Part shown: positions 1 to 64,000 of the stretch, piece by piece
How the letters are laid out: every line of letters begins with the position of its first letter
Numbering within the stretch: the stretch's first letter is position 1
Source of the DNA: Acidithiobacillus ferrooxidans ATCC 23270
Lineage (GTDB): Bacteria; Pseudomonadota; Gammaproteobacteria; Acidithiobacillales; Acidithiobacillaceae
Assembly: GCF_000021485.1 (NCBI RefSeq)
Contig: NC_011761.1
Coordinates: 1,084,001-1,148,000 of the forward strand
Direction: 5' to 3'
Length of the DNA stretch: 64,000 bases
Position numbers and translations under genes: made by a program
The notes under the pieces: model-generated
Database searches by the model: none
Told to the model about the DNA's origin: nothing
What the model saw: only the letters and a program-made list of their open reading frames with translations

Positions 1-759
1 GGTGCTGCCCAACGCGGCGCGCAGCTCCGGTTCTTCCACTTCGATGACGATACCGTCGGTGTCATACGGGGTATTCTTGCGTATGTCTTCCGAGATGTAC
101 GCGATGTCTCGCAGAATGGTGTCCTTATCGGCATAGAAACGGGGCAGATTGGCATAAGGAACGAAGTGCGCCATACCGGATTCTTTTACCAGGCGGTGGT
201 GATCCTTTTCCGTGTCGGCCCCCACAAAACCCACCATGAAATTTCGTGGATGCTTAAAGCCCAACGGAACCAGATGCTCCTCGAAAAAGTCCTTGGGCAT
301 GACTATCTCGCCAGGACCATCCACATCCGCGCCAACGATCTTCAATCCTCGCGCAAACGCCTTGCCGATATCCTCTCCCTGCAACCCGTTCCCGCGCGTC
401 GCCAGATCCACGCCATGCGCACGGTCCCGGCTGCCGGCTAGACCGTCCAGCTTTGCCGTCATCGCATAAATGACCTCATCCATGCCCAACCGGGCCGCCT
501 GACGGGTCACCGCGCTGAAATATCGAATCAGGTCACTTTCCGTATAAGCCTTCTCCGTAGACAACATCGGCGCGTGATGACGCACCTTGGCACCGCCAAA
601 GATGTTTTCCGGTTCGGGTTCCACTGTCTGTAGATAGGGATGGTCGGGCTGCTCACGGCGAAGACGTTCCACCAGCGCATCGTACTCGGCGTCGCTCATG
701 ATCGGAGCGCCGGCGCGGTAGGCGGCATTGGCTTCTTCCAGCTTGTGTACGAGGCTCAT
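1..759 (-). CDS. NAD-dependent DNA ligase-like protein, 5' part only
   Basis: This open frame runs off the left edge, so only about 253 N-terminal residues are visible. The first 25 residues include MSDAEYDALV, as in the Ia domain of LigA. HHAPMLSTEKAY resembles the H-x-x-PMLSL motif. The adenylation motif reads TAKLDG with the nucleophilic Lys, followed by ATRGNGLQGED. YDTDGIVIEV matches the motif IV-like YEIDGVVVKV of LigA. The family seals nicks using NAD+. The ATG at 759 has a GGAGG eight bases upstream and overlaps the stop of the preceding gene (ATGA). A plasmid-borne, somewhat divergent ligase is the best reading; OB-fold and BRCT domains cannot be checked. Confidence 0.8.
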   Translation of the reverse strand, partial: MSLVHKLEEANAAYRAGAPIMSDAEYDALVERLRREQPDHPYLQTVEPEPENIFGGAKVRHHAPMLSTEKAYTESDLIRYFSAVTRQAARLGMDEVIYAMTAKLDGLAGSRDRAHGVDLATRGNGLQGEDIGKAFARGLKIVGADVDGPGEIVMPKDFFEEHLVPLGFKHPRNFMVGFVGADTEKDHHRLVKESGMAHFVPYANLPRFYADKDTILRDIAYISEDIRKNTPYDTDGIVIEVEEPELRAALGST

Positions 760-956
760 TGGCAACCTCCGCAGTCTGCCGTTTTCAGCGCGTTGACCGT
801 AACCGATGAGCCGCATACGGAATAGGATGCTCCAGCATCCAGCAATCCCATGCTAATAGCGCTTTGCATGCGATCCGCCGTTGCTTTTACCAGGATATCT
901 TCTGGTGTGAGATCCACATCAACCAGATCCGCGAATACCTCAATCTTGATGCGCAT
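756..956 (-). CDS. small conserved-looking protein ending CGGC
   Basis: This 66-residue acidic protein begins MRIKIEVFADLVD. An AGGA lies seven bases before this ATG; a longer start at 983 is less well supported. The C terminus contains a Cys-Gly-Gly-Cys pair that could bind metal or form a disulphide. The stop overlaps the ligase start, which suggests translational coupling. I do not recognise the family. Confidence 0.55.
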   Translation of the reverse strand: MRIKIEVFADLVDVDLTPEDILVKATADRMQSAISMGLLDAGASYSVCGSSVTVNALKTADCGGCQ

Positions 957-1070
957 GTATCGTCCTTGTTCTGCGTTGTCCATGCACCCAATCTACGTGA
1001 CGAAAGAACCAATGTCAACAATAAAACCTATATAAAACATTGCGCTATAATTTTCCATCATGGAAATAAA

Positions 1071-1274
1071 TCATCTGCCTTTACTAGCCAAATGCAACAT
1101 GGAAAACAATTGATAGACGAGTCCTGCCAACGAAAACAACAAGGTAACCCATGCCAACGAAGGCAATACGCCGCTGCCATGTATTTCCATCATGGAAAGC
1201 GTTGCGAGCCCGGCCCAAAGCAGGAGCATCAAGAACGCAAACCACGGTTTTGTCTTTTCCAACATGGAAATCAC
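1071..1274 (-). CDS. small two-helix membrane protein
   Basis: About 67 residues with two predicted membrane helices (around residues 11-30 and 38-58). The GTG at 1274 overlaps the TGA of the upstream gene (GTGA), which favours coupled translation; the ATG at 1265 is the alternative. No family recognised. Being last in a run of small membrane and soluble genes next to conjugation genes, it may belong to the transfer apparatus, but nothing in the sequence proves that. Confidence 0.5.
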   Translation of the reverse strand: MISMLEKTKPWFAFLMLLLWAGLATLSMMEIHGSGVLPSLAWVTLLFSLAGLVYQLFSMLHLASKGR

Positions 1275-1525
1275 TGAATCATTTTGGTCGTTTTTGGTGA
1301 AAGAATCTGGCTGGCAATGGATAACAAGGCAGCCCTGGGCAAGGTGATTTTCAGGGTTAGCGGTTCTTCGCCGTGGATCACGACAGGGAAATGCTCCTGG
1401 TCGGGACGCGACAGGGCTTCCTGAGCCGCATTGAGAATGCGCTCCTGGCCAGAGGGGAAAATGGCCAGAATGGCGTTGATGGATTGGCCATCCCCAAATA
1501 CGATCTGCAAAAAATCTGAATCCAA
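1271..1525 (-). CDS. hypothetical protein, TTG start
   Basis: About 84 residues beginning LDSDFLQIVFGDGQSINAIL. The TTG at 1525 is preceded by a purine-rich GAGGGAGA at suitable distance. The frame stays open far upstream only because it overlaps a frameshifted gene, so the internal TTG is preferred over the 312-residue reading. No known domain seen. Confidence 0.5.
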   Translation of the reverse strand: MDSDFLQIVFGDGQSINAILAIFPSGQERILNAAQEALSRPDQEHFPVVIHGEEPLTLKITLPRAALLSIASQILSPKTTKMIQ

Positions 1526-1539
1526 AACGCTCTCCCTCT

Positions 1540-2209
1540 CTATGGCTTTTCTGCTGTTTGCCCGGATCGTTCGAGCATAGTCTGAATCGCTGTGGCTAAA
1601 TCGTCCTGTCCGGCCGCGCGAGCTTCCTTGATGTATTGAGGCCAGAGATCGAGGCGCTGCCCACGCAACAGATTGGTCCACGGCGAGACCAGCACCATGC
1701 CACCGCCACCAATACCACGTTCCATGTCGGGTTTGGGCGGCACAATGGGTTGGGGAAAACCTTGCGGAATGATCCGCTCCAGCACCCGGGATACCAGGAG
1801 CAAGCCCATCGTAATTCCAAAAATCCAAATAAGGCATTGCAACGTGCATCGCACCGTCCGCCGCTGTCCAGGAAATCAGCGCCACCGTGGATGCTGCATA
1901 CCAATGCAAGGGCCCAGACCAATCCGGTCCTTTGTTCAGAGGTGTCAGCAGGGCGATTTCCATGCCATCACTACAAAATGCAAGGCAAGCGATAACGGGC
2001 AAAAAGGCCAACTCAAGCCAACCGGCGGAATCTTTGTTGGCCATCAGGCTCCACAAATTTTGGAAGAATCCGCCAGCAAAATGCACGGCTGGAAACCGCA
2101 CCGCGATCATGAGCCATGCACCGACAAGTATCGGCCAACCAGCCAGCCGCGCGGTGCGCGATTCGGCCCAGTGGAAACGGTTGGCTGAGCAGATTACAGG
2201 GTTCGACAT
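1540..2209 (-). pseudogene. membrane protein with an apparent frameshift
   Basis: The first part (2209 to about 1830) encodes three membrane helices, around WPILVGAWLMIAVRF, LELAFLPVIACLAF and WYAASTVALISW. A fourth helix, LIWIFGITMGLLLVSRVL, and a soluble tail ending RSGQTAEKP lie in another frame, readable from 1854 to the stop at 1540. Reading on in the first frame gives an unconvincing Arg/Ser-rich sequence. A +1 shift near the T-rich stretch around 1815-1830 joins the two into one four-helix protein. It could be a natural mutation, a sequencing indel or programmed shifting. AGGAG precedes the 2209 start. Confidence 0.55.
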
Positions 2210-2649
2210 GGTGACTCTCCTTTTTTGCCTTCCAACAGCGTGCTAACTTGCGCGACCACATCATCCAGATGATCGCGCACATCTTTGAGCGTGTACCGCA
2301 GAATCCACCAGTGGTGGCCAACCAGAATGTTCTGCCGCGCGGCACCGCCATGAAACCCGGCATGAGAAAACCCATGGTGCCGGTAGCCGTCGAACTCGAT
2401 AGCCACTTTTTCTGCGGGGAACGCGAAGTCGATGCGAAACCGCCGGCCAGGTATGGGCCGATACTCGCGCACCATCCGTCCAGGGAACTGCCTGTCCAGC
2501 TCTTCTCCAAGCCTGTCGGCGTAAGGGGAGATGGAAGTAGCAGCCTGCCCGCTCTTTCCATTTTTCGCCTTGGGTCCGGCTATTCCGTATTGCGCCATAA
2601 TGCGCGCACGGACATTCGGCGCCAGGTCATTCAGAGTGATGCGAGCCAT
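2194..2649 (-). CDS. DUF559-like PD-(D/E)XK endonuclease-fold protein
   Basis: About 151 residues. The centre reads RIDFAFPAEKVAIEFDGYRHHG, in which D, E-x-D-G and the following His match the D...ExDGxxH core of Vsr/DUF559-type nucleases. The rest (RQNILVGHHWWILRYTLKDV) matches the usual R-x-x-L...G-W-x-hhR-h element. Such proteins cut or repair DNA, or act in mobile elements as stand-alone nucleases. The substrate is unknown. Its 3' end overlaps the next gene by 16 bp. Confidence 0.7.
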   Translation of the reverse strand: MARITLNDLAPNVRARIMAQYGIAGPKAKNGKSGQAATSISPYADRLGEELDRQFPGRMVREYRPIPGRRFRIDFAFPAEKVAIEFDGYRHHGFSHAGFHGGAARQNILVGHHWWILRYTLKDVRDHLDDVVAQVSTLLEGKKGESPCRTL

Positions 2650-2654
2650 CAGGA

Positions 2655-2978
2655 TCAGTTGCCGGGTACGCAGGTATATCCCGCAGGGCAGGGCGGATTG
2701 TTGGCCGGTGGCGCGGAGTAGCCGGGTTGCGGTTGCTGGTATTGCGGCTGGCTTCCGTTGTGGCCCACAGCATACCCAGCCAGTCCACCCACGCCCGCGC
2801 CGATGGCGGCCCCGGCCAGAGGTGATCCAGTCTGGTTACCGATCACGGCCCCTGCCAGCGCCCCCAAGAGCGCCCCGCCGCCCGTATCCGCCGTGGTGCC
2901 GTTGCTGGCATAGGGGTTGTTGGCGCAGCCCGCCAGGGCGAGCGCGCCGATCAAAAGAAACAGGGAAGATTTACGCAT
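2655..2978 (-). CDS. glycine-zipper lipoprotein
   Basis: 107 residues. The N terminus is a lipoprotein signal, MRKSSLFLLIGALALAGC, with Cys18 as the lipidation site. Residues 33-72 are a Gly/Ala-rich zipper (GALLGALAGAVIGNQTGSP, then GAAIGAGVGGLAGYAVG) as in SlyB/OsmB-type lipoproteins. The C-terminal part is Pro/Gln-rich and has two Cys (CPAGYTC). It should sit in the outer membrane or periplasm. An AGGAG lies close to the ATG. Confidence 0.75.
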   Translation of the reverse strand: MRKSSLFLLIGALALAGCANNPYASNGTTADTGGGALLGALAGAVIGNQTGSPLAGAAIGAGVGGLAGYAVGHNGSQPQYQQPQPGYSAPPANNPPCPAGYTCVPGN

Positions 2979-3009
2979 GAGGAGTCTCCTATCGTTGGGT
3001 GGCTTCAGC

Positions 3010-3678
3010 TTATGCCGCAGAAAACCATTGGGGTTTGGAAAGCCCGATCAGATACCCATTCCCCGCCGGTGCGTCCATAAGACGCCGGATCTGCGACCTG
3101 TTCAATCCGAACGTCTGGTACGTTGACGGTATATCGGAACTCCTGAAAAGCACCATGCGCGCCATATTATCCAGAATATCAGGGTGACCAATGACCTCGA
3201 CAAGAGACTGCGCCATGATGATCAGCTTGGCATTCTTCTTGTCCAGACCGCCTTTGACCCAACGTGAAATGCGATCCGCGAGATCGTTATTATCAAAAAA
3301 TATGTCGGCATCGTCCAAAACGATCAGAGTGGGTTTCCCGTCCAAAAACGATTCGATACGATCCAGCATGACAGCCAGCGATTGCACCATGGATTCGTGC
3401 CAAAACAGTCTGCACGAGAAAGACAATACACGGCCAGAGAAGTTGATAGAATTCAACTGTCCATTGGGCAGGTCAATACAGACGCCCTCATCGATAAACC
3501 GATCCCGCCCATACGTTATGACCCGCGCAGTATCGTTGCGCAGCCATTCCCGACTCAACTGACCCGCCCAAAAGGTTTTGCCGCAGCCGCTAGCGCCAAC
3601 GACCAATGCGTGACCTTCAGAATCAAGCACTGCTTGCTCTATGGTGCCTTTTGTAAAGACTGCCTGAATTTTACGCAT
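3010..3678 (-). CDS. P-loop ATPase, possibly conjugation-linked
   Basis: 222 residues from MRKIQAVF. ACAGGAGAA precedes this ATG, so the longer upstream reading is rejected. Walker A is GASGCGKT (about residue 29) and Walker B is LIVLDDAD. The stretch LIIMAQSLVEVIGHP resembles the sensor region of VirB4/TraC-like or HerA-type ATPases. It is much shorter than VirB4. It probably powers DNA or protein handling for the element; the exact role is unknown. Confidence 0.6.
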   Translation of the reverse strand: MRKIQAVFTKGTIEQAVLDSEGHALVVGASGCGKTFWAGQLSREWLRNDTARVITYGRDRFIDEGVCIDLPNGQLNSINFSGRVLSFSCRLFWHESMVQSLAVMLDRIESFLDGKPTLIVLDDADIFFDNNDLADRISRWVKGGLDKKNAKLIIMAQSLVEVIGHPDILDNMARMVLFRSSDIPSTYQTFGLNRSQIRRLMDAPAGNGYLIGLSKPQWFSAA

Positions 3679-3691
3679 GATGGTTCTCCTG

Positions 3692-4339
3692 TCAGTTCGT
3701 TTTGTTGGGAATCGTCTGTATGAGATAGCGACCATTTCCCAACGAGGTAATCTTGGCCGGGGCAACAATATTTCGTGACCACATAATATTTCTGGGAGCG
3801 TGGGCATGGTTCTTCTCATATCCTTCCTGATGTATCAGCACCTTATCTACTGGATGCCAGTGCGGCGCAACCGCGACTGATGTAGGGATATCTGGCGTGT
3901 TGATAGGAGCGCTGGTAAGGGCAAACAGAAAGGCCAAAAGAGAAAACATGATACACACAAGGAGAAAAGAGGAAAGTTTGTAATGCTGTTCCATCCATTG
4001 ATTCGCCGGACGTTCAATCTTTTCGTCGGCAAATCGCACGAGCAGCTTCCAGCCTTTACTGCTTTCAACACGGTTCAGCCCGTCCGAGATAAGAAAGATC
4101 AGATATGCGATTCCAGCGATAATCCAGAAGCCATTTCGAAAAGCACTCGTGGTATCCGCGTCAAAAACGATCAGTCGCCCAAACGATGGCAATTGTCCGC
4201 CTAAGCAGATCGCAACGAACAGAATTCCGTACCAAATAACTGCCACACTGACGGCCATCCATGCCCGCTTGAAAAGTAGGTATGAAAACGACGGCAAACT
4301 TTTCTGACGTTCAGGATTCATCATATTTTGCGCTATCAT
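3692..4339 (-). CDS. multi-pass membrane protein
   Basis: 215 residues with membrane segments near residues 27-47, 70-85 and 124-142. The C-terminal soluble tail contains NIVAPAKITSLGNGRYLIQT. GAGAAAGG lies just upstream of the ATG; internal Met codons at 4324 and 4321 are alternatives. It lies directly upstream of the P-loop ATPase gene in the same direction, so the two may form a membrane-ATPase pair. Family not recognised. Confidence 0.6.
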   Translation of the reverse strand: MIAQNMMNPERQKSLPSFSYLLFKRAWMAVSVAVIWYGILFVAICLGGQLPSFGRLIVFDADTTSAFRNGFWIIAGIAYLIFLISDGLNRVESSKGWKLLVRFADEKIERPANQWMEQHYKLSSFLLVCIMFSLLAFLFALTSAPINTPDIPTSVAVAPHWHPVDKVLIHQEGYEKNHAHAPRNIMWSRNIVAPAKITSLGNGRYLIQTIPNKTN

Positions 4340-4354
4340 GGCCTTTCTCTTTGA

Positions 4355-4720
4355 TTATACTGGATTAAACTCGGTCCAAGCCACTAGAGACTGACAGAGC
4401 AGATTGGCGAGAGTCATAGCGTCCACCCAGTCCGTCACCCCGGGGACAATCTCAAACTCTCCTTTCTTTGGCAATTCCAGACTCACTTTGTCCTGACCGG
4501 AAACGCTCATGGTGATGGAGAATCCTCCACGGATCTCCGGCTCTGTCGGATCAAAATCCATTGCCAGATAATCCGTCCCGTTATTGCGATAGGCGTACAT
4601 CCGCATACGCGGATACTTGCCACATCGCTTTCGGATAGCGTCCGCAATCTGGTCGATCCAGTCCTTTGTGATGGGATCTGCGGGCTTACCGTCGGATGTC
4701 AGAGCGGGCCGAATACTCAT
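4355..4720 (-). CDS. hypothetical soluble protein
   Basis: 121 residues, alpha/beta in appearance, with GGFSITMSVSGQDKVSLELP in the middle and no membrane segments or motifs. It is co-directional with its neighbours. I do not recognise it. Confidence 0.55.
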   Translation of the reverse strand: MSIRPALTSDGKPADPITKDWIDQIADAIRKRCGKYPRMRMYAYRNNGTDYLAMDFDPTEPEIRGGFSITMSVSGQDKVSLELPKKGEFEIVPGVTDWVDAMTLANLLCQSLVAWTEFNPV

Positions 4721-4742
4721 AGTCGGATTTCCGTAAAAAGGT

Positions 4743-5000
4743 TCATCCAGCGTCCGGTATGTTTTCCAATACTAAAGCCTTCGGTCTCCAGACAGTCACC
4801 TGATTCGGAAACCCAACGACCCCAGGAGCGTCATTCCGGATTTGATTGTGTACGTGTATATCGTACACAAATACGGTTACTAATGCGCAAAACACACCAA
4901 GGACAGCAAAGCCCAGTATGCGCGTTCTGATTCTCAGCCGCTCAAGACTGCGCTCGAATCTCTCCAGAGACGCCTCATGCTTTGTCACATCCATATTCAT
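4743..5000 (-). CDS. single-pass membrane protein with N-terminal coiled coil
   Basis: 85 residues from MNMDVTKHE. Residues 9-27 are a charged helix (SLERFERSLERLRIRTR), followed by a membrane helix FAVLGVFCALVTVFVY. Its ATG overlaps the TGA of the upstream 57-codon gene (ATGA), which decides the start. The frame is open much further upstream but that is antisense noise. Function unknown. Confidence 0.55.
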   Translation of the reverse strand: MNMDVTKHEASLERFERSLERLRIRTRILGFAVLGVFCALVTVFVYDIHVHNQIRNDAPGVVGFPNQVTVWRPKALVLENIPDAG

Positions 5001-5170
5001 GATAGAGCCCGCGTCAACCCACTGCATCGAGACAATCGCCGCTGCTCGATAAGGATCTTTTCCAGCCGATCCGCCAATCGTTCCAGGCGCCGCAAATCGC
5101 CGCGCTTCGCATATCCAGGAACTGCGCTGGCATAAGCGCGGGCACGTAAAATGAGGGATGCTGAGTCCAT
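4997..5170 (-). CDS. small basic helical protein (57 aa)
   Basis: Begins MDSASLILRARAYASAVPGY and ends GLTRALS. A strong GGAGG lies eight bases upstream of the ATG at 5170. It has a Leu/Arg-rich helix (RRLERLADRLEKILIEQRR) that may dimerise. Its stop overlaps the next start, so the two are probably translated together. It is easily missed because it is short. Confidence 0.55.
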   Translation of the reverse strand: MDSASLILRARAYASAVPGYAKRGDLRRLERLADRLEKILIEQRRLSRCSGLTRALS

Positions 5171-5173
5171 TTT

Positions 5174-5374
5174 TCAACCTCCGATGTTTTCGTTCGTGAT
5201 TTTTCCGCTCAACAGATGCAGAGCATCTCGAAGCGCCGCCTGTATTTCTTCCATCTGATCCGGCAAGATCGATTCCGGCAACTGGCGCAACTTCGGATCC
5301 AGCAGGCTTCGCCAGTACCTCGAAAGCCCACCGGCTGGCCTGATACAGCTCGCTGCCCGTTGGCCGGCGGGCAT
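5174..5374 (-). CDS. small hypothetical protein (66 aa)
   Basis: The ATG at 5374 overlaps the stop of the HAD gene (TGATG), suggesting coupling. The C-terminal half, LPDQMEEIQAALRDALHLLS, is a clean amphipathic helix; the N terminus is less convincing and a later start is possible. Unknown family. Confidence 0.45.
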   Translation of the reverse strand: MPAGQRAASCIRPAGGLSRYWRSLLDPKLRQLPESILPDQMEEIQAALRDALHLLSGKITNENIGG

Positions 5375-5991
5375 CAGGCGACACCTCTCCGGGTACGGCG
5401 CAGAAAGGTATCCACCAACACGGGGAAATCCATAACGTCATCAATGACTGTCGCACCATATTCTGGTGCCTCCAGCCCCTGATAACCGCGATCCAGCAAG
5501 ACGGCCAAAGCCGTCACCCCGATGGCCGCGTTGACATTGGCCGGGTGGTCATCCAAAAAGGCCACCGCGCCAAGGTGTCGCAACACCGCCGCCTTGGCTG
5601 CGTACGGCGTGGCGCATTCGTGACCAGTTTCGCCGACACAGACGATCCGTCCTCGCTGAATCAAGCCCGTCAGCGAATGTTCTCGCGCTATCTGGTGACG
5701 CGGGTCCACACTGGTCACCGCCCACACCTCGCCACCCAAGTCCTCCAGTGCGCGGATCAGATCCGCAGCGTGTGGGTACACCGGCAGGCGATGCCACTCA
5801 TCCGCGTTGTACGCTCGCCATATCTGGTTATATTCCAGCAGATTCAATCCATACCGCTCCCGCAGGCAATGCGCTTCGCTGACCCGGGGGACGCTTCGAC
5901 CCAGAACCCGTTCGGCGCATTGCTGCCAGTGCGCGTCGAAATCCGTAAAGATTCCATCCACATCGACCGCTATTTTTGGTTTTTCGTACAT
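5374..5991 (-). CDS. HAD-superfamily phosphatase, 5'-nucleotidase-like
   Basis: 205 residues. HAD motif I is IAVDVDGIFTDFD, with both catalytic Asp. Motif II is the Ser in AVTSVD, the motif III Lys lies around AAKAAVLR, and motif IV is FLDDHPANV. The layout resembles the short 5'(3')-deoxyribonucleotidase/NT5C group, which dephosphorylates nucleotides. AGGGA precedes the ATG. On a mobile element it might adjust nucleotide pools; the substrate cannot be read from the sequence. Confidence 0.75.
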   Translation of the reverse strand: MYEKPKIAVDVDGIFTDFDAHWQQCAERVLGRSVPRVSEAHCLRERYGLNLLEYNQIWRAYNADEWHRLPVYPHAADLIRALEDLGGEVWAVTSVDPRHQIAREHSLTGLIQRGRIVCVGETGHECATPYAAKAAVLRHLGAVAFLDDHPANVNAAIGVTALAVLLDRGYQGLEAPEYGATVIDDVMDFPVLVDTFLRRTRRGVA

Positions 5992-6107
5992 GATCCCTGT
6001 CTCACCAGGCCGGAGGCCTGCACACGTTCAAAAAGGGCATGGCGTCGTTTGCGCGCTTCGCGCCGACGGCAACCGTCTGACAGTATCTTTTCCGCTTCCT
6101 TGTCCAT
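5970..6107 (-). CDS. possible very small basic protein (45 aa)
   Basis: MDKEAEKILSDGCRRREARK followed by RRHALFERVQASGLV. A run of five G lies just upstream of the ATG, and the 3' end overlaps the HAD gene start. It is helical and highly charged. It fits the tight spacing of this operon but could be chance. Confidence 0.35.
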   Translation of the reverse strand: MDKEAEKILSDGCRRREARKRRHALFERVQASGLVRQGSCTKNQK

Positions 6108-6146
6108 CTGGGCCCCCGATGAGCCGGGTTGCCCCGGCCCTGATCT

Positions 6147-6422
6147 CTACGCGGCCGATTTGCTGGCTTTGAACGTCAGCACTTTGCGCTCGGGTATTTC
6201 CAACTCACCGCCCGTTTGCGGATTGCGTCCCATGCGGGCAGCGCGGTGAATCTGCTGGAAAGTGCCAAACTGGTGGATACGGACCTTGTGACCTTCCGAT
6301 ACCAGTTCCACAATGGATTCCACCAGATGCTGCACGATGTCCTCCGCCTTGCGGACTGTGGGTGCCAGGCCCGCGTCCACCAGACTTTTTGCCAGATCCT
6401 TTTTGCCGCTGATTTCACTCAT
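6147..6422 (-). CDS. HU/IHF-family nucleoid protein
   Basis: 91 residues from MSEISGKKDLAKSLVDAG; CAAGGAGGTAGTT precedes this ATG. The arm motif RIHQFGTFQQIHRAARMGRNPQTG matches the HU/IHF F-G-x-F...R-x-x-R-x-G-R-N-P-x-T-G signature, and ERKVLTFKASK matches the C terminus. It should bind and bend DNA as a dimer. The Pro at the tip of the arm, which intercalates DNA, is present. It lies in an operon with a TraR-like regulator. Confidence 0.9.
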   Translation of the reverse strand: MSEISGKKDLAKSLVDAGLAPTVRKAEDIVQHLVESIVELVSEGHKVRIHQFGTFQQIHRAARMGRNPQTGGELEIPERKVLTFKASKSAA

Positions 6423-6729
6423 AACTACCTCCTTGTTGGACCGGATCATCCCCGGTCAGATATTGGCGGATTCCGCCCCTTTGCCGACAGGTACCCGCCT
6501 TTTTCTCGCGGATGCCGGCACACACGACACAACGCACCGCTTGTACTGCCTGAACTCGTTCTGGCGGGATCACGTCGGCACAGTCGAGGCAATATCGGTT
6601 GCCCGCCACGTCCTCGTCTGGTTTTTCGCTGGCCTGCATGGCTTGCCGGGCCACCGAAACCCGCCAGGCCCGCTCCTGCTCCGCAAGGTCGGCGGCGATA
6701 TCTAATATGTCGGAAGGTAACTCGCTCAT
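6415..6729 (-). CDS. TraR/DksA-type zinc-finger protein
   Basis: 104 residues. A four-Cys finger, CLDCADVIPPERVQAVQ then RCVVC (C-x2-C-x17-C-x2-C), matches the DksA/TraR family, which binds the RNA polymerase secondary channel and alters promoter use. It is a little longer than F-plasmid TraR. It overlaps the HU gene start by 8 bp. Confidence 0.8.
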   Translation of the reverse strand: MSELPSDILDIAADLAEQERAWRVSVARQAMQASEKPDEDVAGNRYCLDCADVIPPERVQAVQAVRCVVCAGIREKKAGTCRQRGGIRQYLTGDDPVQQGGSYE

Positions 6730-7019
6730 TTTTTCAATCCTTCCGAATGCAGATTCGCCAGTTCCTGCAATTCCTGCTGAATCCTGGATTGTTCAGCATC
6801 TACAGCTTCGCGCTGCTTCTTCCAGGCACCCAAAAGATCAGAATCATCGGACTCCAGCGTGTATCCACCGCGAATGGCGCTCCGAAGGTGAGTCTCAAAA
6901 TCCATGTACGTTCCGCGAACGCGAATTTGATCTCCGCCCATCAGCGCCAGCACCGGAGTTCGCACCCCGCTACCCGGGTGAATCAAGGCTCCAATAATTT
7001 CTTGCTGCTCCACCATCAA
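6726..7019 (-). CDS. hypothetical protein, helical C terminus
   Basis: 97 residues. The N-terminal half is beta-rich (PVLALMGGDQIRVRGTY); the C-terminal half is a long charged helix with coiled-coil character (QSRIQQELQELANLHSEG). It overlaps both neighbours by 4 bp, typical of coupled operon genes. Unknown function. Confidence 0.55.
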   Translation of the reverse strand: MMVEQQEIIGALIHPGSGVRTPVLALMGGDQIRVRGTYMDFETHLRSAIRGGYTLESDDSDLLGAWKKQREAVDAEQSRIQQELQELANLHSEGLKK

Positions 7020-7528
7020 AACCCATCCTCTGGAATTTCCGTGAATTCCGGATCGGTAGGGAAGGGCGGCACTTCGTCATCCGGAAAAAGCGGCGGCTCG
7101 TTCCCGCCCGAAGGGAGCGGCGTGCCAGAACCGTCCAGCGGACAGCCTTCGTCGTCGGCTTCCTTGGCGTGAGGGAGGAAAGGAGCGAGGAATTCCTGCC
7201 CGCGCACCTGGAGATCGCTCAATTCGCTTGGAAAGATGGCTAGAATTTCTTCCCGGCCCTCGATCTCTTTCCGATAGAACTGATCTAACACGGCCAATGC
7301 CTGGGCGTAGGTCAGGCCGAAGCCACGGTTCTTATCAAAGGCGCGCACAAACGCCTGGCGCTCTTCCTTCGTTCCCATGACCGTTCTCCCTTCTTTCTGA
7401 GCTTTGAGATCATCCCGGCGCTTGATCATTGCCTTGCGCTTCGTGTCCAAGGCGCCAAGGCGTCCCTCGACCTCCGCAATGCGCTCCTCAATGGGACGCT
7501 TGACCCTGGCTACAGTAGATTCCGCCAT
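7016..7528 (-). CDS. coiled-coil protein with acidic Pro-rich tail
   Basis: 170 residues. Residues 11-45 form a coiled coil (ERIAEVEGRLGALDTKRKAM). The middle is globular (FGLTYAQALAVLDQFYRKEI) and the last 35 residues are acidic and Pro-rich. It is the first gene of the left-hand minus-strand operon, with a TTGACG/TATATT promoter in front. Function unknown. Confidence 0.6.
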   Translation of the reverse strand: MAESTVARVKRPIEERIAEVEGRLGALDTKRKAMIKRRDDLKAQKEGRTVMGTKEERQAFVRAFDKNRGFGLTYAQALAVLDQFYRKEIEGREEILAIFPSELSDLQVRGQEFLAPFLPHAKEADDEGCPLDGSGTPLPSGGNEPPLFPDDEVPPFPTDPEFTEIPEDGF

Positions 7529-7568
7529 TTTGCCCTCCTTGTTGGTGTTTACTTGCTACGATGTGCTA

Positions 7569-7577
7569 AATATACTA
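7569..7577 (-). promoter_or_regulatory. AATATACTA promoter motif before the left operon
   Basis: On the minus strand it reads TAGTATATT. A TTGACG lies 16 bp upstream of TATATT, giving a good sigma-70-like promoter for the 7528 gene. The same nine bases recur at five other gene starts in this window. Confidence 0.6.
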
Positions 7578-7624
7578 TCTTACTCTAGCTCGTCAAGCAA
7601 GTTTTGCTAGGGAGATACGGGGAA

Positions 7625-7840
7625 ATGGCGGTTGTGAAAAGAAATGCGTTCCGCGCGGCAGCAGAACATCGCGGCGAGGTGGTGCTGACATTCCCTACGG
7701 AAGATGGGCCGGAAGGCATCCTCGTTTCCGGCAGTCCGGAAAGCATCGAACGGCTCCAGTGCATTCTGGATGATTACCAAATGGCGCAGGCCATTGCTGC
7801 GGATCTGGGCGAATGGGTCGCCCAGTCCATGCTAATATAA
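7625..7840 (+). CDS. small hypothetical protein
   Basis: 71 residues from MAVVKRNAFRAAAEHRGEVV. GGGGA lies just before this ATG; a TTG at 7604 is less likely. The middle is beta-rich and the C-terminal part is helical (ESIERLQCILDDYQMAQAIA). It is divergent from the left operon and may be expressed from the same intergenic promoter region. Confidence 0.5.
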   Translation: MAVVKRNAFRAAAEHRGEVVLTFPTEDGPEGILVSGSPESIERLQCILDDYQMAQAIAADLGEWVAQSMLI

Positions 7841-7851
7841 GGAGATACATT

Positions 7852-8022
7852 ATGGAATGGAAGGTTCACAAATTGTCGGACTCACCCAAGCGACTGGCCC
7901 TGATTGGGGCTGCTACTTTTATAGTGCTCACCGTGGCGCTGCTGGCTGCCGCTCACTTCATGCCGCAAAAAACGACGGTCTCCAGTCATCCGACGCCCAT
8001 TACCGCCAAGGCGAAGCCCTGA
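7852..8022 (+). CDS. single-pass membrane protein (56 aa)
   Basis: A strong AAGGAGA lies seven bases before the ATG. A short cytoplasmic N terminus is followed by the helix LALIGAATFIVLTVALLAAA and a small Pro/Thr-rich outer tail. Function unknown; it is in line with the genes before and after it. Confidence 0.55.
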   Translation: MEWKVHKLSDSPKRLALIGAATFIVLTVALLAAAHFMPQKTTVSSHPTPITAKAKP

Positions 8023-8183
8023 CCACGCCACTCGCGCAACGCATCGTCGGCAGCGTCACCACCGCGACGATGCTGTGCGGCATGATGCTGGCATTCGACG
8101 CCGGATGCTGGCCCCTGCTGGCATTTCTGGCCCCCGTTTCCTTGGTAACTGCGGGGATCGGATTCTTCGCTGTCGATCGCTGA
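8019..8183 (+). CDS. possible two-helix membrane protein, start unclear
   Basis: The frame encodes IVGSVTTATMLCGMMLAF and PLLAFLAPVSLVTAGIGFFA, two convincing membrane helices. No ATG or GTG is found at the right place. A CTG at 8019, overlapping the preceding stop, is the best candidate. If real, it is coupled to the previous gene. Confidence 0.35.
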   Translation: MTTPLAQRIVGSVTTATMLCGMMLAFDAGCWPLLAFLAPVSLVTAGIGFFAVDR

Positions 8184-8193
8184 TCCTCGGCGA

Positions 8194-8451
8194 TCAAAAC
8201 CCGAACAGAACCAGGTAGCCCAATGTCAGGGCGAATATCCCCAATCCCAGTCCGATGCCCAGGCTTTCCCAACCTCTGGTGTACAAAGGGCGCACGGATT
8301 TTGGAACAGGCATCCGAACCGGATCCGACCATGGATCAGACTGTCCGCGCGGTGTGACCTTTTTGGCGGACGACCATTCTTCCTCCCCGGCCCGTAATCC
8401 ATTGGATATCCAGCGTCGCCCAATGGAGCCTCCTCTTCGCCAATCAAACAT
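8194..8451 (-). CDS. small C-tail membrane protein
   Basis: 85 residues, with a charged N-terminal two-thirds and one C-terminal membrane helix (GIGLGLGIFALTLGYLVLFG). It overlaps the end of the TnpB-like gene by 8 bp, so the two are cotranscribed. Unknown family. Confidence 0.5.
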   Translation of the reverse strand: MFDWRRGGSIGRRWISNGLRAGEEEWSSAKKVTPRGQSDPWSDPVRMPVPKSVRPLYTRGWESLGIGLGLGIFALTLGYLVLFGF

Positions 8452-9496
8452 CGGGTTTCACGATCTCCAGTGCCGCGCCAATCCTTCCCGCACGATAGCG
8501 CAAGAACTGGTAGAGTATCGACAAGCTCGCATAACGGCGATGCCTGGGGTTGGTTCCTGGAACCTTTACTCCGGTCTGAATGGGTTTAACACGCAGGTAG
8601 TCCACACGGTTGAAAATGTCTACGGCGATTTTCCGGTAGAAGTCCGCTCGCCAACGGTTGAATTTGCGATATACCACATTATCCTGCCCAGCGATGGATA
8701 ACCCATAAGCACGCCGGCCACGGCGAATCGCCCCAGGCGGTAGATGGTAAGTGAGGGTTTCTGTTTTACCGTTTTGGTGGACGATCCGCAGACTTGCCAC
8801 CAGTAGACTGCCATTGGGCTCCAGTTTCCAGTAGGGAGTGAGTATCCCAGTACGCTTGACCACACGCAGGTCAGGGTCTGGCAGGCGCACCGATATTCCG
8901 AAGTACCAGGTATAACCCAGCGTTTTCCCGCTCACCACGCGCGGGGTGCAAATCAGATAACAACGCTGCAGCAATCCCTCTTTCGGGATCGGGCGGTGCA
9001 GAATGAACCGGAACCGTAGTCGGGGCTTATCCTTATCCGAGTATAAAGGCATCACCATTTCCGCAACCGGATGGGGGCCATCCTCGATGATTTTGACCTG
9101 GGCGCGATACTTCTCGTCACGTTCCAGAATTTCCTCCCAAGGAATTTCTTTCGGCGTTGTTAAAAAGAAGCCCCCCAGCACACCGCTGCGCCACGGGCGC
9201 TTGCGAAAGCGAGGTTTTTCCTGTTCGCCGCCCGCTTTGTAGGACTTGCGCCGGTAGACTCCCTTGGTCCAGGACCCTACCATTTGCCGGGTAGGGGTCC
9301 AGAGGTAACGCAGATCCTGGTTGACGGATTTGCGCGCCTCCTGCACGTCGGGGGTCTGGCAGGATTGGAGATAGATATCCATCACCTTCATGGCGGCGGC
9401 GCGCGCTTCCGGCTCTTGTGACGGGTCCAGATAGGCGCGATAGCGGTAAACACGGCGCACGGGCTTTTTCCTCTTCGGTGGTAGGGTGTCCTTCAT
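8444..9496 (-). CDS. nuclease-dead TnpB/Cas12-fold protein
   Basis: About 350 residues. It has the TnpB order: an N-terminal RRVYRYRAYLDPSQ strand (compare YKYRLYPT), a WED-like stretch KPRFRKRP, RFILHRPIPKEG (compare the HRPLPEG motif), WYFGISVRLPD, then a RuvC-like region GILTPYWKLEPNGSLLVASL and a bridge helix RKFNRWRADFYRKIAVDI. The RuvC-I Asp (normally GIDxG) is replaced by Leu/Thr, the RuvC-II Glu is absent (YLRVKPI), and the protein stops at the point where RuvC-III and the zinc finger would follow. So cleavage should be lost while RNA and DNA binding may remain. The 9496 ATG has GGGAT upstream; 9511 is the alternative. There is no partner transposase and no terminal repeats, which fits a domesticated protein. 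Confidence 0.6.
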   Translation of the reverse strand: MKDTLPPKRKKPVRRVYRYRAYLDPSQEPEARAAAMKVMDIYLQSCQTPDVQEARKSVNQDLRYLWTPTRQMVGSWTKGVYRRKSYKAGGEQEKPRFRKRPWRSGVLGGFFLTTPKEIPWEEILERDEKYRAQVKIIEDGPHPVAEMVMPLYSDKDKPRLRFRFILHRPIPKEGLLQRCYLICTPRVVSGKTLGYTWYFGISVRLPDPDLRVVKRTGILTPYWKLEPNGSLLVASLRIVHQNGKTETLTYHLPPGAIRRGRRAYGLSIAGQDNVVYRKFNRWRADFYRKIAVDIFNRVDYLRVKPIQTGVKVPGTNPRHRRYASLSILYQFLRYRAGRIGAALEIVKPDV

Positions 9497-9511
9497 GTTT
9501 TCATCCCGCAT

Positions 9512-9520
9512 AATATACTA
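9512..9520 (-). promoter_or_regulatory. TAGTATATT motif abutting the TnpB-like gene
   Basis: An exact copy of the recurring nine-mer, placed immediately before the ATG at 9511. If it is a -10 element the transcript would begin around 9505, which supports the downstream start at 9496. Confidence 0.45.
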
Positions 9521-9551
9521 CACATCCCTGGTTGGACAGATGGCCTTACTA

Positions 9552-9560
9552 TAGTATATT
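9552..9560 (+). promoter_or_regulatory. TAGTATATT promoter of the transfer operon
   Basis: TTGGAC at 9532 and TATATT at 9555 are 17 bp apart, a good sigma-70-type promoter for the plus-strand transfer genes. The motif overlaps a perfect palindrome, TACTATAGTA (9547-9556), a possible operator. Confidence 0.6.
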
Positions 9561-9604
9561 AATAAGCTATAGAGAAAGTCCTCTTTTGGCGATCCCGGGG
9601 GTGG

Positions 9605-9799
9605 GTGGTGGACGAAACGGAATTTTACGATGAGGTGGCCATTCGGGTGGCGGTGGCCTTGGCACAGAACCCTGACCACTCGACATGCCTGATCAGCCAA
9701 AAGGCCAGTGACATTGCCCACGAAATGCTGCGAAACCGGCGCGAACACCTGGCGCCGGAAACGCCCGTCATCGACAGCGGTGCAGAAGCCCCGGCATGA
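9605..9799 (+). CDS. small protein coupled to the coupling-protein gene
   Basis: About 64 residues, helical, beginning with GTG (9605 or 9608). It overlaps the start of the TraD-like gene (ATGA), so it is probably its translational leader partner. No domain recognised. Small genes directly ahead of traD are common in conjugation operons. Confidence 0.5.
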   Translation: MVDETEFYDEVAIRVAVALAQNPDHSTCLISQKASDIAHEMLRNRREHLAPETPVIDSGAEAPA

Positions 9800-11655
9800 G
9801 CACAGAAGATCTGAAGCTGGGCGGGCATGAGGACACTTTGGCGCTGAGCGCTTTGGCGGCGGCCATCGCCGCCTGTGGGCCGTACATTACGCAGAGCGGG
9901 GCCGATTGGAAATTGGCCACGGGCGCACTGGCGGGATTTTCCGGTTTATACATGGCGGAACGCTTCCACAAGCGGTGGATGCATTCCGCACGGGCCTATC
10001 TGCCACAGGATCAGCAGGGGCGCGTGCAAACCAATACCAAACTGGCGTCCCACCCGGGCGCTCTCTCGGCAGACCACGACGACCGGTATCTGGAGGACGC
10101 CCTGTTGCTGGGGTACATGACCGACACCGGATTACCGTACTATCTGCCCACACTGGGCGACGCACGGCCCGGCAACGACCCGGCCAATCCACCCAACGAT
10201 CATGTCTTTATCACCGGAATGTCGGGCGTCGGCAAAACGGTTGCCGCCAGCCTCATGATGTTCCAGCAAATCCAGAAGGGCGGCGGCGTCATTTTCGCCG
10301 ATGGAAAAATCGACTCCACCAATATCGAATCCCTGTGGTACATGCTGAAGTGGTGCGGGCGCGAAGATGATCTCGTAGTGATCCACCCGGGGGATCCTTC
10401 GTTCAGCGCCAAATACAATCCGATCCTGATCGGCGACCCGGACGAAATCGCCTCGCGAATCATGTCGGCCGTGCCCAAGGCGCAGAACAGCGCAGGCGCG
10501 GACTTCTACCGGAACTCCGGCATGCAGGCCGTCTCCGCTCTGGTCGCCGCATTGCAACGCGGCGGTTACGCCTTTACGCCGGCGGATATTTCCCTTTTGT
10601 TGCTCAGCCCGACAGAGCTGGAAAAGCTTCCCAATCTACCCGGCATCCGGGGCACAGAAGAAGGCCGGGTGGTCAACCTCTTCATCAACCGGTTCCGGGT
10701 GGCCAATCGGAACGGCTCCGGCGGCAGCATCATTGATGTGAACAAGGTCAAGGAGCTGTTCGGCGGCATCGGTGGCCGCATGGGCCTGATGGGTTCTGGA
10801 AACTTTGGCAAGGTGGCCAATACGACGCGGCCCGATGTAAACCTGTTCGACTGCATCATGCAAAATAAGGTGATCTATCTACCCCTGCCCACCATGGGCA
10901 AGGAAGAAACGGCGGCCGATTTCGCCAAAATGTTCGTCGGTGACTACCGCACGGCGGTCTCCTGGATCCAGGCATTGCCCGTCCGGCTGCGACCCAATCC
11001 GCCCACATTGTTCTTTGGTGACGAGCCAGGCTCATTCCTTTCGGAAAACTGGGACCGCCTGTTCGAGCAGGCGCGGTCCGCGCGCCAGCGCCTGATGCTG
11101 AGCCCTCAGACCAAGGCCAATCTGGATGCCGTCGCCTTGACCCTGTTTCCGAAGCTGGCCGGAAACTGCGCCACCAAGCTGCTATTCCAGCAAGGTGACC
11201 AGGAAACCGCCGAATGGGCTGCGGACCTGATTGGCATGAAACTCGGGGTGTTGCGCACCTTGACGGAAAGCTCCCAGGACTCTGCCTCCGGGTCCTCGTC
11301 CGACATCGAGGGCACGGCCAGCGCCGGGGCCGGAACCGGCACCAGCGAAGGCGCGCGGCACCAGGAAATGTATCGGGTGTCTCCCGATGACCTCAAACAG
11401 CTCGGCAAGGGCGAGTGCGTGGTCTATTGGTCCGGGAAAACCCGGCACCACCTGATCGTGCCGATGATCGACTTTTCCAGCCGGTTCAAGAAATGGGCTG
11501 GATCGCCCCGCATCTTTGCCCCGGAAAACCCACGTCGGCCACGTCCTTACACGCGAGATTACGGCATTTATCAACGCCTGGATCAGGTGCTCAAGGCAGA
11601 CCAGGAATACATCAATGCCCAAACGGTCAAGAAGGAAAAAGGTGACAAAAAATGA
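9796..11655 (+). CDS. TraD-like type IV coupling protein
   Basis: 619 residues. An N-terminal hydrophobic segment (residues 15-32, LALSALAAAIAACGPYI) is followed by the ATPase: Walker A GMSGVGKT near residue 141, Walker B PTLFFGDEPG near residue 406, and FEQARSARQRLMLSPQTKA, typical of the TraD/TraG/TrwB group. A Ser/Gly-rich linker precedes a C-terminal domain. It should form a hexameric pump at the inner membrane that hands the relaxase-DNA complex to the type IV secretion channel. It sits just upstream of the relaxase gene, as in MOBH systems. Confidence 0.85.
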   Translation: MSTEDLKLGGHEDTLALSALAAAIAACGPYITQSGADWKLATGALAGFSGLYMAERFHKRWMHSARAYLPQDQQGRVQTNTKLASHPGALSADHDDRYLEDALLLGYMTDTGLPYYLPTLGDARPGNDPANPPNDHVFITGMSGVGKTVAASLMMFQQIQKGGGVIFADGKIDSTNIESLWYMLKWCGREDDLVVIHPGDPSFSAKYNPILIGDPDEIASRIMSAVPKAQNSAGADFYRNSGMQAVSALVAALQRGGYAFTPADISLLLLSPTELEKLPNLPGIRGTEEGRVVNLFINRFRVANRNGSGGSIIDVNKVKELFGGIGGRMGLMGSGNFGKVANTTRPDVNLFDCIMQNKVIYLPLPTMGKEETAADFAKMFVGDYRTAVSWIQALPVRLRPNPPTLFFGDEPGSFLSENWDRLFEQARSARQRLMLSPQTKANLDAVALTLFPKLAGNCATKLLFQQGDQETAEWAADLIGMKLGVLRTLTESSQDSASGSSSDIEGTASAGAGTGTSEGARHQEMYRVSPDDLKQLGKGECVVYWSGKTRHHLIVPMIDFSSRFKKWAGSPRIFAPENPRRPRPYTRDYGIYQRLDQVLKADQEYINAQTVKKEKGDKK

Positions 11656-12761
11656 CGCGACCTGCCCAGGAGAAAACCGATGACCGCCTCCATGTACACC
11701 ATGCCGCCGCCGCCGCCGACGGCACCCATGCAGACACCCGCACAGACCAGCATCGCGCCGCCCCCGGCACCAAACTTCACGCCGCCGACACCCCAGTCGG
11801 CGCCGTTACCCCCGCCCGGGGCAGCGACGCCGACGGCACCCATGCACGCGGTCACCGCGCCAGCGATCTCGCACCCTGTAGTTCATCCTCTCCTTTGGGG
11901 CATGGGCCCGCACGGCCTGTTTCTGGGGATGTTGGTGCTGGTGCTGATGTTCGTGCTGCTGTGGATGCCGGCGACCAGAGATCTGTTGAAAGGATTTTTT
12001 GGGACGCTTGTGATTCCGGTCTTTTCGGCGATGGTGGTCTTAATCTTTCGGCGGATGAGCAAGATGACGATCCTGATTCTGGAGAGTCACAAGATATTCC
12101 TGATCAATCTCTTTTCTTCTCACGAAAAAATCTTCCCGGACCTGCAGGACGAAGAGTAAGCCGGGAAGCACGGTATTATCTGGAAGAAATTCATGACACG
12201 GCGGGGGATACCGGAGTCGCCGCCTTTCTGTACATACGCGGCCATGTGGATAATATTTTTTCCGATGGACTGAAAACGCGCCATCCCGGGAAAGAAAAGG
12301 CGGAGTCCATACAATGGATGTTTTGTCTGGATGCCAACGCCGAGAATGAGCAGCCTCGCTTTGATGACTGTTGCGCCGTGTTGCACGCCGAAAGCTGGAT
12401 GATTCGATTGCGGACCCATCTGGAATTCTGGAAACGCCAGGTCGTTTTCAGCAACGAGATCCAGGGTTTTGTTCTGCCGGTGCCTACCGCAGTGGTCAAC
12501 ATGGCTTATGGCTGCGCTGGTGACTATGGCATTTGGGTTTGTCGGCGGCTCTGGCAATGGCCAGGCATGCCGGTTTCCCAGCTCATCGGTCATCATGGCG
12601 CGCCGCCGGAAGGGATCCTTCTGGATGTCCTGGAAAAGCTGTCCCGCAAGGGCATCATCGTCGGCGACTTTTCCGGACACTACTATTATTGCGTAGGGCA
12701 CAGCCCCGTGCGTCCGGATGGGCGCATCGACCAGCGATCATGGATTCGTTTGTGGAGGTAA
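11652..12761 (+). CDS. hypothetical protein; only the part after about 12000 is convincing
   Basis: The frame is open for 369 residues, and its ATG overlaps the coupling-protein stop (ATGA). The first ~115 residues are low-complexity His/Ala/Asp-rich and lie over the Pro-rich gene in another frame. From WDACDSGLFGDGG on it looks like a real protein, with an acidic linker and a globular domain (ARYYLEEIHDTAGDTG, MPVSQLIGHHGAPPEG). A -1 shift at the T6 run near 11996 would join it to the membrane segment of the 11680 frame as one anchored protein. Function unknown. Confidence 0.5.
   Translation: MTRPAQEKTDDRLHVHHAAAAADGTHADTRTDQHRAAPGTKLHAADTPVGAVTPARGSDADGTHARGHRASDLAPCSSSSPLGHGPARPVSGDVGAGADVRAAVDAGDQRSVERIFWDACDSGLFGDGGLNLSADEQDDDPDSGESQDIPDQSLFFSRKNLPGPAGRRVSREARYYLEEIHDTAGDTGVAAFLYIRGHVDNIFSDGLKTRHPGKEKAESIQWMFCLDANAENEQPRFDDCCAVLHAESWMIRLRTHLEFWKRQVVFSNEIQGFVLPVPTAVVNMAYGCAGDYGIWVCRRLWQWPGMPVSQLIGHHGAPPEGILLDVLEKLSRKGIIVGDFSGHYYYCVGHSPVRPDGRIDQRSWIRLWR
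11680..12159 (+). CDS. Pro-rich, membrane-anchored protein
   Basis: CCAGGAGAAAACCG precedes the ATG. Residues 8-50 are Pro/Thr/Ala-rich, then GLFLGMLVLVLMFVLLWM forms a membrane helix. After about residue 105 the frame becomes Met/Ile-rich and less convincing, and it is overlapped by the other open frame. The true product is either this 159-residue protein or a frameshift fusion with the 12000-12761 domain. Confidence 0.5.
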   Translation: MTASMYTMPPPPPTAPMQTPAQTSIAPPPAPNFTPPTPQSAPLPPPGAATPTAPMHAVTAPAISHPVVHPLLWGMGPHGLFLGMLVLVLMFVLLWMPATRDLLKGFFGTLVIPVFSAMVVLIFRRMSKMTILILESHKIFLINLFSSHEKIFPDLQDEE

Positions 12762-12766
12762 TAGGC

Positions 12767-13204
12767 ATGGATACGGAAGATTGTCGCAAGGCATGGATGG
12801 CGCAAACCGTCCAGCACATCAAAACCGGCACCCTTGGGGTGGTGACCAAGGTGCGGGATCCCGGCCCACACGAAGCGCCGGAGCCGCATGTCACCATTAC
12901 GCTGTTCGAGGATGGCTTCGTCACCTGGAACGCGCGGCGGTTTCTGGACGGTTTTCTCCTCGTTCCCGACGAGGGAGAGAGCAGGGCAGATCCGTACCGT
13001 GGCGATATCGGGCTTTCCCGAGAGGATCCCTATTTTTCCATTCTGGAAAAACGCGCGAGTCAATACGCTGACCGGGTTGGCGTTGGACCGGAAAATCTGC
13101 ATGGCCTGCTCGCGGCTGTCGAGCGGGGAGAATGGGTGCGCGTGCAGCCGCTGGACCCGCGTGTCGCCCGCCACACCAACAGTCCCTTGCCCTGGATTTT
13201 CTAA
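12767..13204 (+). CDS. hypothetical protein ending PWIF
   Basis: 145 residues from MDTEDCRKAWMAQTVQHI. GTGGAGGTAATAGGC precedes the ATG. It has a compact beta-rich N terminus (GTLGVVTKVRDPG, HVTITLFEDGFVTWN). It ends in Trp-Ile-Phe, close to the WAF tail found on many proteins further right. Its stop TAA directly abuts the relaxase GTG. Confidence 0.6.
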   Translation: MDTEDCRKAWMAQTVQHIKTGTLGVVTKVRDPGPHEAPEPHVTITLFEDGFVTWNARRFLDGFLLVPDEGESRADPYRGDIGLSREDPYFSILEKRASQYADRVGVGPENLHGLLAAVERGEWVRVQPLDPRVARHTNSPLPWIF

Positions 13205-15712
13205 GTGATCGCAGCTCCGCATCGCCGGCTGGTATCCGCGCTCATCATCATCACCTCCTTCTGGATGATGGTGGGCACCCTGGTTTTTATCTATCGTCAC
13301 AACCTCTTTCAGGATGGCGGGCTGCTAATCATCCTCTTGTTCCACACGCTGGGGCGCCTGGCTTGGGTGGCCGCATTTCTGTTGGCCAGCGCCGGTCTTG
13401 CCCTGTTGATCCGGGCTGCAGACATTTTTAGGGTCGCCATCGGCTTGCGTCCGGAGATGTATCGGGGAGCGTTGACCACGATTGGCGTATTGCCGCAGCC
13501 GGCCCTACCGGAAGGCTACGATCATACAGAACAGGACCAGAATCTGTGGACTATCCTGTCCGCATGGAAGGAAAAAGAGAAGCTGGATATCAAGGCGGTC
13601 TCTGCCTTCGCTAAAGAAAACACCCCTGCCGCGCGGCTTTTCTGGTCGGTCTTCCACATTCTGAAGGCCGCCGATTTGCCAGCATCGCCCCGGCCTGGCG
13701 AACACGGCAACGCCAGCCTGCTGGAGCATAGCCTGCGCGTTTCCGCCGCGCTGGCGTGGGTGTGGCGCGACGATGCTCGCATCGCGCTGGAGCAAAGTCA
13801 GGTTCGCGTAGCCGGGTTGCCGACGGAAGTGGGCCGCCCCATGCGCACCGAGCCCTATCCTCTGGAGATCGCCATTCTTGCGGGGATCTGCCACGACATT
13901 GGCAAGATCGCCTGTTTCCGGCGCGACAAAGAGGGCGTCATCACAGTGGTTGGCCTTCACGACATGGTCGGCAGCCGCATTCTTGGTCTTCTTCCCGCGC
14001 TTTGGGATTTGCGGGATGAGCAGGGGAATCCGGACACCTTCCTGCAACACCTGCTGACGCAGAGTATTCGCTATTATCACCATCCCGGCGCATTTCCCCT
14101 TTCCGGATTCAAGCGGGAGCTGTTGACCCCGGATCCCGCCATCAAGCAGCTCATGGGAGACATTCACCGAGCGGATCTGATCGCCGGCGGGCTGGAAGGG
14201 CGGGCCGAAGAGGTTGCCCAGGACTACCTGGAAGAGGATGAACTGGAGGAGCAGAGCCTGGACGCCCAGATATGGGATGCGTTCCTGTTTCTGCTGGAAG
14301 ACGAATCGCGCATCAACAGCCCATCTCCCGCCCGGCGCTTGGCATACAAAAAGGGGCCGATCCTGTATCTGATCGAGCCCAAAATCCGGGAGCGGATTTG
14401 CGATCACCTCAGTATTACCCGGCACGACTACGCCACGCCCAACAACGGCAACCCAGGGAAAATCATTCAGATCATCGCATCCAGGCTGGACGCCATGGGC
14501 TTGCTAATAAAGACCGTCGGCAAGGTCAGCGTCGTCAAGCCGGAAGGCGCCGCCGTGCAGCTCCGGTTTGAGTCCACCAAGAAAAACGCGGATGGCGACG
14601 CCACGGAGCACACGGACACAAAGATTCCACACTACGTGGTCCGCATCACGCCGGAAAGCGTGTTCGCGCCCTTGCTGGCACTGGACAACTATCCGGCGGA
14701 GTTGTCGGTGCCGGGTCTTTTCTGGCCGCAATACGCTCCCAAGAAAACATCAGCACAGATCCCTGATGCGGGAAGCGCGCCGGCAGGCGCACAACCAGAA
14801 GGCGAGGTACCCGATATCGGCAGTGGCAGGACAGAGGAACCCGCAGAAGTGGAGGAGGAAAACACCGCCACGATTCAGTCTTCCTCTCCTGTGGAGGAAG
14901 GAGAAGGGGAAGATGAGGAGGAAGATGAGGAGACATCCAGCCCGAACAGGACCACAGAGTACCCGGACGAGGATGACCCCTTTGCGGACGCGTCAGAAAC
15001 GCCGGCGGCGCCTGAACCAAAGGGAGCGGAAGCCTCTGCGGCGCCCGCCCAGAGCGCTGGCATCAAGACGACGATCGCTTCACGTCCGTCCACACGGGGA
15101 ACTCCTTCCAGCCAGCAAACCAGCAAGCCATCCTTAACGGAAGCACAAAAGGCCGAGAAAAAGGCGCAACTGGACAGGGCAAAATCACTGTCTAGCCATG
15201 CGGAGCACAAAACCAAACTGATAGACCGAGAGGCTATGACGCCGAACCAAAGAGCGAAACACTTACGGAACCGCGCCGATGAATGTCTGGCCACGTTCCC
15301 GAACATCGTGAAAGTAATGGCCGGCGTGACGCTGGATGATTCGGAAAGGCTGCGCCTGATCAGCGCGCTGATCTGGATCGATGAAACACGGCGGGCACGC
15401 ATCACCGCCTCACCGGAGATAAACCCCACGGCCATCATCCGGGTTGCCCTATCCACCATTTTCAATTTTCCATTATCGAAAGGCATGGATACGGTCACTT
15501 ATGAAATCTTCACGCTTATCTTGCGGAAAAGTGGCATTCGTCCGGGCGACATCTGGAACTCGCACATTTCGGAGTTGCGCATGTTTTTGGCTTTCCGGGT
15601 GATTTTAGTGGATGGGCTCCCGGAACTGGATATTGAAAACAGCATCATCTCCGCCCCTATCAACGGGATTGATGATCTCGTCTTAGCCATACCCATGCCA
15701 GGAACCGACTAA
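13205..15712 (+). CDS. MOBH-type relaxase (TraI_2 / HD domain)
   Basis: 835 residues, GTG start abutting the previous stop. Two membrane helices lie in the first 75 residues. The catalytic domain follows: GEHGNASLLEHSLRVSAALA and GICHDIGKIACFRRD give the HD-type H...HD metal site typical of MOBH relaxases, and QSIRYYHHPGAFP adds further His. A long acidic/Ser-rich linker (about residues 515-640) leads to a C-terminal helical domain (ERLRLISALIWIDETRRARI). It should nick oriT and pilot the strand during transfer. N-terminal membrane anchoring is notable for a relaxase. Confidence 0.75.
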   Translation: MIAAPHRRLVSALIIITSFWMMVGTLVFIYRHNLFQDGGLLIILLFHTLGRLAWVAAFLLASAGLALLIRAADIFRVAIGLRPEMYRGALTTIGVLPQPALPEGYDHTEQDQNLWTILSAWKEKEKLDIKAVSAFAKENTPAARLFWSVFHILKAADLPASPRPGEHGNASLLEHSLRVSAALAWVWRDDARIALEQSQVRVAGLPTEVGRPMRTEPYPLEIAILAGICHDIGKIACFRRDKEGVITVVGLHDMVGSRILGLLPALWDLRDEQGNPDTFLQHLLTQSIRYYHHPGAFPLSGFKRELLTPDPAIKQLMGDIHRADLIAGGLEGRAEEVAQDYLEEDELEEQSLDAQIWDAFLFLLEDESRINSPSPARRLAYKKGPILYLIEPKIRERICDHLSITRHDYATPNNGNPGKIIQIIASRLDAMGLLIKTVGKVSVVKPEGAAVQLRFESTKKNADGDATEHTDTKIPHYVVRITPESVFAPLLALDNYPAELSVPGLFWPQYAPKKTSAQIPDAGSAPAGAQPEGEVPDIGSGRTEEPAEVEEENTATIQSSSPVEEGEGEDEEEDEETSSPNRTTEYPDEDDPFADASETPAAPEPKGAEASAAPAQSAGIKTTIASRPSTRGTPSSQQTSKPSLTEAQKAEKKAQLDRAKSLSSHAEHKTKLIDREAMTPNQRAKHLRNRADECLATFPNIVKVMAGVTLDDSERLRLISALIWIDETRRARITASPEINPTAIIRVALSTIFNFPLSKGMDTVTYEIFTLILRKSGIRPGDIWNSHISELRMFLAFRVILVDGLPELDIENSIISAPINGIDDLVLAIPMPGTD

Positions 15713-16605
15713 TGAGCGAACACCAGAGTATCCAGAGCGCCAACGCGGAAGTGCTGTATCCCATGGTCTTGCGCTTTTTGAAAAGCCTGGATAAACGCTT
15801 CGGCGGGCATTTGCATGACTCGGATCTTTCGGACGTTGGTCAGGACGTGCTCATGCGGATCATCTCCTATCAGCGGGACGGGTTCCCGGAGTCGCTATCC
15901 CCGTTGCTGGATGCGCCACTGCACATGCCGGTCTGGAGTATCACTCGATACGAGTGGTTGGATTTCCTGCGTAGCAACAACCGATACCGCCTCAGCGGCA
16001 ACGCGGAAGACCCGGATAGCTGGATGGACGAGATGACCGACGCCGGAGCGGATTTGACCGACGGCCTGATTCTTCAGGAAGAGTCCGCGATTCTGGAGGA
16101 AAAACGCCGATCCGCCCAGGCTCGGCTGGCGCCTTTTGTCCAAAGCATTTTGACCGGTTCCGACGCGGATACACCCCTTCGCACCCCATGCCATCAGCCT
16201 TCACCGATGCTTCGACAATCTTCCAGCCCACAGGCCGTTACCGACTTTGCCCGTGCGGTGAAAGCGCTCCCATACAGCAAGGAGCATCTGTCGAAAATGC
16301 TAGGCATCAGCATGCGTCGGTTCCGGTATCTTGAACGCGGCCTAACCGAACCAGACGAGTTTCTGCGTTCCAATCTGGAATCCCTGCTGCAAGAACATGG
16401 GGGATGGACCTGGGAACGGATATTCGGCCTGGTGGAACGACGCACCGGGTTGTCCGGCATCCCCGCCAGGCGCTGGATGCAGGCCGCCCTGGGTGTTTCC
16501 GAACGCACGCTAGTGCGCTGGATCCAGGGTGGCTATGGAGGCGCCAAGGGACTCATTCAGGCCAGCACAATTATTGTAGGACAGACAGGGGAACATCATG
16601 GGTAA
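15712..16605 (+). CDS. sigma-70 region-2-like / HTH protein
   Basis: 297 residues; its ATG shares the last base of the relaxase stop. Residues 15-95 (DLSDVGQDVLMRIISYQ, SITRYEWLDFLRSNNR) resemble sigma region 2. The middle has LPYSKEHLSKMLGISMRRFRYLERG, a helix-turn-helix, and the C terminus has a second one (ALGVSERTLVRWIQGGYGG). It is probably a transcription regulator of the transfer operon. Sigma activity is an inference from short similarity only. Confidence 0.5.
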   Translation: MSEHQSIQSANAEVLYPMVLRFLKSLDKRFGGHLHDSDLSDVGQDVLMRIISYQRDGFPESLSPLLDAPLHMPVWSITRYEWLDFLRSNNRYRLSGNAEDPDSWMDEMTDAGADLTDGLILQEESAILEEKRRSAQARLAPFVQSILTGSDADTPLRTPCHQPSPMLRQSSSPQAVTDFARAVKALPYSKEHLSKMLGISMRRFRYLERGLTEPDEFLRSNLESLLQEHGGWTWERIFGLVERRTGLSGIPARRWMQAALGVSERTLVRWIQGGYGGAKGLIQASTIIVGQTGEHHG

Positions 16606-17200
16606 CGCACAAAAGAAGCTGGACGCGCGGGAATTTTACAACACGATGTCTTCATGGCGAACGCCGGACATCCTGATCAATCCCATTGGGACCCTGATTT
16701 ACCTCAAAAACGGGCAATGGATGGAAGGCCCTTGGGTACTGGCGTTCTCTCGGGCGGTTACCGATCTTTTCCCGCATCCGTTCGACCTGCGCACCACGTT
16801 ATCCCTCCCAACACACCGCGATGATGCGGAGATCTGGAATCTGGTGCTGTTGCAATCCGGGATCAGCAAACACTTTGGGAAGCCTTACGGACTATGGCCG
16901 GACAGGCCCCCGATCAACGGCATATTGAACATGGAGGGCTATGCCTTCCCGCCCAATTACCGCCCGCGCGTGTATATCGACTGCATCCCACAGCGCATGT
17001 TGGAAACCTTGCTGGACAGGCATGGGGAGATGCCCGATGTGGCCATTTACTGGCGGCCATCCGGGGCCATGATCGACACCATGCGTCGCTTCGGCATCCC
17101 ATGGAACGATCAGGAGGATGCTTTGCTGGATATCCCGGAAATGGAATTCGCTGGCCAACCGGAGGACGTGATAGCCATCATGGCGAAGCATCTCGATTGA
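16598..17200 (+). CDS. hypothetical protein
   Basis: 200 residues. A GGGGA precedes the ATG, which overlaps the previous gene by 8 bp. It is alpha/beta, with no recognised motif; VAIYWRPSGAMIDTMRRFGI is typical of its style. It is the last gene of the transfer operon, followed by a terminator. Confidence 0.6.
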   Translation: MGNAQKKLDAREFYNTMSSWRTPDILINPIGTLIYLKNGQWMEGPWVLAFSRAVTDLFPHPFDLRTTLSLPTHRDDAEIWNLVLLQSGISKHFGKPYGLWPDRPPINGILNMEGYAFPPNYRPRVYIDCIPQRMLETLLDRHGEMPDVAIYWRPSGAMIDTMRRFGIPWNDQEDALLDIPEMEFAGQPEDVIAIMAKHLD

Positions 17201-17289
17201 CGACGCCCATGGCTTTGAGTATTATTCATGACGTGCCCGGCCGTTGCCGGTGACGTATATAAGGGTCAGTGCTGCGGTGCTGATTCGGC

Positions 17290-17323
17290 AACCCCGGAAG
17301 CAATTCCGGGGTTTTGCTTTTTC
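17290..17323. terminator. bidirectional terminator between convergent genes
   Basis: A perfect 10-bp stem (AACCCCGGAA / TTCCGGGGTT) with a four-base loop and T-rich flank separates the plus transfer operon from the minus OB-fold gene. Confidence 0.85.
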
Positions 17324-17327
17324 TGGA

Positions 17328-18272
17328 TCAAACCAGCAATCCAGCAGCCCGCAACGCCTCCTCTTCGGTCCTGGCGTCATCTGGATCAAAGGTGGCTTCT
17401 TCCTCGTCCACCGTGCCAGCCGCGCCCGCCACACTCACAGCCATATTCGCTGCGGCTGACGGCATTTTGCCATAACGCTCCAGAATGGCGCTCACCCAAG
17501 TGGGAATGCTCCGGATATCCACCCCCTGGCTCGCGGTCTGGATGTTGTTGCACCAGACGTAGCCGACCCGCTTTCCGCTGTTGGAGATGACCCCATCGGG
17601 GCTGGTCTCCTTGAGATCCCGCATCCGCAAAGACCCCACGATGGATACCGGCATGCCCATGCGGAGTTGCTTTTGCATGGCGCCGGCGATGCTCGCCTTC
17701 ATCATCCGAACCGGGATCACGGTCTCCAGCTTCTCGTGTTGACGCAGCTCAATCTCCACACCGCTCAACAGGCCTTCGCTGTTGGTGAGCGCCGTGACCT
17801 TGTTGATGATGCCCGCCAGCAGCACCGTGTTTGCGGCACCACGGCCACGCGTCTTCCCAGAGCTTTCACTGGAACCATAGGGCCGGAAATCATCCTGCTC
17901 CACCTTGGAGCGATCACGGCCATAAACACCCGCGTTCCACACCTGTTCCTCCGGCATCTCCAGAATGCTAGGCCGGGTGATGGCGATGGGAATCACGTAG
18001 GCGTCATGGATCTTTTCGCCCTGGTGCTCGATCACGCGACCCCGGATGCGGCCATACACCTTGGTCTCCAGGCGATCCGAGAAGTGCCGCTGAACCAGGC
18101 CATTCTTGCCCGCCTCCACCGGGACCATCCGGCTCATGTCGTTGTGCTGCTGGATGTAGTACCGTTTGACGCCCTCCGCATCGGCAATCTTCCGGGCATA
18201 TCCCGTGATGTAAGCGATATTCTTCATCCCGGCCTCAAAGGCGTAGGACGCACTGTCTTGCATTTCAATCAT
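17328..18272 (-). CDS. OB-fold, SSB-like DNA-binding protein
   Basis: 314 residues; ACAGGAGGATCAC precedes the ATG. Residues 145-235 (NTVLLAGIINKVTALTN, VEIELRQHEKLETVIPV, GMPVSIVGSLRMRD) have the strand pattern of SSB-type OB folds. The C terminus is acidic (FDPDDARTEEEALRAAG). It overlaps the topoisomerase-like gene, so the two are cotranscribed. It probably binds single-stranded DNA; this comes from pattern similarity only. Confidence 0.5.
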   Translation of the reverse strand: MIEMQDSASYAFEAGMKNIAYITGYARKIADAEGVKRYYIQQHNDMSRMVPVEAGKNGLVQRHFSDRLETKVYGRIRGRVIEHQGEKIHDAYVIPIAITRPSILEMPEEQVWNAGVYGRDRSKVEQDDFRPYGSSESSGKTRGRGAANTVLLAGIINKVTALTNSEGLLSGVEIELRQHEKLETVIPVRMMKASIAGAMQKQLRMGMPVSIVGSLRMRDLKETSPDGVISNSGKRVGYVWCNNIQTASQGVDIRSIPTWVSAILERYGKMPSAAANMAVSVAGAAGTVDEEEATFDPDDARTEEEALRAAGLLV

Positions 18273-19558
18273 TGTGATCCTCCTGTTAAAAACGCGCCGC
18301 GATTGCGGACATATTCCATGCTGGCCAACAAAAACTGCTGTACTTCCCGATAAAACTCCATCGGTGCTATTTCGCCCAGAAACACCCGGTGCAAGCTGTG
18401 TTCCCAGGCGGAAATCAGGCGAGGATCCCGCAAGACCGGCGGGGTCGCCTCCAGGTGTTGCCGGCCCAAGGCGGTGAGCGTGACGGTGTTGGAATCCACC
18501 AGTTTTTGCTCCATCAACCGCCCCAGGGCCTTGTGCCGGGATTTGGGGGACCCAATGGCGGGAATGCTCCCGCTATCGGCGTCCACGCCGATGGGCTGCC
18601 CCATCCGGCGATACAACCCGCCCAATCGCTTTTGCTCCAGGCGCCCAGGGCCACTGGCTTTGTCCCGCAACGTGCCAAGCAGAAACTGCACGATCTGTGC
18701 GTGCAGCGCGCTGGGGTAGCCCGAAGGGGATCGCCGAAGCAAGGTGGGCGTCAGCCGTCCGGACTCATAGAGAACAAGCGCCGACCGACCAAAAGGGTAG
18801 GAAATCACGCCGTGCTCATACAGCCATTGCAGAGCCAGCACCACCGCGCCGGCCGGCCAGTCCCGGCTGACAAACCAGCCCTGGATGCTGGCGAAATCTT
18901 TGCCATCGCCGATATTTGGCTCCGCAAAAGGACCGTCCTGAATGAGTTGTAACAGCGGCGTGCTGACGCGACCGCAGCCAACACCGGCCTGTTCCGGATT
19001 GGCCAGCGTCAACATCCGGGTCAGATTGATGCCCAGCAACCAGTCGCCATGCACCCGGCATTGCTCCGCATCGACCAGACGTTCGGATCGCCACGGCTTC
19101 AGGTGTGCGGGATGCAGGACCTTTTCGTGGAAGTGGTCCAGATTGGCCACCCAGATTTCGCACTCCGGCCCGATTTTCAGAAGGCCGAGTAGATCGAGGA
19201 TCTGTTTCATCAACCAGAACCCGGCGGCGTCAGGGGCCGGGGCCAAAATGATCTTCTCCGGCGCGCCGCCATTGGTGAAGAGGGTGGTTTTTAGACACTC
19301 CAGCAAGTGTTTCCCGGCGGGCGTGCGCATCGTCTTCATGTCGGGCATCAGCGGAAGCTGTCCCCATCGGTAGCGCTTCCAGTCGCGCTGATACTCGGGC
19401 GGGTGCGCGTGCCGGTTGATGGCTTCCGGCACCCAGAAGATCAGGGCATCCTCCAGGACCAGCATATCCTGCCTGGAAGCGGTAACGTGTCCCATGGTCC
19501 TGGCCAAGGCCCAGGCCATGCCCGATGTTTGCGTGAAAATCCAAGTGCGTGTCGTCAT
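18269..19558 (-). CDS. topoisomerase III-like protein with degenerate Toprim site
   Basis: 429 residues. The N terminus (TWIFTQTSGMAWALARTMG) and HPPEYQRDWKRYRWGQLPLM match the TopB Toprim domain. EQCRVHGDWLLGINLTRMLT and GCGRVSTPLL match domain II. GVISYPFGRSALVL keeps the Tyr of the catalytic ISYPRTDS motif. The Toprim DxDxE is replaced by APAPDAAGFWL, so the metal site is probably lost. TopB-like genes are frequent on MOBH-type ICEs. The length is below that of full TopB (~650), and the C-terminal zinc region is missing. A TAGTATATT motif lies 9 bp before the ATG. Confidence 0.65.
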   Translation of the reverse strand: MTTRTWIFTQTSGMAWALARTMGHVTASRQDMLVLEDALIFWVPEAINRHAHPPEYQRDWKRYRWGQLPLMPDMKTMRTPAGKHLLECLKTTLFTNGGAPEKIILAPAPDAAGFWLMKQILDLLGLLKIGPECEIWVANLDHFHEKVLHPAHLKPWRSERLVDAEQCRVHGDWLLGINLTRMLTLANPEQAGVGCGRVSTPLLQLIQDGPFAEPNIGDGKDFASIQGWFVSRDWPAGAVVLALQWLYEHGVISYPFGRSALVLYESGRLTPTLLRRSPSGYPSALHAQIVQFLLGTLRDKASGPGRLEQKRLGGLYRRMGQPIGVDADSGSIPAIGSPKSRHKALGRLMEQKLVDSNTVTLTALGRQHLEATPPVLRDPRLISAWEHSLHRVFLGEIAPMEFYREVQQFLLASMEYVRNRGAFLTGGSQ

Positions 19559-19567
19559 AGCTATTAA

Positions 19568-19576
19568 AATATACTA
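19568..19576 (-). promoter_or_regulatory. TAGTATATT motif before the topoisomerase-like gene
   Basis: An exact copy of the nine-mer, next to a CTATC...GATAG inverted repeat (19574-19586). It is so close to the ATG (9 bp) that an operator role or a leaderless mRNA must be considered. Confidence 0.5.
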
Positions 19577-19663
19577 TCTATGATAGAATGCCAAATATTT
19601 CGCGCTCCAGAATAGAAATGGGTGGATGCCGATGCATTCTGGAACGCGAAAATACGGGCGCCG

Positions 19664-19754
19664 TGCGGAAAACTGTCTGTGCGGAAAACTGTCTGCTATC
19701 TGTCAGCGGAAATGATCCACGGCAATTCTGCCGTTTTTTGAAAGGAGAAGTATC
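19664..19754 (+). promoter_or_regulatory. accessory-domain leader before ssb
   Basis: Carries the GCGGAAAACTGTCTG block twice in tandem, then GCGGAAATGATC, a hairpin ACGGC-AATTCT-GCCGT (19719-19734) and AAAGGAGAAG. Member of the repeated leader family. Confidence 0.75.
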
Positions 19755-20240
19755 ATGGCTGGTGTAAATAAGGTCACATTGTTGGGGCATCTGGGACGGG
19801 ACCCGGAGATGCGTTATCAGCCCAGTGGCGGCGCCATCGCGAACTTCAGCGTCGCGACTTCCGAGACCTTCAAGGACAAGGATGGCAACAAGCAGGAGCG
19901 CACGGAATGGCATCGTGTGGTGCTCTTCGGTCGCATTGCAGAAATCGCCGGTGAGTATCTGCGCAAGGGCAGCATGGCTTACGTGGAAGGTCGCATGCAG
20001 ACGCGCAAGTGGACGGACAAGGAAGGGCAGGAGCGCTACACCACGGAGATCATCGGTGATCGCCTGCAGCTCATCGGTGGCAAGAAGGAAGAGGGTGGCT
20101 CTGAACACGCTCCCGCTCCGGCATCGCGCGGTGGAAATACTCCTCCGCCCGTTGAGGATTTTGACGACGAGGTCCCGTTCAGTTTTAACGGGTTAACGAC
20201 TTATGACGTTCCTCATCTGACCCATCGCGTCAAGTTCTAA
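19755..20240 (+). CDS. ssb: single-stranded DNA-binding protein with altered C-terminal tip
   Basis: 161 residues. [19 protein letters not shown] and [18 protein letters not shown] are classical SSB OB-fold signatures. The normal acidic tip (DFDDEVPF), which binds partner proteins, is present but is followed by 19 extra residues ending HRVKF. The extension is encoded by a 57-bp in-frame insertion (20181-20237) flanked by short GTTC repeats. It protects single-stranded DNA during transfer or recombination. With the tip buried, partner binding may be changed. It is a single-gene unit between the family leader and terminator. Confidence 0.95.
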
Positions 20241-20253
20241 TCCGACCCCACCC

Positions 20254-20285
20254 AACCCCATCGCTTCGGCTTTGGGGTTTTTCTT
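20254..20285 (+). terminator. family terminator after ssb
   Basis: AACCCCA / TGGGGTT stem with a GCTTCGGC inner hairpin, then T5CTTT. Confidence 0.9.
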
Positions 20286-20293
20286 TGGGCGCC

Positions 20294-20366
20294 GTCCGGA
20301 ATTCTGTCTGCAACTCCTGTTCGGAATTCATCGCGGCATCCGCCGCATTTCGACAGGAGGAATACC
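20294..20366 (+). promoter_or_regulatory. accessory-domain leader
   Basis: TCCGGAATTCTGTCTG block, TTCGGAATTCATC block, GCGGC-ATCC-GCCGC hairpin, then GACAGGAGG before the ATG at 20367. Confidence 0.8.
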
Positions 20367-20506
20367 ATGTCAGATTTCTCATACGCCATCCGGCTTGTCC
20401 GCAAGGATGACAGGGCTGGCAGTATTTATGGCTGCGTTACCGAACCGAGCGTCTTCGGAAACGCGGCAACCTTTTGGTGCGGCCTGTACGACGGGCCGCT
20501 AAATAT
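20367..20506 (+). pseudogene. 5' part of a WAF-tail gene split by the defence transposon
   Basis: Encodes MSDFSYAIRLVRKDDRAGSI up to GLYDGPLN. The transposon at 20507-29769 follows directly. Removing it with one copy of CTAAATAT joins this frame without shift to 29770-30078, restoring a 146-residue protein ending APWAF. The family is not known; it resembles other small beta-rich proteins of the accessory domain. Confidence 0.8.
20499..20506 (+). repeat. target site duplication, left copy
   Basis: CTAAATAT, repeated at 29770-29777 on the far side of the transposon. Confidence 0.85.
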
Positions 20507-20530
20507 GGCTATTTGCAATCTGAGGTTGGA
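20507..20530 (+). repeat. left terminal inverted repeat of the defence transposon
   Basis: Matches the right end (29746-29769) in inverted orientation at 23 of 24 bases. Confidence 0.9.
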
Positions 20531-20830
20531 CAGAAGCTCTCGGGACGCTAAGAAATTTGCGCTGTTTCGTGCAAAGTCTGGTTGGTTTGGTTCGCTCGGA
20601 TAGTGGCCCACTTCATGCAAAACTTGGTTGGATTTGCAATCAATCCAGGCTGAGCAATGCTGGGGAAATAGGCTGCGTGGGTAATAGCCTCTTTCTGAAC
20701 CAATCGAAACGGTAATGCCACCGTCGGCAATTCGGCCAAAGCCGCCATTTAAACTCGAGGACTTCGACGGCGGGAATCGGTCCCTAACCGGCCATGCGCG
20801 GGTCACTTGCTTTGAATGCCCACTTCCAAC
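20531..20830. other. left non-coding end of the defence transposon
   Basis: No credible gene. It holds two diverged copies of the TIR core: TGCAAAGTCTGGTTGG near 20570 and TGCAAAACTTGGTTGGA near 20617. They look like subterminal transposase-binding sites. Confidence 0.5.
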
Positions 20831-21514
20831 TTATTCCTTTTCAGCATCATCGGAACCCAGTTGGGCCTGAAAGTCCCTTACCAAGGAGGTCGCCAAGTTA
20901 GCGAAGCTTTCCACCTGAGAGAGTTTGTCTAACAGCACATCATCTTGCATATCCTCATCCACTTCAGCCGCTCCATCACCTCTTAAGACGAACTTGATGA
21001 TGATCTCCTCGGCGGATTCGTCCGCGCCGGCCTGGAGGGCGAGTTCAACCCAGGGCTTAGCCTTCGAGGCGGCGTTACGTGCAGCGGAGCGCAGAGCGAA
21101 CTGGATCAGGAGGCGAGCCGTTTGGTCGAGCCCGATTGCGAGTTCGAGCCACTGTTTCGTGACTCCGTCCGCATCTGCTGTCGCCGCCTTGCGAAGGGCG
21201 GGGGCGCAGTAGCGATAGTCGGTATGATCCACATCTAGCGAGGTCAGCGTCCGGAGCAGCGGGTCAAGTTCTCCAAAGGGGCGAAGATGCCCTGGCAAGG
21301 CATGTCGATATCGCCAGAGCTCCAGGATCGCCTTCGCGCAGGCGTCCTGCGCTGTAGCCTTGGTCTCGGTGGGAGCCTTTTCGGCTGCGTCGATCCGCTG
21401 CGCGATGTCATGCGCCATCCATGATGCCAAAAGGTCATCATCGGTATTAAGCTGAGCAACCAACCGCTTTCCAAGTTCCAGTATAGCTTTAGAGCGCGTG
21501 AGCGACACCGTCAT
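20831..21514 (-). CDS. small companion protein of the Avs-like sensor
   Basis: 227 residues, mostly helical with Ala/Asp-rich repeats (ARLLIQFALRSAARNAASKA) and an acidic C terminus. Its ATG overlaps the end of the large NTPase gene by 26 bp, so the two form one operon. Two-gene Avs type III systems have a large sensor and a small second gene, and this matches that layout. The sequence family itself is not recognised, so the assignment rests on context. Confidence 0.55.
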   Translation of the reverse strand: MTVSLTRSKAILELGKRLVAQLNTDDDLLASWMAHDIAQRIDAAEKAPTETKATAQDACAKAILELWRYRHALPGHLRPFGELDPLLRTLTSLDVDHTDYRYCAPALRKAATADADGVTKQWLELAIGLDQTARLLIQFALRSAARNAASKAKPWVELALQAGADESAEEIIIKFVLRGDGAAEVDEDMQDDVLLDKLSQVESFANLATSLVRDFQAQLGSDDAEKE

Positions 21515-24500
21515 CCCCTATCAGGTAATAGCGAGCGTAAGGCCACGGATAGAGCTCGAACTCATCCTTGTCACGTTCGTATCGAGGCGGCCGACGGACC
21601 TCGACGGTCAGCACCAGGCGATCTTCAGGGTAGGCATCGAGCAAACGCTTCACGAACCCGTGATCCCCGCTGAGCCTTGATCCTGAAATCGCCTGCGCTT
21701 CCCTCCCTAAGCCCTCTATGCGGGTCCAAACTTCCCTGCGAAGCAGGTAGCTGGAACCGTCCCAAGTACGCCCGTTCGTCAATGTAGTTAAACCAGCCTT
21801 CGCAATCGCCTCCTCCGAGGGCGCAGGGCCTGGGTAGCAAAGACCTTTGGCCCACGGATCGCCCTCGTCAATTCGACCCGAGACATGCTCGTCCGTCACC
21901 CAGCCCCTAAGCCTGAGGGTGCCTGCTTCCAAATCGTCTTGTAATCCGGCTCTGGGAAGGGCAAATCGGCCAGTCTCCGGCGCCGTCTGAAGGGCCGCCA
22001 CCAGAGCCTCCGCGCCGGTGTGAGAGACGAGAGCACTACAAATGGAGACTGTCTCTCTATAGTCCTCGTCGCCGCCGGTCCAGGAGCCCCACAAAACAAT
22101 GAGACCGTCGTCGGTCACCAGCTTCTCATCAAGGTAGTCTGGCGTCACGCTCCAGCGCCACAGCTTGTCGCCATAGCCTGCCGGCGGAGGGTCCATGACG
22201 AGCCGAGGATCGCGCCAATCCGCAAGCCATCTCCCATCGGTGCGGGTTAGCAAATACCTCGATAGCCAACCACGGAAATCGTCCAACGGCTCTTCCGGAT
22301 GGCGTCGCACAGGCCGGTCCTTCAAGAGAACCGCGGCCACCAGCATCATGGCATGATACCCATGGTACGTACACAAGTCGTCCGTCTTAGGCAGGTCTCC
22401 GTGCGAGTGCATGGTCTCGCCGTCATCAAAGATTTTTCGCCAGTACCGAGCGTCCTCTCGCCGCCCACCCCCGCTCCACCCCATACGCTGGCGTAGAGCC
22501 TGCCTTGCCCGCAGCTCGATGGCACCCTGGGTGAGCCCGAACACACGTCCAAGCAGTTGAAACCAGTATGGGCCGATGTCGATGCCGAAGTAATACTTCT
22601 CATCATCGCCAATCGCCTGTTCCGAGGCAGATGCGTCGTCTGTTAGCTCCAAGCAACTGGCGGAGACCTGCTCAAGAAGACTGGGCTGGTTGACTGAGTT
22701 AAGGTCGCCTGCCTCCTCGGCCTCCAATTCGCCGGCGGCCACCAGGGTTCGCAACGCTCGCGCGGCGAAATCCCGGATCAGCACGTGTTCTTCGCGAAGC
22801 CACCGCTGCAGCGGCTGCGCGACCGGTCGAAGAGCTGCGGCGTTCTCGAGCCCGCCGCGGGCAAGCCCAATGAGCAGCCATTGGCGCGCATGCCAGACGT
22901 AAAACTGCAGCCCTTGGTCGACAAAGGGACCAGCCTCGCCGCTCTCCGCCCAGGCGATAAGTGCATCAAGGAGCTCGGACCAACCCAACTCTATCACAGT
23001 CCTCACAACGTGCGCATATTGCCAGCGTTCTGCGACCACCGGGGAGCCCAGCCCAGCCCAGACATAGCCAGCCAAGGCAGAAATCAGGGATTGAGGCGGA
23101 TGTAGTTCGGGGCGCCATAGCCCGTCACCGTCCTCCGGCCGGAGCACATTTTCAAGAAGGTCCAAGCCGAAGTTCAGAGCTTCATCGGCCTCTGCCGGCG
23201 AGAGGCAGGCTGCGAGGGGATCGACCAGATGGAACATCTCGCTCACGTCCAGAGTATCCACCTGCCGGGTGAAGCCCTCCAGCGTGGCTCGGACCACGTC
23301 TTGATCGAGCGTAATACCTTCCGCATGGAGCTTCTCGAAAGGGATTGGCGAGTTCCAACCGCGCCGATGGACACGCTCAGGCTCGCGACGGCAGGCCGAA
23401 AGCACCGCATCCCGCACGGCATTTCGGAACGCCACCTGCTTAGACGGAGGCGAAGGTAACGCATCCAGCAAGTATCGCAGGTCGAATATCCCGAAATCCG
23501 GCCAGGAGGCGATGGCGCGGACAAGCGTAGACTCCCAGCCAATCCTCACCCGCGCAAACGCCTCCCGGTAGAAGGCTTCGCATTCGTACGGTGGATCATA
23601 GGTGCGGATTGCGGCGTAAGCCCAGCGGAGCGCATCAGAATTCGTCAGGTCGACGTCTTGGAAGATTGTGCTCCAATCCGGGGAGCGTCGCTCGCTTTCT
23701 GCGAGGAGAAACTCAGGCGCCGGCGGATTTTTCTCCGTTGGGACGCGGTTGCGGTTGGTGGCAACGAGACGGTCGATGTCCGGGAAATCGATACCGTAGG
23801 TACTGCCCAGATCCCTGAGTTCAGACCAGGTCTCGCTGTTCTCCGGCTGCACCCGGATGTAGCGATAGGCGACCTGGGCGGCCACAGAACGTCGGGCGGG
23901 ATCGGTTTCGACCGCGACAACACGCCTCAAGTCCGCGAGGCGGTCCCATCTGGCTTCGATCCCCCCGAAAACTACGGGTGTTATGACCGGTAGTTGGTTC
24001 TGTTCCGCGAGGCGGTAGATCGCATGGGGCAACAGGCGCCCGAAGGTGCCGAATCGGCGGTCACGCCAGCGGCTCAGGATAGCTAGTGCCGAGGAAGCGC
24101 AGAGGCTCGTCAAGGCTTCGACGGTGCCTGCCCAGTCGAAGTGCTTGTCACGTGCGACATACTCGTAGGTGAGTTCTGCGACGCGTGATAGTCGATAGGC
24201 TGTCCGCGGGCGCGGGTTGTCGCGCTCCCCTGCGGCGTCCGCGAGGTGCAGGAGTGCCGCCCAGCGAGATAAGTTCTCGTCTCCGATACGGCTCGCGATG
24301 TCGACGGCGCGATTAAAATAGACGCTGGCCTCAGGCGGGCTCACGGCCAAGATCGCGCGAGAGAGGTTCAGATAAGAGTCCGCGCGCGACTCAGCGTTCT
24401 CGCGCGAGGCCTCTAGGATTTGGTAAGCCCCGGTGGCGAAGTCCACCGCGAGTTGCTCGAACCCTTCTGCTCGCGCAGCAGAGCGGCATAAGGAAATTAA

Positions 24501-25736
24501 AGTACCGCTCCAGAGCGTGTCTTCTTGGCGAGCCAGCCAAGACTTGAACGCGTCTACCTCTGTGCCCTTGGCAGCGCCCGCGTCCTGTAGGATCCGGAGC
24601 CATTCGAGCGCGACCGTCTGTCGAAGGCTATTGACCTGCCGATAGCTCCGGGCCTCTCTGGAGGAGGTTTCCTCGACGGCCATCCCCACCGCCTCAGCCA
24701 AGCTTGCTGGCATGCGACCGCAGGCGACTTCGGCGGAAAGTACAGACCAAGCCAGAAGACCACCGACCTCCTGCAAGAAGGTCTCGGTCTCCTGGCTGCG
24801 CCCATACCGCTCACGTTCGCCAAGCTGTTCGCGGACTTCGGGAGGCGCAACGTCTAGCAAGGCGAGCTTTTGCCCCCGCAAAGCAGCTTCCAGTGCGTAT
24901 GCCCGCAGCAGCGGTGCGCGATCAAAACCGAAGCGGCTTGCAAGTTCAGAGGGCGGCGCAGACGGAAGGTATCGTCGAAGAATCGCCGCCCATGTCTCGG
25001 GCTCTGGCGGCAGCACGCGCGCGGCGAGTTCTATCGTGGCGCTGACGGCGTACAGCAGGGTCCACCTCATGTTCCACTGCTTCGATTCCGGGAGCTTGAC
25101 ACGGCGGTGGGCAAGTAGGCGCAGCAAGCGCGCCAATGGCGCTGCAGGCAGCAGGTAGCCCATAGATCTTGCCTCAGAGGCTAACCCCAGCAGCAACCAC
25201 ACGTCGTTACCTGCGGCCGCGGTCAGTGTGATGAGCTGCTCATATTGACCGAGGTCAATCAACCGTCGGCCGAGACGCCAGCCCGCTTCGAAGGAGTATT
25301 GGCGCCAAGTCCAGCTTCTCAGAAAACGCGCCGCCTTCTTGGGGCTCCGCAGACGAAGGAGCGCCATCGCAAGCTCCGCCCTGTCTGCATCACTCACCCT
25401 CTCATCTTGTCGATCCTCTTCTGGAAGGCGGGCCCAGGCGTGCAGCCAATCCATGGCCATTCGGAGTCGGCTGGAAGCCTCCGCGGAAAACTCTTCGCGT
25501 CCGGAAAGGAGTCCTGCGTCATAGGCATGATAGGAGCCCATCCAGCTTGAGCCGAACGTCCGGCGCGAGACGATCTCCTGAATGCGGTCCGGCGCCATGA
25601 GGACAGCCGCTAGGTCCGTGTTGTCCTGGATGAGTTTGTTCTGGCGTTGCTCTCCAGCACGCTCGCCGCCCGCCTTGAGGGCAAGTTTCGCCGCAGCCAC
25701 GTAGTGCCCCTGCTGGAGGCACGCTTTTAATGTGAA
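21489..25736 (-). pseudogene. C-terminal part of Avs-like STAND NTPase (after IS110)
   Basis: About 1,414 residues from TLKACLQQGHYVAAAKLALK. It is a long helical repeat (TPR-like) sensor region, as in Avs proteins, ending YYLIGDDGVAHAL. The apparent first 17 residues (MATRWPGIAVPIPRISF) come from the IS110 end. Without the insertion it continues in frame from the 27290-29290 part, making a ~2,081-residue protein. In Avs systems this region recognises a phage protein such as terminase or portal; which target is meant here cannot be told. Confidence 0.7.
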
Positions 25737-25804
25737 AGAAATCCGTGGAATGGGCACGGCAATCCCTGGCCATCGGGTGGCCATATTGGGATCGAAGTGA
25801 CGCT

Positions 25805-27031
25805 CTACGCTGGCTGATGCTGCGGCAGGAAGCCGAATTTGATCAGTTTCTTGATCCAGCGAGAAGCATTGCGCTGCACACTCAGTGCCTCATAGTCCGT
25901 ATCGGCATCCCGGTAGTACTTGCCGTGTGAGAGCATGAAGTAGATGATGCGCAGCATTTTGTGGGCCAGGGCGATGATGGAGCGCTTGTGCCCCCTACGG
26001 ACGACCAGACTCTGGAACTTGGAGCGCAGGGCGCAGTGGGTACGACTGGCGGCGTGGGCGCATTCGCAGAGGATCCGACGGACATACGGGTTGCCCTTGC
26101 GGGTTCGCCCACTTTTCCGTTTTCCGGCAGACTCATTGTTCCCGGGACAAAGGCCGGTCCAGGAGGCCAGTCGATCGGCGCTCCCAAAGACGCTCATGTC
26201 GTCTCCGATTTCGACCAGCAGCAAGGCAGCACCCACGGTATCGATGCCCGGCAAGGTCTGCAGGAGTTCGAGAGCATTCTTTTGCGGCTTCAAGCCCTCC
26301 AGCAGTTGGACATCGAAGCGCGCGATTTGGGCCTCCAGAGACTCGATATGGCGGAGCGTCTCGTCCAGGACAAAGCGGTGACTGGCACTCAACTCGCCTT
26401 GCAGGGCATCCAGGATCTCCTCCTGGCTGGCTTTGAGCCGTCGGCTGGCCAGTCGGAGTACGGCCTCCGGGGGACTCCCCTGAATCAGGGCCTGGATCAT
26501 GGCCCGGGCCGATTGCCCATGGATATCGCTGACCACCACCCCCAGTCGAATTCCGCCATCGGTCAGCACCTTGTGCAAGCGGTTTTTCTCCGACGAGAGC
26601 ATGCCCACCAGATTTTGCCGCTGTCGGGCGATCAGCCGCAGCTCCCGCAGTTGTGCCGGGGGAACGAAGGAACCCCGCAGCAGTCCGGCTCGAGCCAGGG
26701 TGGCGAGCCACTCTGCATCCCCAACATCGGTCTTGCGACCGGGGACCTGTTTGACGTGCCTGGCGTTCACGACCTGTGCCTGGATCCCCACCTTTTCCAG
26801 GGCCGCATAGGGACTCTTCCAGTAGATCCCGGTGCTCTCCATGACCACCGTATCGGGCCGATGGGAGGCACACCACAGGGCCAATGCCTTCCGGTCCTTC
26901 TGAAAAGCACCAAATTGCCGGCGCTCAATCGTAACGTTTCCGTCAGGGTCCGTGAGAATGGCACAGGCGGTGACCTGGGCCTGATGAACATCCAGTCCGA
27001 TAACCCGGTGAAAGAGGGATTGCAGTTCCAT
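25805..27031 (-). CDS. IS110-family DEDD transposase
   Basis: 408 residues from MELQSLFHRVIGLDVHQ. GGAGAG precedes this ATG, so the longer upstream start is rejected. RuvC-like catalytic residues: Asp in VIGLDVHQ, Glu in VVMESTGIYW, and two Asp in GRKTDVGDAEW. The C-terminal transposase_20 domain has LQTLPGIDTVGAALLLVEIG and ASWTGLCPGNNESAGKRKSG with the conserved Ser. It appears intact. The enzyme works with a structured bridge RNA to insert the element at a chosen site. Confidence 0.95.
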   Translation of the reverse strand: MELQSLFHRVIGLDVHQAQVTACAILTDPDGNVTIERRQFGAFQKDRKALALWCASHRPDTVVMESTGIYWKSPYAALEKVGIQAQVVNARHVKQVPGRKTDVGDAEWLATLARAGLLRGSFVPPAQLRELRLIARQRQNLVGMLSSEKNRLHKVLTDGGIRLGVVVSDIHGQSARAMIQALIQGSPPEAVLRLASRRLKASQEEILDALQGELSASHRFVLDETLRHIESLEAQIARFDVQLLEGLKPQKNALELLQTLPGIDTVGAALLLVEIGDDMSVFGSADRLASWTGLCPGNNESAGKRKSGRTRKGNPYVRRILCECAHAASRTHCALRSKFQSLVVRRGHKRSIIALAHKMLRIIYFMLSHGKYYRDADTDYEALSVQRNASRWIKKLIKFGFLPQHQPA

Positions 27032-27289
27032 AACGACGTCTCTCCAATTACTATCAAAGGGAGAGATGGCGAATGCCAGCGCCGAAATCACCAGCCTGTG
27101 GCAAGCCTCAGGCGGCCCTTTTAATGTGCGCTCTCAAGGGAGGCAATCCGGGGTACGAGTCGGCCTGGCGGGTCACGTTAGAGTCGGGATGGAATCACCA
27201 AAAACTTGCTCGACCTCAATCCGCCATCTCCTCACCCCCCATTCTCTTTCATCCTCTGGGGTGGCGCGAGTCGCAATGTCCGTTAGGGC
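27032..27289 (-). ncRNA. probable IS110 bridge RNA region
   Basis: The non-coding left end upstream of the transposase has several GC-rich inverted segments (for example CCTG...CAGG near 27090-27110). Guide-like matches to both flanks lie within about 35 nt (27093-27128). The exact RNA ends are not visible. Confidence 0.5.
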
Positions 27290-29290
27290 GAAGGTAAGCC
27301 GCTGTAGCTCAACGTCCCGCCTCTCGAGCGGATTCTCGGTCGGAAGCCCTTCCTCGGAGAGCGCTAACTCCACCAATTCGTCTAGTCTCTCCGCCTGAAG
27401 AAGGAGCTGCGGAAGCGCGGCTGCAGCGTATGAGCTCTTGGCGGTGAGGGGTCGCAGACGTTCAAGGAACCTGGTCAGCGCTACCGCATCTGGCTGGAAG
27501 CGCTCCCGGAACCACGTTTCGGCGGGCTCATCGAGGAAGTGGAGGCTGTTACCCTTCAGGAGCAGTGGGCGGCCGAAATCTAGCGCGAAGCTCCGAACCG
27601 CGCTTTCGGAGGTCCCCGAAAGCTGCGCGAGCACAGAGATGGGTACTAGGGGTCGAAGAACCGCAAGCCCTTGGCAGATGAAGTTGATCTGAAAGGCCTC
27701 GAATGCCCCTGACTGATCCTGTAGCCGAGCGATGGCGGCTTCCAGCAGTTCGCCGATCGCGCGGTCGACAGTCGTAGGTTCCGGGCCGAGCTGCTTCAGC
27801 ATTTCCTGAAGCGGCAGCCGTCGAGAGAGAGCCAATGCCTGCACACGCGGATTTGAGCTGCTGAGGAATGCGAATTCTGCAACATCGGCGTCGCTGGCCT
27901 CGGGATAGAAGCCACGGAGATGGCGCGCGCTTTCGCTCTTGCTGAATGGGTGAAGTTCGATTTCTTGCGCCTCGGTCGGCGCTCCAAGCCGCGAACGGCG
28001 GTGTGTTCGGCTGGTGAGTGCCAGGCGGATGCCTGCGGGTAACGGCGCCCGAATCAAGTCTCGGACGAAGCTGGTGGGCTCTCCCTGTTCTTCGGCCGCC
28101 ATCTCCGCGTTATCGGCGGCGTCGATAATCAGACAGAGGCGTGACTCGGGGTTCCTCGCCGTTAGCAGCTGCGCCGCTTGGGTGAGCCGTTGGAGGAAGG
28201 CGCGCATGTACTGCTTGGTGTCCGCATGGGGGGTGGGGACCAGGGGGTGACAAAGGCCCCGGGCAGCGAGTTCGTTCGCGATCTGTACGAGTGCGTCGCG
28301 ATGGCGGTGCCGGAAGTGAAGTGCGTTCCGATAGAGGCCGTCGCCAAAGCAGTCATAGAGGACTGCTTCAGAACCTGAGGGCATGGATAGGGCCAACCGG
28401 GAAGCCAGCACTGATTTTCCGACGCCTCCTTCGGCATGGATGACGACGGGGCTCTCGGCCGCGAGGAGCGTCCGGAGGATTTCCTGCTCCTGCTCGCGAG
28501 GCAGGGTGGTGTGCGTGGGGCCCCGGATGAGACAGGGCGCTGGCTGGAGCTGCTCCTCGGTAGCCTTCAGCGCACGCAAGACGTCGTGCCGGCGAATGGA
28601 AGGATTGGATTCGAATTCCGTCGTTGCCTTGCGGGTGACGAGCTCTTTCAGCTGGACCGGAGCATCATAGTCCGCATCTGGCAGGTAAGCGCTGATGTCC
28701 TGCGTCAGTAGGTTCCGCTGCGCCCAGAGGCACTCCTCGCCGCCTTCGGCGGCGAATAGGCTGAAGAATTGCGAGGCCACAGTCTCGTTTAGTCCGGTGA
28801 ACTCTACGAGGGAGTGCCGCAGATCCGGGTGTCGAGCTGCGGCCCCAGACACGAGATCTGCTAAGGCTTCCTTGAGCCTCGAATCGATCGGCCGGTTCGT
28901 GGTGAACTCAAACAGGAACCGTTGCGCTATTTCGTGGACGGCATAGCGCTTGAGAAGCTCCCCATACCGTCTCGCGAAGCCCCTGATCGTCTTCTCCAGA
29001 CCGCTGGCAGTCCAGGCCTCCAGGCTGCGGCGCGTCGAGTGCTTGAGTTGGACGTAGCGGACAAGCCGAGCCTCGGCTCGGCTTTCTGCGCCGTAATAGA
29101 GACCAACATCAATTAGCTGTTCGCCAGCTTCGATAACGTCTCCTGCGGCCTCGTCTACCGACGGCCCCTCAACGGTCACTGCTACTAGGTCGTTGCCCCC
29201 CGGAAGGAGTTCAAGGCATTGGCGAGCGGCCCAGAGATAGTGAAACTGATCTCCGTCCCGGCTCGGCCGGACCAAGTCTTGTCCGGCCAT
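27290..29290 (-). pseudogene. N-terminal part of Avs-like STAND NTPase (nuclease + NTPase)
   Basis: 667 residues. Residues 8-80 (GDQFHYLWAARQCLELL ... IDVGLYYG ... RYVQLKHS) match the Cap4/DUF4297-type PD-(D/E)XK nuclease with the Q-x-K motif. Walker A is HAEGGVGKSVLASRL near residue 283, Walker B is LCLIIDAADN near 380, and LALTSRTHR follows. This nuclease-STAND order is that of Avs (AVAST) proteins, which oligomerise on phage proteins and cut DNA. The apparent 38 C-terminal residues after LTF are IS110 sequence. As it stands the gene is disrupted and probably inactive unless IS110 excises. Confidence 0.75.
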
Positions 29291-29745
29291 CTGCTACCTC
29301 CCACACAATTCTATCGGCGTTACCGTAGCATAGCGCGAATTGGTATCTCAAGATAAGACATTAGGGGTGATACCTAGGCCAGGCGGGTCTGGATCGCTGA
29401 AACCATGCGGCCCGAACACAAGTCAGCGATGGACTTCCGGGACCGCGATTACGGCACCGCTCCGAGCTCGGTTGAATGCACGGGCCGGGCGAACTATCCG
29501 TGCGCATAGGGGTCGAAAGCGCGCTTGTCTGTGTCGGAAACTGACGTTCAGTTGCCCGATGGTGCCACCGGCGCCAACCTGATCCATTGCTGACGTAGCG
29601 CTTGATGTGTTCCAGTAACGGCAATGGCCGAACTGCTGCCGGTCAAATACAGCATTCAACCAGCATCGGTTTTTTGATGTATTGTGTGATACAGCCAATT
29701 TTCAACCACAGAGATTTAATCTCGTCTCAAGCAGAAAAGTTCGAT
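29291..29745. other. right non-coding end of the defence transposon
   Basis: No credible gene; the open frames here are short and of poor composition. It probably holds the defence operon promoter and transposon end sequences. Several GGTTGA/GGTTGG words recur near the right end, like the left subterminal repeats. Confidence 0.4.
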
Positions 29746-29769
29746 TCCAACCTCAGATTGCAAGTAGCC
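29746..29769 (-). repeat. right terminal inverted repeat of the defence transposon
   Basis: Inverted partner of 20507-20530, ending at CAAGTAGCC, followed by the CTAAATAT duplication. Confidence 0.9.
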
Positions 29770-30078
29770 CTAAATATTAGCAAGAAGGCAAATGCCCAAG
29801 AGGCCACCAAAAAAGTCGATGACAAGATCGTCTCAGGGGGGTATGCCATACTGAGCTTTGCCCCTTTTTCCTTGCTCTCCACTCACCGATTTGCCCATGA
29901 TGTGGCCGAAGAATTGCTGAATGGAGCACAACTCGTTGCCCGTTCTGGAGAAGATCCAATAGTGTATCTTCGGCAATGCAAGGAAAAGGGAAGAATCCTG
30001 GATCACCAGGCTTTCATCAGACCTTGGCGTTGGGAAGACATCCGGCTTCCGGAACCAACCGCACCATGGGCTTTCTAG
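29770..30078 (+). pseudogene. 3' part of the split WAF-tail gene
   Basis: Reads LNISKKANAQEATKKVDDKI and ends with the APWAF tail. Codon phase is identical to the 5' part at 20367-20506, so both belong to one gene interrupted by the transposon. The frame's apparent start at 29602 lies inside the transposon. Confidence 0.8.
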
Positions 30079-30091
30079 CCCGACCCGCCCC

Positions 30092-30123
30092 AACCCCGAT
30101 GCATTTTGCACCGGGGTTTTTCT
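30092..30123 (+). terminator. family terminator
   Basis: AACCCCG / CGGGGTT stem with inner ATGCA/TGCA pairing and T5. Confidence 0.9.
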
Positions 30124-30182
30124 TGGCCGGAACCCGCCGATCACCAGGTTGATCTGCCTCCACCACATACTGTATATTTGTA

Positions 30183-30191
30183 TAGTATATT
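30183..30191 (+). promoter_or_regulatory. TAGTATATT motif upstream of the ERF gene
   Basis: An exact copy of the recurring nine-mer, 101 bp before the ATG, in front of the leader. This unit therefore has both the promoter motif and the leader. Confidence 0.5.
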
Positions 30192-30214
30192 AAATCGTGT
30201 GCTCAGTCAGAAGC

Positions 30215-30292
30215 GTCCGGAATTCTGTCTGCTATCTCTCTCCGGAATGAATCCACGGCATATCGCCGGTTTTTCTGAAAGGAGCTTTACCC
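30215..30292 (+). promoter_or_regulatory. accessory-domain leader before the ERF gene
   Basis: TCCGGA occurs at both ends of the CTGTCTGCTATCTCTC block, then a CGGC-ATATC-GCCG hairpin and AAAGGAG. Nearly identical to the leader at 55597-55673. Confidence 0.8.
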
Positions 30293-30928
30293 ATGGAAAA
30301 CGTATCCAAGTTGATGTCGGCCGTTCTCACCGCGCAAAAGGCGTTTGGCGCCGTGCTCAAGGACGCCAATAATCCGCACCTAAAGGTCAAGTACGCGTCC
30401 CTTGGGAGCGTACTGGATGCCATCAGTCAGCCCTTGCTGGATGTTGGCGTTGTCCTCCTGCAGCCTGCGGTGGATACCGGTGAGCGGGATGAAAACGGAA
30501 AGGTACATATCGCCTCCGTCCGGACCATCCTGATTCACGCCGCGAGCGGGGAATCTTTTGAAACCACGACCAGCATCCCGTTGGTCAAGGCGGATCCCCA
30601 GGGCTACGGTTCTGCGCTCACCTATGCGCGCCGGTATGCGATTCTTGGTCTCCTGGGCCTCGCCCCGGAAGACGATGATGGTCAGGCCGCCTCGCGTAGG
30701 ACAGCCGCCAACGTGTCTCAGGCGCGCCCACCGATGACCATTGAGAGCGCCAAAAAGCGCATCTCCATGACAGCGCCAGACCGGCTCACCGTCGCTGAAA
30801 CCGCGATGCGCGAGGCATTTAAGGATCGCCCAGAAGAACTGAAACAGGTTCTGGAAGCGATCGAAGCGCGCAAGAAGGAGGCTCCCGCCAAGGAAGCCGC
30901 CGCCAAGAGCACTGCTGCTGCAGCGTAA
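30293..30928 (+). CDS. ERF-family single-strand annealing protein
   Basis: 211 residues. NPHLKVKYASLGSVLDAI and PQGYGSALTYARRYAILG with LAPEDDDG are the hallmarks of the ERF superfamily (Sak-type annealases of phages). It anneals complementary single strands in recombination. The C-terminal tail is Lys/Ala-rich. Together with the YqaJ exonuclease and SSB of this window it makes a complete phage-like recombination module. Confidence 0.9.
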   Translation: MENVSKLMSAVLTAQKAFGAVLKDANNPHLKVKYASLGSVLDAISQPLLDVGVVLLQPAVDTGERDENGKVHIASVRTILIHAASGESFETTTSIPLVKADPQGYGSALTYARRYAILGLLGLAPEDDDGQAASRRTAANVSQARPPMTIESAKKRISMTAPDRLTVAETAMREAFKDRPEELKQVLEAIEARKKEAPAKEAAAKSTAAAA

Positions 30929-30944
30929 CCATCTGATCTCCCCC

Positions 30945-30978
30945 AACCCCAAGTCTTCGGACCTGGGGTTTTTCTTTG
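30945..30978 (+). terminator. family terminator after the ERF gene
   Basis: AACCCCA...TGGGGTT stem with AGTC/GACC inner part, then T5. Confidence 0.9.
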
Positions 30979-30998
30979 CCCAGATCGAGGCAGGCCTC

Positions 30999-31032
30999 TG
31001 GCATTTGCCGTTGGCATTTGGCATTTGCCGGC
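30999..31032 (+). repeat. GGCATTTGCC repeat, copy 1
   Basis: Alternating GGCATTTG/GCATTTGCCG words between terminator and leader. Similar blocks lie at 54217-54250 and 55549-55580, always in this position. Confidence 0.6.
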
Positions 31033-31047
31033 TGCTCAGCCCTGTGA

Positions 31048-31117
31048 CCGGATTCCTGTCTGGTACATCTCTCCGGAAATGATCGCGGCTCAGCCGCATT
31101 TCGATAGGAGAAGTGCC
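31048..31117 (+). promoter_or_regulatory. accessory-domain leader
   Basis: CCGGATTCCTGTCTGGTAC, CCGGAAATGATC, GCGGC-TCA-GCCGC hairpin, then ATAGGAGAAG. Confidence 0.8.
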
Positions 31118-31372
31118 ATGAAAAGCAAGATATTGATGAAGAAGTCCTGGGGTCAATTCGCATATCTGATCTGCACGCCGGATGAAACGGCGCGGCACGG
31201 CAAGTTTTATTCGTGCGTGACCTGCACCGCCGACGGTACTTGGACCGGTAGCAGCGACGTGGCGCCCTGGGAGTACGCCGGCTTGCGACATCTCAAGGTG
31301 AAGGACGCCAACATTCCGCCCGCCGTGAAGCGCCTTGCCGAATGGCTGGAAACCCCGGACCTGGCAGCGTAG
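31118..31372 (+). CDS. hypothetical protein
   Basis: 84 residues beginning MKSKILMKKSWGQFAYLICT. It has two Cys (CVTC) and Trp-rich beta segments. Start fixed by the leader's AGGAG. First gene of a two-gene unit; unknown function. Confidence 0.6.
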   Translation: MKSKILMKKSWGQFAYLICTPDETARHGKFYSCVTCTADGTWTGSSDVAPWEYAGLRHLKVKDANIPPAVKRLAEWLETPDLAA

Positions 31373-31382
31373 GAGGTGCCGC

Positions 31383-31778
31383 ATGTCTTACATCGAGCTG
31401 TTTGCGGGAGGTCTATACCCTTCCAAAAAGCGGGTGCTCAAGGTGGTTTTCAACTACGACCACCAAAAGGATCTCAGCGTGTATACCTGGTCCAGGCAAA
31501 CCGGCATTGCGGATTTGTCCATACCGGATTACATCCAAATCCTGCAAAGCAGCATGCGAACCATGTGGGTTACCCCTGGTTCCAGAGAGGAGCGGGATCT
31601 GGCTTCGGCCATTTTCGTCGCAGTGGACGGCAAACGTGGTCGAATAAAGATGCAGGATGAACTCTCATCGACCATCGCGTGGGCAGAGATGCGGCACAAG
31701 GAGTGTGCGCCACATCAAGCCGCTTTTCGGTCAGCCTGTGAGGTGGCCAAGGGGATTACAGGTAGCTGGGCTTTTTGA
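31383..31778 (+). CDS. WAF-tail protein
   Basis: 131 residues, MSYIELFAGGLYPSKKRVLK to GITGSWAF. TAGGAGGTGCCGC precedes the ATG. The N-terminal beta region (Y-I-x-x-F ... W) loosely recalls other WAF-tail proteins here. Family unknown; coupled to the previous gene. Confidence 0.65.
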   Translation: MSYIELFAGGLYPSKKRVLKVVFNYDHQKDLSVYTWSRQTGIADLSIPDYIQILQSSMRTMWVTPGSREERDLASAIFVAVDGKRGRIKMQDELSSTIAWAEMRHKECAPHQAAFRSACEVAKGITGSWAF

Positions 31779-31866
31779 TGGGCTGATATTTATTGCCATC
31801 GGTGCAGCAATCGTTTGTTTTGACCGCCACGGCAAGAAACACTAGCCTCTACTGCAGATCCTCCCC

Positions 31867-31900
31867 AACCCCAAGTCTCCGGACCTGGGGTTTTTCTCTT
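31867..31900 (+). terminator. family terminator
   Basis: AACCCCA/TGGGGTT stem followed by T5CTCTTT. Confidence 0.9.
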
Positions 31901-31919
31901 TGGCCGGAGCCCAGCCAAC

Positions 31920-31992
31920 GTGTGCGGAATCCTGTCCATTACTTCCCCACGGTAATTCCCGAGCAATCAACCCAATCGACAAGGAGATTATT
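31920..31992 (+). promoter_or_regulatory. accessory-domain leader, atypical hairpin
   Basis: GTGCGGAATCCTGTCC block and ACGGTAATTCC. The usual GC hairpin is absent or replaced; AAGGAG follows. Confidence 0.65.
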
Positions 31993-32475
31993 ATGAACAC
32001 AAGAGAGATGTGTGTAACCGAAAACGGCCTCGACCTGGCTGCCATCAACCCCAGCAACGGGCTGCAGTTTAGCCCGAATCTGTACCGTTTTCTGAGAAAA
32101 CAGGGATCCACCCGGGCGAAAACCTGGCGAGTTTTTCGCGACGGGGACAATACTCTGTGGGTTGGATTGCTGGATGATGGCTGGCTGCACGGCGCCAGGC
32201 TTATGGGGATACTCTGTTATGGCGCACGGGAGCAAGCGTGGGCGCATGTACCAGGAAGCATTGGCGACCTGCAGGAAATCCCGCAGTTCTGGGCGGACTA
32301 CATGCGCATCGGGCGTTGCGCCATCGATCCGGAGCATAGGATGTCTTTCATTGGGGATGAGACGCGCTGGTTGGTGCATGGTAACGAGCGGTCCTGCCTT
32401 TGGTGTGGGAACGCGCATCAGAGGCTGGAGACCTGGGTGGAGGAGGTGCGGCACGAACGGTGGGTGACGGGGTAA
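31993..32475 (+). CDS. hypothetical protein
   Basis: 160 residues. MNTREMCVTENGLDLAAINP is followed by Trp-rich segments (TLWVGLLDDGWLHGARLMG), and a CLWCGN pair is near the C terminus. Unknown family; single-gene unit. Confidence 0.6.
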   Translation: MNTREMCVTENGLDLAAINPSNGLQFSPNLYRFLRKQGSTRAKTWRVFRDGDNTLWVGLLDDGWLHGARLMGILCYGAREQAWAHVPGSIGDLQEIPQFWADYMRIGRCAIDPEHRMSFIGDETRWLVHGNERSCLWCGNAHQRLETWVEEVRHERWVTG

Positions 32476-32543
32476 AAAACGGCAATCCGTGTAATTTCCT
32501 TAAGATCTTCCTATCCAGGGGAGCCGCAAGAATTGATCTATCC

Positions 32544-32577
32544 AGCCCCAAGTCTTCGGACCTGGGGCTTTTCCTTG
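32544..32577 (+). terminator. family terminator, compensated stem
   Basis: The stem reads AGCCCC...GGGGCT instead of AACCCC...GGGGTT: both arms changed together. Confidence 0.9.
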
Positions 32578-32596
32578 TCCCAGGCCCGCCACCAAC

Positions 32597-32673
32597 GTGT
32601 GCGGAAACCTGTCTGGTACTTCTCCTCGGCATTTATCGCGGCATCCGCCGCTTTTTTTGATAGGAGAAGCACC
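32597..32673 (+). promoter_or_regulatory. accessory-domain leader
   Basis: GTGCGGAAACCTGTCTGGTAC, TCGGCATTTATC, GCGGC-ATCC-GCCGC hairpin, ATAGGAGAAG. Nearly the same as 37219-37292. Confidence 0.8.
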
Positions 32674-32886
32674 ATGAAATCCGTAATCAACACGGCCTCT
32701 GGCCGCACAACGATTTTTGAGGACGAGGCCGGCGTGCATGTGCGCGTCGCCCTCAACAATGGGCAGATCTGGAACGCCGCCATGTTCACCCCGGGCAAGG
32801 AAGGAGATCTGCCCAAGGCGTGGGGGGCAGCCATTGAGTTCGCCCGTTCCATCATGACCCCAGAAACTGTTGGAGGTGTGCTATGA
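32674..32886 (+). CDS. small hypothetical protein
   Basis: 70 residues, MKSVINTASGRTTIFEDEAG. It is beta-rich then helical. Its stop overlaps the DUF3150 start (ATGA), so it is coupled to that gene. Confidence 0.6.
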   Translation: MKSVINTASGRTTIFEDEAGVHVRVALNNGQIWNAAMFTPGKEGDLPKAWGAAIEFARSIMTPETVGGVL

Positions 32887-33794
32887 AAGGGATCGTCTTT
32901 CTCCCCGAGATCCATTGCATCTCGGGAACGCGTAGCCTCCCCCGGAAAATTCTGGCCGCCAATGATGGTCGTGATCTGGAAAAGGTTCTGGCGTCTGCCG
33001 GAACTATCCAGGTCATTCCACGGGAGCCCTTGCGGCCGTTTCATGCGGCACGAAAGGCGGTGGAATCTGTACTCCTCGCCAAAGGAACCCGGTTTTTCGG
33101 CGGGTTCTTTGTGGATGAGGCGCTGGCCGACGCCATGAACACCCGCATGGATGAGCTCAAGGATGGCTTCGAGAAGGCCAAGGTCGAATTGATCAATGGC
33201 CTGGATGGATATATCAAGGCTCAGATCAAAGATGCGCCGGAGTGGGAGGATGTCATTCGCGCCTCCGCTCCGACTAAGGAAAATTTGATGGAAGACATCA
33301 GCTTTTCCTGGATCTGTCCGCCCGTGGATCTCACCGATCCCCAGGTGGAAGAGGCGCTAAAAGGCTCCCCTCTGTCTATCCGTATCGCCAAGGAGATGTC
33401 CCAGGCCTGCCGTGCCTGGCTTGCCGAAAAGCGTGTCGGGAAGGTTAAGGGAGTGCCTGGGATATACGTTCTTAAGGGCATCCGGGTAAAGGCGGAAGCT
33501 CTGTCCTTCGTGGATGGGCGTTTCCGTGGCTTGGTCACCGCGCTGGACCAGGTGATCAGCCAGTCGGAGTCTTCCATTGGCACGGACGGGCAAAGCGCTG
33601 CATCCATGGTGGTCAGCGGCGTTATCCGCTCGGCGGCTGATCCGGCTGAGATCTTGGCAATCGGTGATCGTGGCGAATGCCGGGTATCCGTGCCAGCACC
33701 CTTGCTGGATATGATGGAAGACGAATCGCCGGTTGAGGATGAATCGCCCGTTCTCTCCCATGATCCAGTTCCGGTTTCCGCCTGGGCATTCTGA
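32883..33794 (+). CDS. DUF3150-family protein with WAF tail
   Basis: 303 residues. VIPREPLRPFHAARKAVESVLLAKGTRFFGGFFV matches the DUF3150 core (KRRA...GTRFLGGYAV), followed by a long helical region. It ends in two acidic DESPV repeats and SAWAF. DUF3150 genes often accompany CobS-like AAA+ and CobT-like VWA genes on phages and plasmids, and both occur here (46614, 42191). Likely one part of that remodelling module; biochemistry unknown. Confidence 0.7.
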   Translation: MKGIVFLPEIHCISGTRSLPRKILAANDGRDLEKVLASAGTIQVIPREPLRPFHAARKAVESVLLAKGTRFFGGFFVDEALADAMNTRMDELKDGFEKAKVELINGLDGYIKAQIKDAPEWEDVIRASAPTKENLMEDISFSWICPPVDLTDPQVEEALKGSPLSIRIAKEMSQACRAWLAEKRVGKVKGVPGIYVLKGIRVKAEALSFVDGRFRGLVTALDQVISQSESSIGTDGQSAASMVVSGVIRSAADPAEILAIGDRGECRVSVPAPLLDMMEDESPVEDESPVLSHDPVPVSAWAF

Positions 33795-33801
33795 TCTCAC
33801 C

Positions 33802-33833
33802 AACCCCAAGCTTCGGCTTTGGGGTTTTTCTTT
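33802..33833 (+). terminator. family terminator
   Basis: AACCCCAAGC-TTCG-GCTTTGGGGTT, then T5. Confidence 0.9.
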
Positions 33834-33839
33834 GGGCGC

Positions 33840-33909
33840 CGTCCGGAATTCTGTCTGCAATGTCCCTGCGGAAATGATCCACAATAGTACAGCTTTTAGG
33901 AGAACCCTC
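33840..33909 (+). promoter_or_regulatory. accessory-domain leader, hairpin lost
   Basis: TCCGGAATTCTGTCTG and GCGGAAATGATCCAC are kept; the following arms no longer pair. TTAGGAGAAC precedes the ATG. Confidence 0.7.
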
Positions 33910-34200
33910 ATGAAAAAGACTAGATTCACGGTCAACGGAAAACCAGTCTATAAAACGCGGATTGGTTCACTCATCTTTAGCCATCCAGACGGCCAAAAGG
34001 AAGAAGTATGCGGGATGGGACCGATTGCCATTCTGACCGAAATGATGAACGTGATTGACGAAAACGGGCACAACATAAGGTATATCGAAAAGTTTTCAGT
34101 GGGATGGCGCGGGCAACCGGAAGATGATCATCCCTGTCCGTGCAAACGATGTCAGACCAAAGTTGCACCAGAATGGTGGCGCCCTGTCGAGCAGCGTTGA
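33910..34200 (+). CDS. small protein with CPC-x2-C motif, paralogue of 44274
   Basis: 96 residues. KPVYKTRIGSLIFSHPDGQK and WRGQPEDDHPCPCKRCQTKV are almost the same in the gene at 44274. The three-Cys cluster with nearby His may bind zinc. Unknown function; an internal duplication of the element. Confidence 0.65.
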   Translation: MKKTRFTVNGKPVYKTRIGSLIFSHPDGQKEEVCGMGPIAILTEMMNVIDENGHNIRYIEKFSVGWRGQPEDDHPCPCKRCQTKVAPEWWRPVEQR

Positions 34201-34245
34201 TGGCGACCAGAATTCCAGAATAGGTACATGAACCCATGACCCCCC

Positions 34246-34278
34246 AACCCCAGTGCATTTTGCACCGGGGTTTTTCTT
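34246..34278 (+). terminator. family terminator
   Basis: AACCCCAGTGCA...TGCACCGGGGTT, T5. Confidence 0.9.
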
Positions 34279-34280
34279 GG

Positions 34281-34334
34281 GCGGATTTCTGTCTGCTACT
34301 GTCCACTGGAATTGACTCGCACAGGAGGTGCGCC
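34281..34334 (+). promoter_or_regulatory. leader with Shine-Dalgarno in the hairpin loop
   Basis: Short version: GCGGATTTCTGTCTGCTAC, TGGAATTGACT, then CGCAC-AGGAG-GTGCG. The ribosome site AGGAGG forms the loop and arm of the hairpin, so folding would hide it. Confidence 0.75.
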
Positions 34335-34781
34335 ATGCTGTACGAAATTGTGATGTTGCGGGATGGAAACGGTGCCGGAACCAATCTTTTTGGTTATATC
34401 CGGCGGCACGAGAAGCAAGAATCTCCGGTGGAAACCAAGATGAGGGCAATGTTCGGTTGCTTATTGACCAGGACATTCATACTCAGCAGCCCCAAGCCAG
34501 CGAGCGTGGTGAACAGTTTGTACAACGACAAGCGGGACCCCGATTACCACAGTATTCTGCATGGTGCCAGCCGGGATATCCATACGGATCTCACAGAGAA
34601 ACAAATCGGAACCAAGATGCGAAAGCTGGTGGAGTCCATCCCCGATGGCGGCGACCTGAAGCCGTACGCTTTCGATGATCTACTGAAAAACATTGGCGAC
34701 AAGGCCAGCCTTTTGGCCGCCGAGAACCTGAATAAAGCCGTTTCAGGTTTGCGGTCCGCAAGTCCATCGTGGGTTTTTTGA
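34335..34781 (+). CDS. WAF-type tail protein (SWVF)
   Basis: 148 residues, MLYEIVMLRDGNGAGTNLFG to SPSWVF. First of three consecutive genes whose products all end W-A/V-F. The N terminus is similar in pattern to the frameshifted gene at 47644 (R-x-G ... F-x-G). Family unknown. Confidence 0.65.
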   Translation: MLYEIVMLRDGNGAGTNLFGYIRRHEKQESPVETKMRAMFGCLLTRTFILSSPKPASVVNSLYNDKRDPDYHSILHGASRDIHTDLTEKQIGTKMRKLVESIPDGGDLKPYAFDDLLKNIGDKASLLAAENLNKAVSGLRSASPSWVF

Positions 34782-34791
34782 GGGTGACGCT

Positions 34792-35235
34792 ATGAGAATG
34801 AGGCTCCATGTTTTACTTGACTTTCACAACTGGTTCGTTTGGGGTGCCTACAAAACAGAAACGGGACAAAATATATTCTATACCAGCCTGCAACCTGGCA
34901 AGATTACTCTCACCGTGAAAACGATCAAAACGCCTATTTATCAACGTGTTTACCGGCGAGTGATGAAAGCCGGTGGCCTGGAGCAACTAATTCCACCGGT
35001 TGTGCTCGACACCAAAGATGGCGTTAGCGCGAACGATCTTTGTAAGCGCATTGTGACCGATCTCCTGCACGCCCAACCGCTTTCCAGGTTTTCCGGGCAA
35101 CAGGTGGTGGAAGATACGCTGCGAAGATATGCCAAGGGCCCGTGTGTCTATGGAGAGTTCATCAATCATGAGCCCTTCACGCCAACCCAGATCACCATCC
35201 CCGATATTCAACCACAGGCGCCTTGGGCGTTCTAA
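34792..35235 (+). CDS. WAF-tail protein
   Basis: 147 residues. MRMRLHVLLDFHNWFVWGAY is beta-rich; the C terminus is Pro-rich and ends QAPWAF. Second gene of a three-gene unit, separated by 10 bp from the first. Confidence 0.65.
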   Translation: MRMRLHVLLDFHNWFVWGAYKTETGQNIFYTSLQPGKITLTVKTIKTPIYQRVYRRVMKAGGLEQLIPPVVLDTKDGVSANDLCKRIVTDLLHAQPLSRFSGQQVVEDTLRRYAKGPCVYGEFINHEPFTPTQITIPDIQPQAPWAF

Positions 35236-35246
35236 AAGGAGAACAC

Positions 35247-35705
35247 ATGAAAGATATTTACGGTTTGTATTTTTTGATGTCACCGGACCTGGAAAAGGCT
35301 TTTGGCTGTTACGAATCTTCAGGTGGCGATTATATCTTCTGGGCAGGCGCAAAGCAGAGAAGCAAGGGGTGCCACTTCGGACCATGCGGAGGAGCGGTTT
35401 CTAAACGCGCCGAATCCAAGGTGCAAGCTGGCTGGAGACAGATCGTTCCAGTGGTTACCATGCACGATATAGGGAATGCAAACGCCGTCATTCTGCATGT
35501 TCTGTCTGGATTGCGAAGTTATCAGCCGTTATTCGTCGAAACCGCCGATCAACTGGTCCGCCAAAAGCTCGCCGAGCGTGGAATCCCGATCTACGGCAAT
35601 TTCATGCCCAAAGAATTGGACCAGCGCAAAGGGTATACCCCACCTGAACAAACCATGCCCATCGCGCTTCCGGAGATTCATCCCGTTCAGCCCTGGGCAT
35701 TCTAG
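35247..35705 (+). CDS. WAF-tail protein, related to 38105
   Basis: 152 residues. CYESSGGDYIFWAGAKQRSK and AGWRQIVPVVTMHD parallel YYEAPGYQHEYWGN and GGWRQIVPAVRIE in the 38105 product, so the two are divergent paralogues. The tail is VQPWAF. AAAGGAGAAC precedes the ATG. Confidence 0.7.
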   Translation: MKDIYGLYFLMSPDLEKAFGCYESSGGDYIFWAGAKQRSKGCHFGPCGGAVSKRAESKVQAGWRQIVPVVTMHDIGNANAVILHVLSGLRSYQPLFVETADQLVRQKLAERGIPIYGNFMPKELDQRKGYTPPEQTMPIALPEIHPVQPWAF

Positions 35706-35718
35706 CCTGATCTCCCCC

Positions 35719-35751
35719 AACCCCACGTCTTCGGACCTGGGGTTTTTCTTT
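35719..35751 (+). terminator. family terminator
   Basis: AACCCCACG...CTGGGGTT, T5. Confidence 0.85.
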
Positions 35752-35759
35752 GGCCGGCT

Positions 35760-35831
35760 GTCCGGATTTCTGTCCGCGATCTGTCATCGGTAATTTACGG
35801 GCGATTGGCCCATTTTGACAGGAGCAGCGTT
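35760..35831 (+). promoter_or_regulatory. accessory-domain leader
   Basis: TCCGGATTTCTGTCCG, TCGGTAATTTAC, GGGC-GATTG-GCCC hairpin, GACAGGAG. Confidence 0.8.
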
Positions 35832-36176
35832 ATGAGCAATCACGAAGAGGTCACGATACGTGTACTGGAAAAACCAGAGACACAGATTCCAATTGTGGTG
35901 TACCTATCCACAAAGAAAGAATTTTACGTAATTTATCGAGCTGGCGGTTCTGCCTTTGTATATAGCGGATCCGGATTGTCCGAAAAGTGGGAAAACGAAT
36001 ATCGGGATTTTCTTGCCAGCGGTGGGCGTGACACATTCCTCTTTCGATTTTGCCTTGAGGATATGGGCTTGAAAACCAGCACGTTTCATCTTGCTGAGGC
36101 CATATCCAAAATTTGCGGACCGCGTGAGGAATTCCTTCAGGGAATAGCACGACTGTTCGCCAATGGAATTTTTTAG
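35832..36176 (+). CDS. hypothetical protein
   Basis: 114 residues, MSNHEEVTIRVLEKPETQIP to ARLFANGIF. The last residues NGIF could be a degenerate tail of the WAF type. Unknown family. Confidence 0.6.
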   Translation: MSNHEEVTIRVLEKPETQIPIVVYLSTKKEFYVIYRAGGSAFVYSGSGLSEKWENEYRDFLASGGRDTFLFRFCLEDMGLKTSTFHLAEAISKICGPREEFLQGIARLFANGIF

Positions 36177-36185
36177 GAGAAAACC

Positions 36186-36425
36186 ATGGGAATGCTCAGC
36201 AAGAAAGACATGGCGCACATCCGTATCAACGCTTGGTGCGATCACGCCAACGAGGTGCCTGACACCCTGCGGGCGCGATACATCCGCGTGGAGGGCATTT
36301 ATCGTTGGTTGCGTCTCTCCCGGGACGAAGCGATCCGGCGATGGACCAACCTGTCGCTGGAACGCGGACAAATCGCCACCCTGGAGTATGGTGATGGTGC
36401 CATCATCGATGTGAAACGCGGATAA
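36186..36425 (+). CDS. hypothetical protein
   Basis: 79 residues, Arg-rich helical (MGMLSKKDMAHIRINAWCDH). RWLRLSRDEAIRRWTNLSLE could be a DNA-binding helix-turn-helix, but this is weak. GGAGAAAACC precedes the ATG. Confidence 0.55.
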   Translation: MGMLSKKDMAHIRINAWCDHANEVPDTLRARYIRVEGIYRWLRLSRDEAIRRWTNLSLERGQIATLEYGDGAIIDVKRG

Positions 36426-36448
36426 TATTGGCTTCCCCGACCAACCCC

Positions 36449-36480
36449 AACCCCAAGCTTCGGCTTTGGGGTTTTTCTTT
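36449..36480 (+). terminator. family terminator
   Basis: AACCCCAAGC-TTCG-GCTTTGGGGTT, T5. Confidence 0.9.
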
Positions 36481-36490
36481 GGCCGGTACC

Positions 36491-36548
36491 TGTCCGGATT
36501 CCTGTCTGCTATCTCTTTCCGGAATTAACTCGCACAGTTTGCGGGAGG
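36491..36548 (+). promoter_or_regulatory. leader followed by no normal start codon
   Basis: TCCGGATTCCTGTCTGCTATC, CCGGAATTAACT, CGCA-CAGTT-TGCG, GGGAGG. The next ATG is far downstream; a TTG abuts the GGAGG. A gene start has probably been lost here. Confidence 0.6.
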
Positions 36549-36684
36549 TTGCCCAAGCAGAAAGAAACGGCCGACATTTCGGCCACATCACTCATAGGTA
36601 TTCGGGTTGTCATGCCGGAAGATGTACGCTACAAACTGGCGTTGGCATGGCAGGAAGAATGCTGTAAACGAAAGGAGTTGCATA
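36549..36684 (+). other. remnant between leader and next gene
   Basis: A TTG-initiated frame (PKQKETADISATSLIGIRVV, then MPEDVRYKLALAWQEECC) runs into the next gene in another phase. It may be the eroded first gene of this unit; an internal ATG at 36612 is also possible. Confidence 0.35.
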
Positions 36685-37170
36685 ATGAGTCAGGAAGAGC
36701 TGAGAAAACAACTGTTGGCAATGCGAGAACAGGGTCTCAAGTTTACGGATTGCGTCCATGTATTTGGGGTGCCTGTGGACACGAACACGTACGCGCTCGC
36801 GGCCAAAGCGCGTGCGGATGAGAGCTTTGACACTATGGCGCTGGATGATGATGTGGTTATTGCCGACACCACTGGCGGTGCCTGGGTATCCTGCTGGATA
36901 CGCATTGAGGACAAGGATGCGAGCGAATATCGCAACACACACTTGCTCATGACCGTTGATCTGGATGAGCGCGGGGTTTTCAAGGCTCATGTGGACGACA
37001 TGGATGGAAATACCATCCTGACCATGTCCAACGAGGAGGAAGAGGACGGTGAACTGAGCTTCGTGCGGGATGGCTTCATCAAACACCCCCGCGACACCGA
37101 CGGACTCCTCGTCTACCTGAAGGAAATGGGCATGGCACCAGAGTCTGCATCATTGGAAATTCAAGGCTGA
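36685..37170 (+). CDS. acidic hypothetical protein
   Basis: 161 residues, strongly acidic. GVFKAHVDDMDGNTILTMSN and EEEEDGELSFV are typical stretches. AAAGGAGTTGCATA precedes the ATG. It could be a DNA-mimic-like acidic protein; there is no direct evidence. Confidence 0.6.
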   Translation: MSQEELRKQLLAMREQGLKFTDCVHVFGVPVDTNTYALAAKARADESFDTMALDDDVVIADTTGGAWVSCWIRIEDKDASEYRNTHLLMTVDLDERGVFKAHVDDMDGNTILTMSNEEEEDGELSFVRDGFIKHPRDTDGLLVYLKEMGMAPESASLEIQG

Positions 37171-37184
37171 CATAGGACCCCCCC

Positions 37185-37218
37185 AACCCCACGGCTTAGG
37201 CCTTGGGGTTTTTCTTTG
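37185..37218 (+). terminator. family terminator
   Basis: AACCCCACGGC...GCCTTGGGGTT, T5. Confidence 0.9.
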
Positions 37219-37292
37219 TCCGGAAACCTGTCTGGTACTTCTCTCCGGCATTTATCGCGGCCTCCGCCGCTTTTTTTGATAGGAGAAGCACC
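37219..37292 (+). promoter_or_regulatory. accessory-domain leader
   Basis: TCCGGAAACCTGTCTGGTAC, CCGGCATTTATC, GCGGC-CTCC-GCCGC hairpin, ATAGGAGAAG. Differs from 32597-32673 at only a few bases. Confidence 0.8.
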
Positions 37293-38102
37293 ATGAACGC
37301 AGACCTGATTTTGACCACATCCGTCCCTGCCATGATCGAAGCGCGGGAAACCATCCGGGAGAAAGTGATGGGGGCCTTCGTGCTCCTGAACGAATCCATG
37401 GGCCTGGAGAAAACCGCCTCCATGGAGCAATATTCCGTGTTGGAAAGCTTCATGTCCAGCGGCAGAGGGTATTACTTCACCTTGTCCAATCCTGGGGAAT
37501 CTACCGATTCCGCCATGAAACAGGTGGACGCCAGATTCTGGCGCTCACTGTTGGACCAGTCTGGCATTCGTGCCTTTATGTCCGCGCGACGGCAAGAAGA
37601 TCTGGACGGGCAAATCAGCCGGGCGGCAACCCCACCCTTCGAGATGGATGCCATCAAGGCAACATTCGCCGATTTGTATGAGAAGCGTACAGACATGATG
37701 GAGGAGGGCATCATTGATTTGTTTCGCCGCCTGTCCTGGGATTACCGGACGAATAACCCATTGTGTATTGGGCGCAAGATCATCGTTTCCAACATCATCA
37801 ACTCCTATGGGAGCGTCAGCTCGAATACGGCAGACGTTCTGGACGACCTGATCCGGATTCTTTCCGTCTATGACGGCAAGCCCATTCCAGAGCACCGGAA
37901 TGGCATGTACCAGGCGATGACCGAAGGACCCATGCGGGTCCGCAGCGAAGTGGAAACGGAATATTTCCACATGAAGATATACAAAAAGGGGACCGGACAT
38001 ATTGTTTTCCATGACAAAGCTCTGCCATTGTTGGATCAGTGCAACCGAGTGATCGCGCGCCATTATCCGCACGCTCTGGCGGCTATGGACGGGAGGGATT
38101 AA
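37293..38102 (+). CDS. DUF4942-like protein
   Basis: 269 residues. FWRSLLDQSGIRAFMSARR, ATPPFEMDAIKATFADLYEK, DLFRRLSWDYRTNNPLCIG and EYFHMKIYKKGTGHIVFH follow the conserved order of DUF4942 proteins of plasmids and phages, some of which are annotated as methyltransferase-associated. No SAM motif is visible here. Function unknown. Confidence 0.65.
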   Translation: MNADLILTTSVPAMIEARETIREKVMGAFVLLNESMGLEKTASMEQYSVLESFMSSGRGYYFTLSNPGESTDSAMKQVDARFWRSLLDQSGIRAFMSARRQEDLDGQISRAATPPFEMDAIKATFADLYEKRTDMMEEGIIDLFRRLSWDYRTNNPLCIGRKIIVSNIINSYGSVSSNTADVLDDLIRILSVYDGKPIPEHRNGMYQAMTEGPMRVRSEVETEYFHMKIYKKGTGHIVFHDKALPLLDQCNRVIARHYPHALAAMDGRD

Positions 38103-38104
38103 GC

Positions 38105-38551
38105 ATGATGTTGCTTTATATCTGTATGTCTTGCGATTTCAAAAAACTGTGGGTGTATTATGAGGCGCCAGGATATCAGCATGAATACTGGGGTAATATT
38201 CATGGGGATCTTCAGAGCAAAATGCACTTCTGCCAATCCAATACCAGTCAGCACATAACTGGCAGACTGGAATCCATGTTCCCAGGCGGCTGGCGGCAAA
38301 TTGTACCAGCCGTGCGAATAGAGACAAAAGCATCAGATGGCGAAGTGTTGCGCGCGATTTCCCGTGACTTGGGTAAAGAAACGCCAAAATACGCAGTCAA
38401 TGCGGAAAGCGTGGTTCGCAAAACCTTGCGATCCTTTGACCAGAACGCCGCGTATGGAATATTTCCGGATGCGGAACTTTCCTTGCGAACACTGGAAAAA
38501 CAGTTTATCGCCAGGCTTTTCCCCGTCGCTGACATTCCCTGGGCCTTCTAG
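38105..38551 (+). CDS. WAF-tail protein, related to 35247
   Basis: 148 residues starting at either of two adjacent ATGs. YYEAPGYQHEYWGNIHGDLQ and GGWRQIVPAVRIE are shared in pattern with the 35247 product. Ends ADIPWAF. GGAGGGATTAAGC precedes the ATG. Confidence 0.7.
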   Translation: MMLLYICMSCDFKKLWVYYEAPGYQHEYWGNIHGDLQSKMHFCQSNTSQHITGRLESMFPGGWRQIVPAVRIETKASDGEVLRAISRDLGKETPKYAVNAESVVRKTLRSFDQNAAYGIFPDAELSLRTLEKQFIARLFPVADIPWAF

Positions 38552-38563
38552 CCTGACCCCCTC

Positions 38564-38596
38564 AGCCCCAGTGCATCCTGCACCGGGGTTTTTCTT
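38564..38596 (+). terminator. family terminator
   Basis: AGCCCCAGTGCA...TGCACCGGGGTT, with a G-U closing position, T5. Confidence 0.85.
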
Positions 38597-38618
38597 CGTC
38601 ATCAATCGACTTCCGCAG

Positions 38619-38691
38619 TGTGCGGATTCCTGTCTGGTACTCCTCCCCGGAAATTATCGGGCATTCCGCCCATTTTCGAAAGGAGAAATCC
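38619..38691 (+). promoter_or_regulatory. accessory-domain leader
   Basis: GTGCGGATTCCTGTCTGGTAC, CCGGAAATTATC, GGGC-ATTCC-GCCC hairpin, AAAGGAGAAA. Confidence 0.8.
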
Positions 38692-39012
38692 ATGATTCAG
38701 GAAAAAGTGGGTAGCGACGGCCTCGTCCATCGCTACGAGAAAATTCGTGCCGGAGATCTGCGGGAGGGTATGCACCTCCTCGAAAAGATACCCGGGATCC
38801 AAACGTTGGTGGCGACTATCATCATCGCCGTCGAAACCAACCCGGTGCTGCCTGGTGAAGTGTTTATTACGCTCCCAGACCGAATGGATCCTTACGGGGA
38901 CCCGATCGGCCTGGGCTTCAAGGTTAACGACATGGTGTTGGTCTCGCACACCCCGTGGCGCGAGCAGCCCACAGGAACAGCCATGAAAACCATGCTCGCG
39001 CTGGCGAGCTAA
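38692..39012 (+). CDS. hypothetical protein upstream of the exonuclease
   Basis: 106 residues, beta-rich (LVATIIIAVETNPVLPGEVF). Directly upstream of the YqaJ gene in one unit, so possibly an accessory factor in recombination. Family unknown. Confidence 0.6.
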   Translation: MIQEKVGSDGLVHRYEKIRAGDLREGMHLLEKIPGIQTLVATIIIAVETNPVLPGEVFITLPDRMDPYGDPIGLGFKVNDMVLVSHTPWREQPTGTAMKTMLALAS

Positions 39013-39021
39013 GGAGGAACC

Positions 39022-39954
39022 ATGAAACTGATCGATGATATGGACCAGAACACCGACGCCTGGCTGGAGTGGCGTCAAAGCGGTCTGGGCGGATCCGACG
39101 CCCCGATCATCATGGGCGTCAGCCCTTTCAAGAAACCGCGCACGCTCTGGGCGGAGAAGCTGGGAGCGGAGCGGGAACCCATCAACGAGTTCCAGGAGGC
39201 CATTATGCAACGCGGCCATGACCTGGAGCCATACGCCAGGGATGCCGTGAACGACATGCTGGGGGAGTTCTTCGTTCCCATGTGTGGCGAGCACGACCAA
39301 CACCCCTGGATGCTGACATCCTTTGATGGTGTCTCCGAAAATGGAGAAACCATCCTGGAGATCAAGTGCCCTGGTGAACTGGGTTACCAATCCGTTGTGG
39401 AGAGCGACCAGGTGCCAGAGCATTACTGGCCGCAAGTGCAACACCAGCTTGCGGTGTCCGGCGCTGCCCGATGCATCTTCGCCGTCTATCGACCGGAGAT
39501 CAGCCCGGAGCCGCATCTGATCGAGGTGTTTCCGGATCTGGCCTATATCGAAGGACTGATCCGCATCGAGCGGGGATTCTGGGAGGCGGTTGCCAATCGG
39601 GATTTCCGACGGTACGAGGACGCCATTGACGAGGAGATGCCGGATGGCTTCGCGGCGCTGGCGGCCAAGTTCCGTTCTCTGGATGCTCAGATGGCGGCTC
39701 TCAGCGCGGAACAGGCCACGGTCAAAGCGGCGCTGCTGGAGTATCTGCCAGACCTTGGGCGTATCCAGGGGTGCGGGGTGGAGGTGTCCAAATCGTCGTC
39801 AAAGGGTCAGGTTGACTGGAAGCTCTTCCTGCAGGATCTCGGCATTGATACCAGGGAAGGTGAGCTGTATCGGAAAGAAGGGTCTATCCGTGAGTCTGTC
39901 AAGGTGATTGCCGTTGAAGAATCCACGGCAAAACCCGTCGAATGGGCCTTCTAG
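39022..39954 (+). CDS. YqaJ-family (lambda-exonuclease-like) nuclease with WAF tail
   Basis: 310 residues. LGGSDAPIIMGVSPFKKPRT, MQRGHDLEPYARDAV, TSFDGVSENGETILEIKCPG and HYWPQVQHQLAVSG give the D...ExK nuclease core of YqaJ viral recombinases. It should resect DNA ends to feed the ERF annealing protein. The C-terminal third is helical and ends PVEWAF, an unusual addition for the family. AAGGAGGAACC precedes the ATG. Confidence 0.9.
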   Translation: MKLIDDMDQNTDAWLEWRQSGLGGSDAPIIMGVSPFKKPRTLWAEKLGAEREPINEFQEAIMQRGHDLEPYARDAVNDMLGEFFVPMCGEHDQHPWMLTSFDGVSENGETILEIKCPGELGYQSVVESDQVPEHYWPQVQHQLAVSGAARCIFAVYRPEISPEPHLIEVFPDLAYIEGLIRIERGFWEAVANRDFRRYEDAIDEEMPDGFAALAAKFRSLDAQMAALSAEQATVKAALLEYLPDLGRIQGCGVEVSKSSSKGQVDWKLFLQDLGIDTREGELYRKEGSIRESVKVIAVEESTAKPVEWAF

Positions 39955-39966
39955 CCTGATCTATCC

Positions 39967-40000
39967 AACCCCATTGCTTCGGCTTTGGGGTTTTTCTTTG
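39967..40000 (+). terminator. family terminator after the YqaJ gene
   Basis: AACCCCATTGC-TTCG-GCTTTGGGGTT, T5. Confidence 0.9.
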
Positions 40001-40006
40001 AGCGGC

Positions 40007-40082
40007 GTCCGGAATCCTGTCTGGTACTACCGTCTGGCAGTTCGCGGGCATCTCGCCCATTTCAACTAAAGGGAGTAGCGCC
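40007..40082 (+). promoter_or_regulatory. accessory-domain leader
   Basis: TCCGGAATCCTGTCTGGTAC, CTGGCAGTTCGC, GGGC-ATCTC-GCCC hairpin, AAAGGGAG. Confidence 0.75.
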
Positions 40083-40322
40083 ATGAAAGTGCTGATTACA
40101 GTGGATGGTGGACTAATTCAGGCTACGTACCTGGATGCAGAGGCGGAAGCTGCTGGTCTGCAGGTGGTTATCGCAGACTTCGATGTGGAAGGCACCAACA
40201 CTCCGGAGGACATAGTGGAGGATCCGAACGGAGACGATGTTCTGGTCTACAAGGAAAGCTCTATCACGGGTTCTGACTATGCAGAAAAGATGTTCGCACT
40301 CGCGGAGCCCGGAGGTGCGTAA
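40083..40322 (+). CDS. small acidic protein
   Basis: 79 residues, MKVLITVDGGLIQATYLDAE. Its predicted beta-beta-alpha pattern resembles small plasmid proteins of unknown role. Its stop shares a base with the next ATG. Confidence 0.6.
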   Translation: MKVLITVDGGLIQATYLDAEAEAAGLQVVIADFDVEGTNTPEDIVEDPNGDDVLVYKESSITGSDYAEKMFALAEPGGA

Positions 40323-40777
40323 TGCTGACTGCAGAGATTGACGTACTTCAAGATCCTAACAGTCCTCATATGAAAATCTGGGTGCTGCTGGTTGCGGGAG
40401 AACACGCATGGATCATGTTCGGCGGTGTGGCAGGATCAATACGTGGCAGAAGCACGTATGCTGTAACCCCAAAAGAAGGGCGAAATAAGCTGGCGACCAA
40501 GATTCACAAGTATCCAAGCCATTGGAATCGCTCGATCCTGATGGACGACCAGGTGTATCCCTCCTTGGAAGGTGCCATGGACGCCGTTATGCAAGAGGTT
40601 GCTGACAACTTCGTAATCAATGGTGGCAATGATTGGGGTATCGATGCTTTGCTCAACGAGAGGCGGGTCACCCCGTTGCGGCCCATTCCACAACCGTCCA
40701 TTCCTCAGCCGCCGGATCATTCCAGGCTTGAAGCAGCGCTGGAATCCATTTCAGCCAACGCCCCCTGGGCCTTCTAA
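40322..40777 (+). CDS. WAF-tail protein
   Basis: 151 residues. KIWVLLVAGEHAWIMFGGVA is the N-terminal beta region, with a Pro-rich linker near the end (PLRPIPQPSIPQPPDHS) and tail NAPWAF. Similar in layout to the 41620 product (KVWICLTVFDKAMFLYG). Family unknown. Confidence 0.65.
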   Translation: MLTAEIDVLQDPNSPHMKIWVLLVAGEHAWIMFGGVAGSIRGRSTYAVTPKEGRNKLATKIHKYPSHWNRSILMDDQVYPSLEGAMDAVMQEVADNFVINGGNDWGIDALLNERRVTPLRPIPQPSIPQPPDHSRLEAALESISANAPWAF

Positions 40778-40789
40778 CCTGATCCACCC

Positions 40790-40822
40790 AACCCCATCGC
40801 TTCGGCTTTGGGGTTTTTCTTT
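40790..40822 (+). terminator. family terminator
   Basis: AACCCCATCGC-TTCG-GCTTTGGGGTT, T5. Confidence 0.9.
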
Positions 40823-40832
40823 GGGCGGCATA

Positions 40833-40906
40833 CGTGCGGAATTCTGTCTGCAACTCCTCTTCGGAATTCATCGCGGCATCCACCGCATTACATCAGGAAA
40901 AGTGCC
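40833..40906 (+). promoter_or_regulatory. accessory-domain leader
   Basis: TGCGGAATTCTGTCTGC, TTCGGAATTCATC, GCGG-CATCCA-CCGC hairpin, CAGGAAAAG. Confidence 0.8.
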
Positions 40907-41167
40907 ATGATCACATTTTATATCGTTCCCGCCACAACGGATCTAGGGGGCCAATGCCGCATCGTCGCTGCCCATGGAAACATCGCCTCACCCCGGGACG
41001 ACTACCGGAAAACTCCTGGCCGCTGGAAAGAAGTCGGCCTCATGAACGCTGCTGGCAGACTGGTATGCCTCCAGGCCAGCCCGGAGATCTACGCTGACAT
41101 CAAGGCCTGTGAGCCACTGATGGCCGGCGTGGTTTTTCGCTATGAAGAAGAAGGAGGTCAGCCATGA
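40907..41167 (+). CDS. hypothetical protein
   Basis: 86 residues, MITFYIVPATTDLGGQCRIV; compact alpha/beta. The last bases overlap the next ATG (ATGA). Confidence 0.55.
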   Translation: MITFYIVPATTDLGGQCRIVAAHGNIASPRDDYRKTPGRWKEVGLMNAAGRLVCLQASPEIYADIKACEPLMAGVVFRYEEEGGQP

Positions 41168-41601
41168 AAATCAAGGTTTGCGTGGGCTGCGACGTGGCCA
41201 GCTATGCCAATGTCGAAATGGAAGCTCCAGAATTTAATTTGGAGCACATAAAGCGAAAGATGAGCGCGCTTGTCGATAACGGTGACCTGCAGTTCGAGGC
41301 GGAAGATCCTAATGGCACGGATTACCAGTCCGGGCACAGAATCGTTTACGCCAAAAATACAGAAACCGACGAAGATCTCTGCGACTTCGTGCCGTTAAAT
41401 CCTGCTTATTATGAGCTTGGGCAGGACACTATGCACACCTTGCGGCAGCATCTTGAGGGGAAAATCGACGCCAACAGCCTGGTGGAAGAGCTCGTCCGAC
41501 TCGCCAAGGAACACAACACCTATCCGGCGGACTTGCAAAACAAAGCGATTAACCGCGCGATTGAAAAGACAGAGGCTCAATCCCCCAAGTGGGCCTTCTA
41601 A
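41164..41601 (+). CDS. WAF-tail protein
   Basis: 145 residues. MKIKVCVGCDVASYANVEME begins a beta-rich region; the C-terminal half is helical and ends SPKWAF. Middle gene of a three-gene unit. Confidence 0.65.
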   Translation: MKIKVCVGCDVASYANVEMEAPEFNLEHIKRKMSALVDNGDLQFEAEDPNGTDYQSGHRIVYAKNTETDEDLCDFVPLNPAYYELGQDTMHTLRQHLEGKIDANSLVEELVRLAKEHNTYPADLQNKAINRAIEKTEAQSPKWAF

Positions 41602-41619
41602 ACCGCAAGGAGCGAAACG

Positions 41620-42051
41620 ATGAAAGGCGAAATCTATATCTTTCAGGATGTTGGACCACGAAATAAGGTCTGGATATGCCTGACCGTTTTTGATAAAGCC
41701 ATGTTCCTGTATGGATCTGTCATAGGCGCTAGTCGCGTCATCAAGCGAACGCTTTCGACAAAGACCGCCATGGGCCAAATGGCAGAGAAAGCCAAGAAGT
41801 GCCCTTTGAAATGGCAGGATCAAGTCGAAGTGGATGAATCCATCACCCTGGCAAGTGCCATGGATGAGATTTTGGATCAAGTCTATGACTGTTTTCACAG
41901 ACACGGCGGGGGATCGGCTGTGTCCGGCCTCCTGAAAAGTATGCGCGAAATGAGCACCGTGGCAGAGTATGCGGACAGCATCGACAGCAAGGATGCCAAA
42001 TTATCGGAAGCCGTGCGGTCCATCGTGCCTCAGAGTACCTGGTCTTTCTGA
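41620..42051 (+). CDS. WAF-type tail protein (TWSF)
   Basis: 143 residues. MKGEIYIFQDVGPRNKVWIC and DKAMFLYGSVIGASRVIKRT resemble the 40322 product. Ends PQSTWSF. Family unknown. Confidence 0.65.
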   Translation: MKGEIYIFQDVGPRNKVWICLTVFDKAMFLYGSVIGASRVIKRTLSTKTAMGQMAEKAKKCPLKWQDQVEVDESITLASAMDEILDQVYDCFHRHGGGSAVSGLLKSMREMSTVAEYADSIDSKDAKLSEAVRSIVPQSTWSF

Positions 42052-42063
42052 CCCGACCCACCC

Positions 42064-42098
42064 AACCCCAGTGCATCCTGCACCGGGGTTTTTCTTTG
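42064..42098 (+). terminator. family terminator
   Basis: AACCCCAGTGCA...TGCACCGGGGTT, T5. Confidence 0.9.
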
Positions 42099-42118
42099 CC
42101 ATCAATCAACTTCCGCAG

Positions 42119-42190
42119 TGTGCGGATTCCTGTCTGGTATTCCTCTCCGGAAATTATCGCGGCGTCGCCGCATTCGACAGGAGAAACACC
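42119..42190 (+). promoter_or_regulatory. accessory-domain leader before the VWA gene
   Basis: GTGCGGATTCCTGTCTGG, CCGGAAATTATC, GCGGC-GTC-GCCGC hairpin, GACAGGAG. Confidence 0.8.
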
Positions 42191-44125
42191 ATGAGCACAA
42201 TGATGAAAGGGTTGCGGATCGCGGCTGCAGCACTGGGCCGGCGATTGGGGGTTACCGTATCCGTGGATCCATTCGCCTCCACAGCTTACACCGATGGCAA
42301 GCGGGTGGTGTTACCCGTATTGCCGATGGCTGGGCCCCAGGAACAAGAGGACTTGTTTTTGGGGCTGGTAGCTCACGAAGCATTTCATATTCGACACACC
42401 TTCCTGAAAGGGGCGTATGACGGCACTCCGCCAGATGGTGTCAACAGAACCCCTTTTATCAAGGGGCTACAAAACAGCCTGGAGGATGCTCGGATTGAAA
42501 ACTTGGGTGGCAAGCAGTATCGGGGAGCCCCAAAGCTGTTGGCCAACCTCATTGACTACGGTATCCGCGCTGAGTGGTTTCCGGACGCTCCAAAGGACGA
42601 TACCACGCCTGGGACTCTGGCGACGTTCGCGGTGTTGTATCGCTACCGCGCACACTTTCTGGGGCAGCACACGCTGGACACTGCCGCGACCAATTGGGAA
42701 GCGGCTGCCCGACAGGCTTTTAGTTCCGATCTTTGGGATCGGGTGTTGGTCATTGCGGACAAAGCCGTGATAGCCAAAACCTGCCATGGTCCGGAAGGCC
42801 CCTGGATTGCGGCACAGGCCATTTCCGACCTGTTGCAGGAAGCCGCAGACCAGTCCCAGCCTGAGCAAAGCCAGGATCAAGGCGGCGACCAAGGCCAAGG
42901 TAATAGCCAGGATAAAGGTCAGAGTGAAGACGACTCGAATCCAGGTGATGGCAGCGATCAAGACCAAAGTGATGGTCAAGGTGGTGGACAGGACGAACAG
43001 GATCAAAGTGACGGCCAAGGCGACAGCCAGGGTCAGAACGGCGAGGGTCAAGGCGAAGGCCACGGCAATGGATCTGACAAGGATCAGGGCCAGGGCAATA
43101 GCCAAGGTCAGAACGAAAGCCAAGGCGATGGTAATGGCCAGAATGAAGGCCAGGGTCAAGACCAGGGCCAGGGCGACAGCCAGGGTCAGAGCGACGGTGA
43201 CCAACGCGATGGATCCAATGCCCAGCCCAGCGGGCCCGGCAAAGGTTGTAATCTTACTCCAGACCAGGCCGAAAATTGTCGGCAGGCGGTTGCGTCTGGA
43301 GAGGACGATATCGACAAGTCCGATATCGCCGATATGGCCGAGCAAGTCCTGCAGAAGATCGCCGCAGGACACCAGAACGAGAACATCACTGAGTCGGAAC
43401 CGCGTCATCGTGTTTCCGACGCGTTCAAGGTGAAAACGTCGGCTGACATGCTCTATCGTCAAATCGCGGGGCCGCTGGAAGCCAAACTCTGGGCGCAAGC
43501 TCAGGAAGAGGTTTTCACCTCTCGAACCGGCACATCGGGCATCGTGCCTACGGCCCTGCATCGCCACGCCACCACGGGTCAGGTATTTGCCCGTCGTCTG
43601 GAAGGGGATACCCGCACCATGGCCGTCAAAGTGCTGTTGGATCTTTCCGGCAGCATGGGAGACACCAAAACGCTAGGCGCTCCTGCTCACGCTGTTTCTG
43701 CTGCGGCGATGGCATTGTCCAAGCTGTTCAGCTCCTTGGGAATCGAATACTCGATCTCCTGGTTTGGGAGCACGTACAGCAAAGGTCGTGACTTTTCTTC
43801 TGCGCCGTTACGGCAGAACGAGAAGTGGGAATTGTCCTGTCTGAGCGGAACCTGCCTGGCGCAAGCCATGAATCTGGCTGGCTCGGACCTGGTGTATTGT
43901 GACCAGGAGCGCAGGATCTTGATCGTTCTCACCGATGGTGATGCAGATGTCGTAGCCACCCAGGCCACGGACAAAGCCCTGTTGAACGACGGAGTGGATG
44001 TGAGGTACGTGCTGCTGGGCGATGCCGGACTTGCGATTACGCAGTTTGCTGGTGATCGCGCTGGCCAAGCTCCCGCAAATCAGGCGGGAAAGGCGTTGAT
44101 TGACGCCTTTCGCTTGTCCGTTTGA
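42191..44125 (+). CDS. CobT-like VWA-domain protein
   Basis: 644 residues. The N-terminal part has VAHEAFHIRHT, a metalloprotease-like HExxH-type helix with the Glu in place. Residues 220-350 are a low-complexity Gln/Asp/Gly/Ser region built of short repeats. The C-terminal VWA domain has the MIDAS DLSGSMGDT and ISWFGS. It matches the CobT partner of CobS-type AAA+ ATPases, which work together as a remodelling machine. The CobS-like gene lies at 46614. On plasmids and phages the substrate is unknown. Confidence 0.8.
   Translation: MSTMMKGLRIAAAALGRRLGVTVSVDPFASTAYTDGKRVVLPVLPMAGPQEQEDLFLGLVAHEAFHIRHTFLKGAYDGTPPDGVNRTPFIKGLQNSLEDARIENLGGKQYRGAPKLLANLIDYGIRAEWFPDAPKDDTTPGTLATFAVLYRYRAHFLGQHTLDTAATNWEAAARQAFSSDLWDRVLVIADKAVIAKTCHGPEGPWIAAQAISDLLQEAADQSQPEQSQDQGGDQGQGNSQDKGQSEDDSNPGDGSDQDQSDGQGGGQDEQDQSDGQGDSQGQNGEGQGEGHGNGSDKDQGQGNSQGQNESQGDGNGQNEGQGQDQGQGDSQGQSDGDQRDGSNAQPSGPGKGCNLTPDQAENCRQAVASGEDDIDKSDIADMAEQVLQKIAAGHQNENITESEPRHRVSDAFKVKTSADMLYRQIAGPLEAKLWAQAQEEVFTSRTGTSGIVPTALHRHATTGQVFARRLEGDTRTMAVKVLLDLSGSMGDTKTLGAPAHAVSAAAMALSKLFSSLGIEYSISWFGSTYSKGRDFSSAPLRQNEKWELSCLSGTCLAQAMNLAGSDLVYCDQERRILIVLTDGDADVVATQATDKALLNDGVDVRYVLLGDAGLAITQFAGDRAGQAPANQAGKALIDAFRLSV
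42860..43230 (+). repeat. Gln-Asp-Gly coding repeats inside the VWA gene
   Basis: Many imperfect short units such as GGCCAAGGC / GGTCAGAAC encode QGQ, DQ and SQ words. Likely a flexible linker, prone to length change. Confidence 0.75.
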
Positions 44126-44167
44126 GAAAAAGAAGCCGGGTTTCGATCTGGCTTCCTGATTTATCCC

Positions 44168-44200
44168 AACCCCAGTGCATTCTGCACCGGGGTTTTTCTT
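44168..44200 (+). terminator. family terminator
   Basis: AACCCCAGTGCA...TGCACCGGGGTT, T5. Confidence 0.9.
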
Positions 44201-44202
44201 TG

Positions 44203-44273
44203 GCCGGATTCCTGTCTGGTATTCCCATTCGGAAATGATCGCGGCATTCAGCCGCTTACCTGTCAGGAGAGAT
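44203..44273 (+). promoter_or_regulatory. accessory-domain leader
   Basis: GCCGGATTCCTGTCTGG, TTCGGAAATGATC, GCGGC-ATTCA-GCCGC hairpin, TCAGGAG. Confidence 0.8.
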
Positions 44274-44618
44274 ATGATGAAAACACGATTTATCGCCAAC
44301 GGAAAGCCTGTTTACAAGACACGCATCGGGTCGTTAATTTTTACCCATCCCGATGGGCAAAAAGAAGAAGTGTGTGGCATGCACCCCTTGTCCAGGCTGC
44401 AGGACATAGTGGATGTTTTTGATGAAACAGGCCACAACACTAAGTATATCATGAAATATGCCGTTGGGTGGCGGGGACAGCCGGAGGACGACCATCCCTG
44501 CCCTTGTGCCAGGTGCCAATTAAAAGTGGCTCCAGACTGGTGGAAACCGCGACCGGCGACGGAGCCGCCTCGCGGGCCGGGTTCCATGGCTGATGACGAT
44601 CAACCAAAATCTGTTTAA
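44274..44618 (+). CDS. small CPC-x2-C protein, paralogue of 33910
   Basis: 114 residues. It shares KPVYKTRIGSLIF and WRGQPEDDHPCPC with the 33910 product and adds a Pro-rich tail. DNA and protein are both close, so this is a duplication within the element. Possible zinc site; function unknown. Confidence 0.65.
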   Translation: MMKTRFIANGKPVYKTRIGSLIFTHPDGQKEEVCGMHPLSRLQDIVDVFDETGHNTKYIMKYAVGWRGQPEDDHPCPCARCQLKVAPDWWKPRPATEPPRGPGSMADDDQPKSV

Positions 44619-44627
44619 CGATCCCCC

Positions 44628-44660
44628 AACCCCACGTCTCCGGACCTGGGGTTTTCTTTA
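44628..44660 (+). terminator. family terminator
   Basis: AACCCCACG...CTGGGGTT, T4. A cut-off leader remnant (GTGTGCGCGGAAACCT near 44680) follows. Confidence 0.85.
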
Positions 44661-44802
44661 TTACCGGACGTTTATCCAGTGTGCGCGGAAACCTCGCTAT
44701 TCATGGCGGGGATGCAGAGCGCGCGCCGGAGCCTTCATCTTGCGTCAATGCAAAGGAAGTTAGTACACTAACTGCATACTTCCTTTTCGCGCAGAGATAC
44801 AT

Positions 44803-45441
44803 ATGGAAGCAAGCCAGCGTGCGGTTCCAGCCATTTTGTTGGCCCTGACGGACGAGCAGGAAGCCCGCAACCTGAGCTGGGCGCTGTCCATACACTATGA
44901 ATGCATCATCGTCTCCAGTGGCGCCGAGGCGCTGCGCCTCGCCGGTACACATCATGTGGATGCCATCATCTGCGACGCGCAACTGGAGGATATGTCGGGC
45001 GCCCAGTGCCTCTTCGACTTCCGCACCCAGCAACCGACGGCGATAAGATTTCTGTGTGGCCTGGGTACGGACTCCAGCGAGTTTGCCGACGCCCTGCATG
45101 TGGCCGCTGTCTACGAATACCTGCGCAAGCCGCTGTTCCCGGATCTGGTGGCACTGAGCCTGAAGCGGGCGATGGAATACCGTGAAATCTCCCGCGAGCA
45201 TCGCCAACCCATCCACAACTTACCCAGACAACCGTTTTCCAAGGATGCCGACTCGAATCCAAGCCAAACGGAAGGTGGCACATTAAAGGAACATACGGAA
45301 AGTCTGGAACGCGGCATGGTCATCTCCGCACTGAAACGCTTCCACGGCAATCAAAGTCGCGCCGCCAAGGCGCTTGGCCTTTCCCGGGTAGGCCTGGCCA
45401 ACAAAATCAAGCGTTACGCCATTGATATAGAGAGAACCTGA
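44803..45441 (+). CDS. response regulator with Fis-type HTH
   Basis: 212 residues. A receiver domain (AIICDAQLEDMSG with the phospho-acceptor Asp; conserved Lys in YLRKPLF) is joined to a C-terminal Fis-type helix-turn-helix (NQSRAAKALGLSRVGLANKI). This is the NtrC layout without the AAA+ domain, like PrrA/ActR-type regulators. It lacks the accessory-domain leader and has its own upstream region (44661-44802). No histidine kinase gene is adjacent. Confidence 0.8.
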   Translation: MEASQRAVPAILLALTDEQEARNLSWALSIHYECIIVSSGAEALRLAGTHHVDAIICDAQLEDMSGAQCLFDFRTQQPTAIRFLCGLGTDSSEFADALHVAAVYEYLRKPLFPDLVALSLKRAMEYREISREHRQPIHNLPRQPFSKDADSNPSQTEGGTLKEHTESLERGMVISALKRFHGNQSRAAKALGLSRVGLANKIKRYAIDIERT

Positions 45442-45496
45442 TGCAACTGCTGACCTATCGCCATACAGGCCAACCGGCTTGGGTGAGCAGCAGACC

Positions 45497-46459
45497 ATGA
45501 ACCTGCAACAGCTTCGTTTCATCTGCGCGGTGGTGCGCCAGAACTTCAATGCGTCGGCCGCCGCCGATAGCCTGTATACCTCACAACCGGGGGTGAGCAA
45601 ACAGATCCAACTCCTCGAAGAGGAGATCAATGTGGCGCTTTTCGTGCGCAAAGGGAAGCGCATCATCGGAATGACCCCGGCGGGTGAGCAGATATTCACT
45701 TTTGCACAGCGGGTAGTCGGCGATATCGAGAATATCCGAAAAGTAGGTCAGGAGTTTTCTCAGGGCGATCGTGGGGAATTTGTGATCGCCACCACCCATA
45801 CTCAAGCCCGATACAGCTTGCCCAGGGCGATAAAGACCTTTACGGAACGCTACCCAGGGGTTCAGTTGCGCCTGCGCCAGGGCAATCCTACCCAGGTCGC
45901 GGAGATGCTTGCGGCGGGGGAGGCAGACGTGGCGGTCGCAACGGAGTCGTTGAATTCCTACGCGGGCCTTGTCGCCCTGCCCTGCTATCAGTGGAATCGC
46001 GTCGTTATCACACCCACCGGCCATCCGCTGCTGCAAAGCCAGCCACTGACGCTGGAAGCAGTCGCCGCCCATCCCATAGTAACCTACGACCAGGCCTTTG
46101 CAGGGCGCTCCCTGATCGACAAGACTTTCGCCAATCACGGCCTGTCCCCCAACATCGTGCTTTCCGCCATAGACTCCGATGTCATCAAGGCGTATGTGGA
46201 ACTGGGGTTGGGGATAGGCATCGTCGCCCAAATGGCTTATGACCCTGTACGGGACACAAAACTGGAGGTGATCGATGCGAGTCACCTGTTCGATCCCAGC
46301 ACCACCTACCTGGCCTTGAGGCAGGGAACCTATTTACGCGGGTATCTATACACCTTCATAGCGTTATACGCGCCACACCTCGATCGCAACACGGTGGATC
46401 AGGCCCTGGATTCCACAGTTGCTTCCAGGGCGTTATTGGCGCCAGGTGGTAGCGCCTGA
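45497..46459 (+). CDS. LysR-family regulator, CysB-like
   Basis: 320 residues from MNLQQLRFICAVVRQNFNAS, with the helix-turn-helix SAAADSLYTSQPGVSKQIQ and a C-terminal effector-binding domain. Length and sequence match the CysB/Cbl group that senses sulphur metabolites. Start chosen at the first ATG of the conserved N terminus; a TTG 18 bp upstream is less likely. Together with the response regulator it looks like chromosomal-type cargo. The PAPS-reductase-like gene nearby is a possible but unproven target. Confidence 0.85.
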   Translation: MNLQQLRFICAVVRQNFNASAAADSLYTSQPGVSKQIQLLEEEINVALFVRKGKRIIGMTPAGEQIFTFAQRVVGDIENIRKVGQEFSQGDRGEFVIATTHTQARYSLPRAIKTFTERYPGVQLRLRQGNPTQVAEMLAAGEADVAVATESLNSYAGLVALPCYQWNRVVITPTGHPLLQSQPLTLEAVAAHPIVTYDQAFAGRSLIDKTFANHGLSPNIVLSAIDSDVIKAYVELGLGIGIVAQMAYDPVRDTKLEVIDASHLFDPSTTYLALRQGTYLRGYLYTFIALYAPHLDRNTVDQALDSTVASRALLAPGGSA

Positions 46460-46486
46460 TCAAAACCTGAAGACGCCAATCACCAC

Positions 46487-46520
46487 AACCCCGATGCATC
46501 TTGCACCGGGGTTTTTCTTT
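46487..46520 (+). terminator. family terminator after the LysR gene
   Basis: AACCCCGATGCA...TGCACCGGGGTT, T5. Confidence 0.9.
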
Positions 46521-46537
46521 GGCCGGTGCCCGCCAAC

Positions 46538-46613
46538 GTGTGCGGATTCCTGTCTGGTACTCCACTTCGGAAATGATCGCGGCTCCAGCCGCCCTTTTGA
46601 TAGGAGAAGTACC
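46538..46613 (+). promoter_or_regulatory. accessory-domain leader before the AAA+ gene
   Basis: GTGCGGATTCCTGTCTGGTAC, TTCGGAAATGATC, GCGGC-TCCA-GCCGC hairpin, ATAGGAGAAG. Confidence 0.8.
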
Positions 46614-47534
46614 ATGGCAACGGCAACACCTACAATAGATCTTGGCGTAACCTTTGGCATCCCCGCTCTGGCCGGCAAGCAGTTTCCGGCCAAGGGTCTC
46701 ACCGATCCCGGCGTTCCCGAGATCATCAGTAATTACGTGTTCCGGCTGCCCTTGCTCCGCAAGGCGCTGATCTGGATGGACGGGAAGGCTGGTCGCAGCA
46801 TCTACCTCGCAGGCCCCGCCGGATCCGGCAAGACCAGCCTCGCGGAGCAGATGGCCGCGCGACTGGGGTGGATCTGCACCACACTGTCGTGCAACGTCCG
46901 TACGGAGCGCGCGGATATCGTAGGCTACATGGGACTGGACGCCGGAAGCACCCGCTTCATTCCTGGCCCTTTGGTGCGCGCGATGCGCAACGGGGAGATG
47001 ATCGTGTTTGATGAAGGCGACGCATTGCCGCCTTCCATCACGATCACCCTCAACAGGGTTCTGGAGGGATCCCCCCTGGTGATTCCTGAAACGGGTGAAG
47101 TGATTCACCCGCATAAGGACTTCCGGATCGCGTTCACGGGCAACACCCGTGGACGTGGGGATGAGACGGGTACCTACAGGGCCCGCAACGTACAGGATGC
47201 GGCCGTTCTCGACCGGTTCCTGTTCCTGGAGGTTGGATATCCGACCCAGGATGAGGAAAACGACATCCTGGTCGGAAAATTCGGCACGGCCCTTCCGGAT
47301 GAAATTCGGGAGATCCTGCTGAAGACCGCGCAAGAGAGCCGTGCGGCTTTCATTGGCGGCGAACTGTCCGCGCCGATCTCCACCCGGGGACTGGTTCGGA
47401 TTTCCGAGTTGGTCAAGAGCGGCATTTTCAGCGCCACGAACGAGCCGCTTTGGGAGGCCATGTGCTTTGGCTTCGCAGACGGGCTGACCGAAGGAGAGAA
47501 ATCTGGACTCCGCTCCATCATGAAGCTCGGATAA
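46614..47534 (+). CDS. CobS-like MoxR-family AAA+ ATPase
   Basis: 306 residues. Walker A is LAGPAGSGKTSLAEQMA, Walker B is MIVFDEGDALPP, and the sensor region is RIAFTGNTRGRGD. VRTERADIVGYMG matches the CobS/GvpN-type group. It partners with the VWA protein at 42191, as CobS does with CobT. Presumably a hexameric remodeller. Confidence 0.85.
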   Translation: MATATPTIDLGVTFGIPALAGKQFPAKGLTDPGVPEIISNYVFRLPLLRKALIWMDGKAGRSIYLAGPAGSGKTSLAEQMAARLGWICTTLSCNVRTERADIVGYMGLDAGSTRFIPGPLVRAMRNGEMIVFDEGDALPPSITITLNRVLEGSPLVIPETGEVIHPHKDFRIAFTGNTRGRGDETGTYRARNVQDAAVLDRFLFLEVGYPTQDEENDILVGKFGTALPDEIREILLKTAQESRAAFIGGELSAPISTRGLVRISELVKSGIFSATNEPLWEAMCFGFADGLTEGEKSGLRSIMKLG

Positions 47535-47547
47535 CCCTGATCCCACC

Positions 47548-47580
47548 AACCCCATTGCTTCGGCTTTGGGGTTTTTCTTC
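47548..47580 (+). terminator. family terminator
   Basis: AACCCCATTGC-TTCG-GCTTTGGGGTT, T5. Confidence 0.9.
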
Positions 47581-47587
47581 GCCCGCT

Positions 47588-47643
47588 GTCCGGAATCCTG
47601 TCTGTTACCTCCATCCGGAATGGATTCGCACAGGAGGTGCGCG
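47588..47643 (+). promoter_or_regulatory. leader with Shine-Dalgarno in the hairpin loop
   Basis: TCCGGAATCCTGTCTGTTAC, CCGGAATGGATT, CGCAC-AGGAG-GTGCG. Same special hairpin as 34281-34334. Confidence 0.75.
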
Positions 47644-47906
47644 ATGTTACAAATACGAATCGGCCGTAACGGCGAAAACTTTTATGGGCAGGTAGTTCGT
47701 CCATCATGTCTGAATTGCCCATTTTGACACTGACCGAGATGATCGCCGTGCAGCTTATTGACACAGTGAACTCAGTGAGCGCGGCCCACGACCTGGAGGA
47801 TTGGCTTTGTAGCGCGGGAATGATCGTGTATCACAATCCAGATACATCGTGGAAAGCGTGTATGGAGGCTGTCGCTGGCATCTGCGGACCAAGTTGGGTT
47901 TTCTAA
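47644..47906 (+). pseudogene. WAF-type tail gene with probable frameshift
   Basis: The ATG after the leader opens a 27-codon frame, MLQIRIGRNGENFYGQVVRP, that stops at 47727. A second frame (47706-47906) gives SELPILTLTEMIAVQLIDTV and ends GPSWVF but lacks a ribosome site. A one-base shift near 47706 joins them into about 86 residues. The joined N terminus resembles the 34335 product, which has the same leader type and the same WVF tail. Confidence 0.6.
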
Positions 47907-47918
47907 AGGAGCAATACC

Positions 47919-48812
47919 ATGAGCAAAGTGAAAACGTCTGTAATATACCCGCGTTGGGCCAATAAATATCTGCCAAACACGCCATACCAGAATGGAACAA
48001 GCAGATTTTCTTTAACCATGGACGACAAGGTGATCACCTTTGTTGATAATGAATCAGAAAACGGTATACCAGATCTTCTTGAAACGCTGGAGCGGTTTGG
48101 TATTCCTTACGACCACCACTGTGAAGCGCTTGATGGGGATCCTGCTTATGTCGTATATAACAGGCCTCGCAAGGACGGAAGCACGGAGGCGCTGCACGTT
48201 TGCGAAAGTGATAGGCTCCTCGACGTTGGGGAGCTGATCAAGCTGCTTGATGGAGAGCGTCCACTCGAAACCATCCGGAAGCTTTGCCTGGACATTGATA
48301 ATGACACGCTTCCGCTAAAACCGAACATACGGGATTTCCCAGAGCAGGAATATCAGGATTGGCGCTCCTGCAAACCACGCATTTTCCGTGCGAACATCAC
48401 AAACGTATATCGAAAAACAACTTGCTATGCTTTTGACCACGTTCGCCCCGGATTCTGCAATATTTTTGGTGTGACTGGTCATCTTATCGAGTCTCGTCAG
48501 GATGATAGCAAGCGCCACAATTCGTGGTTCAACACGCGGCAACTGGACGTTTTAGAACGTGAATTCCCTTACGTTTTCTTTGGGATGACCGGTGATCCTG
48601 CTGTGCCAGACGATGGGTCAGCCTTACTCTTCGAGCCTGGCCACCCGGCTGTATTCATACCAAGCGATGTTCATTTGCCTTCATTCACGCGTCGAAAAAT
48701 CATTCAGTCTCTGGAAAACATGACACTGAAAGAGCCAGTTTCTCTGGACAATATGGATAAAATCGATGCGGCTTGCCATCGCATAGAACCGCAAGCGCGC
48801 TGGTCCTTCTGA
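47919..48812 (+). CDS. WAF-type tail protein (RWSF), related to 54346
   Basis: 297 residues. GTSRFSLTMDDKVITFVDNE and FGIPYDHHCEALDGDPAYVV parallel the 54346 product (LEPNSKVYFYAEDE, MGIPYDSSSAEYF); both keep FPEQEYQDWR-like and late FFG/FFMAG segments. Two alpha/beta halves; ends QARWSF. Family unknown. Confidence 0.65.
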   Translation: MSKVKTSVIYPRWANKYLPNTPYQNGTSRFSLTMDDKVITFVDNESENGIPDLLETLERFGIPYDHHCEALDGDPAYVVYNRPRKDGSTEALHVCESDRLLDVGELIKLLDGERPLETIRKLCLDIDNDTLPLKPNIRDFPEQEYQDWRSCKPRIFRANITNVYRKTTCYAFDHVRPGFCNIFGVTGHLIESRQDDSKRHNSWFNTRQLDVLEREFPYVFFGMTGDPAVPDDGSALLFEPGHPAVFIPSDVHLPSFTRRKIIQSLENMTLKEPVSLDNMDKIDAACHRIEPQARWSF

Positions 48813-48825
48813 CCGGATCACACCC

Positions 48826-48859
48826 AACCCTCATGCATCCTGCATCGAGGGTTTTTCTT
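48826..48859 (+). terminator. family terminator, compensated stem
   Basis: The stem reads AACCCTC...GAGGGTT: changes on both sides preserve pairing. Confidence 0.9.
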
Positions 48860-48864
48860 CGTCT

Positions 48865-48940
48865 GTGTGCTCGGAAACCTGTCTGGTACTCCCTTTTGGA
48901 AATTATCGCGGCATCCGCCGCATTCGACAGGAGAGGTATC
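48865..48940 (+). promoter_or_regulatory. accessory-domain leader
   Basis: GCTCGGAAACCTGTCTGGTAC, TTGGAAATTATC, GCGGC-ATCC-GCCGC hairpin, GACAGGAG. Confidence 0.8.
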
Positions 48941-49351
48941 ATGCAGGCATTTCGTCTTTCCATTATGCAGTGTCCCACAACGCTCTGGGGCCTCGCCAGC
49001 GGCATCAGCAACCATATCATTTTCCACGACACGGGCAATAATTTGGTTATGGAAACCCATTCCTATGATGCCGCTTTGGATATTTGGGGAAACAGGATTA
49101 GAAAGGCCGACGGCAGCTATTGGAGCATGGTGGTGGATCCGTCGAAGGATTGCCCATCGCCGTGTGATAACCCGCTGATGGTGATGGAGGTGGCGATTAT
49201 CCGTATCCACGCCATTTTCAGGTGTTGGCCAACCGATCGATCTATGGAAATGTTGCTCAACCGCTGGAGCGTGTCTGGCCAAGCTGCCGATGCGAAAATC
49301 CCTGATTTTCTGTTTGCGTCGGCAGCTCCATCGGTCATAGCTCAGCTTTAG
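48941..49351 (+). CDS. hypothetical protein
   Basis: 136 residues, MQAFRLSIMQCPTTLWGLAS. Trp- and Cys-containing; no motif recognised. Single-gene unit. Confidence 0.6.
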   Translation: MQAFRLSIMQCPTTLWGLASGISNHIIFHDTGNNLVMETHSYDAALDIWGNRIRKADGSYWSMVVDPSKDCPSPCDNPLMVMEVAIIRIHAIFRCWPTDRSMEMLLNRWSVSGQAADAKIPDFLFASAAPSVIAQL

Positions 49352-49369
49352 GCACTCCTGATCTCCCTC

Positions 49370-49402
49370 AACCCCAGTGCATCCTGCACCGGGGTTTTTC
49401 TT
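49370..49402 (+). terminator. family terminator
   Basis: AACCCCAGTGCA...TGCACCGGGGTT, T5. Confidence 0.9.
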
Positions 49403-49408
49403 TGTCGC

Positions 49409-49481
49409 TGTGCGGATTTCTGTCCGGTACCTCTCCATGGAAATTCACAGAAACACCGCCCATTTCGACCGGAGAAACCTT
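49409..49481 (+). promoter_or_regulatory. accessory-domain leader, hairpin weak
   Basis: TGCGGATTTCTGTCCGGTAC, ATGGAAATTCAC, no clear GC hairpin, GACCGGAG. Confidence 0.7.
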
Positions 49482-50501
49482 ATGAACCACCTTTGTCAGG
49501 AATCACCTTTATATGATGGCGAATGCCTCGCCAGATCGAACGCGCCGGATCTCGACAGCTACGATCACATTCTTGTCGCCTTCTCTGGTGGCAAGGACTC
49601 CATGGCATGCCTGCTTCATTTGCTGGAGTTGGGCGTAAGCAGAAAACGCCTGGAACTTTGGCACCATCGGATTGATGGTGCCGACGGTGCCCTTATGGAC
49701 TGGCCGGTGACCGAGGATTATTGCTCTACCATCGCCGCCCACTTCTGCCTCCCGATTTTCTTTTCCTGGAAGGAAGGCGGTTTTGAACGGGAGATGTTGC
49801 GGGATCGCTCGCCCACCGCTCCCATCCACTTTGAGGCGCCCGATGGCCTGCACACCATCGGCGGGCTCGGGCCCCAGGGCACCCGGCAAAAGTTCCCCCA
49901 GGTTTCTGGGAACCTTGCGGTACGCTGGTGCTCGGCATATCTCAAGATCGACGTCGCTGCGGCCGCTATCCGTAACGACCCGCGCTTTGTTGGGAAACGC
50001 ACCTTGGTAGTCACTGGCGAGCGCGCGGAGGAATCCCCCGGGCGTGCCAAGTACGCCACTTTCGAGGCCCACAAGGCCGATCGAAGGGCGGGCAAGGCGC
50101 TGCGGCATGTGGACCATTGGCGCCCCGTCCACGCATGGGCGGAGGCCGAAGTATGGGACATTATCCGGCGCCACAAGGTGAACCCGCACCCAGCCTACTG
50201 GCTTGGTTTTGGCCGGGTGTCCTGTATGAAGTGCATCTTCGGCAGCCCGAATCAATGGGCTTCCATCCGTGCCATTGATCCCGATGGTCTTCGTGCCATT
50301 GCTCAGTATGAGGAGATCTTCGGCGTCACCATCCACCGTACCCAATCGGTAACGGACCGTGCGAATCAGGGCCAACCGTACCCCATGGTTTCCAGCAAGT
50401 GGCGTGATATCGCCATGCGCAAGCGCTATTCCGAGCCTGTATTCCTGGATCATTGGGAATACCCGGATGGCGCATTTGGCGAAAGCGTTGGTCCAACCTA
50501 G
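49482..50501 (+). CDS. PAPS reductase-family PP-loop protein
   Basis: 339 residues. The PP-loop ILVAFSGGKDSMACLLHLL binds ATP or adenylylated substrate. VVTGERAEESPGRAKYATFE and the Cys pair VSCMKCIFGSP are typical of the phage/plasmid PAPS-reductase-like group, related to DndC. Possible roles are sulphur transfer or DNA phosphorothioation-like chemistry, but no other dnd genes are present. Confidence 0.8.
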   Translation: MNHLCQESPLYDGECLARSNAPDLDSYDHILVAFSGGKDSMACLLHLLELGVSRKRLELWHHRIDGADGALMDWPVTEDYCSTIAAHFCLPIFFSWKEGGFEREMLRDRSPTAPIHFEAPDGLHTIGGLGPQGTRQKFPQVSGNLAVRWCSAYLKIDVAAAAIRNDPRFVGKRTLVVTGERAEESPGRAKYATFEAHKADRRAGKALRHVDHWRPVHAWAEAEVWDIIRRHKVNPHPAYWLGFGRVSCMKCIFGSPNQWASIRAIDPDGLRAIAQYEEIFGVTIHRTQSVTDRANQGQPYPMVSSKWRDIAMRKRYSEPVFLDHWEYPDGAFGESVGPT

Positions 50502-50512
50502 ATAATCCCACC

Positions 50513-50545
50513 AACCCCAGTGCAACTTGCACCGGGGTTTTTCTT
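50513..50545 (+). terminator. family terminator
   Basis: AACCCCAGTGCA...TGCACCGGGGTT, T5. Confidence 0.9.
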
Positions 50546-50552
50546 CGTCTGC

Positions 50553-50626
50553 TGTCCGGAATTCTGTCTGCGATTCCTCTCTGGAAATTATCGGGCACCC
50601 AGCCCTCTTTTTGAAGGAGAAATGCC
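50553..50626 (+). promoter_or_regulatory. accessory-domain leader
   Basis: TCCGGAATTCTGTCTGC, CTGGAAATTATC, GGGC-ACCCA-GCCC hairpin, GAAGGAGAAA. Confidence 0.8.
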
Positions 50627-50971
50627 ATGCAGGAAAAAGACTTCACCCGCATCATCACCGCCATGCGCGCGACGGGCGCCTGTAGCCTTCGTGCGGAGTA
50701 CCACGGGAGCGGCGACTCCATGGACAGCTTCACCATGTCGTTCGCGGATGGACAAGGAAATGACCTTTCCCTGCCCAAAGAAGTGGCCAGCGACATCCAG
50801 AATCAGTTGTATGATTTGTTGGTCGGAGATCACGAAGGGTGGGAAAACAACGAAGGGGGATACGGGGAAATCAGCCTCGATCTGGATGACGGCGTCCCGA
50901 CCATGGATTGGGACCACTACGATTACGTGGTGGACACCAGCCTGACCAGCCACAGCTTCGGAGATGACTAA
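50627..50971 (+). CDS. DUF6878-like protein
   Basis: 114 residues. DHEGWENNEGGYGEISLDLD matches the G-W-E-N-N-E-G-x-Y-G-E core of DUF6878-type proteins. Acidic. Its stop overlaps the ATG of the next gene, so the two are coupled. Confidence 0.6.
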   Translation: MQEKDFTRIITAMRATGACSLRAEYHGSGDSMDSFTMSFADGQGNDLSLPKEVASDIQNQLYDLLVGDHEGWENNEGGYGEISLDLDDGVPTMDWDHYDYVVDTSLTSHSFGDD

Positions 50972-51608
50972 TGGACATACAGATGCACCTCTCCGGAGGA
51001 AGCAGTTTTCCTTGTCATACGCCGGAAGAATTTATGGTTCTGGCGCGAGCAGGTCTTTCTGACCCCGTTCTGGGCGATATCCATCTGGGTCATGTTCAAC
51101 TCTGTCCGCAGAATTTCGGCGGCGGAATTTTGGATGAATCCCGTGTGGCGGCCCTTCAGGCAGCGTATCCCGACACGCGGTTCCGCCTGCACGCCAACGC
51201 CAGGATTCTGGAAGAACCGTGCAGCTACGATCTGGGAACGGCACATCGTTTCCCGGAATATACGGCCCGCCTGGTGGACATGCTCCGCTTTCTCGGGGGG
51301 CCGTACAGCATTCATGCGGCCAGCAATGGAATGCCCATCATGGATCAAATCATGATGGCCAACATCCTCTCCAAACAAGCGGGTGTTCCGGTGGCTATCG
51401 AAGGCCTGTATCCGTCGTTACGTCCAGGAAACACGGTGTCCACCTGGGATGGCTATGCCGAGCTGCTGGAGCATAACGTGTACTTCGTCGTTGACCTGTC
51501 GCACCTGAACATCGTTCGCCAGGCCGAAGGAGAACCACCTGCAGGCCTGGTGGAAAGCCTTCTTGGGCACCCCCGGTGCATCGAGGTGCATGTATCCGGC
51601 AATGATGG
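50971..51608 (+). pseudogene. 5' part of a DUF692-like TIM-barrel gene split by IS607
   Basis: VAIEGLYPSLRPGNT, NVYFVVDLSHLNIVRQAEGE and CIEVHVSGNDG resemble the xylose-isomerase-like DUF692/MbnB fold, in which Glu, Asp and His bind iron. The frame breaks at the GG of GATGG. Joined to 53681-53803 it gives an unbroken 252-residue protein. Confidence 0.75.
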
Positions 51609-51660
51609 AGCGATTAACTGATGCTTGATTTGTATTCAAATATGTTTATAGTTATCCGTT

Positions 51661-52290
51661 ATGAGCAAAGCATACAGCATGGGTGAATTCGCAAAACGTA
51701 TCGGTCGGTCGGCCCAGACGGTTCGACGGTGGGAGCGTGAAGGCAAATTGGTCGCCAAGCGTCTTCCATCTGGACATCGTTACTTCGACGAATCGGATGT
51801 GCGGCGCATGCTGGGCGGAGCCCCTGAAAACCGAGCCACAATCGTCTATTGCCGCGTGAGCAGTGCCGGGCAAAAAGACGATCTGGCCTCGCAGGTGGAC
51901 GCAATGGAAACCTATTGCCGTGGTGCTGGTATTGCCGTGGACGAATGGGTTCAGGAGATTGGCGGCGGCATGAACTTCAAGCGCAAGCGTTTTCTCGGCA
52001 TCCTGGACCGTATGCAACGCGGCGAAATTGGAAAACTACTGGTGGCGCACAAAGATCGACTGGTGCGATTTGGGTACGATCTCATTATGCATCTGGCTAC
52101 TGAAAATGGCTGTGAAATCGTGGTTGTTAACCAAAATTCCTTGTCTCCGCAACAGGAGATGGTTGAAGACTTGCTCTCCATTGTTCATACCTTCAGTTGC
52201 CGATTATATGGGATGCGTAAATACAAGAAACAATTGCGGGAAGATTATCCGGAATACAAGGTGGCAGAACCCAAGGAACTTTTGCAATGA
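51661..52290 (+). CDS. tnpA: IS607 TnpA serine recombinase
   Basis: 209 residues. An N-terminal MerR-like helix-turn-helix (MGEFAKRIGRSAQTVRRWER) precedes a small serine-recombinase domain, IVYCRVSSAGQKDDLASQ, with the catalytic Ser in RVSS, and KLLVAHKDRLVRFG. This order (DNA-binding domain first) is specific to IS607. Overlaps tnpB by 4 bp. Confidence 0.95.
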   Translation: MSKAYSMGEFAKRIGRSAQTVRRWEREGKLVAKRLPSGHRYFDESDVRRMLGGAPENRATIVYCRVSSAGQKDDLASQVDAMETYCRGAGIAVDEWVQEIGGGMNFKRKRFLGILDRMQRGEIGKLLVAHKDRLVRFGYDLIMHLATENGCEIVVVNQNSLSPQQEMVEDLLSIVHTFSCRLYGMRKYKKQLREDYPEYKVAEPKELLQ

Positions 52291-53681
52291 TCACCGTTAC
52301 CCGCACATTACAGGCTGATATTCCTGACGCTTTGCGGACGATCTGCAAGGCCATGGGGTATGTGCGGGCGGACATCTGGCGGCGGTATGGCGCTCTGGGA
52401 ACTATTGGCAAGTCTGCCAACGATATCCGCAAAGAAATCTCGGCGGCAGGCTTGTATTCCACCCTCCCTGTGGACGGTACCATTCGCAATGAAACCACCA
52501 AGGACATTGTAAACGACGTTCTACTGTACAAGGCGGCTGCGATGCAAAAAGTGCGCAAAGCCATTGCCGCTCGCAATGGGGATGAGGCTGAACGCAAACG
52601 ACTTTTTACGTTGCTGCGTAACGACCAATGGCTCACCGACAATTTTTTGCACCGCCAGATGCGCAAGCATTTCCGGCATGGAAAGTCATCCGTTGCCAAC
52701 CAGTTCGTGGTCCGGTCAGACAAATACGCTACGGAAGTCGTGGACGGTCATCTGGTGATTGTCATTCATATCGCGGCGAAGTACGGCGCTCCAATCCGAT
52801 TGACCACCACGTCCAGCGGCAAGAACGTCACTCTGTCGGGCAGCAACCTTCGGGTGGTGGTCAAGGATGGATTTACGGAGATCCACTATGCCGCCACCAA
52901 AGGCGATGGGCGGCTTTGTGGTGATCAAATGATGGGCATCGACAAAGGTTATACGGAAGCCTTCACGGATTCCGATGGTGTTGCGCATGGGGAAGCCTTC
53001 GGTGCGGTGCTGACGGAATATAGTGATCAGACATCAGCGACGGGTAAAGCGCGAAACAAACTCTACGCTTTGGAAAAGAAGCATCGGGAAGCGGGACGCA
53101 TCGTTAAAGCGGATCACATCAAACGCTGCAACCTCGGGCGTATCAAGATAGACGGGCGTAGAGACCATACCCGCAAGCGGTTACGCACCATCGCTTTCCA
53201 GGCGGCTCACACGATTGTGGATAAGGCGACTGTAGTGGTCTCAGAAGATTTAACCTCTCCCATTGCCAAAAAGCAGGTATGGAAGCAATACAACAGACGT
53301 ATGAGTGCATGGGCCAAAGGCGTGCTCGCCGATGCCCTGGACTCTGTATGTACGCAGCGGCAGGCGGAACATCGCTTGGTGAATGCAGCCTATACATCGC
53401 AAATGGACTCGGTGACGGGCTTGCTGGAAGGCAAGCGCGTGGCCGATAAATTTTACCGTGCGAACGGGGATGTGCTCCAGGCTGACCACAATGCTGCGTT
53501 GAACGTGCTGAGAAGGTACGAAGATACCGAGATCACTCGGTTCACTCCCCACCAGGAAGTCCGACGTATTCTTCTGGCACGATCTCCGGCGCAACTGAGC
53601 GTCAAGAGGCACGAGTTGCAGGCGAAAACCTATCAACCGTGTGCGGATAAATCCTCTGTACAGGTTTGTACAGGTTTATAG
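52287..53681 (+). CDS. tnpB: IS607 TnpB RNA-guided nuclease, zinc finger lost
   Basis: 464 residues. RuvC-I is MGIDKGYTEAFTD (Asp), RuvC-II is VVVSEDLTSP (Glu) and RuvC-III is LQADHNAALNVLRR (Asp), so the nuclease triad is present. The region between II and III, where most TnpB have two CxxC pairs, reads YTSQMDSVTGLLEGKRVADK without the Cys. TnpB uses an RNA from the element's right end to cut the empty donor site. Guide sequence here should start at 53683. Confidence 0.85.
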   Translation: MITVTRTLQADIPDALRTICKAMGYVRADIWRRYGALGTIGKSANDIRKEISAAGLYSTLPVDGTIRNETTKDIVNDVLLYKAAAMQKVRKAIAARNGDEAERKRLFTLLRNDQWLTDNFLHRQMRKHFRHGKSSVANQFVVRSDKYATEVVDGHLVIVIHIAAKYGAPIRLTTTSSGKNVTLSGSNLRVVVKDGFTEIHYAATKGDGRLCGDQMMGIDKGYTEAFTDSDGVAHGEAFGAVLTEYSDQTSATGKARNKLYALEKKHREAGRIVKADHIKRCNLGRIKIDGRRDHTRKRLRTIAFQAAHTIVDKATVVVSEDLTSPIAKKQVWKQYNRRMSAWAKGVLADALDSVCTQRQAEHRLVNAAYTSQMDSVTGLLEGKRVADKFYRANGDVLQADHNAALNVLRRYEDTEITRFTPHQEVRRILLARSPAQLSVKRHELQAKTYQPCADKSSVQVCTGL

Positions 53682-53803
53682 GAACAGTACGCGACCGTCA
53701 CGAAGCCCTGCGTGGGAATGAGTGGTGGCTGAATCTATTGGCCGGTGTCAATCCGGACGCGGTTATTTTTTACGAGGGCCGTCACCCGGCCAAAGGAGTA
53801 TAA
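53681..53803 (+). pseudogene. 3' part of the split DUF692-like gene
   Basis: Reads GTVRDRHEALRGNEWWLNLL and ends FYEGRHPAKGV before TAA. In phase with 50971-51608 once the IS607 element is removed. No start of its own. Confidence 0.75.
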
Positions 53804-53804
53804 G

Positions 53805-54149
53805 GTGAAAATTTATATTGAGCATGCGGAGGAGACCTGTCTTGGTGGATCCGCCTTCCCGGAAAACCCGGAAGAGGACGCATCGGTGATCCATTTTTAT
53901 TGGGTTGATGGACGAGAGTGCGTTTTTAGGAACGGTGTCGATGATCAGATCACTGAACTGAAACAGCATCTTTGGGAGAATTATCGTGATCGGTGCGTCA
54001 ATACCAATCACGATCTTTTAATGGCTTTGGCGGCGCTCAAGGATGCGCTGAAGTATGGCGGCAATAAGTTTGAGCTATGCATGGCGTTTCTGAATGACAT
54101 CCCCATGATTCCGGTTACCGTCGAGCCACAAGACACCTGGGCTTTCTGA
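53805..54149 (+). CDS. WAF-tail protein
   Basis: 114 residues with GTG start; AAAGGAGTATAAG precedes it, inside the end of the split gene. MKIYIEHAEETCLGGSAFPE begins it; a helical middle follows and it ends QDTWAF. Family unknown. Confidence 0.65.
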   Translation: MKIYIEHAEETCLGGSAFPENPEEDASVIHFYWVDGRECVFRNGVDDQITELKQHLWENYRDRCVNTNHDLLMALAALKDALKYGGNKFELCMAFLNDIPMIPVTVEPQDTWAF

Positions 54150-54161
54150 CCCGATCCCACC

Positions 54162-54195
54162 AACCCCAATGCGTTTTGCATCGGGGTTTTTCTTT
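54162..54195 (+). terminator. family terminator
   Basis: AACCCCAATGC...GCATCGGGGTT, T5; one internal mismatch. Confidence 0.85.
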
Positions 54196-54216
54196 GCCTG
54201 GAGCACGGCATGGACT

Positions 54217-54250
54217 TTGGCGTTTGCCGTTGGTATTTGGCATCCGCCGG
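54217..54250 (+). repeat. GGCATTTGCC repeat, copy 2
   Basis: TTTGGCGTTTGCCGTTGGT and ATTTGGCATCCGCC between terminator and leader, as at 30999 and 55549. Confidence 0.6.
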
Positions 54251-54268
54251 CCGCCCCCGCCCTTCGTC

Positions 54269-54345
54269 TGTGCGGAATCCTGTCCGGTACCCACAACCGG
54301 AAATGATCCCGGCAATCCTGCCGATTTTGCGAAAGGAGAAGTACG
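54269..54345 (+). promoter_or_regulatory. accessory-domain leader
   Basis: GTGCGGAATCCTGTCCGGTAC, CCGGAAATGATC, CGGC-AATCCT-GCCG hairpin, AAAGGAGAAG. Confidence 0.8.
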
Positions 54346-55140
54346 ATGTCTGATTCATTTTACGGAGATGTGCGGTTTCCGGAGTGGGCACTGAAGTTCT
54401 TGCCCGAATTCTCTCAGGAGGATGGCACCCGACTTGAGCTGGAACCCAACAGCAAAGTCTATTTTTACGCGGAGGACGAGTGCAAAAACGGCGAAGTGAG
54501 TATTGTCGCCAATCTCTCCGCCATGGGGATCCCCTACGACTCCAGCAGCGCGGAGTATTTCGAGTACAAGGCGGAAACGATCTATTTCCGGTTCCGCGAC
54601 AACGGAATGACTGAGGAACATGGCGTTTTGGAGGGAAGTGATCGTGTGCCGGCTCAGGACATCATCGATCTGGTGGACAATCACCTCACCGCCGCTGAAA
54701 TTGGAAAGTGGTGCAGGGATTATATCGCGCCATTTCAGCCGCTCACTCCTCCTCTGGAGGAAATCACAGAAAGCGATTACCGGAATTGGCTCAACCAAAA
54801 AGCACAGGTCTTCCGTGACCATGTTTTGGCGGCGCTGGACGGGAAGCATGTCTCCATAGCCCGCCTGTACACCATCCATGGTATCGAAGATGGGGAAAGC
54901 ACGCTGTTTTCCATGCCAGGAACGGTATGGAGCAAACATTTGCAGCCGCGCGTTTGTTTTTCCGACAAACAAATAGACGAAGGCGAGCGCTTATTCCCCG
55001 GCGTGAGATTCTTTATGGCGGGCAAGGGGCGAGTGGCGGCATTTATTTCGCCAGTAGCCATTTCACCAACGGACATTCCAGACCTCACGATTGCGGTAAC
55101 AGAGTATCTGGAAACCCTTTGCAAAGGAGAAGACGCGTGA
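54346..55140 (+). CDS. paralogue of the 47919 protein without WAF tail
   Basis: 264 residues, MSDSFYGDVRFPEWALKFLP to TLCKGEDA. It shares the layout and several segments with the 47919 product but ends in acidic residues. Unknown function. Its stop overlaps the next GTG. Confidence 0.65.
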   Translation: MSDSFYGDVRFPEWALKFLPEFSQEDGTRLELEPNSKVYFYAEDECKNGEVSIVANLSAMGIPYDSSSAEYFEYKAETIYFRFRDNGMTEEHGVLEGSDRVPAQDIIDLVDNHLTAAEIGKWCRDYIAPFQPLTPPLEEITESDYRNWLNQKAQVFRDHVLAALDGKHVSIARLYTIHGIEDGESTLFSMPGTVWSKHLQPRVCFSDKQIDEGERLFPGVRFFMAGKGRVAAFISPVAISPTDIPDLTIAVTEYLETLCKGEDA

Positions 55141-55481
55141 GAAATTCGTTATATTTTAACCCGACCTGCATGTCTTGCGGCTCACGGCTGGTTTGGGATA
55201 TACCACAAGACCAGTACATGCGCGAAAAGGCGTTCTGGGATTCTTGGGAATGTGAAGTTTGTAAGCCTGCTGATGTTGTGGCAACCATCCGACGTCACTA
55301 TTCGCCACCAACCTTCGACTTGGGGGACGCTTTTTTCTGTATCGTCCGATCTGAAGTGGACCGCTGGTGTATTGGCTCAGGATTGAGCCAGCATGACGCG
55401 CAGCAGCTTTATCGTGCTGGGATGGCATTCACCACGGCGGATGCAGCCAGGGCCGTCCTGGACGCCCAGAAACGCATATAA
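55137..55481 (+). CDS. zinc-ribbon-like protein, GTG start
   Basis: 114 residues. CMSC and CEVC, about 30 residues apart, form a probable four-Cys zinc ribbon in the first third; the rest is alpha/beta. The GTG overlaps the previous stop (GTGA) and AAAGGAGAAGAC lies upstream. Confidence 0.6.
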   Translation: MRNSLYFNPTCMSCGSRLVWDIPQDQYMREKAFWDSWECEVCKPADVVATIRRHYSPPTFDLGDAFFCIVRSEVDRWCIGSGLSQHDAQQLYRAGMAFTTADAARAVLDAQKRI

Positions 55482-55493
55482 GCTGACCCCCTC

Positions 55494-55525
55494 AACCCCA
55501 TGGCTTCGGCCTTGGGGTTTTTCTT
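55494..55525 (+). terminator. family terminator
   Basis: AACCCCATGGC-TTCG-GCCTTGGGGTT, T5. Confidence 0.9.
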
Positions 55526-55548
55526 CGCCTGGAGCCCTACGGAGCCCT

Positions 55549-55580
55549 GGGCATTTGCCATTGGCATTTGGCATCCGCTG
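55549..55580 (+). repeat. GGCATTTGCC repeat, copy 3
   Basis: GGGCATTTGCCATTGGCATT and GGCATCCGC, same position relative to the terminator as the other copies. Confidence 0.6.
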
Positions 55581-55596
55581 GCCGCGCCGTCCAGCG

Positions 55597-55673
55597 GACG
55601 GATTCCTGTCTGCTATCTCTCTCCGGAATGAATCCACGGCATATCGCCGGTTTTTCTGAAAGGAGCTTTACCC
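55597..55673 (+). promoter_or_regulatory. accessory-domain leader, twin of the ERF leader
   Basis: From CTGTCTGCTATC to the ATG it is the same as 30215-30292, including the CGGC-ATATC-GCCG hairpin. Confidence 0.85.
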
Positions 55674-56201
55674 ATGAACATCCAAACGATTGATATTGCA
55701 GAGCTGGAGGGGTTGGACGATATCGCACTTGTAGTGAACGGGACAAAAGTCGCCACCGTTGACCCGGATTTTGAGGAAGATGGATCCGTATCGAACATGG
55801 ATAATTTGGCGCACGCGCTTGCTGACGTGGTTGGCGTCCGAATCCGTTATGTCCGTATCAACCAGAATATGGAACAATTTCAAGCTGATGGAGATGTTGA
55901 AGGTAGCTGGACATGGAACAAGATCATATCTGCCGTATGGGTTACGGGCAAAGATCATTCACCCGAGTTTCTGCGCGCCCAGCCCGGCGTTACGTTTATC
56001 AGGACCGATGGCTTGAGCACGATCCTGGATCCCATAGAACTTTGTCATCATAACGGGGTTAGCCTCGTTCAAGTTCAAGAGCCTGAAATTGCTGGCATGT
56101 GGGACTGGATTTCTGGCGATGGCAAAAACGCTTGTGACATGAGCTTTTCGTCTATGATCGAAGCAGCGCGAGACGCTGTGAAGGTCCTTGGTCTGGATTG
56201 A
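55674..56201 (+). CDS. acidic hypothetical protein
   Basis: 175 residues, MNIQTIDIAELEGLDDIALV. Acidic alpha/beta protein; GVSLVQVQEPEIAGMWDWIS near the C terminus. Unknown family. Confidence 0.6.
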   Translation: MNIQTIDIAELEGLDDIALVVNGTKVATVDPDFEEDGSVSNMDNLAHALADVVGVRIRYVRINQNMEQFQADGDVEGSWTWNKIISAVWVTGKDHSPEFLRAQPGVTFIRTDGLSTILDPIELCHHNGVSLVQVQEPEIAGMWDWISGDGKNACDMSFSSMIEAARDAVKVLGLD

Positions 56202-56209
56202 CCCCCCCC

Positions 56210-56242
56210 AACCCCGATGCATCTTGCACCGGGGTTTTTCTT
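56210..56242 (+). terminator. family terminator
   Basis: AACCCCGATGCA...TGCACCGGGGTT, T5. Confidence 0.9.
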
Positions 56243-56254
56243 ATGCCTACCGGA

Positions 56255-56321
56255 CGGATTCCTGTCTGCTACCTGTCATCGGTAATACGGGCATTCCGCC
56301 CATTTTGACAGGAGAAGCATC
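56255..56321 (+). promoter_or_regulatory. accessory-domain leader
   Basis: CGGATTCCTGTCTGCTAC, TCGGTAATAC, GGGC-ATTCC-GCCC hairpin, GACAGGAG. Confidence 0.8.
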
Positions 56322-57008
56322 ATGAACCAGAAATATACCGTAATCCTTACCGGAATCACCGACCAGCCCGTCGCGCAGATTTTCTGCTGCAACCAAGCAG
56401 ACGACGAAGCCCACGCTCGGGAGCAGGCTGAAAACGCCTACCCCGGGTGCCGGGTGAATACCGTCTTCGAGTCAGGAGATTCAGGATGGCTTCGGATTTA
56501 TTCCGCAAGTGAGGCAGCAGTAGATGGCGCCGGCTTTTGGTCCGACGAAGATGGTTGGACAGAAGATGGCGGGGAGTCACTGTACGAAGTTATGGAATGC
56601 ATGGAGAGCCGCTTGCCGCTCAGCGTTGGGGGAGACGCTGTATGGCAGTTTGTGCGTGCCTGTGCCGCATCTCAGATCGCTGTTGCTCGGCGCATCCGGT
56701 CTGGTTACCTGGCTGGAAACTGCCAGGCTCCCGATGTGGATACTGCCGTGGAAGATTTGATGGAGCGATGCCCGTCGCTTTTTGCCACACGGGACCACGC
56801 ATGGTCGTTTCTTATGGAAGAGACCCATGAAAATCTGGAACCCGAAGAGCCTTGTGGGTTCAATGTCGGGGATGAGGTGTTCTGGGAAGACCCGGATAAC
56901 GGCATCTCCTCTGGATATTACACGATCCTGGAGATTAAGGGCGAGATTTTTGTCCTCAAGAACCAGGCCGGTAGCGTAACAGAAGCGTTCGCCTACGAAG
57001 TAAGATAA
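56322..57008 (+). CDS. hypothetical protein, N terminus shared with 57248
   Basis: 228 residues. KYTVILTGITDQP ... AENAYPGCRVN is repeated in the 57248 product as KYTVILT ... ANAAYPGCRMH, so a small N-terminal domain is duplicated. The C-terminal part (GDEVFWEDPDNGISSGYYTI) looks like an SH3/KOW-like beta barrel. Function unknown. Confidence 0.6.
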   Translation: MNQKYTVILTGITDQPVAQIFCCNQADDEAHAREQAENAYPGCRVNTVFESGDSGWLRIYSASEAAVDGAGFWSDEDGWTEDGGESLYEVMECMESRLPLSVGGDAVWQFVRACAASQIAVARRIRSGYLAGNCQAPDVDTAVEDLMERCPSLFATRDHAWSFLMEETHENLEPEEPCGFNVGDEVFWEDPDNGISSGYYTILEIKGEIFVLKNQAGSVTEAFAYEVR

Positions 57009-57027
57009 GCAGCACAGGAGAACAGAG

Positions 57028-57123
57028 ATGACCTTTTGGGGCGAGTTTTCCAGTGTTGTTTTCGTGGCGTATGTCGTGCTCTGCTTTGCCTGCGAGAAGA
57101 TCGCATCCGGAAATGGCCGATAG
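57028..57123 (+). CDS. 31-residue membrane peptide
   Basis: MTFWGEFSSVVFVAYVVLCF then ACEKIASGNGR. CACAGGAGAACAGAG precedes the ATG. A single membrane helix, probably inserted in the inner membrane. It lies between the 56322 gene and the terminator, so it is part of that unit. Confidence 0.5.
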   Translation: MTFWGEFSSVVFVAYVVLCFACEKIASGNGR

Positions 57124-57138
57124 CCTTTGATCCACCCC

Positions 57139-57170
57139 AACCCCAATGCACTTTGCGTTGGGGTTTTTCT
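57139..57170 (+). terminator. family terminator
   Basis: AACCCCAATGCA...TGCGTTGGGGTT, T5. Confidence 0.9.
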
Positions 57171-57180
57171 ATTTGGTTTG

Positions 57181-57247
57181 GTCGGATTCCTGTCCGTTAC
57201 TTCTTCCTGGAATTTTACAGGCATGCTCATTTCACAGGAGAAACGTC
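57181..57247 (+). promoter_or_regulatory. accessory-domain leader, hairpin weak
   Basis: GTCGGATTCCTGTCCGTTAC, CTGGAATTTTAC, then CACAGGAG; no GC hairpin. Confidence 0.7.
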
Positions 57248-57664
57248 ATGACGCATAAATACACAGTTATCCTCACTCATAAACGTGAAACACTGGGTTT
57301 CGTTGCTGATGCTGAAGATGCCGTGAGAGCAGTTCAATTGGCGAATGCTGCCTATCCTGGCTGCAGGATGCATTGCGTCCATTACAGCAGCATCCATGGG
57401 CATTATGCGATCCGATCGGAAAGCGAGTCACGGGGATCAGAACCCCAATCTGGATGGTGGTCTGGCACTTTTGGATGGACGGATCTTGATAGCTCAACCC
57501 GATTTAACCTGGACGAGCTTCGGGCCACACCACTTCCATTATCGAAAGGCGCGGATGCCAGTTGGAAATTTGTCGCTGGCAAGGACAGCGATGCTGCAAA
57601 TTCCGTCCGGTCAAATCATCTCATAGGCCGACGGATCATTCCGAAGGACTCTTGGGCATTCTAG
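57248..57664 (+). CDS. WAF-tail protein
   Basis: 138 residues. The N-terminal KYTVILT...AYPGCR domain is shared with 56322; the tail is KDSWAF. Family unknown. Confidence 0.65.
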   Translation: MTHKYTVILTHKRETLGFVADAEDAVRAVQLANAAYPGCRMHCVHYSSIHGHYAIRSESESRGSEPQSGWWSGTFGWTDLDSSTRFNLDELRATPLPLSKGADASWKFVAGKDSDAANSVRSNHLIGRRIIPKDSWAF

Positions 57665-57677
57665 CGCGATCACTCCC

Positions 57678-57707
57678 AACCCCAGCGCATTTTGCACCGG
57701 GGTTTTC
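57678..57707 (+). terminator. family terminator
   Basis: AACCCCAGCGCA...TGCACCGGGGTT, T4. Confidence 0.85.
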
Positions 57708-57713
57708 TGCGGT

Positions 57714-57789
57714 TCGGAAGGAATCCTGTCTGGACGGAATCCTGTCGGCTACTCCTGACTGGTATTGAAAACTATAAGGAGCGTGCCGC
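57714..57789 (+). promoter_or_regulatory. leader with doubled AATCCTGTC block
   Basis: CGGAAGGAATCCTGTCTGG and CGGAATCCTGTCGGCTAC in tandem, as in the ssb leader; then ATAAGGAG. Confidence 0.65.
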
Positions 57790-57990
57790 ATGCTGTATTT
57801 CAACAAACGTGTCCGTGAGGATATTATCAAAACTTTCAACCGATTGGCCTACGCCGGAGGTTTTACGCAGCTCGCTGCGGCGGCGGCCCTGTATTATAAG
57901 GAAGGCCATGCATCTGGATTCCTTGCTGCGATTGGGTTTATCCTGTCTTGCAAGGCAATTTCCTGGATCGTTATGGCCTATGAGGCATAG
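57790..57990 (+). CDS. small membrane protein
   Basis: 66 residues with two hydrophobic segments (FTQLAAAAALYY, FLAAIGFILSCKAISWIVM). TAAGGAGCGTGCCGC precedes the ATG. First of three small genes in this unit. Confidence 0.6.
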   Translation: MLYFNKRVREDIIKTFNRLAYAGGFTQLAAAAALYYKEGHASGFLAAIGFILSCKAISWIVMAYEA

Positions 57991-58008
57991 ATTCAAAAGG
58001 AGAGCGTT

Positions 58009-58212
58009 ATGGGCATGAAGTACATCCGCCAGCAGTATGGGGTACCGGCCAAAAGAGGTGCAAGGGTTAGGTTCACGCCTGACGGAAATTTATCTATGAG
58101 TTGTGATGGCATCATCGTCGGCACTCGCAATGGTTATCTGCGAGTGCGTATGGGCGAAGAAAGACGAGTGAGAACTTATCACCCAACTTGGCAAATTGAG
58201 TACGTGTCGTGA
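58009..58212 (+). CDS. small basic KOW-like protein
   Basis: 67 residues. PAKRGARVRFTPDGNLSMSC, GIIVGTRNGYLRVRMG and RTYHPTWQIEYV form a small beta barrel pattern (SH3/KOW-like). AAGGAGAGCGTT precedes the ATG. Confidence 0.6.
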   Translation: MGMKYIRQQYGVPAKRGARVRFTPDGNLSMSCDGIIVGTRNGYLRVRMGEERRVRTYHPTWQIEYVS

Positions 58213-58349
58213 ATCTCGTGACTTGGCAACTCATCTCAATTGCCCTGATCCTGGTCGTTGGGTTGCCATTGGCAATCATCTCGGCCAAATCATCCCTGCA
58301 CGAAAAGAAAGAGGCTCAGAAACACCGGGCCGATAAACCTACGGTATGA
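58209..58349 (+). CDS. 46-residue membrane protein, GTG start
   Basis: NLVTWQLISIALILVVGLPL gives one membrane helix, followed by a Lys/Glu-rich tail. The GTG overlaps the previous stop (GTGA). Fits the coupled gene style here. Confidence 0.5.
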   Translation: MNLVTWQLISIALILVVGLPLAIISAKSSLHEKKEAQKHRADKPTV

Positions 58350-58356
58350 CCACCCC

Positions 58357-58388
58357 AACCCCAGTGCTTTTGCACCGGGGTTTTTCTT
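58357..58388 (+). terminator. family terminator between convergent genes
   Basis: AACCCCAGTGC...GCACCGGGGTT, T5; it also faces the minus-strand gene ending at 58391. Confidence 0.9.
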
Positions 58389-58390
58389 CG

Positions 58391-58939
58391 TCAAAAAGCT
58401 GCAACACGCTCCGTCAACTTGTGTAAACCAACCAGGCTCGCAGGTGCCACTGCTCTCCTTTCCGCTGTCACCGTTTTTTCTGGCGCCCTTTCAGCCGGGT
58501 GGCGGGCGAATACCGCCAAAGTCTGCACACGGGCTTTTGCCCAAGCCAGCCGGTCTTCCTGGCTCGCGTCGCGATCCAGTCCGGCGCCTTTCTCCCCGTG
58601 AGCCCGCAAATAGATCATTTGCGCTTCCGGAAACTGTGCGCGAACCAAAGATACGAGGCTATCCACAAACCGATATTTCATCCCTTTGGTTTCGATTCGC
58701 GATGGCATCCACGCCTGATCCAAAAGCATGTCTGCCCCATCAAAATGTACCCAGTACAAGCCATTTACTCGCGCATTGATCTGTAGCTGGTCGTTTGATG
58801 TGATCAGGGCGAATGGTGTACAGGCTCCCACGCGGGTTGCCACCCAGTCGCTTTTGTTCAGATTCTGCGCCATCAGGTGTTTCCCGCTTTCAAACGGCAA
58901 TCGCACCCACGAAAAGGTCAACCTTTTGATGGTTTCCAT
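58391..58939 (-). CDS. hypothetical protein
   Basis: 182 residues from METIKRLTFSWVRLPFESGK. GTGAGGTGTGTT precedes this ATG. The centre reads INARVNGLYWVHFDGADMLL; the C terminus is basic. No family recognised. It is separated from the partition operon by about 90 bp. Confidence 0.6.
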   Translation of the reverse strand: METIKRLTFSWVRLPFESGKHLMAQNLNKSDWVATRVGACTPFALITSNDQLQINARVNGLYWVHFDGADMLLDQAWMPSRIETKGMKYRFVDSLVSLVRAQFPEAQMIYLRAHGEKGAGLDRDASQEDRLAWAKARVQTLAVFARHPAERAPEKTVTAERRAVAPASLVGLHKLTERVAAF

Positions 58940-59028
58940 AACACACCTCACCAATCAGTTTCGTATACCCGAACATTAGATTAGTGAAAAAACAAAAGGT
59001 TCGCAACCTCTTGTATCAAACCGCTTCT

Positions 59029-59364
59029 TTAGACAGATTTTTTGATCTGCACCGCCGTTCCATAAGCCAACACTTCAACAAACTCATCGTCGTCGCCAAC
59101 CGTCATTCCACCGTTCGCAATACGAAAGGCGACAATGGCATCGGCACCGTTCTTTTTCGCGTCCGCGATCATTTCCGCAATGGCCGCGTCCCGGGCTTCC
59201 CGCATGATCTTTTCATACCCGGACATGCGCCCGCCGGCGATGGCCCTGAGTTTCCCGAGAAAATTACCCGCCTGGGAGCGGGAACAAATGGCGGTCCCGC
59301 TCACCGTGCCCAGACTGGTAACGATGGTTTCTCCGTAAATATGTTCCGACGACACGACGATCAT
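59029..59364 (-). CDS. YbjQ / UPF0145-family protein
   Basis: 111 residues. The pattern TSLGTVSGTAICSRSQAGNF, IMREARDAAIAEMIADAKKN, GADAIVAFRIANG and VLAYGTAVQI follows the UPF0145 (YbjQ) fold, a small pentameric protein sometimes called heavy-metal-binding. Role unclear. AAAGGAGAT precedes the ATG, just after parR. Confidence 0.85.
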   Translation of the reverse strand: MIVVSSEHIYGETIVTSLGTVSGTAICSRSQAGNFLGKLRAIAGGRMSGYEKIMREARDAAIAEMIADAKKNGADAIVAFRIANGGMTVGDDDEFVEVLAYGTAVQIKKSV

Positions 59365-59382
59365 GCCAATCTCCTTTAGCGA

Positions 59383-60000
59383 TCACTGCCCCGTGGCGAT
59401 CATGAGGGCGCACATTTCTTCCAGTTCCCGCATGTCCCTGGCCTTGGGCGATAACGTTTTGATGGCGCGATCCCGTATTTCCTGCGACGCCTCGTCTGGC
59501 ATATGCGCCAAGGTAAAGGCAATCTTCTCTTCCTCCGACATGGTTTCCCAGAGAGCCAGATCCAGCGATTCCCCGATTTGCAGCATCGGTCCTTTCCAAC
59601 CGTGCCGATTTTGAGACCGTGGCGCGAACATCTCCTGTGGCGTAGAGGGCGCCGGCGCGCGCGCTGGTGGCGAAGCCTGCGATGTGGTCATCTGTTTACG
59701 ATCCGGATCTTCCGCCCTTTCTGAGCGCGATGGCACTTCCGCAGACACCGCCCGGCGCGGTTGTGGCGTCTCAGGCGCCATCCCGTCAGCGGGCCCGCTT
59801 GATTTTCGACGCGCCCTTGGAACGGGCGAAGCCATCATGATGGCGTCCATGGAAATCTGCTTTTCCAGGCCGTTGTTCATGACATAGCGCAAAGCGGCCT
59901 TCACAAAGGACGATTTCAATCGATTGGGCATCCGAGAAAGCCATTGACCCAAATCCTCGTCTTCCGCGTACAAGTAAAACGACACCCTCTTAAGATCCAT
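59383..60000 (-). CDS. parR: ParR-like partition adaptor
   Basis: 205 residues directly downstream of the actin-like gene. The N terminus (VSFYLYAEDEDLGQWLSRMP, SFVKAALRYVMN) looks like a ribbon-helix-helix DNA-binding fold. The middle is a Pro/Ser/Arg linker and the C terminus is helical. In type II partition, ParR binds the iterons and the ParM filament end. Assignment comes from position and fold pattern; sequence identity to known ParR is not apparent. Confidence 0.6.
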   Translation of the reverse strand: MDLKRVSFYLYAEDEDLGQWLSRMPNRLKSSFVKAALRYVMNNGLEKQISMDAIMMASPVPRARRKSSGPADGMAPETPQPRRAVSAEVPSRSERAEDPDRKQMTTSQASPPARAPAPSTPQEMFAPRSQNRHGWKGPMLQIGESLDLALWETMSEEEKIAFTLAHMPDEASQEIRDRAIKTLSPKARDMRELEEMCALMIATGQ

Positions 60001-60042
60001 GCGCGATCTCCTTGCTATAGCGAAGGGTGGCCTTGAGCGTCA

Positions 60043-60984
60043 TCACAGCGACTCCCCAAGGCGCCGGAACCCCTCCGCCACGGCAAAGCGGGGGTCTTCC
60101 ACCAATTCCGCCTGTGGCCAGTATTCCGTGAGCTCGCCGATCAGCAAATCAGCGCCGCCGCCGCCGACAAAGATCTTCTCCAGCTTGCGCCCCACGTCAC
60201 CAAACCGCGCGGATGCGCTATCGAAGATTTCCGATCCCAGGATGGAGAGGGCACGATCGGCATCCCGGCTCACATCCACGGTTTTGCCATAGTTCCGGAT
60301 TTCCCTTTTCCATAATGCATCGTCGGCATCCAGATAATCCACGTCGAGGCCTTCGTTCTTCAACTGCTTCAGCAACAGGTTGGCAGCCCGGCTCATACCG
60401 CTGCAGGATCCCGCCACGCCCTCTACCCACCTTCCATCCAGCAACGCCATGAAGTCGGTAGTGTACCGGCCGATGGCCACAATACCGGCGTTGACCACGC
60501 GATCCTTGCGAACGCCGCCCTCCAGACCAATCATGTGTTGCAGGTAGATGCCGTTCGGCTCCGGCAAGACCCGGATTTGCGTATCCAGACAGGCGCTGAC
60601 GATGTTCCGCATCTTGAGTTGTTGTTCATGGAAGGTGGAGGCGGGCAGGCCGGTCACAATACGCTCTATCTTGCCGGCGTTCCGCGTTACCTTGTCGATG
60701 GCGCCCTGGACAAGCGCACGGAATTCCTTCATGTCTAACCAGCGGTCGTGCAGACCGGAAACCCGCAAATTGCCCACCTCATGCAAGGCCGTGTTGCCGA
60801 TGAAGTAGGTATTGCCGGCCACGTCCACCGTATCATCCAGCGCCGTGTCCGCCGCCGTCTTGTCCGTAATCCGCATGGCGGGGATCACCACCGATGGGAT
60901 CATCAGCTTGACCACCTTGCCGTCAGGACATCTCCAGGACAGCTTTACCGAAGAGTGACCCACATCCATTCCCAGGCACGTCAT
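60043..60984 (-). CDS. parM: actin-like plasmid segregation protein
   Basis: 313 residues. Phosphate 1 motif GMDVGHSSVKLSW, connect/phosphate 2 region VAIGRYTTDFMALLDG, and adenosine motif KIFVGGGGADLL identify the ParM/StbA actin-like family. RIVTGLPASTFHEQQ is typical of plasmid ParM proteins. It forms filaments that push plasmid copies apart. TTAAGGAGCCTCAA precedes the ATG, and a TAGTATATT motif lies 12 bp upstream. Confidence 0.85.
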   Translation of the reverse strand: MTCLGMDVGHSSVKLSWRCPDGKVVKLMIPSVVIPAMRITDKTAADTALDDTVDVAGNTYFIGNTALHEVGNLRVSGLHDRWLDMKEFRALVQGAIDKVTRNAGKIERIVTGLPASTFHEQQLKMRNIVSACLDTQIRVLPEPNGIYLQHMIGLEGGVRKDRVVNAGIVAIGRYTTDFMALLDGRWVEGVAGSCSGMSRAANLLLKQLKNEGLDVDYLDADDALWKREIRNYGKTVDVSRDADRALSILGSEIFDSASARFGDVGRKLEKIFVGGGGADLLIGELTEYWPQAELVEDPRFAVAEGFRRLGESL

Positions 60985-60996
60985 TTGAGGCTCCTT

Positions 60997-61005
60997 AATA
61001 TACTA
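60997..61005 (-). promoter_or_regulatory. TAGTATATT motif before parM
   Basis: An exact copy of the recurring nine-mer, immediately upstream of the ribosome site and beside the iterons; it may also be an operator. Confidence 0.5.
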
Positions 61006-61057
61006 TGAACATGCGTGATTATGGGAGACGGTGACCACCCCGTCAAGCGGCACAACG

Positions 61058-61250
61058 CTCTTTATGGCTCCGAACCAACCTTTATGGTTCATTTTTTGGA
61101 CATTTCGGCCCCTGTTAGTGCCTAAAAAACCTACACAACCCTAGATGGTACAGCAGAGAACTTTATGGTGCTTTATGTTCCGCCATAAGACCTGTATGGG
61201 CTTTTTTAGGACAATTTAGCCCTGTATGGGACGTTAAAGTGTTTATGGTT
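61058..61250. repeat. TTTATGG iterons, probable parC centromere
   Basis: About eight copies of (C/G)TTTATGG or CTGTATGGG: near 61060, 61080, 61161, 61171, 61191, 61221 and 61241, plus one inverted CCATAAG at 61182. They lie upstream of parM, where ParR binding sites (parC) of type II partition systems lie. The whole 61006-61383 stretch has no gene. Confidence 0.7.
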
Positions 61251-61383
61251 TTCGCTTGGTTGCCCGACCAACCTTATAATATCATACTACGCACAAGGGT
61301 CGCTGATCGCGGCCCCTTGTTTGTTTTTCACGCCCTAAGCGGGCGATATCACGTCCTGCGGACGGATTTTTTGAGAGGATGCC

Positions 61384-61965
61384 ATGCCTGATCTTGATGA
61401 AAAATGGTCGGTGGAAGAGGGGGCACCAGAGGCCCCGGTTCGGTATTCCACGCAGCAACCCCCCTTGCCACCCGGCTCCGACGCCGCGCTGCTTCAATAT
61501 TTCGCCTTGCAAAGAGCCCGGACCATCCGTCTTTTAGGCCACATCGACACCCGCCTGGACCAGGAACGGGAGCGGCTTGATCGCCACCAGCCGCGTTGGA
61601 GTGGCCGTTTGGGGCTGGTGTGGCGGCCCATGTCTGGGCGGTATCTGGGGGCGGTGCAGCCGGATGTGGTGATCTGGTTGATGCGGCATTTTTCCGGGCA
61701 GTCCCGCTGGTTTTATACGGTCTTGCCGCTCAACGGATTATCCAGAAGGGCCAAGCGTTCCGGCGGGTGGGCCGAAGGTGCGCCGGTGGTGCAGGAGAGT
61801 TTGCGGGAGATTGCCGACTTGATGCGGAAGCGGGAGCGGATACTGGGTCAATGGTCGGATCTGTCGCGGTCTTTATCCAGTCATGAGGGGTTATTGGGGA
61901 TGCCGGATGGCCCGAAAGCCACGGAGAAACCGAAGGTTGCGGATGGTCGTAAAAAAGCGCTTTAA
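61384..61965 (+). CDS. hypothetical basic protein
   Basis: 193 residues. Coiled-coil-like helices (LLGHIDTRLDQERERLDRHQ; ESLREIADLMRKRERILGQW) flank a Trp-rich middle. GAGAGGATGCC precedes the ATG. It sits next to the partition site and may act in replication or maintenance; no domain supports that directly. Confidence 0.6.
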   Translation: MPDLDEKWSVEEGAPEAPVRYSTQQPPLPPGSDAALLQYFALQRARTIRLLGHIDTRLDQERERLDRHQPRWSGRLGLVWRPMSGRYLGAVQPDVVIWLMRHFSGQSRWFYTVLPLNGLSRRAKRSGGWAEGAPVVQESLREIADLMRKRERILGQWSDLSRSLSSHEGLLGMPDGPKATEKPKVADGRKKAL

Positions 61966-61996
61966 TATACCTGTTTTCATTCTGAGGAGGTGCCCG

Positions 61997-62689
61997 ATGG
62001 AACGTAATCCCTTGGTGATTACCGAGAAAGCGGTTGGTCGCCGCAGCGAAAAGACCGTGAACGCTCGCGACCTGCATGCATTCCTGGAGGTCGGGCGTGA
62101 CTTTACGAACTGGATCAAAAACCGGATCAAACAGTGGGGATTTGTGGAGGGGAAGGATTACATTCGCCTTGAAGGTTTGATCTCCCCCATTTTGGCGAGC
62201 AAAGGCCGGAAAGAAAATGTTTGCTCGCCCGTTTTGGCGAGCAAAGGTCGTGGTGGACATAATGTCACGGAATACGCCCTGACCCTCGACATGGCCAAGC
62301 ACCTGTCGATGATCGAGCGGTCACGGAGGGGACACGAAGCCCGCGAATACTTTATCGAATGCGAGCGCCGGTACCGTGGGCTCAGGGAGCAAACCGCGCC
62401 GGTTCCGCCGGATACCACCAGGACCCCGGAAGAGTTGGCCTCACTGTTGCACTTGTACGCGGCGTCCGTGAAGGCCCACAAAGCCAATGGCTTAAATCAG
62501 TTCCAGGCCGTGCTGGGCGCGCGTCGGGTGCTGCTGAAACAGTATCAGTTCGATATTAATCATCATTTGATTCTGAATGATGTGGAGTATTTGGCACGGG
62601 TCGGGATGGTGTCGAACGAGCGCGAGAAACAAGATCGCCGTTTCTGGTTTCCCGACGAGATTGATGATGGTCCGAACACCACTCACTAA
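61997..62689 (+). CDS. AntA-type antirepressor
   Basis: 230 residues. VNARDLHAFLEVGRDFTNWI, KNRIKQWGFVEGKDY and YALTLDMAKHLSMIERSRRG define the AntA/AntB domain of phage antirepressors. The start ATG has GAGGAGGTGCCCG upstream. A 14-residue unit containing S-P-hydrophobic-LASKGR is repeated in tandem near residue 65 (DNA repeats at 62190 and 62231). The C terminus is a KilA-C-like helical region. It should counter a repressor; such genes are common on plasmids and prophages. Confidence 0.85.
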   Translation: MERNPLVITEKAVGRRSEKTVNARDLHAFLEVGRDFTNWIKNRIKQWGFVEGKDYIRLEGLISPILASKGRKENVCSPVLASKGRGGHNVTEYALTLDMAKHLSMIERSRRGHEAREYFIECERRYRGLREQTAPVPPDTTRTPEELASLLHLYAASVKAHKANGLNQFQAVLGARRVLLKQYQFDINHHLILNDVEYLARVGMVSNEREKQDRRFWFPDEIDDGPNTTH

Positions 62690-62705
62690 GCCTGCAGATC
62701 TACCC

Positions 62706-62738
62706 AAAACCCCGGTGCAATGTGTAGCGGGGTTTTTC
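62706..62738 (+). terminator. family-type terminator after the antirepressor
   Basis: AAACCCCG...CGGGGTTT stem with a looser loop, T5. More diverged than other copies. Confidence 0.8.
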
Positions 62739-62810
62739 CTGAATCGATTAACACTCTCCGCAATCCCCCGGCCGCTCCGTCTGCCCGGATGGTCCGCCTG
62801 GCTCCGTGCT

Positions 62811-62883
62811 GTGCGGAAATCTGTCTGCTACCTCCTTTCGGAAATTATCGGGCATTCCGCCCATTTTCGAAAGGAGTAACACC
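62811..62883 (+). promoter_or_regulatory. accessory-domain leader
   Basis: GTGCGGAAATCTGTCTGCTAC, TTCGGAAATTATC, GGGC-ATTCC-GCCC hairpin, AAAGGAG. Confidence 0.8.
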
Positions 62884-63639
62884 ATGCCGAACCACACCAG
62901 CAATATTCTGAACATCACCGGGCCCAAGCCGCTTCTGGACGAAATCCGGGCAAAGCACTTCCGGGTTCCAGAGGGCAAAACAGAACCGTGTCTTGATTTC
63001 GACACCATAATCCCGATGCCCAAAGATCTGGCCGATACAGTAGAGGGCTCAGGCATTGCTTGGGGAATGGATATCCTCAATGGAAAATTTGATCACCTTA
63101 TTCGTCTGGCAAAGGATCATCCGGACGATCCCCTGCCGGAGGATCTGGATATTCCTACAGCCATTGCCATTGGGCTGGATTGGTGCCCGGATGTTATCGA
63201 GGCTGGTTTCCAGGGTGTTCGCAACCTGGAGAACTACCATGCCAAATCCTGGTACGGTTGGTCGGTCAATAACTGGGGCACCAAATGGAACGCCTATTGG
63301 GGATCCATCAATGATCCGGCAGAGCCCTTCATCGAGGCTGCATATTCCACAGCTTGGTCCCCGGGAAGCGAGGCCATCGACGCTCTGGCCGCGATGTATC
63401 CCGGCGCGGAGTTTGAGCACCACTTTCTGGATGAAGGCGGTGGCTTTGCTGGCACACGGGAATACAGTGCCGGCGAATTGGTTTCCGATACGGACATAGA
63501 TTGGACATTCCATGCCCGGAACACCTTTGGGATGGACACTGAGGAGGAGGAAGACGAGGAGGAGACCACGGAAGACGTGCCAGAACCAGATCCAGCAACA
63601 CGGATGGGGATGAAACCTGATAGCCCCTGGGCCTTCTAG
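62884..63639 (+). CDS. Api92/DUF1281-like protein with WAF tail
   Basis: 251 residues. MPNHTSNILNITGPKPLL, YGWSVNNWGTKWNAYWGSIN, AYSTAWSPGSEAIDALAAMY and FAGTREYSAGE follow the Api92-like ferredoxin-fold family of phages and plasmids. A Glu/Asp-rich linker leads to the tail SPWAF, which is not part of the family core. Confidence 0.8.
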   Translation: MPNHTSNILNITGPKPLLDEIRAKHFRVPEGKTEPCLDFDTIIPMPKDLADTVEGSGIAWGMDILNGKFDHLIRLAKDHPDDPLPEDLDIPTAIAIGLDWCPDVIEAGFQGVRNLENYHAKSWYGWSVNNWGTKWNAYWGSINDPAEPFIEAAYSTAWSPGSEAIDALAAMYPGAEFEHHFLDEGGGFAGTREYSAGELVSDTDIDWTFHARNTFGMDTEEEEDEEETTEDVPEPDPATRMGMKPDSPWAF

Positions 63640-63651
63640 TCCGACCCCTCC

Positions 63652-63684
63652 AACCCCAGTGCATCTTGCACCGGGGTTTTTCTT
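63652..63684 (+). terminator. family terminator
   Basis: AACCCCAGTGCA...TGCACCGGGGTT, T5. Confidence 0.9.
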
Positions 63685-63691
63685 TGATCGC

Positions 63692-63740
63692 TGTCCGGTT
63701 TTCTGTCCGGTACCCATCCTTGGAAATTGAACATCCGCCC
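63692..63740 (+). promoter_or_regulatory. leader copy cut by a mobile element
   Basis: TCCGGTTTTCTGTCCGGTAC and TTGGAAATTGAAC, then the leader pattern ends at CGCCCGCG where the next element begins. Confidence 0.65.
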
Positions 63741-64000
63741 GCGCATTCCCCCTGCTGGGCCGTAGGCCAGGAGGGGGTCAAGCGGGCTTGTTTGTCCATC
63801 GTTGTAAGGATAGTATAATTACATGCAGAAAGTCACGCGAACGGATCGGTGGTCGCTTGTTGCTACGGAGGAGCAGCGGCGCATGGTGCTGAGCACCACG
63901 GCGCTGTACCGGGCCTATTGCCGCGCGCTGATCGGCGTGCTCTGGGTACATCAAAAGGAAATCATCGCGGCACCATTCCCTGTCGCCGTCGTCGAACGAC
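63741..64000 (+). mobile_element. left end of a TnpB-carrying IS (IS605/IS1341-like)
   Basis: A subterminal hairpin CCCCC...GGGGG with inner GGCC-GTA-GGCC (63748-63777) lies close to where the leader pattern breaks, as in left ends of the IS200/IS605 group. Only the first 260 bp are in the window; the exact boundary is uncertain. Confidence 0.5.
63823..64000 (+). CDS. TnpB-family protein, N-terminal part only
   Basis: 59 residues: MQKVTRTDRWSLVATEEQRR then ALYRAYCRALIGVLWVHQKE. The N terminus fits the first strand and helix of the OrfB/TnpB family. It runs off the right edge, so the nuclease domain cannot be examined. A TAGTATAATT sequence lies just upstream. Confidence 0.6.
   Translation, partial: MQKVTRTDRWSLVATEEQRRMVLSTTALYRAYCRALIGVLWVHQKEIIAAPFPVAVVER

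What the first reader, a model, noticed from the sequence alone, without database searches (positions are those of the whole stretch)
8444..9496. Domesticated, nuclease-dead TnpB/Cas12-like protein in a transfer region
The protein keeps the TnpB fold landmarks (N-terminal strand, HRPIPKEG, WYFGISV, bridge helix) but lacks the RuvC Asp and Glu and the C-terminal RuvC-III/zinc finger. It has its own promoter motif, is followed by a coupled small membrane gene, and has no transposon ends. This is the profile of TnpB-derived RNA-guided repressors (TldR-like) or Cas12m-like silencers. It could silence a competitor plasmid, phage or host gene without cutting.
Basis: partly seen in the sequence, partly recalled or inferred. 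Interest (0 to 1): 0.85.

Follow-up and report, generated by a model that had tools for sequence, protein, structure and literature searches.

The report
Shrunken Cas12m-like protein in conjugative elements
A mobile DNA element of an acid-loving bacterium carries a small, apparently non-cutting relative of the CRISPR protein Cas12m, kept by natural selection together with the genes for DNA transfer, probably as a regulator of that transfer; no guide RNA for it was found.

Summary
The ORF is real (8444-9511, minus strand, 355 aa) and belongs to the Cas12/TnpB superfamily, but its closest relative is Cas12m (type V-M), not TnpB: a profile of 7 family members matches a Cas12m profile at E=1.9e-9 and a TnpB profile only at E=0.009. 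Foldseek ranks Cas12m2 first for two AlphaFold models. Compared with Cas12m it lacks a REC segment, a RuvC insert, the zinc finger and RuvC-III, and has no RuvC-I acid. It keeps a His-Arg pair that aligns with the pair contacting the crRNA scaffold in Cas12m2. Close homologs show dN/dS 0.07-0.15, so it is no wreck. Among 31 genomes of the order, the 7 with this gene are the 7 with Tra-type traB. In the six relatives it precedes the tra operon, and a short motif recurs before it and before that operon. No CRISPR array or consistent structured RNA was found beside it, a test of limited power. Best reading: a domesticated, cleavage-dead Cas12m-like nucleic-acid-binding protein that regulates conjugation; RNA guidance is unproven.

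The parts
8444..9511 (-). Cas12m-like, nuclease-dead protein, 355 aa (alternative start at 9496)
   Evidence: ORF; profile match to Cas12m E=1.9e-9; fold matches; purifying selection in relatives
8990..8998 (-). codons of His172-Arg173-Pro174, invariant in 7 of 7; aligns with the Cas12m WED His-Arg pair
   Evidence: role of the pair in Cas12m2 from PMC10442227 passages
8828..8854 (-). codons 220-228 (RTGILTPYW), place of RuvC-I; no D, N or H at the catalytic position
   Evidence: alignment
8194..8451 (-). 85-aa gene with one hydrophobic segment, overlapping the stop of the Cas12m-like gene; likely counterpart of the small membrane gene next to the relatives' copies
   Evidence: ORF; hydropathy; BLASTP E=0.001 in a single comparison with the A. 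ferrivorans counterpart; no Pfam match
9512..9604 (.). divergent intergenic region with A+T-rich element TAGTATATT next to the start codon
   Evidence: sequence; comparison with relatives
9796..11655 (+). context: TraD-type coupling protein, 619 aa (AFE1251 of ICEAfe1 by its length)
   Evidence: Pfam TrwB_AAD_bind and TraG-D_C; PMC6370655 table passage

Best explanation
The gene encodes a shortened, cleavage-dead relative of the type V-M effector Cas12m that has become a standing part of Tra-type (F-like) integrative conjugative elements of Acidithiobacillus. Shown by computation: Cas12m-like sequence and predicted fold, loss of the RuvC catalytic acids and zinc finger, purifying selection, and occurrence in the same genomes as the Tra system. 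Inferred: it still binds RNA through its WED domain and sits on DNA as a roadblock, repressing or timing transfer genes at its own promoter and at the start of the tra operon, much as Cas12m and TldR block transcription. RNA guidance is the natural default for this fold, but no guide was found; a short or trans-encoded RNA, or loss of guidance, remains open.
For: Profile-profile match to Cas12m E=1.9e-9 over 178 columns against E=0.009 for TnpB; two AlphaFold models with Cas12m2 structures as the top three Foldseek hits and VIA Z 14.8 over 327 residues. No RuvC-I acid, no RuvC-III, no zinc finger in 7 of 7. dN/dS 0.07-0.15 in six close pairs. Same 7 of 31 genomes as traB. Gene stands before the dsbG-traL-E-K-B-V-A operon in six relatives. 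TATAGTGT-like element before the gene and again between it and the tra operon. Invariant His-Arg pair aligned with the crRNA-scaffold contacts of Cas12m2. Net charge +16 to +36.
Against: No guide RNA, array or consistent structured RNA found. The TATAGTGT element may be only a shared -10 box. In ICEAfe1 the gene is about 118 kb from the tra operon and no second copy of its upstream element above chance was found. Loss of zinc finger and RuvC-III may have abolished R-loop binding. AlphaFold confidence is moderate (pLDDT 70.3 and 67.8, pTM 0.48 and 0.44). The tree does not resolve whether it arose inside Cas12m.
Confidence: 0.4

Rival explanations
1. A guide-free nucleic-acid-binding protein: the Cas12m scaffold was kept for binding single-stranded DNA or RNA during conjugation, perhaps together with the small membrane partner, without sequence targeting.
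For: No guide found; zinc finger, RuvC-III and a REC segment are lost; small membrane gene next to it in the loci examined; strict tie to the transfer system.
Against: The His-Arg pair that contacts the crRNA scaffold in Cas12m2 is invariant in 7 of 7; a promoter-like motif is shared with the tra operon.
Confidence: 0.27
2. An RNA-guided silencer of rival plasmids, elements or phages that borrows guides made elsewhere, for example from the element's two CRISPR arrays about 150 kb away.
For: Cas12m silences plasmids and phages by binding (PMC11013384 passages); array-like repeats with about 60-base spacing lie at 934.5-935.0 and 940.8-941.1 kb.
Against: Those arrays are far away, their repeats differ from the Cas12m repeat seen, and no array lies beside the gene in 7 of 7 loci. 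Strict linkage to tra genes suits a transfer function better than defence.
Confidence: 0.2
3. A decaying remnant of a TnpB or Cas12m gene.
For: The C-terminal part of the superfamily is missing and the RuvC triad is gone.
Against: Seven intact frames ending at about the same place and dN/dS 0.07-0.15 in close pairs.
Confidence: 0.03

Closest known systems
Cas12m (type V-M, formerly V-U1)
   Same: Sequence profile, predicted fold, WED His-Arg pair, RuvC without cleavage centre; often on plasmids (16 plasmid records).
   Different: 340-355 aa against 525-664 aa in the 8 compared; lacks 85-95 residues of REC, 68-78 residues of RuvC insert and the C-terminal 46-82 residues with the zinc finger (three Cas12m compared); no array found beside it; tied to tra genes.
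TldR (TnpB-like nuclease-dead repressors)
   Same: Nuclease-dead Cas12/TnpB-type protein, stably joined to non-transposon genes (what defines TldR: PMC13418256 passages).
   Different: Nearest to Cas12m rather than TnpB; zinc finger absent; no guide found.
TnpB (IS605/IS607)
   Same: Same overall fold in Foldseek and VIA-align.
   Different: Weaker profile and fold scores; RuvC triad and zinc finger absent; no tnpA seen beside it.

Membership tests
Cas12m (type V-M) | sequence profile and fold of Cas12m | tested here: met
   hhalign E=1.9e-9; Foldseek top three for two models. PADLOC Cas12u1 only 7e-4 and in 2 of 7 members.
Cas12m (type V-M) | full WED-REC1-REC2-RuvC-TNB architecture with zinc finger | tested here: not met
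   REC segment, RuvC insert, zinc finger and RuvC-III absent in 7 of 7
Cas12m (type V-M) | CRISPR array near the effector gene | tested here: not met
   0 of 7 family loci by repeat tests; the same tests gave repeats in 5 of 10 Cas12m loci, so they miss some
Cas12m (type V-M) | crRNA-guided binding of DNA without cleavage | not testable with these tools
   needs RIP/ChIP or biochemistry
TldR | derived from TnpB | tested here: not met
   TnpB profile E=0.009, probability 4.5% against Cas12m 1.9e-9; the tree leaves the exact origin unresolved
TldR | inactivated RuvC | tested here: met
   no RuvC-I acid, RuvC-III absent
TldR | guide RNA encoded near the gene and matching a promoter | tested here: inconclusive
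   no structured RNA; 9-11 base matches between the gene's upstream region and the tra operon start in relatives are too short to decide
TldR | stable association with non-transposon genes | tested here: met
   same 7 of 31 genomes as traB
TnpB | RuvC D-E-D triad and TNB zinc finger | tested here: not met
   absent in 7 of 7; no Pfam match

The most novel reading that the evidence does not exclude
A CRISPR effector of the Cas12m lineage has been stripped to about 340 residues and turned into a dedicated, array-free RNA-guided transcription factor that switches the conjugation genes of its own mobile element, with a very short guide matching the TATAGTGT-like element shared by its own promoter and the tra operon.
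Probability: 0.25. Interest if true: 0.92.

Novelty: new variant of a known kind. Interest (0 to 1): 0.7.

Why it matters
It would be a case of a CRISPR-effector lineage, rather than TnpB, taken over for a non-defence job in conjugation, in a very small protein. It shows which parts of the Cas12 fold can be lost while selection still holds the rest, and so makes testable whether RNA guidance survives without zinc finger and RuvC-III. For conjugation research it supplies a conserved, unstudied partner of Tra-type elements.

Tried and rejected
Rejected: 'TnpB remnant'. Not shown: an adjacent guide RNA; folding z-scores of 434 windows over 7 loci gave at most a mild mean of -1.5, inside the coding region at about +310 to +470. 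Rejected as evidence: 14-base matches of the window's intergenic region elsewhere in the 484-kb region, since 2 of 20 shuffles reached 14 or 15. A second element, GGACA-N5-TATG, found twice in L009-L012 and once in L008 by exact pattern (near-copies in L008 and L013), lies before the leftward genes and seems unrelated to this protein. The upstream region also shares stretches of 15-27 bases with that element's other copy in L008-L010, longer than the TATAGTGT match, so the latter is not the strongest repeat there.

Led nowhere: sequence searches of plasmids at E 0.01, phages, viral contigs and the first genome-contig scan; PDB by sequence for the family; Pfam, NCBIfam and PHROGs, where only weak matches appeared; the Cas12u1 family in 369 genomes of the class at 1e-14 (0 of 369); the Methylomonas Cas12m in 299 genomes of the phylum (0 of 299) and in viral contigs. 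The Cas12u1 search of 398 phylum genomes gave 8 genomes, with matches only to profile positions 368-530 of 533, and the frames I translated look like TnpB. dsbG-like genes as a marker were uninformative: 28 of 31 genomes match.

Failed or dropped: script 35 failed and was rewritten; blastn returned nothing and was replaced by a pairwise aligner. Of the 16 plasmid records, 10 were fetched; H8, H9, H14-H16 and H18 were not, and fetched L054 (split frame) and L056 (only a short frame annotated) were left out of alignment A3. One search repeated needlessly. The family was sought in 57 relatives, 398 phylum genomes and 31 order genomes, not in all genomes held. The array tests differ in word length; one search repeats one 12-mer test on all loci and the 484-kb region, where a third, single-word 3-copy hit at 1,028,934-1,029,096 also appears.

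Full report
Observation. It overlaps by eight bases an 85-aa downstream gene with one hydrophobic segment and diverges from a 619-aa TraD-type coupling protein at 9796-11655. The window lies at 1,084,001-1,148,000 of a single 2,982,397-base chromosome. That size, which I recall for Acidithiobacillus ferrooxidans ATCC 23270, and the 619-aa traD (AFE1251) listed for ICEAfe1 in PMC6370655 (passages) point to the integrative conjugative element ICEAfe1.

Relatives. One copy was found in its own genome. Of 57 genomes searched, 7 including its own carry the gene, all in one genus; a profile search of 31 genomes of the order gives the same 7; of 398 phylum genomes only its own matched. The six relatives were recovered with names: a Proteobacteria MAG (YP4.bin20), A. 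ferrivorans DSM 22755, Acidithiobacillus sp. HP-2, A. marinus SH, A. ferruginosus CF3 and A. concretivorus ATCC 19703. Identity to the window protein is 34-42%; all seven end just before the place of the Cas12 zinc finger. Of the 21 pairs, the 6 close ones give dN/dS 0.07-0.15; three pairs with the window near saturation give 0.26-0.28; in 12 pairs synonymous sites are saturated and no ratio is given. The gene is therefore maintained.

What it is. Pfam and NCBIfam give no match for the window protein and the PDB by sequence no Cas12 or TnpB; PADLOC gives Cas12u1 at 7e-4 and Cas12f at 5e-3, in 2 and 1 of 7 members. That Cas12u1 means V-U1, now V-M, follows from PMC11013384 (passages). An AlphaFold model of the window protein (pLDDT 70.3, pTM 0.48) finds Cas12m2 first in the PDB (8hhl 3.8e-12, 8hhm, 8hio), then Cas12f, Cas12m 8pm4 and TnpB. 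VIA-align 2 puts 8hhm first (Z 14.8, rmsd 7.5, 327 aligned, 16% identity, model 16-355 against chain 1-544), with Cas12f and Cas12k at about 13 and TnpB at 11.6. A model of the HP-2 homolog (pLDDT 67.8, pTM 0.44) gives the same three Cas12m2 entries on top. The two models rest on the same seven sequences, so they are not fully independent.

Link to Cas12m. A weak tblastn hit (E=8) led to a 589-aa protein on the Methylomonas plasmid pLM6, which is a genuine Cas12m: PADLOC Cas12u1 7.6e-77, PDB UnCas12m4a 3.7e-42, and five CRISPR repeats behind it. From it eight plasmid Cas12m proteins were aligned; the five best PDB matches of their profile are Cas12m structures, one of them (8pm4) labelled 'Transposase' and named Cas12m. 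The family profile matches this Cas12m profile at E=1.9e-9, probability 96%, over 178 columns, but a profile of six TnpB only at E=0.009, probability 4.5%. As a control the Cas12m and TnpB profiles match each other at 1.9e-14, mainly over the part that this family lacks. A tree keeps the family as its own clade on a long branch and does not resolve whether it arose inside Cas12m or beside it. I therefore call it Cas12m-like, not a Cas12m.

Anatomy. The full-length alignment is colinear. Against three Cas12m the family lacks 85-95 residues of REC, 68-78 residues of the RuvC insert in two pieces, and the last 46-82 residues with zinc finger and RuvC-III. Cas12m proteins have D, N or H at RuvC-I; the family has none of these there (L or W, or T, W or Q, according to the anchor). 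His172-Arg173 is invariant in 7 of 7 and aligns with a pair invariant in 8 of 8 Cas12m. In Cas12m2 the pair His269-Arg270 contacts the crRNA scaffold (PMC10442227, passages); that these are the same pair is inferred from the alignment. All seven are basic (net +16 to +36).

Context. In the six relatives the gene is followed by small genes (read in L002, L005, L010 and L012), a dsbG-like gene and transfer genes homologous to those of ICEAfe1 at 969-988 kb, traL-E-K-B-V-A among them (gene names from PMC6370655). The window's 85-aa gene shares a short motif with the A. ferrivorans counterpart (BLASTP E=0.001 in a single comparison). TraB matches 7 of 31 genomes, the same 7; by chance that is 1 in 2.6 million, or 1 in 19,448 within the genus, without correction for common descent or linkage. 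One of the 7 has a second TraB (43% identity) and another a weak partial match, both without a second Cas12m-like gene. In ICEAfe1 itself the gene lies about 118 kb from that operon, beside traD. PMC6370655 calls AFE1250 and AFE1252, by number the neighbours of traD, orphans without hits in other acidithiobacilli (passages); AFE1250 may be this gene or the 64-aa ORF at 9605-9799, which I could not settle.

Regulation and guide. In three loci (L011-L013) [TC]ATAGTGT occurs exactly twice in about 20 kb, once upstream of the gene and once just behind it before the next gene; in the other three it occurs once, behind the gene, with ATAGTGTATTT also upstream. This may be no more than a shared -10 box, but it ties the gene to the transfer operon. 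In the window the element reads TAGTATATT at the start codon, and no match above chance was found elsewhere in the region. No array-like repeats lie in the window or the six loci; the same tests ring in 5 of 10 Cas12m loci (2 clear arrays, 3 with paired repeats), so this absence is moderate evidence only. In 864-1348 kb of the chromosome two arrays with degenerate repeats lie at 934.5-935.0 and 940.8-941.1 kb. Rfam gave nothing for 6000-12000, and folding scores gave no consistent RNA. TldR can work with guides as short as 6 nt (PMC13418256, passages), so a short guide could escape these tests.

Mechanism. The most likely reading is a cleavage-dead nucleic-acid-binding protein that represses or times conjugation by roadblock, as Cas12m does on its targets (PMC11013384 and PMC10442227, passages). 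Binding and target are inferred. Rivals are a guide-free role in transfer and silencing of rival elements with borrowed guides.

Novelty. Searches of the held papers for Acidithiobacillus with Cas12 or TnpB (174 papers, 15 listed), for AFE1250/AFE1249 (1 paper), and for exapted or array-free Cas12m (2 papers) showed no description of this family in what I saw (listings). The 2025 CRISPR classification notes repeated exaptation and independent RuvC losses (PMC12669027, passages); a paper on 'F. caldus' reports Cas12f there but not this family in the passages seen (PMC12375680). PMC10322971 was seen in passages for ICEAfe1. The original TldR paper and the type IV CRISPR paper on these elements are not held.

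Noticed in passing
window 51661-53681: A MerR-headed serine recombinase ORF followed by a 464-aa TnpB with a Cas12f1-like TNB domain: an IS607-type pair (label partly recalled), separate from the finding.
   Followed up: partly
L041:78-1202: Just beyond the window, a 374-aa TnpB frame with a zinc-finger-region match but apparently shortened at its N-terminus.
   Followed up: no
L010:5527-6897: In A. ferrivorans DSM 22755 a 456-aa gene that I recognise from memory as IscB-like lies inside the tra operon; it is 75% identical to an ICEAfe1 ORF at 1,179,203-1,180,618.
   Followed up: no
L065:10498-10948 and 16753-17082: Two array-like sets of degenerate repeats with mostly 53-60-base spacing in the same element region, probably the type IV CRISPR arrays reported for ICEAfe1 (the type is not tested here).
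   Followed up: partly
L059:3001-4578 and L060:3001-4590: Caballeronia and Paraburkholderia plasmids carry a Cas12m gene right before repA, with no array between; only one pair of short repeats lies about 1.6 kb further on.
   Followed up: partly
L055:2746-5153: Pelobacter propionicus pPRO1, typed MPF_F, has Cas12m followed by a four-repeat array: a full V-M system on a plasmid with F-type mating-pair genes, a possible picture of the ancestral state.
   Followed up: partly
L008-L013, about -90 and about -1100 bases from the Cas12m-like start: A conserved element with core GGACA-N5-TATG lies before the leftward genes next to the Cas12m-like gene, with a second copy about 1 kb further.
   Followed up: partly
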